Shown here: positions 1 through 32,823 of the stretch, in pieces
Numbering within the stretch: the first letter of the stretch is position 1
Layout of the letters: each line of letters begins with the position of its first letter
Translations under genes and position numbers: made by a program
From: Pararcticibacter amylolyticus
GTDB lineage: Bacteria; Bacteroidota; Bacteroidia; Sphingobacteriales; Sphingobacteriaceae
DNA: 32,823 nucleotides
Direction: 5' to 3'
NCBI RefSeq assembly: GCF_003130405.1
Contig: NZ_QEAS01000003.1
Location: 231,666-264,488, forward strand
The notes under the pieces: model-generated
Told to the model about the DNA's origin: nothing
Seen by the model: only the letters and a program-made list of their open reading frames with translations
Databases searched by the model: none

Positions 1-42
1 CTCAAACAAAGCATTTCTGTCAAAATGTCAATCCCTCCCCTT

Positions 43-58
43 TTGGAACAGCCCTTGA
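43..58 (+). promoter_or_regulatory. sigma54-like -24/-12 promoter of htpG
   Basis: TTGGAACAGCCCTTGA has GG and GA separated by exactly 10 bases, the spacing of the sigma54 -24 (GG) and -12 (GC) elements; the -12 element is GA rather than GC. It lies 39 bases before the htpG ATG, which leaves a leader of about 25-30 bases. Just upstream is a TGTCA-AAA-TGTCA direct repeat (18-30) that could bind a regulator. The spacing match is seen directly; use by RpoN is inference. Confidence 0.45.
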
Positions 59-97
59 TACAAGCAGCAAAAAAGAAAGCAAAAATTTCAAAATATT

Positions 98-1981
98 ATG
101 CAAGAAAAAGGAACTATTTCGATTCATACCGAAAACATTTTCCCCATCATTAAGAAGTTTTTATACTCAGACAATGAGATATTCCTGAGAGAACTTGTGT
201 CTAATGCAGTCGACGCCACCCAAAAGATTAAACGCCTTTCTTCCCTCGGGCAGTACGAAGGCGAACTGGGTGACCTGAGAGTTGAAATTGCTTTTAATGA
301 AGAAGCAAAGACCATCACCATTTCCGACCGTGGAATTGGTATGACAGCAGAAGAGATAAAGAAGTATATCAACCAGATTGCGTTTTCGGGGGCTACTGAA
401 TTTGTCGAAAAATTTAAGGAAGCAAAAGACGCAAATGAACTGATCGGAAAATTTGGTTTAGGCTTTTATTCAGCCTTCATGGTTGCCGACAAAGTGGAGA
501 TTCAAACCCTCTCGTACCAGGACGGAGCAGAACCAGCAAGATGGATTTGCGACGGCAGTACAGAATTTGAAATAACCGAAGGATCAAGGACAGAACGAGG
601 AACAGACATCACCCTCTATATCAACAGCGAATCGGAAGAATTCCTGAGCAAATATAAATTGCAGGAAATTCTCGACAAATATTGTCGTTTCCTTCCGGTG
701 CCTATTAAGTTTGGAACAAAAACAGAGTCAGAGCCGGATGGAGAAGACGAAGAAGGAAAGCCTAAGTACAAATCGGTAGAGACAGACAACATTATAAACA
801 ATACCTCCCCGATATGGACAAAAGCTCCTGCAGATCTGAAAGATGAAGATTATCTCGCTTTCTATAAAGAGCTATATCCTTTCTCCGAAGATCCATTATT
901 CTGGATCCACCTGAATGTTGATTATCCCTTCAACTTAACCGGAGTACTGTACTTCCCGAAAGTGAAGAACGATTTTGATCTTCAGCGAAATAAGATCAAA
1001 CTATTTTCCCGTCAGGTGTTCATTACAGATGAGGTAAAAGACATTGTACCTGAATTCCTGATGCTGCTCCACGGTGTGATCGATTCTCCCGACATACCGC
1101 TCAATGTATCCAGAAGTTTTCTTCAGGCCGACAGCAACGTTAAAAAGATCAATAGCTATATCACTAAAAAAGTGGCAGATAAGCTATCCGAGCTCTTTAA
1201 GAAAGACAGGAAAGAATTTGAGCAGAAATGGCAGGATATCGGAATCTTTGTAAAATACGGAATGATCAGCGAAGACAAGTTCTATGAAAAAGCAAAGGAC
1301 TATGCCCTTCTGGTCAACACCAAAAATGAACTATATACCTTTAATGAATACCAGGAAAAAGTAAAGTCGCTTCAAACAGATAAAAACGACCAGGTAGTAT
1401 ATCTGTACAGCAATGACGCTGCAAAGCAGGATGCATTCATCCAGTCGGCCAATAATAAAGGCTATGATGTTCTCCTGTTAAACTCTCCGATTGATAGTCA
1501 TTTCATCAGTCACCTCGAACAAAAGCTTGAGAAAACCTCTCTCAAACGTGTGGATTCTGATGTTGTCGACAAACTGATTGTCAAAGAAGATAATCCGGCC
1601 CATGTTTTAACAGAAGAACAAACCACCCAGGTAAAAGGATTATTTGAGAAAGCCATCAGCAAGCCAAACATGAAAGTCGAAGTTGAAAGCCTTAGTCCGG
1701 ATGAACTCCCGGTTCATGTTACCATGGACGAGTTTATGCGCCGGATGAAAGACATGGCTCAAATGGGCGGAGGCATGGGTTTCTATGGTTCTCTTCCCGA
1801 CAACTACAAGGTAGCTGTAAACGGTAACCACCCGCTGATAAGCCGGATTGTCAACACTGAAGACGAAGAAGAAAAGAGCAAACTGGCAAAGCAAGCCTTC
1901 GACCTGGCACTCCTTTCACAGGGAATGCTTACAGGCTCTGACCTCACCGAGTTTGTTAAACGCAGTGTGCAAATGATATAA
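98..1981 (+). CDS. htpG: Molecular chaperone HtpG (Hsp90)
   Basis: Cytosolic ATP-dependent Hsp90 chaperone, 627 residues, full length for the bacterial family. The N-terminal GHKL ATPase domain is intact: the Mg-binding Asn is N36 in RELVSNAVDA, D77 lies in SDRGIGM, and the lid loop GKFGLGFYS is at 117-125. The middle domain follows (about 230-500; conserved LNVSRSFLQ segment), then the C-terminal dimerisation domain (about 500-627), with a Met/Gly-rich stretch (MAQMGGGMGF) typical of Bacteroidota HtpG. The first ATG is used; upstream is A-rich with no strong Shine-Dalgarno, as is usual in this phylum. The gene stands alone, is followed by a strong hairpin and converges with the porin gene. 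Regulation is probably by the sigma54-like element upstream. Confidence 0.97.
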   Translation: MQEKGTISIHTENIFPIIKKFLYSDNEIFLRELVSNAVDATQKIKRLSSLGQYEGELGDLRVEIAFNEEAKTITISDRGIGMTAEEIKKYINQIAFSGATEFVEKFKEAKDANELIGKFGLGFYSAFMVADKVEIQTLSYQDGAEPARWICDGSTEFEITEGSRTERGTDITLYINSESEEFLSKYKLQEILDKYCRFLPVPIKFGTKTESEPDGEDEEGKPKYKSVETDNIINNTSPIWTKAPADLKDEDYLAFYKELYPFSEDPLFWIHLNVDYPFNLTGVLYFPKVKNDFDLQRNKIKLFSRQVFITDEVKDIVPEFLMLLHGVIDSPDIPLNVSRSFLQADSNVKKINSYITKKVADKLSELFKKDRKEFEQKWQDIGIFVKYGMISEDKFYEKAKDYALLVNTKNELYTFNEYQEKVKSLQTDKNDQVVYLYSNDAAKQDAFIQSANNKGYDVLLLNSPIDSHFISHLEQKLEKTSLKRVDSDVVDKLIVKEDNPAHVLTEEQTTQVKGLFEKAISKPNMKVEVESLSPDELPVHVTMDEFMRRMKDMAQMGGGMGFYGSLPDNYKVAVNGNHPLISRIVNTEDEEEKSKLAKQAFDLALLSQGMLTGSDLTEFVKRSVQMI

Positions 1982-2028
1982 GCGGGCTTTTGGCTATAGA
2001 CTATTAGCAGTCAGCCCAAAACAAAGTA

Positions 2029-2064
2029 AAAGGGGGCTCAGTTAAGCTGAAGCCCCCTTTTTAT
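2029..2064. terminator. Terminator between htpG and porin
   Basis: A G-rich arm (AAAGGGGGCT) and its complement (AGCCCCCTTTTT) enclose an inner CAG/CTG pairing, giving a long stem followed by a T-run on the plus strand. The matching A-run on the left lets it work on the minus strand too, so it can serve both convergent genes. Confidence 0.85.
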
Positions 2065-2109
2065 TCTGAGTCTATAACGAAACACCATCTCCCAATAGCC
2101 AACAACTAA

Positions 2110-3264
2110 TTAAAACCTTACCTGTAACTGCACAACTCCCGTGTTGTGAGAATATTGAGCCGTATTAGCAATGTCATGCTTAAACATATCGATCATACAG
2201 CCAACTTCAATCCGTGCATAATAATCGTCGGCAAATTCAAAGCTTACCATCGGCGTAACAGTCTGCCTCAGATTATCATTCACTTTGTAATTTTCCTGGA
2301 GATATTCATACCTTGAAGAAAACTCAATAGAACGAAGTCTGGGCATATTGCATTCGTATCTGAAATTAGGGAACACATAGAATCCCCGGTTGTAATAATC
2401 GCCGACAGCGCGTTTTTCAGCTGCCGGAGCAGCGGCAAATTCAGCAAAGTTGGTACCCTCTTTATATTCGCTTATCAATTCAAACTTAAAACACTTGGCA
2501 AGCGGCATAATCGCTGAAATATCGCCTCCCCACGCATGTCCTTTCTGATCTGTCCAGCTTCCCTGTGCTGCGTTAATTCCGATTCTCACGTTCTTTGCAA
2601 GATCAGCTTCCAGACGTCCGTAGTAGTTCTTTCTGTCATCATTATCAAGGGGCTGGTTGCGGTTATTTCCGTTATAAGCACCTGCATAATAGTGAAAAGG
2701 AAGTTTACCGTCCGTATTCAGATCCCCATAAACAGCAACGCCAATCTGGAAACTTTGCCATCCGCTGTTACTAAACAAGTTATACTGATTCGAATAATCG
2801 AGTGATTTAATAATATCTGCAGGGAGCATGTCCTCAGGCCCGAAGAAAGGCCGGAACTGGCCGGCCATTATATTAAAAGACTTACTTTTATGATACCTGA
2901 TGAATGCATTCTCTAAAACCCGGTTCGTAGTATTTCCGGAAAACTCAGCGAGATTGATAAGAACAGCTGCATCAAAATGATCATTGATAGTCGCCCTCGT
3001 GTTAACCCTTACTCTCCTCATGAGGAAGCTGTTGGTGTTGTGCGAGATGCTGGTGTTATCGTCATCGAAATGCACACCATTTATATTCACATTATCCGTC
3101 AGCGAGTAAACATACCGGGTTTGCATCAACCCGTTGATTGCCACACTCCTCTTAAACGCAGAGTAATTCATAATGGTAGTGTCTGAAGAAAGCTTTTCCG
3201 ATGCTTGAATAATCCCTGTAAACAATGACAGCAACAACAGGGAAACACCAATTTTATATTTCAT
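2110..3264 (-). CDS. O/P-type (phosphate-selective) outer membrane porin
   Basis: Predicted beta-barrel porin of the O/P family, outer membrane, 384 residues from the chosen start. An upstream in-frame start at 3288 exists, but the ATG at 3264 directly begins a standard signal peptide (MKYKIGV, then a Leu-rich core, cleavage near IIQASE), so it is preferred. The body alternates short amphipathic strands. A conserved O/P-porin stretch is present (AGQFRPFFGPEDMLPADI). The chain ends VVQLQVRF with a terminal Phe, the usual signal for barrel assembly. Substrate specificity (phosphate or pyrophosphate) is a family label, not shown by the sequence. No Pho-type genes lie nearby; it stands alone, convergent with htpG. 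Confidence 0.85.
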   Translation of the reverse strand: MKYKIGVSLLLLSLFTGIIQASEKLSSDTTIMNYSAFKRSVAINGLMQTRYVYSLTDNVNINGVHFDDDNTSISHNTNSFLMRRVRVNTRATINDHFDAAVLINLAEFSGNTTNRVLENAFIRYHKSKSFNIMAGQFRPFFGPEDMLPADIIKSLDYSNQYNLFSNSGWQSFQIGVAVYGDLNTDGKLPFHYYAGAYNGNNRNQPLDNDDRKNYYGRLEADLAKNVRIGINAAQGSWTDQKGHAWGGDISAIMPLAKCFKFELISEYKEGTNFAEFAAAPAAEKRAVGDYYNRGFYVFPNFRYECNMPRLRSIEFSSRYEYLQENYKVNDNLRQTVTPMVSFEFADDYYARIEVGCMIDMFKHDIANTAQYSHNTGVVQLQVRF

Positions 3265-3486
3265 TAACAGTAATTTATTACGCCGCAATAATAGGCTATT
3301 AATGATAAAGTAAATATGATGTTTGTCACATCGTGACTGTGATATTCATTAAAGACTTTATATCACAGCCCGTTTGGTGATGTAGAATATTGCGAGATTG
3401 ACCATTCCAACCCTTCATCTTTCAATACATCAATTGGTGTTGTCCAATAAAGCAATAATGAAAGCAGAATGTTTGCCCCGGTTTCC

Positions 3487-3834
3487 TTATCTGTTCAGTT
3501 CCAGTCCTATTGCCCTGGCAACGAGAGTCATTTTGTGAAGCCAGAATTTAAGCAAATGCTCTTTTCCCTTTGTATATCTTACGGTGATCAGATATTCTTC
3601 AGGCTTTGATTCTGAAGACTCTTCTGCAAAGTTGAATGGTAAATTATAATCAAGATGCTTCCCGAAATTATATTCCAGCGCAACTGATGCTGCTTTTATA
3701 TTACCCGACGTCCATTCTTCCTCTTCGTAAAGCTCCAATACTTCCCTGCCCGTACACTCAAGCAATACCGCCAGATCTTCCGCTGAATACCCCTGCGCGT
3801 GAGCCACTCCTTTTACAATTTTACCAAAATGCAT
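3487..3834 (-). CDS. Small HTH-like (XRE-type) protein
   Basis: A 115-residue soluble protein. The first 60 residues look like a Cro/XRE-type helix-turn-helix fold: a helix (GKIVKGVAHAQGYSAEDLA), a turn, a recognition-like helix around TGREVLELYEEE, and a further helix (GNIKAASVALEYNFGKHL). The C-terminal half ends in an amphipathic segment (KGKEHLLKFWLHKMTLVARA). Similar short DNA-binding-like proteins are common in Bacteroidota, but the recognition helix is acidic (ELYEEEEW), so DNA binding is uncertain. It lies upstream of nothing on its own strand; the partner-switching operon ends 117 bases away in the same direction. Function unknown. Confidence 0.7.
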   Translation of the reverse strand: MHFGKIVKGVAHAQGYSAEDLAVLLECTGREVLELYEEEEWTSGNIKAASVALEYNFGKHLDYNLPFNFAEESSESKPEEYLITVRYTKGKEHLLKFWLHKMTLVARAIGLELNR

Positions 3835-3951
3835 TGTTCTAAAACTCAGATGTGTATTAACGATATAAGATCATCAATACACGATTATTAAAAAACCCTT
3901 TTCTATAAAAACTAATATAGCAAAAATTTTCTAACAATAAAAGCAACGCTT

Positions 3952-4488
3952 TCAGTTTTTTAACTCTATCTGAGCTGTAAAAACATTCAATTTACTTTCA
4001 AGGTTGTAATCAAATGTAAAGGTTGCCGATACTTTTGACAGAATTAAAAAGCCATAATGGTCAAGCATCGCCGAAGAAGGGTCAATTACATCGATAGGAC
4101 GCTCCTCTACATCGAAAAACAGGGAAACTGGCGATTTTACAGTCGCATATACCGAGTTAAAATCGTCCTGGCAAATTAAAATCCTGTCACCTGTCCGTTC
4201 AGGAGCCAGGGGCCACGATTCTATTTCTCCGGGTAAAAAAGGAGCACCTGAATCTGATTTCCTTATGACAATATCTGTAAGGCTAAAAATAATTTCTATA
4301 GTGCTGTTTTCGCACGCAGAATGCTTGATGCCATTTGTAAGCAACTCAATAAGAGCATGTTTACAACAGCTTATTATATCCTCCTGAATATGGGGATGAT
4401 AGTAATTCCGGATTGACTGAATAATTTCATCAAGTAAAACTGTTAAGGATTGGATCCGGTTGTCAAAGAGATATTTATTCGTCACCAC
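3952..4488 (-). CDS. RsbW-like ATP-binding (HATPase) serine kinase
   Basis: 178 residues with a GHKL ATPase fold as in RsbW/SpoIIAB anti-sigma kinases. The N-box is ELLTNGIKHS (E48, N52, H56) and the G1 box is DSGAPF (79-84). There is no histidine-kinase dimerisation domain, so it should phosphorylate the STAS protein encoded just upstream or bind an output target. It is longer than a typical RsbW (about 140-150) because of a C-terminal extension of beta-rich sequence from about 110. It starts with GTG two bases after the STAS stop codon, so it is the last gene of the operon and probably translationally coupled. Bacteroidota lack sigmaB, so the protein it controls is not evident. Confidence 0.8.
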   Translation of the reverse strand: MVTNKYLFDNRIQSLTVLLDEIIQSIRNYYHPHIQEDIISCCKHALIELLTNGIKHSACENSTIEIIFSLTDIVIRKSDSGAPFLPGEIESWPLAPERTGDRILICQDDFNSVYATVKSPVSLFFDVEERPIDVIDPSSAMLDHYGFLILSKVSATFTFDYNLESKLNVFTAQIELKN

Positions 4489-4490
4489 AC

Positions 4491-4850
4491 TTATGATTGG
4501 CCTCCGCTGTTTCTGCCGAAACTACCTGTAAACGACTCAGGCAGATCAGGAAAGATCATTAACACTTTATCCATTCTCACCAATCTGAACAAATGCTCAA
4601 TATGTTTATTTAAGCGTGCTACCGCTATGTCACCCTTGTGTTTCATTGCTTCTTTAAGCGCCGATACCAGGGCAGCCAGAAAAGTACTGTCAACATAGTC
4701 AACCTGCTTGAAGTCGACAATTATAAATATATGTCCCTTCTCGATGGTAGCAGAGACAGCGTTCTTTAATGAATCAGCCAGTTCAAGATTAGCTTCACTC
4801 TTACCAATTTTCAGAACACAATAATTTTCGTGTTTATATATTTCAATCAT
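4491..4850 (-). CDS. STAS-domain anti-sigma antagonist (RsbV-like)
   Basis: A 119-residue single STAS domain, the expected size. The phospho-acceptor motif is VDYVDSTFLAAL, with S55 in the position of the regulated Ser of SpoIIAA (DS-S/T). In the partner-switching model the unphosphorylated protein binds the HATPase kinase and frees that kinase's target; the kinase phosphorylates it and the PP2C phosphatase reactivates it. Its ATG overlaps the stop of the phosphatase gene (ATGA, 4847-4850), which argues for tight co-translation. The last 20 residues are Gly/Ser-rich and look disordered. Confidence 0.88.
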   Translation of the reverse strand: MIEIYKHENYCVLKIGKSEANLELADSLKNAVSATIEKGHIFIIVDFKQVDYVDSTFLAALVSALKEAMKHKGDIAVARLNKHIEHLFRLVRMDKVLMIFPDLPESFTGSFGRNSGGQS

Positions 4851-6013
4851 AACAAAGCATTTTCTGATAAGGATTTTCTTTCTAAAAACAGGAGGCTTTG
4901 ATCATCCAGGCTTATTTCCGATTGTTCACCTTCTCCAAAAGTCTTTTTCCTGATCAATTCGAAGGTATCCATCCGGCCCATCAATGGTAAAATCCCCCCG
5001 ACAAAGCCTTTATAGTCTGTTACTGTCCCTCCGTCTTCCCTGTAGTCGATCATACCGTCAGATACAATAATCAACTGGTCACCCGGGGAGAGGTCCAGGA
5101 TCTGCTCGTCATACAAGCCATCGGGCATAATTCCTAGCATCAGCCCCGACGACCGGATCTCCGTCACCGTTCCCAAATCCCGCTTGTAAAGAATAAGAGG
5201 AAGGTCTCCTGCCCCGGTATAGTGGATATTGCCGCTTTTGGGTTCTATCATTAATAATGAAAGCGTTGACAATACATCCTTTAACACCGGATCCATATTT
5301 ACAACCCGATTGATCTTGTGAACAATACTGGCCGTTGAAATATCCCCTTCAGACACACACAGGCGGATCGCAGAGCGGATATAACTCAGGTAATTGAACG
5401 AAAAGAACCAGGCCCCCCATTTCTTACCCATTACATCTCCAAGGATAATAAATGTGTACCCGTCCTCTGTAACCGGAAAATCAATAAAATCCCCGCCGGG
5501 ATAGTTCTGGTAAGTGTGATAGAGAAAATCCAGCTTGAACAGTTCGTTTTCCGGAGTTGATTCCGGAACAGAACGGAGGTTCAATGCCCGGGCAGCTGCT
5601 CCAAGCTCATATATTGATTGCTCATGCTGTTTCCTGATCGTGTCCAGTATATTTACAATTTTAGACACAACCAGCGGAATCGGCGTATTCTTATCAATGT
5701 AATCAATAGCCTGCATATCCAGGCCTTTCTTCATCAGCTCGGTGTCCGAAAAAGAGGTAAAGAACAGGAATGGAATATCTTTCAAGCGTTTATCTGCCAT
5801 CAGGATCTGGCGAAACTCAAACCCATCTTTCTCCGGCATACTATAATCAGACAGGATGATGTCAGGCTTTTCTTTCTCCAGGATCTTAAGAGCCATGTCA
5901 ACTGAGTCCGCTTTGAGGCATTGAAACCCCTTTCTAAATAAAATTTTGCAGATCAGCGTGATAATGATTCGGTCATCATCTACTAGCAGTATCTTTTTAT
6001 GGCTATCGGGCAT
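4847..6013 (-). CDS. Response regulator with SpoIIE-type PP2C phosphatase (RsbU-like)
   Basis: 388 residues. REC domain at 7-125: acidic pocket D12-D14, phospho-acceptor D56 (SDYSMPEKDG), switch T86, K108 (IDK). A short helical linker (125-155) leads into a SpoIIE/PP2C-type Ser/Thr phosphatase domain (about 160-388), with metal-binding Asp motifs GGDFIDF (D175), LGDVMG (D193) and SDGMID. Phosphorylation of the REC domain by an unlinked histidine kinase should tune dephosphorylation of the STAS partner. The gene is second in the operon, four bases after the membrane-protein gene, and overlaps the STAS gene by four bases. Confidence 0.92.
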   Translation of the reverse strand: MPDSHKKILLVDDDRIIITLICKILFRKGFQCLKADSVDMALKILEKEKPDIILSDYSMPEKDGFEFRQILMADKRLKDIPFLFFTSFSDTELMKKGLDMQAIDYIDKNTPIPLVVSKIVNILDTIRKQHEQSIYELGAAARALNLRSVPESTPENELFKLDFLYHTYQNYPGGDFIDFPVTEDGYTFIILGDVMGKKWGAWFFSFNYLSYIRSAIRLCVSEGDISTASIVHKINRVVNMDPVLKDVLSTLSLLMIEPKSGNIHYTGAGDLPLILYKRDLGTVTEIRSSGLMLGIMPDGLYDEQILDLSPGDQLIIVSDGMIDYREDGGTVTDYKGFVGGILPLMGRMDTFELIRKKTFGEGEQSEISLDDQSLLFLERKSLSENALL

Positions 6014-6017
6014 GTCG

Positions 6018-6557
6018 CTACCGCCTGTTTAATTTAGTAATGGATGTGAATAACAAATAAACTCCGGTAAATATAATCAATAAAGAGATCAAGTCCATTA
6101 AAGTCACACCGTCATCCGGGGTAAAATAAAAAACGGTAAACATTTCAAAATAAGGAGGTGCCGGCATGATGATCATCGCAAAACCCAAAGCAACGAGAAT
6201 AACAGCGATGATGAACTGAGATATATACGCCCATTTCTCTGTCCCGGCATAACTGCGTGTATTATTGCTGTCCAGCTTATACCGTGTTAATAAGACTTCG
6301 AGGTCATCGGCCATTTCAAGTCTCGAAACATTTTGATTATCCAGCCTTTTAAACTCCTCAAGCTCTGTGTCAGTGAGACGGTTGCTGTCAAAAGCCTGGT
6401 TTAGCTTATCCTGCAACCGCGAAACCGTGTTGCTGTCAAGATCGCTTTCTTCCAGCATAGAAATCAGTTCATCAAGTTTCTTCTCCAGCGAAATTGCTTT
6501 ATCATTAAGCTCCTGGAACTTAGACACCTCTTCTTCTATGCTTTTTCTTTTTTTCAA
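6018..6557 (-). CDS. Membrane-anchored coiled-coil protein of the partner-switching operon
   Basis: 179 residues, no family recognised. Residues 1-95 are highly charged with heptad-like Leu/Ile spacing and should form a cytoplasmic coiled coil. Two membrane helices follow (about 111-131 and 152-171), joined by a short Pro/aromatic loop (MPAPPYFEMF to TPDDG), and the chain ends in a basic tail, so N and C termini are both probably cytoplasmic. The start is a TTG at 6557; no in-frame ATG lies between it and the upstream stop. It is the first gene of the operon, so a role as membrane scaffold or signal input for the phosphatase is inferred from position only. Confidence 0.7.
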   Translation of the reverse strand: MKKRKSIEEEVSKFQELNDKAISLEKKLDELISMLEESDLDSNTVSRLQDKLNQAFDSNRLTDTELEEFKRLDNQNVSRLEMADDLEVLLTRYKLDSNNTRSYAGTEKWAYISQFIIAVILVALGFAMIIMPAPPYFEMFTVFYFTPDDGVTLMDLISLLIIFTGVYLLFTSITKLNRR

Positions 6558-6603
6558 AGCCTGATTATATATTGTATATTCAAACGCATTTCATGTCAGC
6601 TAA

Positions 6604-7527
6604 ATGAGAAAAGTATCTGTCATAACGGTCAATTTCAATCAGCCTTCTGTCACAGAAGCCTTATTGGACTCGGTGATTAGCGACAGCTATTTCAGGCGCA
6701 TGGAAGTGATCGTGACCGATAATGGCAGCAAAAATTCCCCCATTAACCTATGGAATGCTAAGTATCCAAATATAACGTTTATTCACTCCGAACAAAACCT
6801 TGGCTTTGCCGGGGGCAACAATCTTGCGATACAGGCGGCAAAGGGAGAATATCTCTTCCTGGTAAATAATGACACGGAGTTCACTCCGGGTCTCGTCGAA
6901 CAGTTGGTAAGCACATTGGACGCCAATCCCGGAGTTGGAATTATTTCACCCAAAATACGGTTCTTCCATCAGCCGGATATGATACAGTATGCGGGATTTA
7001 CCCCAATGAATTACAGCACGTGCAGGAATAAGTGTATAGGTGAGTTCGAGAAAGACAGCGGGCAGTACGACCATACCACCGGCCCTACCGGTTACATTCA
7101 TGGCGCAGCAATGATGGTCAGGCGCGAAGCACTGGACAAAGCCGGACTCATGTCAGAGAACTTCTTCCTTTATTACGAAGAGATAGACTGGTGCGAACGT
7201 ATCAAAAGAGCAGGATTCGGAGTGTGGGTAGATCCGGCTGCACTCATTTATCACAAAGAGTCGGTATCAGTAGGTAAAACGAGCCCCCTTAAAGAATATT
7301 TTATGAACAGGAACCGCATACTCTTTATCAGAAGAAACGCACCGTTCTTTTCAAAGATCTTGTTTTCCCTGCATTTTTCACTCCTGGTAGTACCCCGAAA
7401 CATTCTGACATACCTTGCCAGGAAAAGGCCGGTGCTCACTATCTATCTCTTTAAAGCAATCTGGTGGAACCTCACCCACAGTAAAAACAGCCAGGATACA
7501 GGTTATCCACTCAACAAAATAACATGA
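6604..7527 (+). CDS. Family 2 glycosyltransferase, rhamnosyltransferase-like
   Basis: 307-residue GT-A fold transferase. N-terminal nucleotide-sugar half: VSVITVNFNQ start, TDNGS (D39) and the metal-binding acidic motif LVNNDTEF (D90-T-E). The acceptor half has YIHGAAMMVRREAL and FLYYEEIDWCERI, the signature of WbbL/rhamnosyltransferase-type GT2 enzymes that extend polysaccharide chains. The C-terminal 60 residues are hydrophobic/basic and probably peripheral-membrane. The stop overlaps the start of the next glycosyltransferase (ATGA at 7524-7527), so both are made from one message. Likely role: exopolysaccharide, O-antigen or glycan assembly; donor sugar unknown. Confidence 0.88.
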   Translation: MRKVSVITVNFNQPSVTEALLDSVISDSYFRRMEVIVTDNGSKNSPINLWNAKYPNITFIHSEQNLGFAGGNNLAIQAAKGEYLFLVNNDTEFTPGLVEQLVSTLDANPGVGIISPKIRFFHQPDMIQYAGFTPMNYSTCRNKCIGEFEKDSGQYDHTTGPTGYIHGAAMMVRREALDKAGLMSENFFLYYEEIDWCERIKRAGFGVWVDPAALIYHKESVSVGKTSPLKEYFMNRNRILFIRRNAPFFSKILFSLHFSLLVVPRNILTYLARKRPVLTIYLFKAIWWNLTHSKNSQDTGYPLNKIT

Positions 7528-8699
7528 AAATCACTTTCTGGATATCTCTGTTTATTATCATCTACACATTCGTCGGCTATGCCGTCATTTTATACATCCT
7601 CGTTAGGATCCGGCGCCTTGTAAAGGGAAAAAGAAGGCCTGCGGAGGTTCTGCAGAATTTACTTCCATCCTGTACACTTGTAATAGCGGCATACAACGAG
7701 GAAGATTTTATCCGGCAAAAGATCGGAAACACGCTGGAACTTAATTATCCGGAAGACAAGCTCGACATTGTGTTTGTAACCGACGGTTCGACCGACAGAA
7801 CTCCGGATATTATAAAGGAATATCCCCGGATAAAATTACTCCATGAGACGTCCCGAAATGGAAAGATCGCAGCAGTACACCGCGCCGTAGCAAACGTAGA
7901 AACCCAAGTGATCGTTTTTACAGATGCAAATACGTTTTTAAACAGGGAAGCCCTCACCACGATTTGCAGGCACTATTCGGATCCAACCGTAGGCGCCGTT
8001 GCCGGAGAAAAAAGAATTATATCCGGTGATCAGGCCGACGCCAGCGCAGCTGGCGAAGGTTTCTACTGGAAATACGAGTCTGCCCTGAAAAAGTGGGATT
8101 CAGAGTTATATTCCGTAGTTGGAGCGGCCGGCGAACTGTTCAGCGTCAGACGGCATCTTTACTCGCCTGTCAGCCCGAATGCAATCCTGGACGATTTCAT
8201 GATCTCCATGCTGATTGCCTTGAAGGGATATCGCATTGTTTACGAACCTGACGCTTACGCACTCGAAACGGCATCGGAAAATGTCTCAGAAGAACTGAAG
8301 CGAAAAATAAGAATTGCGGCAGGGGGCATACAGTCTATTTTATGGCTGAAGCACCTTTTGAATATTTTCAAATACGGCATCCTCAGCTTTCAGTATATAA
8401 GCCACCGGGTCTTGCGGTGGACGATCACTCCCTTCCTGCTCGTGCTGGTCTTTCTCCTCAACATCCTGATCACCCTTCTTTCACCCGATTTATTATACAT
8501 TGTCCTGCTATCCTTCCAGACTGCGTTTTACACGCTCGCCTTTGCAGGCATGATACTGGAGAAAAAACAACTTCGGGTTAAAGTTCTCTTCATACCCTAT
8601 TATTTCTGCGTAATGAATTATGCAGTAGCGGCCGGTATCTTCCGGTACTTTCGGAAACAACAGAGCGCAGTGTGGGAAAAGGCAAAAAGAAAACTTTAG
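7524..8699 (+). CDS. Membrane-bound family 2 glycosyltransferase
   Basis: 391 residues with the layout of processive-type membrane GT2 enzymes: an N-terminal membrane helix (about 5-28), a cytoplasmic GT-A domain (50-285), then three hydrophobic helices (about 297-317, 322-345 and 350-375). Motifs: VIAAYNEE, VTDGSTDRT (D87), VFTDANTFL (D134), ILDDFMISM (D223, D224) and an RKIRIAAGG segment where QxxRW-type enzymes have their acceptor-site motif; the classic QRRRW is absent. It resembles the N-acetylglucosaminyl/cellulose-synthase-like group. It overlaps the preceding GT2 by four bases. The pair probably assembles a surface polysaccharide, but no polymerase, flippase or export gene lies in the window. 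Confidence 0.87.
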   Translation: MKITFWISLFIIIYTFVGYAVILYILVRIRRLVKGKRRPAEVLQNLLPSCTLVIAAYNEEDFIRQKIGNTLELNYPEDKLDIVFVTDGSTDRTPDIIKEYPRIKLLHETSRNGKIAAVHRAVANVETQVIVFTDANTFLNREALTTICRHYSDPTVGAVAGEKRIISGDQADASAAGEGFYWKYESALKKWDSELYSVVGAAGELFSVRRHLYSPVSPNAILDDFMISMLIALKGYRIVYEPDAYALETASENVSEELKRKIRIAAGGIQSILWLKHLLNIFKYGILSFQYISHRVLRWTITPFLLVLVFLLNILITLLSPDLLYIVLLSFQTAFYTLAFAGMILEKKQLRVKVLFIPYYFCVMNYAVAAGIFRYFRKQQSAVWEKAKRKL

Positions 8700-8777
8700 C
8701 TCAGACGAGATAGACTGCTGACATAAGGGTGTCAATCTGCTGTATTTTCTTTGCAGGACAAACCAAACAAAAACACC

Positions 8778-9275
8778 ATGTCAAAGATCATTCAGATGTT
8801 GTTAAAGGAACTGGACGCAGAAAGTTCCATCACCCACAAAATGCTTCAAAGGGTACCTAACGATAAGTTAGACTGGCAGCCGCATCAAAAGAGCATGACT
8901 CTAAAGCAACTGGCAGGCCATGTTGCGGAATTACCGTCCTGGATAACCATGGCCCTTACATCAGATGGGCTGGATTTTGCCGTCACACCTTATCAGCCTG
9001 CCCTGGTAAGTAACACCGGCGATCTCCTGGAACTTCATAACAGATCTCTGGAAAACGGCAAAAAGTCTCTGGAATCAACTCCTGAAGACAAATTTGATGA
9101 AGACTGGATATTACGCGATGGAGATAATATTCTCTTAAAAACAACAAAGGGAGAAACCGTGCGTATGTCACTTAGTCAAACAATACATCACAGGGCACAG
9201 CTGGGTGTGTATTTCCGGCTTCTGAATATTCCAGTCCCTGCCACCTATGGCCCCAGTGCCGACGAAATGCATTAA
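8778..9275 (+). CDS. DinB-like metal-dependent protein
   Basis: 165 residues, four-helix-bundle DinB/YfiT-like fold. Family marks: the first helix ending in VPNDKLDWQPHQKSMTLKQLAGHVAELP with metal-ligand candidate H48, and SLSQTIHHRAQLG with H137/H138, then the usual C-terminal VPATYGPSADE. The three His positions suit the single divalent-metal site of the family; many members act as thiol-dependent transferases, but substrate cannot be read from sequence. The ATG at 8778 is preferred over a TTG at 8751 because homologous folds begin there. Single gene. Confidence 0.85.
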   Translation: MSKIIQMLLKELDAESSITHKMLQRVPNDKLDWQPHQKSMTLKQLAGHVAELPSWITMALTSDGLDFAVTPYQPALVSNTGDLLELHNRSLENGKKSLESTPEDKFDEDWILRDGDNILLKTTKGETVRMSLSQTIHHRAQLGVYFRLLNIPVPATYGPSADEMH

Positions 9276-9289
9276 TTTCCCGTAAATAA

Positions 9290-9330
9290 TGTCAGCGTTT
9301 CAAGTGGTTCCCCCAGTTAGAACGCTGACA
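9290..9330. terminator. Hairpin between dinB-like and GNAT genes
   Basis: Ten-base inverted repeat TGTCAGCGTT / AACGCTGACA with a 21-base loop, placed between two convergent genes. There is no T-run, so it may be a weak terminator or a 3'-end stabilising structure. Confidence 0.45.
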
Positions 9331-9363
9331 TAAATATATTTCCATGCCCTTTCTTTCTTATAA

Positions 9364-9657
9364 CTAATCCGCAGCGACAATCAATCTGTTCCATTCGGGG
9401 TGCCTCTTCAGAAAAACTCTCACATAAGAGCAATAGGGCACCACTTTCAATCCCTGGCCTTCAATCTCCATGAACGTTTTTTCAACCATGGCAGAGGCTA
9501 CGCCTTTCCCTTCCAGTTCCTCCGGAACTTCCGTATGGGTCAGGAATATCTTATCTCCCTTCTTTTCATAATCAATAAAAGAAATCTGGTTGTCAACGAT
9601 GAATTCATAACGCTGTTCCTGTTCATTATTTGTAACAGAAAGATCTTTGTAGTTCAT
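9364..9657 (-). CDS. Short GNAT-family N-acetyltransferase (YidJ/NATD1-like)
   Basis: 97 residues from the ATG at 9657, matching the usual size of the minimal GNAT group (COG2388-like). The acetyl-CoA pyrophosphate loop is at 50-54 within EGKGVASAMVEK, and the family's PYCSYVRVFLKRHPEW is at 75-89, including C76, near the active site of related proteins. A longer reading starting at a TTG (9681) adds eight lysine/isoleucine-rich residues and is less likely. Acceptor unknown. It is transcribed away from the small-RNA repeats, whose first promoter lies only about 30 bases upstream of its start. Confidence 0.85.
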   Translation of the reverse strand: MNYKDLSVTNNEQEQRYEFIVDNQISFIDYEKKGDKIFLTHTEVPEELEGKGVASAMVEKTFMEIEGQGLKVVPYCSYVRVFLKRHPEWNRLIVAAD

Positions 9658-9723
9658 AAAAGTTATTTTTATTTTTTTCAATTCAGGTGCAACATTTCCC
9701 TGACAGTCAACGTATACACTAAT

Positions 9724-9789
9724 GTCCTCCCAAAGGACATGTTTTTCATAGGTAGATGTAGGGCCGGGTTTACCCGGCTCTTTTTTTTT
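9724..9789 (+). ncRNA. Putative small RNA, copy 1
   Basis: About 66 nt: 5' hairpin GTCCT-CCCAA-AGGAC (9724-9738), a conserved unpaired linker containing TTTTTCATAGGTAGATGTAG, then an intrinsic terminator (stem GGGCCGGG / CCCGGCTC, loop TTTA, 9761-9780) and nine T's. Promoter-like boxes: GCAACA at 9689-9694, an 18-base gap, TATACA at 9713-9718. The -10 box is the weakest of the three copies. Divergent from the GNAT gene. Family not recognised. Confidence 0.5.
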
Positions 9790-9844
9790 AAAAAGAATTT
9801 AAAATTTTCGTAACATCTCAATTACAATAGTCGTATAATCACAT

Positions 9845-9906
9845 GTCCTCCCAAAGGACGAGTTTTTCATAGGTAGATGTAGGGCCGGGTTTACCCGGCT
9901 CTTTTT
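9845..9906 (+). ncRNA. Putative small RNA, copy 2
   Basis: Same architecture as copy 1: 5' hairpin GTCCT-CCCAA-AGGAC, linker differing by only two bases at its start, and the same terminator hairpin followed by TTTTTCTTTT. This copy has the best promoter: GTAACA (9810-9815), 18 bases, a perfect TATAAT (9834-9839), placing the start site at about 9845, the first base of the 5' hairpin. Confidence 0.52.
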
Positions 9907-9965
9907 CTTTTAAAATAATATCAATTTTCCGTAACTTATTATTCTCACTGGTCGTATAATCATAC

Positions 9966-10028
9966 GTCCTCCCAAAGGACGATTTTTCATAGGTAGATGT
10001 AGGGCCGGGATTACCCGGCTCTTTTTTT
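9966..10028 (+). ncRNA. Putative small RNA, copy 3
   Basis: Same architecture; the linker is one base shorter and the terminator loop changes from TTTA to ATTA while the stem stays intact, a pattern that suggests selection on RNA structure. GTAACT at 9931-9936, 18 bases, then TATAAT at 9955-9960. The T-run (10022-10028) ends ten bases before the ligD stop codon, which comes from the other strand. Confidence 0.52.
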
Positions 10029-10037
10029 GTTTATTTC

Positions 10038-12131
10038 TTAACCGAACACTTCTTTCGCCCTTTTTACTGCCTTTTCCAGATCAATGCCAGTCTCCAGGAC
10101 GCCGGCAAACAAATCTCCTTCCGCTCTTACCCGCTCAATAGCATTAAAGATATGGAAATCCTTCATTTTCAATCCCGCTTTCACCTCGTCCCAGTGGAGC
10201 GGCATAGAAACCGTCGCGCCTGGCTTCGGCCGCAGCGAATAAGGACAGGCAATGGTAGCTCCGGGTCTGTTCTGCAAAAAGTCGAGGTACATTTTTCCCT
10301 TTCGGTTTTTAATCTGCCTTTCAATGCTGGTAAAAGCAGGGATTTGCGAATGCACGATATTGACGAGCAAGCGGGCAAACATTTGGGACTGATCATAAGT
10401 ATACTTCGCTCCCATCGGAATATAAATATGGATTCCGGTAGATCCTGAGGTTTTACAGAAACACGGCACGTCAATGGCATCCAGAACCTGTCTCACAACC
10501 TGTGCTGCTTCGACAACCTGCTCAAACGTATTCTTATCCGGATCAAGATCGATAATGCAATAATCCGGATGATCCGGTGATTGAGTCCTGGAAAACCAGG
10601 GGTTCATCTCAATGCACCCTAAAGAAGCCATCCATAGAAGACTTGCATCGTCCTTAGGAACCAGGAATTCTTTATGCTCCCCATCGCTCGTTACATAAGG
10701 AAAAGTTTCCGCCCACTCAGGAGCCTTGTCTTTTACATTCTTCTGATAAAAACCCGGCTTAGTGATCCCGTTGGGAAAGCGGTTGAGCGATTGAGGGCGG
10801 TCTTTCAGATAGGGCATGATAAACTCACCGATCTGGTAATAATAATTAAACATATCCCGCTTCGTAATCCCTTCTTCCGGCCAGTATACTTTACTTAAAT
10901 TACTGAATTTTAAGGAATGCCCGCATATCTTCCGCACCTGACTTTCATCCCTGGGGTTCAGCAACGTCTTTCTCGTGGTGTCCCGCGGAGCCGCCACGAG
11001 TTCCTGCCCCTCCATTCGGGTCTCTCCGTGCACAAGTCCGGCCGTATGCTCCGCCTGCTCTCTAACCACCTCTTTTGCATTTTTATCCGTACCCATACCT
11101 TCAAATGAAGGATGCCTGAAAACACCGTCTTCAGTAACCTCTGCAAAACTCACCTCGCATACCAGTTCAGGCTTTAGCCAGGTCGCATTCGCTTTAGGCG
11201 GATTCGGTCGAAATCTCGAAGGCTTATTGTAATCAGGGACAGTTTTAAAAGGGCTCTTACCTGAGATTAATGGACGAAACTGTTCCATCATCTCTTTCTG
11301 TAGTTTGGCTGAAAAACCCGTCCCCACCTTTCCCACATATTGAAAAGCCCCGTTCTCGTATACTCCCAGTAAAAGAGAACTGAATAACTTTGATGAACCT
11401 TCATTCCTCGTGAATCCTCCTATTACCACCTCCTGCCTTTTGTTAACCTTTATCTTAAGCCATTCTTTAGTCCGGAAATCCGTAATATAAGTGCTGGTAA
11501 CTTTCTTCGCCATGATCCCCTCAAGTCCCATCCGTTGCGCTGCACTGAAAAAATCCGTTCCATTTGCCTTAAAAACCTGGCTCAACCTGATCCGGTCGTC
11601 ATCTTTTGGAAACAGGTTCTTCAGCAGGATCTGCCGGTCGCTCAAAGGCAGGTCCATCAGGTTTTTGCCTTCATACCAGAGAATATCAAAAACATAATAA
11701 ACAAGCTCTCCGTCAGCTTCGCTCCTCCAATTCTGCAATGACGAAAAAACAGAAACACCCTGTTCATTCAGCACCATAATCTCCCCGTCGAACACCGCGT
11801 TCATTTTCCACTTCCTGATCGCGTGATAAAGAGGATAAAACCGCTCGTTAAATGACTTCTTATTCCTGGATATAATTTCACAGTCTCCATCTTTCAGCAG
11901 GGCTAAAGCCCGGTATCCATCCCATTTAACCTCATAAACCCATTCAGGATCGTCAAAAGGTTCATCGGTGAGCGTTGCCAGCATCGGCTTGATCTCTTCA
12001 GGAAACTCTGACTCCGGCGCCCTGGCCAGAATCGCATTCACATTCCCTTTAGTCACGAGCTCCGCATTTTCTGCGGCCTCTTTAATGGTGTTCAATGCTT
12101 CCTTCTGTTCCTGTTGTTTATTTTTCTTCAC
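10038..12131 (-). CDS. ligD: DNA ligase D, ligase-polymerase form
   Basis: 697 residues. Bacterial non-homologous end-joining enzyme that fills and seals double-strand breaks, normally with Ku. Order: short N-terminal helical region (1-45); ATP-dependent ligase adenylation domain with the nucleotidyl-accepting lysine K69 in EVKWDGYR, then EGIMAKK and KTKEWLKIK-like motifs; OB-fold domain to about 345; linker; archaeo-eukaryotic-primase-type polymerase domain (about 400-690) with LSKVYWPEEGITK, the catalytic DLD (D528, D530) and SGSTGIHIYIPM. The 3'-phosphoesterase (PE) domain found at the N terminus of many LigD proteins is absent. No ku gene lies in the window. Starts at the ATG at 12131; ends just past the third small-RNA terminator, which gives no T-run on this strand. 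Confidence 0.95.
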   Translation of the reverse strand: MKKNKQQEQKEALNTIKEAAENAELVTKGNVNAILARAPESEFPEEIKPMLATLTDEPFDDPEWVYEVKWDGYRALALLKDGDCEIISRNKKSFNERFYPLYHAIRKWKMNAVFDGEIMVLNEQGVSVFSSLQNWRSEADGELVYYVFDILWYEGKNLMDLPLSDRQILLKNLFPKDDDRIRLSQVFKANGTDFFSAAQRMGLEGIMAKKVTSTYITDFRTKEWLKIKVNKRQEVVIGGFTRNEGSSKLFSSLLLGVYENGAFQYVGKVGTGFSAKLQKEMMEQFRPLISGKSPFKTVPDYNKPSRFRPNPPKANATWLKPELVCEVSFAEVTEDGVFRHPSFEGMGTDKNAKEVVREQAEHTAGLVHGETRMEGQELVAAPRDTTRKTLLNPRDESQVRKICGHSLKFSNLSKVYWPEEGITKRDMFNYYYQIGEFIMPYLKDRPQSLNRFPNGITKPGFYQKNVKDKAPEWAETFPYVTSDGEHKEFLVPKDDASLLWMASLGCIEMNPWFSRTQSPDHPDYCIIDLDPDKNTFEQVVEAAQVVRQVLDAIDVPCFCKTSGSTGIHIYIPMGAKYTYDQSQMFARLLVNIVHSQIPAFTSIERQIKNRKGKMYLDFLQNRPGATIACPYSLRPKPGATVSMPLHWDEVKAGLKMKDFHIFNAIERVRAEGDLFAGVLETGIDLEKAVKRAKEVFG

Positions 12132-12227
12132 GGCATAGATGTGTTATGTATAAACTATCCGGATATCAAATGGTTTTTTCACTTAATTGCTACCTTAGCC
12201 TTCTTTCTGACTCTAGTTTTCGTAACA

Positions 12228-13103
12228 ATGATAGACGTTTGCTGTATAGGACATATTACCCTGGATAAAGTAATTACCCCGGGCTCCGTTGTGGACATGC
12301 CAGGGGGTACATCTTTCTATTTTTCAAATGCGCAGGCAAATCTTGATATCAGTTTTGTGCTGGTTACAGCGATCGCAGACGAGGAAAAGCATATCGCAGC
12401 TGAACTAAGAAATAAAGGGATCGAGGTAGAAGTCATCAAAAGCACACACACTGTTTGCTTTGAAAACAGGTACGAAGAGAACCAGGATAACCGCACCCAA
12501 CGCGTCACACAAAAGGCCGATCCCTTCAGCGTCAGTCACGTAGAAGGAATCGACGCCAGGATCTTTCACCTGGGCCCGCTTCTTGCCGGTGACATCCCGC
12601 TCGACGTAATAAAATTCCTTTCAGGAAAAGGAATTGTCTCTCTCGACGTTCAGGGGTATTTAAGGGAAGTCCGGGATCAAAATGTATTTGCCGTCGACTG
12701 GCAAGATAAAGAAGCAGCGCTCAACGGACTTGATATTCTGAAAGCCAATGAATCCGAGATGGAAGTGTTAACGGGATATAATGACCCGCATAAAGCAGCC
12801 CGGTCACTTGCCGCAATGGGCGTAAAAGAGGTGATTATCACACTGGGAAGCCAGGGTTCCCTAATCTATGCAGACGAAGTTTTTTATGACATACCAGCTT
12901 ATCAGCCCAGCAGAATTGTAGATGCAACAGGTTGCGGAGATACGTATATGGCAGGGTATCTCTACCAAAAAGCAAAGGGGACCGGATTGCAGGCTGCCGG
13001 TAATTTCGCCGCCGCCATGGCCACATTAAAAATCGAAAACTCCGGCCCTTTCTCAGGCACGGCGGAAGATGTTTACAAGCGGATAAACATGGAGTTGCCA
13101 TGA
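12228..13103 (+). CDS. PfkB-family carbohydrate kinase
   Basis: 291 residues, ribokinase fold. The N-terminal sugar-binding start MIDVCCIGHITLDKVITPGS with the Gly-Gly GGTSFYFS loop and the C-terminal PfkB signature DATGCGDTYMAGY (232-244, catalytic base D238) are both present. Substrate is not evident; it could be a sugar or nucleoside kinase. A longer reading from 12114 would add a hydrophobic segment overlapping the ligD start and is rejected; the ATG at 12228 begins the domain exactly. A TACCTTAG box (12191-12198) resembling the Bacteroidota -7 element lies 29 bases upstream. Divergent from ligD. Confidence 0.87.
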   Translation: MIDVCCIGHITLDKVITPGSVVDMPGGTSFYFSNAQANLDISFVLVTAIADEEKHIAAELRNKGIEVEVIKSTHTVCFENRYEENQDNRTQRVTQKADPFSVSHVEGIDARIFHLGPLLAGDIPLDVIKFLSGKGIVSLDVQGYLREVRDQNVFAVDWQDKEAALNGLDILKANESEMEVLTGYNDPHKAARSLAAMGVKEVIITLGSQGSLIYADEVFYDIPAYQPSRIVDATGCGDTYMAGYLYQKAKGTGLQAAGNFAAAMATLKIENSGPFSGTAEDVYKRINMELP

Positions 13104-13131
13104 CTACACCCATTGTAGCAGGGCTTTTTTA
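13097..13131 (+). terminator. Terminator overlapping the pfkB stop
   Basis: CTACA / TGTAG stem with a CCCAT loop, extended across a bulge by GCC / GGC, followed by six to seven T's. The hairpin includes the stop codon of the kinase gene. Confidence 0.55.
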
Positions 13132-13467
13132 TTACACCTGTTTCTACATTAAAGTAACGCGCTTATTCAGGCTTTCCGGATCTGCAAAGTTCCTTCTGCA
13201 TATTTCTCCGAACACAAGGCCGGATAAGCTAGAATTAGGGGTTCTGAAGATTTCCCGCGTCAGGATTTTGCCATATTCTCAAACCGACACAGGAAGATGG
13301 CACACACGATGTTGTGAATCCTCAATTAACAAGCACCGTATGTATCTGGCATAACGAACGTTAGCAAAACCTTCAAAATATGGGATGCAAAACCGGGAAT
13401 AAATTTGGGTAATAACTGAGAACATTTCTTTTATAAATTTGTATCCTATATAATAAGTAAAAACAAA
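13104..13467. other. Intergenic region, no gene seen
   Basis: 364 bases. Apart from the terminator of the kinase gene at its left end and the TAAATTTG promoter box at 13434-13441, nothing is recognised. An 84-codon open frame at 13100-13354 shows no protein-like composition or conserved motif. Confidence 0.6.
13434..13441 (+). promoter_or_regulatory. -7 promoter box before the 71-residue protein
   Basis: TAAATTTG is a perfect match to the Bacteroidota -7 consensus TAnnTTTG and lies 26 bases before the ATG at 13468. No convincing TTTG -33 box sits at the 19-21 base spacing. Confidence 0.5.
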
Positions 13468-13683
13468 ATGAGCACCCGAGAAATCTTAGACAACCTTGAA
13501 AAAAACGCCCAGGCAAAACACTTGCTTTATCTGGATGCCGGGCAGGCACTAGTACGTCAGGAAGGCGTCGTATCAAAAGCGGATATGGATAAATTCGACC
13601 AGGCTAAAGAAGCATGGCTTTCCGCCAACAATGCATACCGCTCTTTTTTGCTTTCGCTTGGAAAAGACAGAAAAGTCTCATAA
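13468..13683 (+). CDS. Small helical protein of unknown function
   Basis: 71 residues, not recognised. It begins MSTREILDNLEKNAQAKHLL and is predicted all-helical: two helices (about 3-30 and 36-63) separated by a VVSKADMDKFD turn, no cysteine, no signal peptide, no membrane segment. Codon use resembles its neighbours, a good promoter box precedes it and a strong terminator follows, so it is probably a real monocistronic gene. It might be a small cytosolic structural or stress protein. Confidence 0.7.
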   Translation: MSTREILDNLEKNAQAKHLLYLDAGQALVRQEGVVSKADMDKFDQAKEAWLSANNAYRSFLLSLGKDRKVS

Positions 13684-13710
13684 GCTGAAAACAATAATTG
13701 AGTTAATAAT

Positions 13711-13741
13711 AAAAAGCCGCACCTGAAAAGGATGCGGCTTC
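13711..13741. terminator. Bidirectional terminator
   Basis: AAGCCGCA and TGCGGCTT arms form a stem between the small-protein gene and the convergent GH97 gene. The right-hand T/C-rich end serves the plus strand, and the left AAAAA run serves the minus strand. Confidence 0.8.
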
Positions 13742-13771
13742 TTCATTATTACAGGCTACCCGGAGCTGTCC

Positions 13772-15997
<2,226 letters not shown>

Positions 15998-15998
15998 T

Positions 15999-16006
15999 CA
16001 AAGTTA
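15999..16006 (-). promoter_or_regulatory. -7 promoter box of the GH97 gene
   Basis: On the minus strand this reads TAACTTTG, a perfect TAnnTTTG match, 22 bases before the ATG. A TTTC sequence 19 bases further upstream is a three-of-four match to the TTTG -33 box. Confidence 0.55.
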
Positions 16007-16046
16007 TCCGCGCAACATCAAACATGAAAATTTATTCTGCAAAATT

Positions 16047-16451
16047 TCAAACTGCAACTGACTCCTCATGCATATCGCTTTCAGGTACGGCGATCCCCTT
16101 CCCTCCGGCATATACTTTTCCCCAATCACAAAGATGCTGCAAGATGGGCACCAGATCTCTTCCCTTATTGGTTAGCAGGTATTCAATACCAGCCGGCACC
16201 GAACCGGGTATTTCTCGTTTGACAATGATCGCATGCATTTCGAGCTCTTTCAGCTGTCTGCCCAGTACCTGCTCCGAAATATTCACCAGTTCGCGTTTGA
16301 GCAGATGAAAACGGTTATTTCCTTCGGCAATGGAGTAGACGATCTGTGATTTCCATCGTCCGCTGATCATAGCTATGGCCGAATTCAGTTCACAGACCTG
16401 AAACAAAAATTGCTCATTAATGGCATTGGTGGAATTTTCTTTTCTCTTCAT
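16047..16451 (-). CDS. HxlR-family transcriptional regulator
   Basis: 134 residues, winged-helix HxlR (MarR-like) repressor/activator. Family pattern: a short N terminus with a Cys (VCELNSAI), then ISGRWKSQIVYSI at the first helix of the wing fold, NRFHLLKRELVNISEQVLGRQLKELE (recognition helix), and REIPGSVPAGIEYLLTNKGRDLVPIL (wing and last helix). The Cys in QVCELNS is the position used for redox or electrophile sensing in several family members. The ATG at 16451 is chosen over a TTG at 16469. It is divergent from the esterase gene 78 bases away and probably controls it. An imperfect TAAC-N10-GTTA inverted repeat lies in the shared intergenic region. Confidence 0.92.
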   Translation of the reverse strand: MKRKENSTNAINEQFLFQVCELNSAIAMISGRWKSQIVYSIAEGNNRFHLLKRELVNISEQVLGRQLKELEMHAIIVKREIPGSVPAGIEYLLTNKGRDLVPILQHLCDWGKVYAGGKGIAVPESDMHEESVAV

Positions 16452-16480
16452 GAGGGTTCCGACTAACAATTTTGTTCGTT

Positions 16481-16512
16481 ATTGCAGCAGCGCGGTGGCT
16501 TGCAGAACTTTG
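16481..16512 (+). promoter_or_regulatory. Promoter of the secreted esterase
   Basis: ATTG (16481-16484), a 20-base gap and GAACTTTG (16505-16512) fit the Bacteroidota TTTG-N19/21-TAnnTTTG promoter with two mismatches. The start codon follows 16 bases later. Confidence 0.4.
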
Positions 16513-16528
16513 GAACAAATTACGACAT

Positions 16529-17368
16529 ATGAGAAAATTACTGGTCATCTTATTGACATTAAGCTCCTGCGTCTGCACAAAGGCACAGGAAGTATGGGTC
16601 ATGAAGTCCCGGCAACTCGAAAGGCCCGACACAGTGCTGATCTACAAACCCGCCGGCTACACCGCTAAAAAAGTCTGGCCTCTGGTCTACCTCCTGCATG
16701 GTTATAGCGAAAACTATCGCCAGTGGTCAAAGACAACAGAGCTTCAGGAACTGGCCAGTCAATATGGCTTCATCATCGTCACCCCCGATGGTTTCACAAC
16801 CTATTACACCAACAGCCCCGATCAAACGAAACCACAGTTTGAAAATTTCTTCTTCCGGGAGCTCATTCCAAGGGTACACCAGTCATTTAACATCGATACT
16901 GCTAACATCTTTATCAGCGGTTTAAGTATGGGCGGATATGGCGCGTTAAGGTATTTCATCCTGCATCCGGAGTACTTTAATAGCGCCGGTGCTACCAGCG
17001 GAGCCCTGGAAATAGATTACAACAATTTCCGGCAAGTCAGCCGGCAGTTCTGGAAAAACAACCGGATGACGGAAGACCTCACCAGGCATTTCGGCAGTCC
17101 TGAAATCACAGACTGGCATCAATATAGTATTTCCACTTTATTAAAGCAGCACCAGGATTTTAACAAGCCCTTCATTTTCGATTGCGGTGTGAGCGACATT
17201 TTATACCCAGCTTCAACAACGCTAAAAACAATCGTCGATCAACGAAAGCTTCCGGCCACGTTTATCAGCAGCCCGGGAAACCACGACACTTCCTATTGGC
17301 GCCAAAGCATTGCATACCATTTTTTGTATTTTCAACAACATCTTCGTTATTCAAGTCATGGTCAATAA
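16529..17368 (+). CDS. Secreted esterase D-type alpha/beta hydrolase
   Basis: 279 residues from the ATG at 16529, which starts a signal peptide (MRKLLVILLTLSSCVCTKAQ); a longer frame from 16472 is rejected. Alpha/beta hydrolase of the esterase D / feruloyl-esterase-like family: oxyanion region YLLHGYSENYRQW, nucleophile elbow GLSMGG with S133, acid D223 in CGVSDILYP, base H252 in GNHDTSYW. Exported to the periplasm; substrate could be an acyl or feruloyl ester. It is divergent from the HxlR gene, which suggests inducible control. Confidence 0.9.
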   Translation: MRKLLVILLTLSSCVCTKAQEVWVMKSRQLERPDTVLIYKPAGYTAKKVWPLVYLLHGYSENYRQWSKTTELQELASQYGFIIVTPDGFTTYYTNSPDQTKPQFENFFFRELIPRVHQSFNIDTANIFISGLSMGGYGALRYFILHPEYFNSAGATSGALEIDYNNFRQVSRQFWKNNRMTEDLTRHFGSPEITDWHQYSISTLLKQHQDFNKPFIFDCGVSDILYPASTTLKTIVDQRKLPATFISSPGNHDTSYWRQSIAYHFLYFQQHLRYSSHGQ

Positions 17369-17490
17369 CATTCCGGGGACTTCATGTCCTCGCCAGTAAT
17401 AAGAAAACACTCTTGTTTCCGTTTCGGTACCCTCAGCTGCTTTAATCCATGATCATGCAGATACAGATTTGATTTTTGTAACTTTACAGA

Positions 17491-18390
17491 ATGGACAAAA
17501 CGCAGTCAATAGAAGAATTTTACCAATCGAAATTTAACTGGGTTCCCGGTAATATCCATAATGAGATCGGCCATTTTAACGTTTTCAGAATGGACGACTA
17601 TAAAGGAAAAAACTCAAAGCCAATCCCTTACAGCAGAAAAGACTATTTCAAAATCACCCTTATTATTGGCAGAAACAGGGTGCACTATGCTGATAAGGTG
17701 ATTGAAATAAAAAAACAAGCCCTGTTTTTCACCAACCCGCAGATCCCTTACAAATTTGAATGGATCGATGAGTACAAATCGGGATTCTTCTGCGTTTTCA
17801 CACCTGCATTTTTTCACAACTTTGGCAACTTGAAAAGTTACGAAGTTTTTCAGCCGAACACCAATCCGGTTTTTGAGCTGACGGATGAACAACTGCAAAA
17901 GATTGATCAGATTTTCGTCCGGATGCTCGAAGAGATCAGGTCCGATTATCCGCACAAATACGATGTACTGAGAAACATGGTATTTGAGATTTTACATTAT
18001 GCACTCAAAATGCAGCCTGCATCAAGAGCCGAAAAGCAACAGGCAAACGCTTCCCAAAGAATCTCTCATTTGTTTATAGAATTACTCGAACGACAATTCC
18101 CGATTGAAGATGCAAGACAGCGGTTGAATTTCCGTTCGCCGTCCGACTTTGCACAACAACTCTCCATTCATGTCAATCACCTCAACCGGGCCGTAAAAGA
18201 GACTATGAAAAAAACGACCTCTGAAATTATCGCCGAACGCATTTTACAGGAAACCAAAATTTTATTGAGACATACAGAATGGACTGTTTCCGAAATTGCG
18301 TATTCATTGGGTTTTACAGAAGCTACTCATTTCAACAACTTTTTCAAGAAACATACTAATATAACACCTACGCTTTTCAGACTTGCTTGA
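17491..18390 (+). CDS. AraC-family transcriptional regulator (first)
   Basis: 299 residues. N-terminal effector-binding cupin-like half (about 30-180: KITLIIGRNRVHYADKVIEI, NPQIPYKFEWIDEYKSGFFC), C-terminal double helix-turn-helix (about 200-299) with the signature VSEIAYSLGFTEATHFNNFFKKH. A TAACTTTA box (17479-17486) sits right before the ATG, which would make the message almost leaderless. The next gene in the same direction is an SDR, 81 bases away with its own promoter box, so activation of that gene by this regulator is likely but not shown. Confidence 0.93.
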   Translation: MDKTQSIEEFYQSKFNWVPGNIHNEIGHFNVFRMDDYKGKNSKPIPYSRKDYFKITLIIGRNRVHYADKVIEIKKQALFFTNPQIPYKFEWIDEYKSGFFCVFTPAFFHNFGNLKSYEVFQPNTNPVFELTDEQLQKIDQIFVRMLEEIRSDYPHKYDVLRNMVFEILHYALKMQPASRAEKQQANASQRISHLFIELLERQFPIEDARQRLNFRSPSDFAQQLSIHVNHLNRAVKETMKKTTSEIIAERILQETKILLRHTEWTVSEIAYSLGFTEATHFNNFFKKHTNITPTLFRLA

Positions 18391-18441
18391 TTTTCGTAAG
18401 ATATCGTTTGGATTTAGCTACCCGTGGGTTTTATATCATCC

Positions 18442-18449
18442 TACCTTTG
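18442..18449 (+). promoter_or_regulatory. -7 promoter box of the first SDR
   Basis: TACCTTTG, perfect TAnnTTTG, 22 bases before the ATG at 18472. A TTTG lies upstream at 18407-18410, but its 31-base spacing is too long for a standard -33 box, which suggests dependence on an activator. Confidence 0.55.
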
Positions 18450-18471
18450 CAACATAAAAAATCTCAATACT

Positions 18472-19311
18472 ATGAACACCAAAAAAGTATGGTTTGTAAC
18501 CGGTGCATCAAAGGGGCTGGGACTTTCATTAGTGAAAAAACTCATCGCGAATGGGTATGAAGTCGCTGCAACAAGCAGAAGATCCCAGAACTTAATTGAA
18601 GCAGTCGGAACATTTGACGAACAACAGTTTTTACCGTTGGAAGTAGATTTAAAGAGCGAAACATCCATCAGCGATGCAGTAGAAAAAACGATAACCCATT
18701 TCGGAAAGATAGACGTTCTGGTAAATAATGCCGGATACGGAATCGGTGGAGCAGTTGAAGAACTAAATCAAGACGAAATCTCCAACAGTTTTGATATCAA
18801 TGTATTTGCAGTAATCAGAACAATCCAGGCTGTAATGCCCTTTTTCAGAGAACAAAAATCGGGCAACATCATCAATATCTCTTCTATCGCAGGTTTCGCC
18901 GCTGGAACAGGTTGGGCGATGTATGCATCAACAAAATATGCGGTGATGGGACTTTCCGAAGTGATGGCAGACGATGTGAAAGAGTTCGGCATAAAAGTTA
19001 CAGTCGTGGCACCGGGTGCTTTCCGAACAGAATTCCTGGAAGATAGCTCTTTAGTTTTCGCCAAAAAGAAAATCGATGAATATCAGGCCATCAGAACTTC
19101 ACATAAAAAATATGCAACGATGAACGGAACACAAATAGGAAATCCCGAAAAATGCGCAGATGTTCTTATCGGTTTGGCAGAAAATCCCAACCCGCCTGTG
19201 AGATTGTATCTGGGAAGCGACTCCTATAATCGTGCAACAGCAAAAATCAACCTGCTTTCCGAAGAATTAGAAAGCAACAAAAGCCTTTCCTTCTCTACAG
19301 ACTTTGAATAA
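18472..19311 (+). CDS. SDR-family oxidoreductase (first)
   Basis: 279 residues, classical short-chain dehydrogenase/reductase with a Rossmann fold. Cofactor motif TGASKGLG (10-17), NNAGYG (86-90 region), catalytic S138, Y151 and K155 (YASTKYAV). The basic residues after beta-strand 2 (SRRSQN) suggest NADP(H). The ATG at 18472 is used; a longer reading from 18424 runs over the promoter box and is unlikely. Substrate unknown. Placed downstream of an AraC regulator in the same direction. Confidence 0.93.
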   Translation: MNTKKVWFVTGASKGLGLSLVKKLIANGYEVAATSRRSQNLIEAVGTFDEQQFLPLEVDLKSETSISDAVEKTITHFGKIDVLVNNAGYGIGGAVEELNQDEISNSFDINVFAVIRTIQAVMPFFREQKSGNIINISSIAGFAAGTGWAMYASTKYAVMGLSEVMADDVKEFGIKVTVVAPGAFRTEFLEDSSLVFAKKKIDEYQAIRTSHKKYATMNGTQIGNPEKCADVLIGLAENPNPPVRLYLGSDSYNRATAKINLLSEELESNKSLSFSTDFE

Positions 19312-19380
19312 AAGAATGTGGAAAATACAATAAATAGAACACCACATCTGTTACCTGACAGAAGAACTGTCATTACCGAA

Positions 19381-19421
19381 AAAGAACGGCACTAACTTTA
19401 GCTGTTAGTGCCGTTTCTTTT
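19381..19421. terminator. Terminator after the first SDR
   Basis: A strong hairpin: AAAGAACGGCACTAAC pairs with GTTAGTGCCGTTTCTTTT around a seven-base loop, with one bulged base. A-run and T-run on either side make it usable on both strands. Confidence 0.88.
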
Positions 19422-19513
19422 GGCCGGTTACAGTCATTTGGTTACAAGTTCAGGCGTTATAGTTACAAAACATATGCCCCCTGCTAAGATCTTTGTCCTT
19501 TAAATTATAAGAG

Positions 19514-20314
19514 ATGAAAACAACTTTGATTACCGGTGCATCAGGGGGCATTGGAGAAGCAATTGCAAAACGCCTGGCCGAAAAGAAAGAGAACCTGACA
19601 CTGGTCGCCAGAAATGAAACTAAACTGAAGCTTTTGAGTCAGGAATTATCGCAAAAGTACAATGTGAATGTTGACTTCATTGCAGCAGATCTCTTCGACC
19701 CGCAAGCCCCCGAAGCCATATACCAGGAATGCAGACACCGCGAACTTGAAGTAAGCAGTCTGATCAATAATGCAGGTATGGGGTCAGGTGGTGAATTTGC
19801 CGGGGCAGATCTAAAGAACCTTGAGAATATGTTGCAACTGAACAATGGAGCACTTGTAAGCCTCACCCACTTATTCATGCAGGATATGCTAAAACAGAAA
19901 GCAGGGACGATCGTCAACATGGGCTCACTGATCTCATTTGCGCCTGTACCGTACATGGCGCTTTATGGAGCAAGTAAAGCGTTTGTCCGCTTTTTATCCC
20001 AGGCTTTATACGAAGAATGCAAACCTTATGGCGTGCATGTCATGTTTTTTGCACCAGGCCTTACTTCCACTAACTTTATGGAAGCGGCAGCGTTAAAAAA
20101 TGAAACGGGTGATGCATTGATCGCCGGAGCACCTACCCAAACGGCAGACCAGGTGGCTGAGGAGTTCATCAATGCTTATTATGAGAGAAAACGGGCTGCG
20201 GTATCAGGGCGGATGAACCGTTTCGCAGTGAAATTGCTCACCCTGGTACCCAATTCGGTGATCGCGGCAAGCTCTGCCAGGACTTTTAAAAAACGTACGA
20301 ACCAAAAAGGTTAA
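19514..20314 (+). CDS. SDR-family oxidoreductase (second)
   Basis: 266 residues, classical SDR. Cofactor motif TGASGGIG (7-14), VARNET after beta-strand 2 (Arg favouring NADP), NNAGMG (85-90), catalytic S138, Y151, K155 (YGASKAFV). The C-terminal region (RAAVSGRMNRFAVKLLTLVPNS) resembles the acyl-substrate, membrane-peripheral SDRs (YqjQ/DltE-like). It forms an operon with the AraC gene that begins only three bases after its stop. Substrate unknown. Confidence 0.92.
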   Translation: MKTTLITGASGGIGEAIAKRLAEKKENLTLVARNETKLKLLSQELSQKYNVNVDFIAADLFDPQAPEAIYQECRHRELEVSSLINNAGMGSGGEFAGADLKNLENMLQLNNGALVSLTHLFMQDMLKQKAGTIVNMGSLISFAPVPYMALYGASKAFVRFLSQALYEECKPYGVHVMFFAPGLTSTNFMEAAALKNETGDALIAGAPTQTADQVAEEFINAYYERKRAAVSGRMNRFAVKLLTLVPNSVIAASSARTFKKRTNQKG

Positions 20315-20317
20315 CTT

Positions 20318-21235
20318 ATGAAGAATAACAGCAGACCGCATTTACATATTGATTCATTAACTGAATTACATAAGCAGTTAGGTTTTGCCCCACCGAAACA
20401 CCCGCTGTTTACCGTTCTCCAGTTTAAGAATTTTCCGGTAATTGAATTTGAAGACGGTGTAAAGCTCAGTGCAGATTTTTACCAGATCACCTTCAAGAAG
20501 GGTTGTTGCAATAAGATAATCTACGGCCAGTCCGGGTTCGATTTTGATGAAGGCGTATTATCCTTTTTCGCACCAAAACAAACTTTTATCAAGGATGGTG
20601 AAGTTATCCCGCCCGGCGGATTTTTGATCATGATCCATCCTGATTATATCAAAGGGACATCGCTGCAGACCAGGATCAGGTCGTATAGTTTTTTCGACTA
20701 TGCAGTAACCGAATCTTTGATCCTGTCTGAGGAGGAAGAAGCATTCATTGAACATCTTTTCTTGCAGATCGAAAAGGAGTCCTTAAGGCCTATAGACAAG
20801 CATAGCCAGGATGTGATCATTTCCAGTCTTGAACTGCTGCTGACCTACGCTGACCGCTTTTATACGCGGCAGTTCCTAACGCGCAAACCAAAATACACTA
20901 CCCTTCTGGCCAAATTTGAAAAGTACCTTGACGACCTTATACACACCGGTGCCATTCCGGAACATGGCGTGCCGAATGTAGCAGCAATAGCAGCCAAATT
21001 CAACCTTACGCCTAAATATTTCAGCGATCTGATCAGACAGCATACCGGGCGTTCCGCGCAACAGCATATTCACGACAAGCTGATAGAAGCCGCAAAAGAA
21101 AAATTATCCGGCACAGCATTATCCGTCAGCGAAATTGCCTTTCTGCTCGGCTTTGAACACTCGCAGTCGTTCAGCAGGCTTTTTAAATTAAAAACCAGCT
21201 TTACGCCATCAGAATATCGCGGTACGTTGAACTGA
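20318..21235 (+). CDS. AraC-family transcriptional regulator (second)
   Basis: 305 residues. N-terminal ligand-sensing half (about 40-190), C-terminal double HTH (about 205-300: AIAAKFNLTPKYFSDLIRQHTG, then VSEIAFLLGFEHSQSFSRLFKLK). The start lies three bases after the SDR stop, so it is translationally coupled and probably autoregulates the pair. This group is the type commonly found beside SDR genes in Bacteroidota. Its inducer is not known. Confidence 0.93.
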   Translation: MKNNSRPHLHIDSLTELHKQLGFAPPKHPLFTVLQFKNFPVIEFEDGVKLSADFYQITFKKGCCNKIIYGQSGFDFDEGVLSFFAPKQTFIKDGEVIPPGGFLIMIHPDYIKGTSLQTRIRSYSFFDYAVTESLILSEEEEAFIEHLFLQIEKESLRPIDKHSQDVIISSLELLLTYADRFYTRQFLTRKPKYTTLLAKFEKYLDDLIHTGAIPEHGVPNVAAIAAKFNLTPKYFSDLIRQHTGRSAQQHIHDKLIEAAKEKLSGTALSVSEIAFLLGFEHSQSFSRLFKLKTSFTPSEYRGTLN

Positions 21236-21252
21236 TCAGATAGCAGACAGAA

Positions 21253-22113
21253 TTACAATAATTCACCCATTCCAAACACCGTCAAACCTTTGGCAAATTG
21301 TTCGTCTATAGCCTTGTTCGCGGCTTCAATGTATTCACCGGTTATCGGGTCAACCACGGTTCGTAATGGCCGGGTGCCTTTCGGGGCACCGATAAGTTTT
21401 ACGATGGCATCGGCAACGTCCTGCGGATTAGGATTTTTGGCCTGCATCTCTCCGCCCAATGCGGCTACCATTTTGTTGGGTATACCGGCAATGGCGCTGT
21501 ATCCCTCAAATACTCCCTGATCTGATGCGGGATTGTTCTTTTGTTGCATTTCGGTAGGGAAAGCGCCCGGCTCCACAATGGCTACATCAATACCTAAACG
21601 CTTTACCTCATAATGCAGGCCCTCGCTTATTCCCTCCAGCGCAAATTTGGAGGCCGCATAAATGGTAGCGAAAGGGAATGATACCCGCCCAAAGCCGCTG
21701 GTCACATTAATGATCAGACCGTCGGCTTGTTTTCGCATGGCAGGCAGCACCTGTTTAATCATTCGCCAAGGGGCGTAAACGTTGATGTCAAAAGTAGTGT
21801 GCACATCGGCAGTGGTAAAGCTCTCAGCCACACCGGTCATGGCATAACCGGCGTTGTTCACCAGCACATCAATAGTACCTTCTTTGGCTAAAATGGTGTC
21901 AACGGCCTGTTTAACGCTCTCGTCGTCGGTCAGGGTGACGTCCAAAACGGTCACGTTCTCAACTGTCGAAAGGGCCTGGGCTTTATCGGCATTACGGCCT
22001 CGCGTATCGCGCATGGTGGCGTATACCTGGTGTCCTAAGGCTGCTACACTGTGGGCCGTAAGCCAGCCAAAACCACTGTTTGTTCCGGTTATCAATACGA
22101 TCTTTTTGCTCAT
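21253..22113 (-). CDS. SDR-family oxidoreductase (third)
   Basis: 286 residues from the ATG at 22111-22113. A longer open frame to 22326 runs backwards through the Crp/Fnr gene and is an artefact. Cofactor motif TGTNSGFG (9-16), NNAGYA (86-91), catalytic S139, Y152, K156 (YAASKFAL). No obvious cofactor preference. It lies downstream of the Crp/Fnr gene with a 79-base gap holding the TTTACCATTTGGTAAA operator 56 bases before its start, so it should be controlled by that regulator. Substrate unknown. Confidence 0.93.
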   Translation of the reverse strand: MSKKIVLITGTNSGFGWLTAHSVAALGHQVYATMRDTRGRNADKAQALSTVENVTVLDVTLTDDESVKQAVDTILAKEGTIDVLVNNAGYAMTGVAESFTTADVHTTFDINVYAPWRMIKQVLPAMRKQADGLIINVTSGFGRVSFPFATIYAASKFALEGISEGLHYEVKRLGIDVAIVEPGAFPTEMQQKNNPASDQGVFEGYSAIAGIPNKMVAALGGEMQAKNPNPQDVADAIVKLIGAPKGTRPLRTVVDPITGEYIEAANKAIDEQFAKGLTVFGMGELL

Positions 22114-22168
22114 CTTATTATATTGTTTAATTGAATAAGCAAATGTTGAAAATGGCAACAGGAAAACA

Positions 22169-22184
22169 TTTACCATTTGGTAAA
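22169..22184. promoter_or_regulatory. Operator before the third SDR
   Basis: TTTACCATTTGGTAAA, a palindrome with seven-base arms TTTACCA / TGGTAAA and a TT centre. It has the same arms as the site before the Crp/Fnr gene. It lies eight bases past the regulator's stop codon and 56 before the SDR start. Confidence 0.7.
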
Positions 22185-22192
22185 AAGTACAC

Positions 22193-22762
22193 TTAACGGA
22201 TATTACGGCGGATACGGCTGAGAGATTGCTGAGTGATGCCCAGGTACGAAGCCACGTACGAAAGCGGAATGCGGTTGATAAGGTTCGGGAAGCTTTCGAT
22301 AAATGAAAGATAACGCGTGGTGGCATTTTCAGAAACCAGCGGACTGCGCCGCTCCATGGCCAGCGTAAGGCATTTTTTTACCATATTGGCCTTCATCATC
22401 TCCCAGCCGACAATAGTGTTGGAGATATCGTCCCAGGACTTTTTGCTAAAAACAAGCACCTTACAGTCAGTAACAGCCTGTACATATTCGGAGGCTACTA
22501 TCTGCGATTCGAATTTTTGATTATCGACTACAAAATTGCCTTCGTCCACAAAATAATTGGTGATCTCCTCTCCCCTGTTGTTATAATAACAAAAACGGAA
22601 CACGCCTTCCAATACGAACGCCACATACCTGGGCACCTTCCCCGCTTCCGACAAGTAGTCGTCTTTCTTTAATTCGAGCGTTTCGACCTTGCTCAGCAAA
22701 AACTCGATCTGCTGTTTATTCAGGTCTCCAAATTGCAGGATAAGATCTATTAGTGCTTCCAT
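22193..22762 (-). CDS. Crp/Fnr-family transcriptional regulator
   Basis: 189 residues. Cyclic-nucleotide-binding-like beta roll (about 20-115: VPRYVAFVLEGVFRFCYYNNRGEE) and a C-terminal winged HTH ending in SYVASYLGITQQSLSRIRRNI. Its size and abrupt C terminus right after the recognition helix are typical of Bacteroidota Crp/Fnr relatives. No Cys cluster for an iron-sulfur centre is visible, so it is not an Fnr-type oxygen sensor. A palindromic operator lies 34 bases before its start; autoregulation is expected. Confidence 0.92.
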   Translation of the reverse strand: MEALIDLILQFGDLNKQQIEFLLSKVETLELKKDDYLSEAGKVPRYVAFVLEGVFRFCYYNNRGEEITNYFVDEGNFVVDNQKFESQIVASEYVQAVTDCKVLVFSKKSWDDISNTIVGWEMMKANMVKKCLTLAMERRSPLVSENATTRYLSFIESFPNLINRIPLSYVASYLGITQQSLSRIRRNIR

Positions 22763-22795
22763 CTCTTAAAGATACTACACGGTGCGGAGCTTCTG

Positions 22796-22811
22796 TTTAC
22801 CATATGGTAAA
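22796..22811. promoter_or_regulatory. Operator before the Crp/Fnr gene
   Basis: TTTACCATATGGTAAA, a perfect 16-base palindrome. Downstream on the minus strand a TATCTTTA box resembles the -7 element, so the palindrome overlaps where the -33 box would be, which favours repression of the gene by its own product. Confidence 0.72.
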
Positions 22812-22837
22812 AAATGAGGTGAGGCGGATAAATGTGA

Positions 22838-22927
22838 TCAAAGCCACCTCCATGGTCCAAGCCTGGCAATGTCCTCATTTGTAATATCTATATATCTTTC
22901 AAACTGTTCTCGCAGAATTTTACTCAT
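22838..22927 (-). pseudogene. Short fragment resembling a Crp/Fnr N terminus
   Basis: A 29-codon frame starting MSKILREQFERYIDIT and ending early. The pattern of residues matches the first helix of Crp/Fnr proteins, but the rest of the protein is absent. It could be a remnant of a second regulator gene next to the intact one. Evidence is only resemblance over a short stretch. Confidence 0.3.
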
Positions 22928-22935
22928 CCCTATAT

Positions 22936-23055
22936 TCAACTTAGGTCCTTCCTAACCTTATCAATGCTGTCAATAAAGTCTTGTGCGGCTTCAACAAAGT
23001 TACGAAATAAAGAATGTTGAGTATTTTGTTTGATTTTGAAATCATTTCTGTTCAC
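22936..23055 (-). pseudogene. Possible small ORF or gene remnant after the MFS gene
   Basis: A 39-codon frame beginning with GTG inside the end of the MFS gene (4-base-type overlap region) and ending KVRKDLS. The composition is protein-like (NFVEAAQDFIDSIDKVRKD) and it may be the tail of a lost gene. No family recognised. Confidence 0.25.
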
Positions 23056-24436
23056 TTTTTATATTTAACCTATGTTCATGGACAAGGGTTTTGATCAGAA
23101 GCAGCATCAGAAGGAAAGAAGCGAAAAGAAAGGTGATCTTCAGTCCAAATAACATTTTTCCGGATTGGGTTACTGCTTCAGGGGAATGTTTTGCTGCCAT
23201 CATAAATAGCGCACTCATTAGCGAAGCCCCGGTAATAAGCCCTATATTGCGGGATAAATTCAGAACGCCTGAAACAGCACCCAATTGCTTTTCACCTGCC
23301 GCCGACATTACAGAAGTATTGTTGGCTGACTGGAACAACTGATACCCTGGTGTTAGCAGCACAATGCCGCCAGCGTAACCTATCCATCCAAAAATACCCG
23401 GCAGCATGGCTAAGCATAGCGCCCCGGTAAGCAGCAAAACCAAACTTATTTTCATCGTTAGCTCATCACCAATTTTATCTACAATCTTCCCTGAGGGAAC
23501 GCCGGTAAGGATAGAAATAACCGGCCCTATGGACATTATTCCGCCCACCACGCTACTACTGAATCCTAAGCCCGATGCAAGGAAAAAGGGCCCGACAATC
23601 AGTGTAGTCATCATCAGGCAGGAAACAACTAAATTCCTCCGCAATGAACCCATCAGGAGTTTATTTTTACTTATACCTGCATCTATCAGAGGATGTGTCC
23701 TCTGCTTCTGAACGAAAAAAAATAGCATTCCCAAAAGAAGTGATACCAAAAGCAACAGAAGCGTCTGGATACTGAAACGTTCTTTATTGATGGTCATCGC
23801 CAGCGCATAACTTCCCACGGAAAGCGAGAGCAGTAGTATATCTGCAAAATGAATCCTTTGTTCCGGTTTGCATATAGGTTTCTCTTTCTTTATAAAGCGT
23901 ATTGCCAGAAAAAAAGCCGCTATTCCCAGAATCGTAAGCACAACAAAAATAGAAGGCCATCTGAAACGGGATAATAACAATCCCCCCGCCGAAGGCCCCA
24001 GCGCTGTTCCAAGGGCAGACATTGTACCCAGGAGCCCCATTGCGGTTCCTGTTTTCTCCTTTGTTATATTTCTTTTAACCATTGCCATACTTACAGCCGA
24101 CAATACAGCAGCGCCTGTTCCCTGCAATGCCCTCATCACAATCAGTAACCCAATGCTGGAAACAAACGCCGCCACCAGTGAAGAAAACGTAAATGCGATT
24201 ATTCCGGCAAGCAATGTATTTTGATAACCATATTGGTCTGCCAGCTTGCCGGCAATGGCAACAAATGCAGTAATGGTGAGCAGGTAAGCAATAACTACCC
24301 ATTGAACAGACTGGAAACTTGCAGAAAAAGTAATGGTTAAAGATGGAAGTGCAATATTGACAATACTGGTTCCTAATGAAGCTAATAATACACAAAGTGA
24401 GATTGCCGCCAACAATCCTCTGTCATTGTATTTCAT
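23042..24436 (-). CDS. MFS multidrug efflux transporter (DHA2-type)
   Basis: 464 residues, about 14 predicted membrane helices, the number typical of the DHA2 (EmrB/QacA) drug:proton antiporters. Motif A, GKLADQYGYQNTLLAG, lies between helices 2 and 3; motif C, GTALGPSAGGLL, sits in helix 5. The longest hydrophilic stretch is the central loop around KKEKPICKPEQR. Likely exports hydrophobic drugs or metabolites from the cytoplasm. It follows a small secreted-type ORF by 12 bases and the upstream AraC gene by 195, and is probably induced by that regulator. Confidence 0.9.
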   Translation of the reverse strand: MKYNDRGLLAAISLCVLLASLGTSIVNIALPSLTITFSASFQSVQWVVIAYLLTITAFVAIAGKLADQYGYQNTLLAGIIAFTFSSLVAAFVSSIGLLIVMRALQGTGAAVLSAVSMAMVKRNITKEKTGTAMGLLGTMSALGTALGPSAGGLLLSRFRWPSIFVVLTILGIAAFFLAIRFIKKEKPICKPEQRIHFADILLLSLSVGSYALAMTINKERFSIQTLLLLLVSLLLGMLFFFVQKQRTHPLIDAGISKNKLLMGSLRRNLVVSCLMMTTLIVGPFFLASGLGFSSSVVGGIMSIGPVISILTGVPSGKIVDKIGDELTMKISLVLLLTGALCLAMLPGIFGWIGYAGGIVLLTPGYQLFQSANNTSVMSAAGEKQLGAVSGVLNLSRNIGLITGASLMSALFMMAAKHSPEAVTQSGKMLFGLKITFLFASFLLMLLLIKTLVHEHRLNIKSEQK

Positions 24437-24448
24437 ATACCGTACTTT

Positions 24449-24553
24449 TTAAGGTAGTTGCACTTCTTTTGCTGTTACCCAGGCGCTGCAACCACTTCTG
24501 TCCATAAAACACAACAGGCACGCCGTCAGCAGTATTTTGAATGTTGTTTTCAT
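24449..24553 (-). CDS. Small ORF with signal-peptide-like start
   Basis: 34 residues: MKTTFKILLTACLLCFMDRS then a short tail. The first 16 residues look like a signal sequence, with Cys at positions typical of lipoproteins, but the rest is too short for a mature protein. It lies 15 bases downstream of a perfect promoter box and 12 before the MFS ATG, so it could be a leader peptide or the truncated start of a lost gene. Confidence 0.35.
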   Translation of the reverse strand: MKTTFKILLTACLLCFMDRSGCSAWVTAKEVQLP

Positions 24554-24574
24554 CCATTTTGCATATCATGGTTG

Positions 24575-24582
24575 CAAAGGTA
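24575..24582 (-). promoter_or_regulatory. -7 promoter box of the MFS transcription unit
   Basis: On the minus strand this reads TACCTTTG, a perfect TAnnTTTG match. It lies upstream of the small ORF and MFS gene and just past the AraC gene's stop. Confidence 0.55.
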
Positions 24583-24631
24583 TTATTGGGCACAATCCCG
24601 GTAATAGGACAAAAATAAAGTTGTGTGGGAC

Positions 24632-25495
24632 TTATTTAAAGTTGTTCCTGAACGCCTCAGGAGAATAGCCGGTGTGCTTCTTAAAGAAACGGATAAAATA
24701 GGAGATGTCTTCATAACCGAGGTGCAGAGAGATTTGACTTACCTGATTGGTTGTGCCCAAAAGATAGCGTTTTGCTTCGAGCAGGATATATTCGGTAATG
24801 AGCTCTGAACCCGATTTACCTAAAGCTCTTTTTGAAAGGGTATTTAACTGGTAGGTAGTTAAGTTCATCCTCTCTGCATACCAAAAAATCTGCTTATGGT
24901 CTGAAACATGATCAGCTATCAACGCTTTAAATTCTTCTAAACGCTCTGATTGATAAGACTTTCTTCCGTCAGTTACATCTGTCAAAGAATGAACCTGCCT
25001 TAATAATTCCACAAAAAGCAACTGAACATTTATTTGTATGGCATATTCATACCTGTATTTTTTCTCAGATATCTCCCGTAATATGGCAGTCATTAAAGAT
25101 GATATTCTTTCAAAAGCTTCGGGTTCAGTCTGATAGTAGCTTCTCTGGCAGATCTTCTTTAGTGTTTGTTTTGTTGTAATATCATAACTTAAACAAAATT
25201 CATCCGTAAACTGTAAAAGATAACCCTTGCAATTTGAGTTTAGTGTCAGCTTGTGTACTTGTCCCGGACGCATCAGGTAAATACTCCGGGCAACGAATGG
25301 ATAAGATATAAAATCAATAGTATGTTCCCCGGTACCATTTTCTATAATGAGCAGGAAGTAGAAACCGTGCCTGTGCAGATCCTGTACCATATCCCTGCCA
25401 GACAATAGTTCACATAAATCCCAAATGATAAATTCCCCGGATGTGTCGGGTTCTTTTATACTGGAATGAATATTTCTTACAGGTATTAGTTTCAT
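24632..25495 (-). CDS. AraC-family transcriptional regulator (third)
   Basis: 287 residues. N-terminal cupin half (about 30-150), with the HRHGFYFLLIIENGTGEHTID strand pair and YLMRPGQVHKL typical of AraC sensor domains; C-terminal double HTH (about 190-287) ending FIRFFKKHTGYSPEAFRNNFK. It lies upstream of and in the same direction as the MFS pump, so is its probable activator. A perfect -7 box (TAAATTTG on the minus strand, 25523-25530) precedes it. Confidence 0.92.
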   Translation of the reverse strand: MKLIPVRNIHSSIKEPDTSGEFIIWDLCELLSGRDMVQDLHRHGFYFLLIIENGTGEHTIDFISYPFVARSIYLMRPGQVHKLTLNSNCKGYLLQFTDEFCLSYDITTKQTLKKICQRSYYQTEPEAFERISSLMTAILREISEKKYRYEYAIQINVQLLFVELLRQVHSLTDVTDGRKSYQSERLEEFKALIADHVSDHKQIFWYAERMNLTTYQLNTLSKRALGKSGSELITEYILLEAKRYLLGTTNQVSQISLHLGYEDISYFIRFFKKHTGYSPEAFRNNFK

Positions 25496-25522
25496 TATAG
25501 TGGATACTCGTTACATCGACTA

Positions 25523-25530
25523 CAAATTTA
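25523..25530 (-). promoter_or_regulatory. -7 promoter box of the third AraC gene
   Basis: On the minus strand this reads TAAATTTG, a perfect TAnnTTTG match, 28 bases before the ATG. No TTTG is found at the expected -33 spacing. Confidence 0.5.
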
Positions 25531-25765
25531 ATTAATATAGTTGTCCGCCGCTTTATCCAATTCTTAGCTTACTATTTTAATGTAAGCCTCTCTATTACCG
25601 ATACCTGCCTCCGGTTCTGAGAGAATCATTTAACCAGGCATTAACTTAAAAGTGAGGATATATAGATGCCTTGAGCTTCTTTTCTTTATAATAGCCGCTA
25701 CCTATATATGATTTTGTTTTACTTGGAACTTTGTATTAATTACTTTTAACTGGTTTATATTGCTT

Positions 25766-25792
25766 TTGGAGCTCACCGTAGGTTACTGAAAA
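25766..25792 (+). repeat. Left 27-bp direct repeat of the arsenic island
   Basis: Pattern TTGGAGSTYAYYG, NN, AGGTYAYYGAAA; each copy contains two direct half-sites (GGAGSTYAYYG and NAGGTYAYYG). The TATTGCTTTTGGAG lead-in is shared with the copy at 28837. Resembles arm-type integrase binding sites. See the findings. Confidence 0.6.
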
Positions 25793-25939
25793 TATTAAGT
25801 CCCCCATACCAGTCCAATATCTAAACCAGTATTAATCACAACGCCCGTTTCCCGTAGAAACATTCAGAACCGCGGGAAGCTGGAAGAGCGCCTGATCCTT
25901 AGTCAGATAATTTCAGGAAAATCTTTTTTTCACCTTTGT

Positions 25940-25974
25940 TTTGAGTTTATATTTAATCATCGTAATATTGCGAT
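25940..25974 (+). promoter_or_regulatory. arsR promoter with ArsR operator
   Basis: TTTG (25940-25943), exactly 19 bases, TAATATTG (25963-25970): a Bacteroidota promoter with one mismatch. The -7 box lies inside the imperfect palindrome ATCGTAATATTGCGAT (25959-25974), so a bound ArsR would block RNA polymerase. The same core is repeated before arsM. Confidence 0.65.
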
Positions 25975-25987
25975 ATATTATTAAACA

Positions 25988-26320
25988 ATGGGTGCTACTA
26001 AGACAGATTTATTTACCAAAGAGCAAAACGAGATGGCGGCTATGGCTAAAGCTTTGGCACATCCCGCCCGTATTGCTATTCTGCAATACCTGATAAAAAA
26101 GAATGTCTGCATTACCAGCACTTTTGTGGAAGAACTTGGGCTGGCGCAGGCAACCGTGTCTCAGCATCTAAAGGAACTGAAACTGGCCGGTATCATTCAG
26201 GGAAGCATTGAGGGAGCCAGTGTATGCTACTGCATCAATCCTAAAGTATGGAAGCAGTATAAGGCTTTGTTCAATAGCTTCTTTAAAGATGTGAATCCGG
26301 CAGAGCAGGAGTGCTGCTGA
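25988..26320 (+). CDS. arsR: ArsR-family arsenic-responsive repressor
   Basis: 110-residue winged-helix repressor. KALAHPARIAILQYLIKKN, then TFVEELGLAQATVSQHLKELKLAGII (recognition helix and following helix), then the wing GASVCYCINP. Cysteines are at C41, C80, C82 and the C-terminal C109-C110 pair. The E. coli-type CVC in helix 3 is absent, so As(III) is probably bound by another Cys set, perhaps the terminal pair plus another Cys. First gene of the ars operon, under the promoter/operator just upstream. Confidence 0.95.
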   Translation: MGATKTDLFTKEQNEMAAMAKALAHPARIAILQYLIKKNVCITSTFVEELGLAQATVSQHLKELKLAGIIQGSIEGASVCYCINPKVWKQYKALFNSFFKDVNPAEQECC

Positions 26321-26336
26321 TATTTTTTTGCTTTCA

Positions 26337-26358
26337 ATTATCGCAATATTGCAATAAT
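26337..26358. promoter_or_regulatory. Second ArsR operator, before arsM
   Basis: A near-perfect 22-base palindrome with core ATCGCAATATTGCAAT, sharing the CGYAATATTGCRAT core with the arsR site. It lies 20 bases before the arsM ATG and gives a separate control point within the operon. Confidence 0.65.
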
Positions 26359-26377
26359 ACAATTAATAAAGAAAGTT

Positions 26378-27223
26378 ATGAGTACCGAAAATGAACTGAA
26401 AGAACTGGTAAAGCAGAAATACAGCGAGATTGCTTTACAAGCTAAGGAAGATAACCAGGCATCATGTTGTGGTTCTTCCTGTTGCTCCACGGAAGTGTAT
26501 AACATCATGAGTGATGATTATACGCAACTGGAAGGCTATAATGCTGATGCCGATCTGGGCTTAGGTTGCGGCCTGCCAACTGCTTTTGCAGGCATAAAAA
26601 AAGGGGATGTAGTGATTGACCTGGGTAGCGGTGCAGGTAATGATGCTTTTATTGCCCGCGCGGAAACCGGCAAAACCGGTAAGGTGATCGGCATTGACTT
26701 TACTCCTGCCATGATCGATAAGGCACGTCAAAATGCGGAAAAGCTGGCTTTTCATAATGTCGAGTTCCGTCAGGGAGATATTGAAGCGATGCCGGTCACG
26801 GCGAATGCCGCTGATGTGATCGTAAGTAATTGTGTGCTGAACTTAGTGCCGAATAAAGCCGGAGTGTTTAAAGAGATCTTCCGTGTATTGAAACCGGGGG
26901 GGCATTTCAGTATTTCTGATATTGTTCTGGAGGGTGAATTGCCTGTAGGTATCCAGAGTGCCGCTGAAATGTATGCGGGTTGTGTTTCCGGTGCCATTCA
27001 GAAACAGGATTATATGGGTTTAATCGATGCTGCCGGTTTTACAGGCATATTGATACAGAAGCAGAAGGCGATTATTATACCGGATGATATATTGAGCAGT
27101 TACCTTTCTCTGGAGCAAATGGCAGCTTTCAAAACATCACGAACCGGCATCTATAGCATTACTGTATATGCTGAGAAGCCGGCGGATGCAGAGGCTTGCT
27201 GCGCTCCGGGCTGTTGCAGTTAA
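26378..27223 (+). CDS. arsM: Arsenite methyltransferase
   Basis: 281 residues, SAM-dependent As(III) S-adenosylmethionine methyltransferase; it makes methylated, partly volatile arsenicals in the cytosol. SAM motif I is VIDLGSGAGNDAF (79-91). The three conserved arsenic-ligand cysteines are C64 (LGLGCGLP), C152 (VSNCVLNL) and C202 (YAGCVSGA), matching the known C72/C174/C224 set of algal ArsM. Cys pairs near the N terminus (CCGSSCC) and C terminus (CCAPGCC) may also bind As(III). 57 bases after arsR with its own ArsR palindrome; 18 bases before arsC. Confidence 0.96.
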   Translation: MSTENELKELVKQKYSEIALQAKEDNQASCCGSSCCSTEVYNIMSDDYTQLEGYNADADLGLGCGLPTAFAGIKKGDVVIDLGSGAGNDAFIARAETGKTGKVIGIDFTPAMIDKARQNAEKLAFHNVEFRQGDIEAMPVTANAADVIVSNCVLNLVPNKAGVFKEIFRVLKPGGHFSISDIVLEGELPVGIQSAAEMYAGCVSGAIQKQDYMGLIDAAGFTGILIQKQKAIIIPDDILSSYLSLEQMAAFKTSRTGIYSITVYAEKPADAEACCAPGCCS

Positions 27224-27241
27224 ACTTATTCAAACAACAAT

Positions 27242-27658
27242 ATGAAGAAAATCTTAGTACTCTGTACCGGCAATAGCTGCCGTAGCCAATTAGCAGAAGG
27301 TTATCTGCGCCATTTTGCAGGAGGTAGAGCGGAGGTGTATAGCGCGGGTGTAGAAACGCACGGCGTGAACCCTCGCGCCATTGCTACTATGCAGGAGGAT
27401 GGTATCGATATATCAGGCCATACTTCCAGCAACATGGATCAATACAAGGATATTGATTTCGATTATGTGATCACCGTTTGCGATAATGCTAAAGAGCGTT
27501 GCCCCTTTTTTCCATCAAAGGCACAGAAGTTTCACCACAACTTTCCTGACCCGGCAAAAGCTGCAGGTACTGAAGCAGAGATTGTGGAACAGTTCAGGGC
27601 GGTGCGTGAGCAGATCAAGGCGTATAGCCGGGACTTCATAAAACAGAATATAGCCTAA
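27242..27658 (+). CDS. arsC: Arsenate reductase, thioredoxin-linked
   Basis: 138 residues, low-molecular-weight-phosphatase fold of the Staphylococcus/Bacillus ArsC class. The P-loop CTGNSCRS has nucleophile C8 and C13, and the relay pair is C80 and C87 ([12 protein letters not shown]), as in the C10/C15/C82/C89 set of the family. Reduces arsenate to arsenite in the cytosol, with thioredoxin resetting the disulfide. One base separates its stop from the acr3 ATG. Confidence 0.96.
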
Positions 27659-27659
27659 C

Positions 27660-28733
27660 ATGAGTGCCAACAATTGCAGCCCTGCGGCAGAAAGGAAGCG
27701 GCTTGGCTTTCTGGACAGGTATTTAACACTATGGATCTTCCTGGCTATGGTAATCGGTGTCGCTTTGGGATATTTCATGCCTTCTTCTGCCGTATGGATC
27801 AATAGTTATAGCAGTGGTACTACCAATATACCGCTGGCTGTGGGACTGATCCTGATGATGTACCCGCCATTGGCAAAGGTGAAATATGAGCATATTGGCA
27901 AGGTGTTCCAGAATTTTAGAGTACTGGTGACCTCGCTGCTACTCAATTGGATCATCGGGCCGGTTTTAATGTTTGTACTGGCGCTGTTTTTTCTGAAAGG
28001 CTATCCTGAGTATATGACTGGCCTAATCCTGATCGGGCTGGCACGTTGCATCGCTATGGTGGTGGTATGGAATGAACTAGCAGAAGGAAACAGGGAATAT
28101 GCAGCTGGTCTGATTGCTTTAAACAGCATTTTCCAGGTGTTGCTGTACAGTGTGTATGCCTATATGTTCATTACGGTCTTACCGCCGCTTTTTGGCGTGA
28201 CTGGCCTGGATGTGAATATTACCATTGGGGAGATAGCAAAGAGTGTGGGTATTTACCTGGGTATTCCTTTTGCTGCCGGTGTAATTAGTAGATATGCACT
28301 GATCGCCCTAAAAAGTGAAAGCTGGTATCAGGATCGTTTCATCCCGCTTATTTCTCCTATTACATTGATTGCTTTGCTGTTTACCATCGTGGTCATGTTC
28401 AGCCTCAAAGGTGAACTGATTATACAGTTGCCGGCGGATGTACTGCGGATTGCTGTACCATTGGTGAGCTACTTTGCACTGATGTTTGTAGTGAGCTTTT
28501 TGGCTGGTAAGAAAGCGGGCGCTGACTATTCGCAAAGTGCATCAATAGCTTTTACGGCTGCCGGAAATAACTTCGAACTGGCGATTGCTGTGGCTATCGG
28601 GGTTTTCGGGATCAACAGTGGTCAGGCTTTCGTAGGCGTGATTGGCCCATTGGTGGAAGTACCTGCATTGATTGCGTTGGTGAATCTCGCCTTCTGGTTC
28701 AAAAGGAAATACTACAGTAATACAGCTGCATAA
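27660..28733 (+). CDS. acr3: Arsenite efflux permease, Acr3 type
   Basis: 357 residues, about ten membrane helices, inner membrane, proton-driven export of As(III). Family marks: the Cys of helix 4, C130, in [23 protein letters not shown]; and [19 protein letters not shown] near the C terminus with the conserved Glu. Nothing resembling ArsA (ATPase) is present, as expected for Acr3. Last gene of the operon. Confidence 0.95.
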
Positions 28734-28836
28734 AATCAAAAATTCCAATTTATTCGGGTCAATCTGTTCATAAATGAAAGGTATGTGGTTAAAACTCTAT
28801 TTCCATACCTGATTCACTGATCCTTTTGTATTGCTT

Positions 28837-28863
28837 TTGGAGGTTACTGGGAGGTTACCGAAA
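28837..28863 (+). repeat. Middle 27-bp direct repeat
   Basis: Matches the left copy in the pattern TTGGAGGTTACTG, GG, GAGGTTACCGAAA, with an extra shared TATTGCTTTTGG lead-in. It lies just before the tRNA terminator. Confidence 0.6.
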
Positions 28864-28895
28864 AAAAAGGCACTTACTTTGATTTGTAAGTGCCT
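28860..28895 (-). terminator. Terminator downstream of the tRNA-Ala fragment
   Basis: On the minus strand AGGCACTTAC pairs with GTAAGTGCCT around an eight-base loop, followed by a run of eight T's. This is the position of a normal tRNA terminator for the tRNA read on this strand. Confidence 0.85.
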
Positions 28896-28905
28896 GATTT
28901 TCAAG

Positions 28906-28947
28906 TGGAGAATATCGGAGTCGAACCGATGACCTCTTGCATGCCAT
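28906..28947 (-). pseudogene. tRNA-Ala(GGC) 3' fragment, likely attachment site
   Basis: On the minus strand the sequence begins at the anticodon loop ATGGCAT (anticodon GGC), then the 3' stem GCAAG, variable loop AGGTC, T-arm ATCGG-TTCGACT-CCGAT and acceptor strand ATTCTCC with discriminator A. The 5' half (acceptor, D-arm, CTTGC stem) is missing, replaced by unrelated sequence. A split exactly in the anticodon loop is how tyrosine recombinases use tRNA genes. A complete functional tRNA is not here. Confidence 0.8.
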
Positions 28948-29062
28948 CCAGTCTGAAACAGATTTAAAACAACATTAAACAAAACGCAAAATACTAATTA
29001 TCAATACTTTTAAAACTTTATACTTTCAAAATTATGCTCCTTTAAACCGCTTTTAACCATCT

Positions 29063-29089
29063 TTGGAGGTCATCGAAAGGTCATCGAAA
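29063..29089 (+). repeat. Right 27-bp direct repeat
   Basis: TTGGAGGTCATCG, AA, AGGTCATCGAAA: the third copy of the arsenic-island repeat, on the far side of the tRNA fragment, 116 bases from it. The half-site has drifted from AGGTTAC to AGGTCATC. Confidence 0.55.
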
Positions 29090-29214
29090 ATTCTTGAAAA
29101 ACCTGCTAACACACGAGAGCTTGATTTTGATCTAAGGTAATATACCCAATCATCAATTAAAATCAAAGCCCCAATGCGTTAGCTTCGACTAAAAAATAAT
29201 GAATACAAAGAAGA

Positions 29215-29769
29215 TCACAAACTTTCTTCTATTTTCCTTATCTTTTTTATGATCTCTCTTTTGGAAAAATTGCTGAATATTCCTCTTTGTCTGTTTGCCA
29301 GATGTTCACGTAATAGATCCAGGGCTTTTCCACGTTCATTGATCGACGCATTCACTAAAGCAAGTCTTGCACGAGAGTCGTTCACAATCGATTTTGCCCA
29401 TCTCATGCCTTCACTGTATTCTCCGTAAGCAATATTATTTATATCTTCCCTGATTATCCTCTGTAATTGGTCTATAGCGTCTTTTTCCCGGCCTGGAATA
29501 ACACTCAAAACAACGGCATAATTGTCAAGAACTAAATAATCTTGTGGGTTGTCCTGTAATGCTTGTTCAGAAAGTAGTAGCGCTTTCTGGTAGTCTCTTA
29601 ACTCGTAGTAGACACTTGAAAGCATTGTTTTCAGCCAGTATTCATCGGGATACTTTTTAAGTTCTTTTTCTAGAGCAGCCCTTGCTAGCTCCCATTCATC
29701 ATCTTGAAAATAGCTGTTTATTTTTTCAGAAAATTTCAATTTATAATTGTCATTCATTGTCTCTTCCAT
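29215..29769 (-). CDS. TPR-repeat protein, candidate immunity protein for the RHS toxin
   Basis: 184 residues, all-helical, no signal peptide. TPR-like units cover about 15-110: WELARAALEKELKKYPDEYWLKTML, YQKALLLSEQALQDNPQDYLVLD, KDAIDQLQRII. The C-terminal half continues helical with basic ends. The ATG directly follows the RHS stop codon (TAAATG), so the two genes are on one message and coupled. Small genes in this position after RHS toxins usually encode the cognate immunity protein; the assignment rests on position. Internal alternative start at 29757. Confidence 0.8.
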   Translation of the reverse strand: MEETMNDNYKLKFSEKINSYFQDDEWELARAALEKELKKYPDEYWLKTMLSSVYYELRDYQKALLLSEQALQDNPQDYLVLDNYAVVLSVIPGREKDAIDQLQRIIREDINNIAYGEYSEGMRWAKSIVNDSRARLALVNASINERGKALDLLREHLANRQRGIFSNFSKREIIKKIRKIEESL

Positions 29770-32700
29770 TTACTTCTTCTTATTAGGATTATCTTCTTTC
29801 TGAAATTTCTTGTTCTTCTCCCCACGTTTTGAATTCCTTGACGATCCGTATTGCTGACCAGATCTTGTTTTTGTGTGCTTATTCCAATTAGATTTTCTCT
29901 TATTCTTTGTGTGTTCACTTGCAAAGTTAACTTGTGTCTTCTTCTTTTCCTCTTCATCCTTATTAGTATTATTCGGAATATAAGGAGGTGGTGGCATAAA
30001 TGGAGTCTTGAAACCATCAGGAAAATCAGAATATCTCCTTTCCTGATGTACGTTGGATGGAACAAATACCAACCCTGCTGTCAAAACTGCAGCACCTGCG
30101 GCCGAGCCGACAGCTGCTAGGACAGCAGTTATTTTACGGCCTATTATCGTGACCTGCTCAAGAATTACGCTCGCATCTACCAAGCCCGGCTTGGGAATCA
30201 CCAATATTGGGGCGACAGAAGGAGGCTTTGGAGTGGGGAAGAGTACCGGAATTTTACCAATACTATCAGCCATCATTCCATCGGGATCGACCATGAGGAT
30301 GGGATTGTTCAAAACGTAATTATAACCGGAGATGCTTTCATACTCATCTGTTAACGGATCAATGGTTGTAAACCTTCCTATTACCGGATCATAAAACCTG
30401 GCCCCATAATCATATTGATCTGTTAAGACATCCTGCTGTTCTTTTCCATTATATAAATACTTACTTTTTTCTCCTGAAACGAAGAGCGAAGCGTTTAGAC
30501 CAAATGAATAATATTCCTCTTCCTGGATAACATTCCCTGTTGCGTCTGTAACAACTCTCGTATTACCAAGGTGGTCAGGTATATTATATTCGTATCTATA
30601 GCTGCCGTCAGTATTTCTGACGGCCTTTCCTTCTTCTGTATGGACAAAATCGATTGATCCGTTTGTATATTGAATGCCTAAAATGTAATCTTTAGTTGTG
30701 TTTCCCTGAACAGATCGAAGTTTGTCTCCCGTGGCATCATACGTGTAAACTGCACTGACAGCCCCAGTAACTTGCATCGGTAAGTTTAAATAGTTATAAG
30801 AAGTCGTAAGATTTCTTATCCCGTCGACAGTTGTATTGCCATTGGCGTCATACTGAAAACTTCCATTCTTAAACCCACTGACACTGCTTACCCGATTTGC
30901 ATCGTTGGTATAAACAAGCGATCCGTAGTTCCCCCTTGCCAGGTTCTGAATGTTACCCATCTTGTCATAAGAAAGGGTCTCTCCAAGTTTGTTACCCGTA
31001 TGACTGGAGACAGCATTTGTCAGCCTGTTCAAGGCATCATAGCTGTAAGTAAACCATCGGTTACCACTATGGCTACCTGTATATTCCTGTTCGGAAATGT
31101 TCCCATTATACTGCGGTGACGCTCCTTTTGTTGGGTTATTGTAACGCAGTTTGAGATCAAATTTGGGGGTGACGGATGATGTTGTCCAGCCCCTTTCATT
31201 ATAGTTATAAGTTATGGTCTGAGCCGCATTATGAAGCTTCTTTTGCCAGAGTTGCCCAACTTCGTTATAAACATTCTCTGATAGTAATACTTCTGCTGCA
31301 TTGTTGATTCGGTTCCAGGTTTTAACTAACCTATCTAAATGGTCATATTCGTAACGTGTCCTGATGGTAAGTTTACTTCCGGGACTATTGTGATAGTGTG
31401 TAATGGTTTCCTGCTCATCAGTGAATGTATAAGTGGTTAGAACACTATCTACTCCACCTCTGTAATTTTCGCTTTTTACCTGCATCACCCTGCCATCATC
31501 ATCGTAAAACGTCAGACTCCTCAGCATGGTACTTGTACCCAACACCCTTGTCTTTGTCCCAGTCAAAAGGCTGTGAGTTTTCAGGCTTCTTGCAACAGGT
31601 AAAGAACCAAAAACATTACTGCCGGAAAAGGTGTACCCATCATAATAATTAATTGTAAATGCAGTAAAGGAACTGGTGGGAAAACTAAGGTTGCTGTACC
31701 CCTCATTCACACTTCCTCCTAAATATGTCTCCCAGTTTACTGATTGTGAATTAAGGGTATTTTGAAGACTTGCTCTCGATGCGCTATTCTGATATTCTCC
31801 AGTCATCACTTCCCTTTCCAGGCCGTCATATTTGGTAAAGGTCCATTTCCCGCTCAGAGCCTGCTTAGGGTCCTGGACTAACACTAGCTGATCATTCTGA
31901 TTATACACCAGGCTTTCCCATCCGTCTTTTCCGGGGATGCGCTTTTCGATCAGCCGGTTCCTTCCGTCGTAACGGTACTGGTAGCAGTATTTATTGAGTT
32001 TGGTGGCGTCTATGCCTCCGTTGTCGGGTTCTGCTCCGGGTGGCAACACGAAGCTGAGGTTGCCAAAGTCGTCGTAGACATAGTAGGTGGAATAGGGCGT
32101 GCTTTCATCTTTCCAGGTGCGTTTGAGCACTACCTGGCCTTGTTTGTCTTTATATTCTTCGCTGGTACCGGTCTTGCCGCTTGTCCAGTTCTCATCTTTA
32201 TTGATGGTGAGGTAGAGCTGGCTGGCTTCATAGTTACCTGTAGAGTTCAGTGTCCTTTCGTGCTGGTGATCTGCCGTAGTGACGGTTTCTGCCCGGTACA
32301 GGCGCACCGCACGGTCTCCGCTGGCGGTATTGGTGCTGTATTCGACCTTGCCGGTATGACCTGAGCCGCTCACGCCACTTGTGCTGAGCTGCCATGCTGC
32401 GCCGGGGGCCCCTTGTTCTTCAACCCGGTTCAGGGGCGAAGGCTCAAAGCGGGTCTGGGCAAAGGGGTATGGAATGGGGCTTACTCCAGATCCGGGGGAC
32501 GTGTAGTAAACGGGCTGGCTGGTAAGGGCTGCCGGTTTGTAAGAGCCGGTGTTGTTGGCATCGGCATACGGGAGGTATTTCTTTGCTTCCCGGCCGAAGG
32601 CGTCGTATTCGTTGGGGACGACCAGGTCCTTGTTCTGTGAAGGGGCTCCTTTATACTGTACGGTCTGAAGAGGCCTGCCCAGACCATCGAAGTACTGAAT

Positions 32701-32823
32701 GGTGGACTGGACATCGTTGGCGCTTTTGCTTTTGATGTCTGCTGTTCCGTCAAATGGCTTCCTTGGGGTCATCGTCAGGATATAGTTCTGGTCCTGGCTG
32801 GGCTGAGGGCCATTGACCGCCGC
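29770..32823 (-). CDS. RHS-repeat polymorphic toxin, 5' end beyond window
   Basis: At least 1017 residues; the frame is still open at the right edge (17 codons before the first ATG read AAVNGPQPSQDQNYILT), so the real start lies outside. The N-terminal part shown resembles Bacteroidota DUF6443 (QNYILTMTPRKP, YFDGLGRPLQTV). Many YD/RHS repeats follow (YDGLEREVM, YDALNRLTNAV). The RHS core ends with YGARFYDPVIGRFTTIDPL and NYVLNNPILMVDPDGM (about residue 830), beyond which about 165 residues form the variable toxin region: an Ala/Gly-rich hydrophobic stretch (ITAVLAAVGSAAGAAVLTAG), a Pro-rich linker and a very basic end. The toxin class is not recognised. Function: contact-dependent or secreted antibacterial toxin delivered in an RHS shell. 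Confidence 0.93.
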   Translation of the reverse strand, partial: AAVNGPQPSQDQNYILTMTPRKPFDGTADIKSKSANDVQSTIQYFDGLGRPLQTVQYKGAPSQNKDLVVPNEYDAFGREAKKYLPYADANNTGSYKPAALTSQPVYYTSPGSGVSPIPYPFAQTRFEPSPLNRVEEQGAPGAAWQLSTSGVSGSGHTGKVEYSTNTASGDRAVRLYRAETVTTADHQHERTLNSTGNYEASQLYLTINKDENWTSGKTGTSEEYKDKQGQVVLKRTWKDESTPYSTYYVYDDFGNLSFVLPPGAEPDNGGIDATKLNKYCYQYRYDGRNRLIEKRIPGKDGWESLVYNQNDQLVLVQDPKQALSGKWTFTKYDGLEREVMTGEYQNSASRASLQNTLNSQSVNWETYLGGSVNEGYSNLSFPTSSFTAFTINYYDGYTFSGSNVFGSLPVARSLKTHSLLTGTKTRVLGTSTMLRSLTFYDDDGRVMQVKSENYRGGVDSVLTTYTFTDEQETITHYHNSPGSKLTIRTRYEYDHLDRLVKTWNRINNAAEVLLSENVYNEVGQLWQKKLHNAAQTITYNYNERGWTTSSVTPKFDLKLRYNNPTKGASPQYNGNISEQEYTGSHSGNRWFTYSYDALNRLTNAVSSHTGNKLGETLSYDKMGNIQNLARGNYGSLVYTNDANRVSSVSGFKNGSFQYDANGNTTVDGIRNLTTSYNYLNLPMQVTGAVSAVYTYDATGDKLRSVQGNTTKDYILGIQYTNGSIDFVHTEEGKAVRNTDGSYRYEYNIPDHLGNTRVVTDATGNVIQEEEYYSFGLNASLFVSGEKSKYLYNGKEQQDVLTDQYDYGARFYDPVIGRFTTIDPLTDEYESISGYNYVLNNPILMVDPDGMMADSIGKIPVLFPTPKPPSVAPILVIPKPGLVDASVILEQVTIIGRKITAVLAAVGSAAGAAVLTAGLVFVPSNVHQERRYSDFPDGFKTPFMPPPPYIPNNTNKDEEEKKKTQVNFASEHTKNKRKSNWNKHTKTRSGQQYGSSRNSKRGEKNKKFQKEDNPNKKK

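Follow-up and report, generated by a model that had tools for sequence, protein, structure and literature searches.

The three near-identical segments on the + strand of the window (the whole 32,823-nucleotide stretch analysed here) most probably belong, as tandem paralogues, to a family of base-pairing small RNAs (sRNAs), in which the core would act in trans as a seed, with the mRNAs of a group of small peptides as its best-supported partner. We place the probability of this reading at about 0.8. The functional heart of the RNA is its near-invariant single-stranded linker, rather than the hairpin or the terminator on either side. The sRNA family is real and apparently undescribed so far: searches of open-licence PubMed Central papers, in which the core letters were also tried as text, returned no description of it, and 185 of the 201 genomes sampled from an environmental bacterial family carry it. 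To our knowledge, sRNA control in the Bacteroidota is known mainly from Bacteroides. With peptide mRNAs carrying single or double sites as a specific candidate partner, the pairing of seed and partner, sponging and the sharing of one seed among several sigma factors are open to direct testing, and a so far unnamed family of small proteins comes to light as well.

Three tandem RNA units lie between a GNAT gene and ligD

The segments are located at 9722-9789, 9843-9909 and 9964-10029, where a preliminary description had placed them, between a GNAT gene (9364-9681, - strand) and a ligD gene (10038-12131, - strand). The exact 121-bp register reported there holds for the 5' hairpins (spacing 121/121) and fails for the 3' parts (121/120), because one linker base is missing in copy 3. 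The features of the locus are as follows.

9364..9681, - strand: short GNAT acetyltransferase gene (PF14542), flanking, a synteny marker outside the RNA
9688..9716, + strand: putative ECF-like promoter of copy 1 (TGCAAC-N17-CGTA), from a motif scan
9722..9740, + strand: 5' hairpin of copy 1 (ATGTCCT-CCCAA-AGGACAT), from the fold and family covariation
9742..9763, + strand: core of copy 1, TTTTTCATAGGTAGATGTAGGG, near-invariant and single-stranded, the proposed seed, from core conservation
9760..9789, + strand: intrinsic terminator of copy 1 with T-run, from the terminator scan and a covarying stem
9809..9837, + strand: putative ECF-like promoter of copy 2 (CGTAAC-N17-CGTA), from a motif scan
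9844..9860, + strand: 5' hairpin of copy 2, from the fold, the terminator scan and covariation
9863..9884, + strand: core of copy 2, from repeat comparison and core conservation
9881..9909, + strand: intrinsic terminator of copy 2, from the terminator scan
9930..9958, + strand: putative ECF-like promoter of copy 3 (CGTAAC-N17-CGTA), from a motif scan
9965..9981, + strand: 5' hairpin of copy 3, outer pair C-G, from the fold, the terminator scan and covariation
9983..10004, + strand: core of copy 3, from repeat comparison and core conservation
10001..10028, + strand: intrinsic terminator of copy 3, loop ATTA, from the terminator scan
10038..12131, - strand: LigD-type DNA ligase/primase-polymerase gene, flanking, a synteny marker outside the RNA

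The final G's of the copy 1 core belong also to the terminator stem. The predicted fold of each copy has a 5' hairpin, then an unpaired linker, then a 9-bp terminator stem, the arrangement originally proposed, with stability z scores of -3.1 to -3.2 (equally stable shuffles, 0/200). A terminator scan of 9300-10300 returned six terminator-like sites against a shuffle mean of 1.0, and these six correspond to the three terminators and the three 5' hairpins. The outer pair of the 5' hairpin is U-A in copy 1, U-G in copy 2 and C-G in copy 3, which is a hint of covariation. The sequence around the units has diverged, the upstream boxes excepted, again in agreement with the preliminary description. 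Its TATAAT-type box is present in two of the three copies, while copy 1 has TATACA, and the boxes appear better read as an ECF-like GYAAC-N17-CGTA element than as a sigma70 -35/-10 pair.

The RNA family is found in the Sphingobacteriaceae

Exact matches to the linker 17-mer CATAGGTAGATGTAGGG number seven in the 6.3-Mb host genome: the window trio and four dispersed copies on two other contigs. A covariance model recovered the same seven copies (E<=6.1e-12), followed by two weak matches (E 0.19 and 0.46). With this seven-copy model the RNA was detected in 31 of 60 relatives, all 31 of them among the 37 genomes of the same family, and in 0 of 23 genomes from other families. A second model, built from 71 matches, found it in 185 of the 201 family genomes; applied to 395 genomes of the phylum, with 12 candidates scored per genome so that weak relatives could be missed, it matched 11, all of the same family. 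Other families thus gave no match, either among the 23 non-family relatives or in the 395-genome phylum sample. The matches of the model built from this genome's copies, a search over the Bacteroidota that the preliminary description had suggested, show a unit with compensated stems.

Copy number ranges from 1 to 11 per genome in relatives carrying the RNA. Among the matches listed, core-bearing records come from Pedobacter, Mucilaginibacter, Sphingobacterium, Olivibacter, Parapedobacter, Arcticibacter, Desertivirga, Daejeonella and others, genera that we take to be Sphingobacteriaceae. As found here, the family seems limited by sequence search to that of the host, Sphingobacteriaceae by record names. 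The RNA was found in 0/3 genomes of genus g3, and the model found none in genome G017.

Covarying stems flank a near-invariant core

The unit of ~65-70 nt comprises a covarying 5' hairpin, the near-invariant single-stranded core UUUUUCAUAGGUAGAUGUAGGG and a covarying intrinsic terminator. In the dispersed copies of the host genome the linker is kept and both stems are altered in a compensated manner: the 5' stems among host copies read GUCCU/AGGAC, GCCCU/AGGGC and ACCCU/AGGGU, and the terminator stems also differ. Two-sided changes were present in 8/16 pairs in a MAFFT alignment of the seven paralogues. For the wider comparison, 79 matches were reduced to 76 copies by dropping one opposite-strand match and two duplicates, and five of the 76 fell below a stricter threshold, leaving 71. 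In these 71 matches two-sided changes were found in 15/16 pairs; this alignment was fitted to the model and therefore favours structure, although the seven-copy MAFFT alignment agrees with it. The covariation score was 0.635 against 0.247 in shuffles, a value that 0/500 shuffles reached, and it dropped to 0.14 once pairing partners were slid by one column. Copies and loci share descent, and the counts given here and below are not counts of independent events. Taken with the family-wide distribution, this covariation bears out the original interpretation of the trio as duplicated RNA genes.

Positions 1-16 of the core, UUUUUCAUAGGUAGAU, were unchanged in 67 of the 68 copies holding TTTTTCAT, and the other copy carries one change. 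This count leaves out the 8 of 76 rows without TTTTTCAT, and part of the invariance is due to the search, since the search patterns and models favour core-bearing copies. The letters of the 5' hairpin loop differ between genera, with CUUCUCAA in Mucilaginibacter copies. An anti-Shine-Dalgarno loop as the conserved part of the RNA is disfavoured, as the loop varies and the linker is the most conserved segment.

One core lies behind three promoter-like motifs

We scored three patterns, picked by eye on the same 76 copies, upstream of the RNA. The first, TAnnTTTG, has the form of a housekeeping promoter of the sigmaABfr type. TAnnTTTG was present in 30/76 copies against 1.7 in dinucleotide shuffles, the ECF-like pattern GNAAC-N15-18-[CA]GTA in 16/76 (shuffles, 0.013) and the sigma54-like pattern TGG[CT][AT][TC]-N5-TTG in 7/76 (shuffles, 0.05). 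One or another of the motifs precedes 53/76 copies, the trio included, and 23/76 fit none of the three. The earlier proposal of a promoter for every copy is therefore sustained for the trio at the level of motifs, with an ECF-like element in place of a sigma70-like one. By these motifs the sRNA gene is predicted to be free-standing, with its own promoter and intrinsic terminator.

A further 106 copies were then scored (120 minus 12 in the first set and 2 identical; the ubiX synteny count uses 108), with position ranges widened by <=3 bases. Of these, 80 carry the housekeeping pattern (shuffles, 3.3) and 20 the sigma54-like one (shuffles, 0.125, maximum 3). The ECF-like pattern was found in 0/106, and this class is therefore seen only in the window's genus, g7 and g12; it appears lineage-limited, and the further copies did not confirm it. 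Sigma54-dependent promoters have the form GG-N10-GC, with the start ~12 nt downstream. The sigma54-like sites of the sRNA are TGGYAY-like, followed by N5 and TTG, and lie ~12-18 nt before the hairpin. They lack the usual C at -12, and the sigma54-like assignment is tentative; rpoN is encoded in the host genome.

The gene ubiX is within 800 bases in 71/82 housekeeping copies, and within 700 bases in 21/30, so the housekeeping copy is probably the ancestral one. In the sister genome G002 this GNAT-ligD interval contains just one copy, also ECF-like, and the trio therefore looks like a tandem expansion. Clusters of sigma54-like copies occur elsewhere, with four neighbouring copies in Mucilaginibacter endophyticus (L168 1205-2240) and three in M. 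pedocola (L157 3540-4280); they are probably a separate tandem expansion.

In 1.63 Mb of host sequence the ECF motif gave 11 matches, three of which are the trio promoters, against 5 for the reversed motif. This difference is too weak to claim an ECF regulon. One of the 11, TGTAAC-N16-CGTATA, is found 83 bases upstream of a gene for a GldJ-like lipoprotein (L326 1072-2784; C1:61072-62784). One dispersed host copy of the sRNA (L090 9512-9580, - strand) is divergent from an RRM_1 gene (9974-10393, + strand). Binding by the RRM protein RbpB is a characteristic of FopS, a Bacteroides sRNA; the host genome encodes five RRM_1 proteins, and an RRM gene was beside the sRNA at just 1 of 189 sRNA loci.

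The core is complementary to sites in small-peptide mRNAs

Outside the sRNA copies, ACCTATGAAAAA occurs exactly at three sites in the host genome. For ACCTATGAAAAA with <=1 mismatch, sRNA copies included, the count was 83, hardly above the 71 of the reversed control. At one of the three exact sites the 17 nt CATCTACCTATGAAAAA, complementary to the core, follows the stop codon of a gene for a 50-aa peptide and precedes a terminator. The duplex of CATCTACCTATGAAAAA with the core has a predicted energy of -24.0 kcal/mol, and 0/500 shuffled cores were as good. Peptide homologues, collected by protein similarity, have comparable sites in several genomes, and in some the site is present twice.

We examined 70 peptide loci. 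Of these, 40 were picked by E-value and frame length among the matches listed, with their 3' regions unseen; the other 30 include the host (G000) locus, found via its site, and five more whose 3' regions had been seen beforehand. The core complement CTACCTA is present <=120 nt after the stop in 29/70 loci, against a mean of 1.1 over 210 permutations of the word. The near-equal permutations ATCTACC (29) and CATCTAC (28) are pieces of the same site, and the next, CACCTAT, gave 7. Complementary runs of >=12 nt (G-U allowed) were found in 29/70 loci against 1.7 on average and at most 13 among 300 shuffled seeds; 41/70 loci have no such run. A conserved unpaired seed would accordingly have a recurrent complementary partner, and with the seed complement recurring in 29/70 peptide 3' regions, a non-coding part of the transcript, these mRNAs are also candidate sponges.

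Sites were present in 5/7 peptide loci of g1, 4/5 of g16, 18/39 of g15, 1/2 of g25 and 1/2 of g13, and in none of those from g7 (5), g21 (3), g3 (2), g12 (2), g2, g19 and g10 (1 each). Genus g7 (Desertivirga) argues against pairing, as it has many sRNA copies yet 0/5 peptide loci with a site. Genus g3 has neither sites nor sRNA, which fits pairing. In G017, peptide 3'UTR and start-like sites are present though the model found no sRNA there. This genome also has CTACCTATGAAAAAC across the start of a lipoprotein-like frame (L279 ~1490-1560), a candidate start-codon target.

In ten of the 70 peptide loci, from g15 (Mucilaginibacter), the site lies over the peptide start codon. In L303, the one of these checked by Pfam, the peptide operon is beside lpxB. 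Double anti-seed sites after the peptide stop, 22-28 bases apart, occur at L298, L299, L300 and L302 (genus g16). The GG-N10-GC form stands before 7/70 peptide loci, a count made without a shuffle control. The peptides gave no match above curated cut-off in Pfam or NCBIfam. They are unnamed proteins of ~45-60 aa (SKLVARFDNELKALLMEDLKA...), in tandem in some genomes (L259, L302-L308, L312, L314, L315, L322 and others).

We propose that the RNA pairs in trans with the peptide mRNAs through its open core, as a seed, complementarity being what is observed. Pairing over a peptide start codon would prevent translation of the peptide. Next to the terminator, the 3'UTR sites may titrate the sRNA as a sponge, may change the fate of the mRNA, or may be further target sites. 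Diversification of the promoters into housekeeping, sigma54-like and ECF-like classes could let several signals deliver one seed, and the ECF-like copy of the window would have been amplified by tandem duplication from a single copy such as that of G002. The more elaborate scheme, in which the seed is wired to three sigma-factor classes, a co-evolving peptide operon balances it as target and sponge at once, and a phage seed possibly enters the circuit, we hold tentatively and at rather less than an even chance.

Peptide mRNAs compared with other roles for the conserved unit

Of the genomes without a peptide match, 20 are listed (80 more are not), and 17 of these 20 have the sRNA. Peptide mRNAs therefore cannot be its only partner, and others are needed if it is a regulator there. 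This fits a view of the RNA as mainly a general start-codon repressor of mRNAs starting AUGAAAAA, similar to FopS of Bacteroides, with the peptide mRNAs as one target among many. The core does start with UUUUUCAU, the complement of AUGAAAAA; start-codon sites occur at the 10/70 peptide loci described above and at isolated fitting starts, such as that of a lipoprotein-like gene in C78; and FopS is reported to pair near susC start codons (PMC11697453). However, a test of 1.63 Mb of the 6.31-Mb genome, covering 1249 ORFs of which 1190 had a usable ATG, showed no enrichment of start-codon duplexes: 15 genes reached <=-18 kcal/mol, against a mean of 21 for 40 control seeds in which the GTTTTTCAT block was retained. 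Exact CTACCTATGAAAAA is also rare outside sRNA copies in 37 genomes. We consider general start-codon repression possible, with odds clearly against it. For ACCTATGAAAAA with <=1 mismatch, sRNA copies included, the count was 83, hardly above the 71 of the reversed control.

A second possibility is that the peptide mRNA itself is the regulator, titrating the sRNA or altering its own stability via the 3'UTR, and that the sRNA is not its translational repressor. The commonest sites do fall between stop codon and terminator, and some loci have two. The ten loci with a site over the start codon speak against this, as do the 17 genomes that keep the sRNA without a peptide match, and we regard it as unlikely.

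Seed pairing with the peptide mRNAs as the best-supported partner is preferred to both, and far more so to two readings in which the unit is not an RNA gene. A scattered mobile repeat of the MITE or REP kind, resembling terminator and promoter by chance, would explain a dispersed element of up to 11 copies, but it is very improbable: covarying stems flank a conserved unpaired core, conservation ends at the unit boundaries, no inverted repeats flank the trio units, and one class of copies is mostly beside ubiX. A scattered repeat with no conserved stems, which the preliminary description had named as the finding that would count against RNA genes, is thus not what the search returned. Least credible is a leaderless micropeptide (ATG TCC TCC CAA AGG ... 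TCA TAG). A nine-codon frame does run from ATG to the core TAG in copies 1 and 2, and in one dispersed copy from GTG, but copy 3 carries ACG plus a frameshift, 3/4 dispersed copies have no in-frame start, and the stem letters change pairwise. An in-frame ATG before the core TAG was present in just 18/68 and 15/105 copies, and in 2/7 host copies, a count that leaves out the 11/184 copies without TTTTTCATAG. With 33/173 copies having such an ATG, conservation as a protein-coding frame only, the other adverse outcome foreseen, was not observed either.

Comparison with known RNAs

At gathering and at relaxed thresholds no Rfam family scored above cut-off for the RNA, and in 20 further loci the gathering score was reached by tRNAs only. 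The impression in the preliminary description that the units belong to no known family is upheld by the Rfam search of the window, where no family reached its gathering score. The best sub-threshold Rfam match of a five-locus search was mmgR/suhB (RF00519; 30.3 and 23.7 bits, cut-off 41), which is alike in its hairpin-linker-terminator layout and differs in linker sequence.

FopS (RF04319) from Bacteroides is nearest in seed and lineage. Both RNAs are multicopy Bacteroidota paralogues with a single-stranded seed block, UGUUUUUCAU, common to the two and upstream of an intrinsic terminator, and housekeeping-type promoters are common to FopS/GibS (RF04182) and the present RNA. In FopS the conserved single-stranded seed, R1/R1', lies at the 5' end, and the published structure (PMC11697453) shows no hairpin before it; in the present RNA a covarying hairpin precedes the seed. 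Relative to FopS, ~15 nt of linker are absent and the remaining seed differs. The FopS model scored 20.9 bits, below its gathering score of 56, and RF04319 had no match in the host genome at E<=0.001. The whole alignment with FopS beat 4965 of 5000 dinucleotide shuffles (35 as good), whereas 983/5000 shuffles that kept the block were as good. Likeness beyond the shared block is therefore non-significant, and the result is compatible with homology as well as with convergence on AUGAAAAACA. Placing the RNA in FopS is not supported, given the bit score, the hairpin difference and the non-significant likeness outside the block.

The following systems were likened to the present RNA by description only. 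CcsR/cuckoo RNAs of Rhodobacter and csRNAs of Streptococcus are anti-Shine-Dalgarno-loop sRNAs under alternative-sigma or two-component control. They have in common with the present RNA tandem or multiple paralogues and a C/U-rich loop (CUCCCAA), but in the present RNA it is the linker, not the loop, that is most conserved. In the Qrr RNAs of Vibrio and the LhrC RNAs of Listeria several near-identical sRNAs feed one regulon, with Qrr under sigma54, whereas here one seed lies behind three promoter-motif classes. In known 3'UTR-embedded RNA sponges the mRNA 3' end beside the terminator holds a long seed complement. The candidate sponges found here differ from those in belonging to unnamed peptide genes, in having double sites in some loci and in the extra start-codon sites. 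In its working the RNA would resemble a multicopy base-pairing sRNA, with an apparently unusual spread over promoter classes. Qrr and LhrC are both named in PMC11697453.

One IMG/VR contig, IMGVR_UViG_3300003321_000307 (L211 ~1890-1950), has TTTTTCATAGGTAGATGTAG, and a terminator-like hairpin with a T-run comes after it. This seed lies directly 3' of a major capsid-like gene (PF05065) and is without the 5' hairpin; the contig is the sole viral one showing the seed pattern. A phage contig carrying the seed is reported for FopS as well (PMC11697453).
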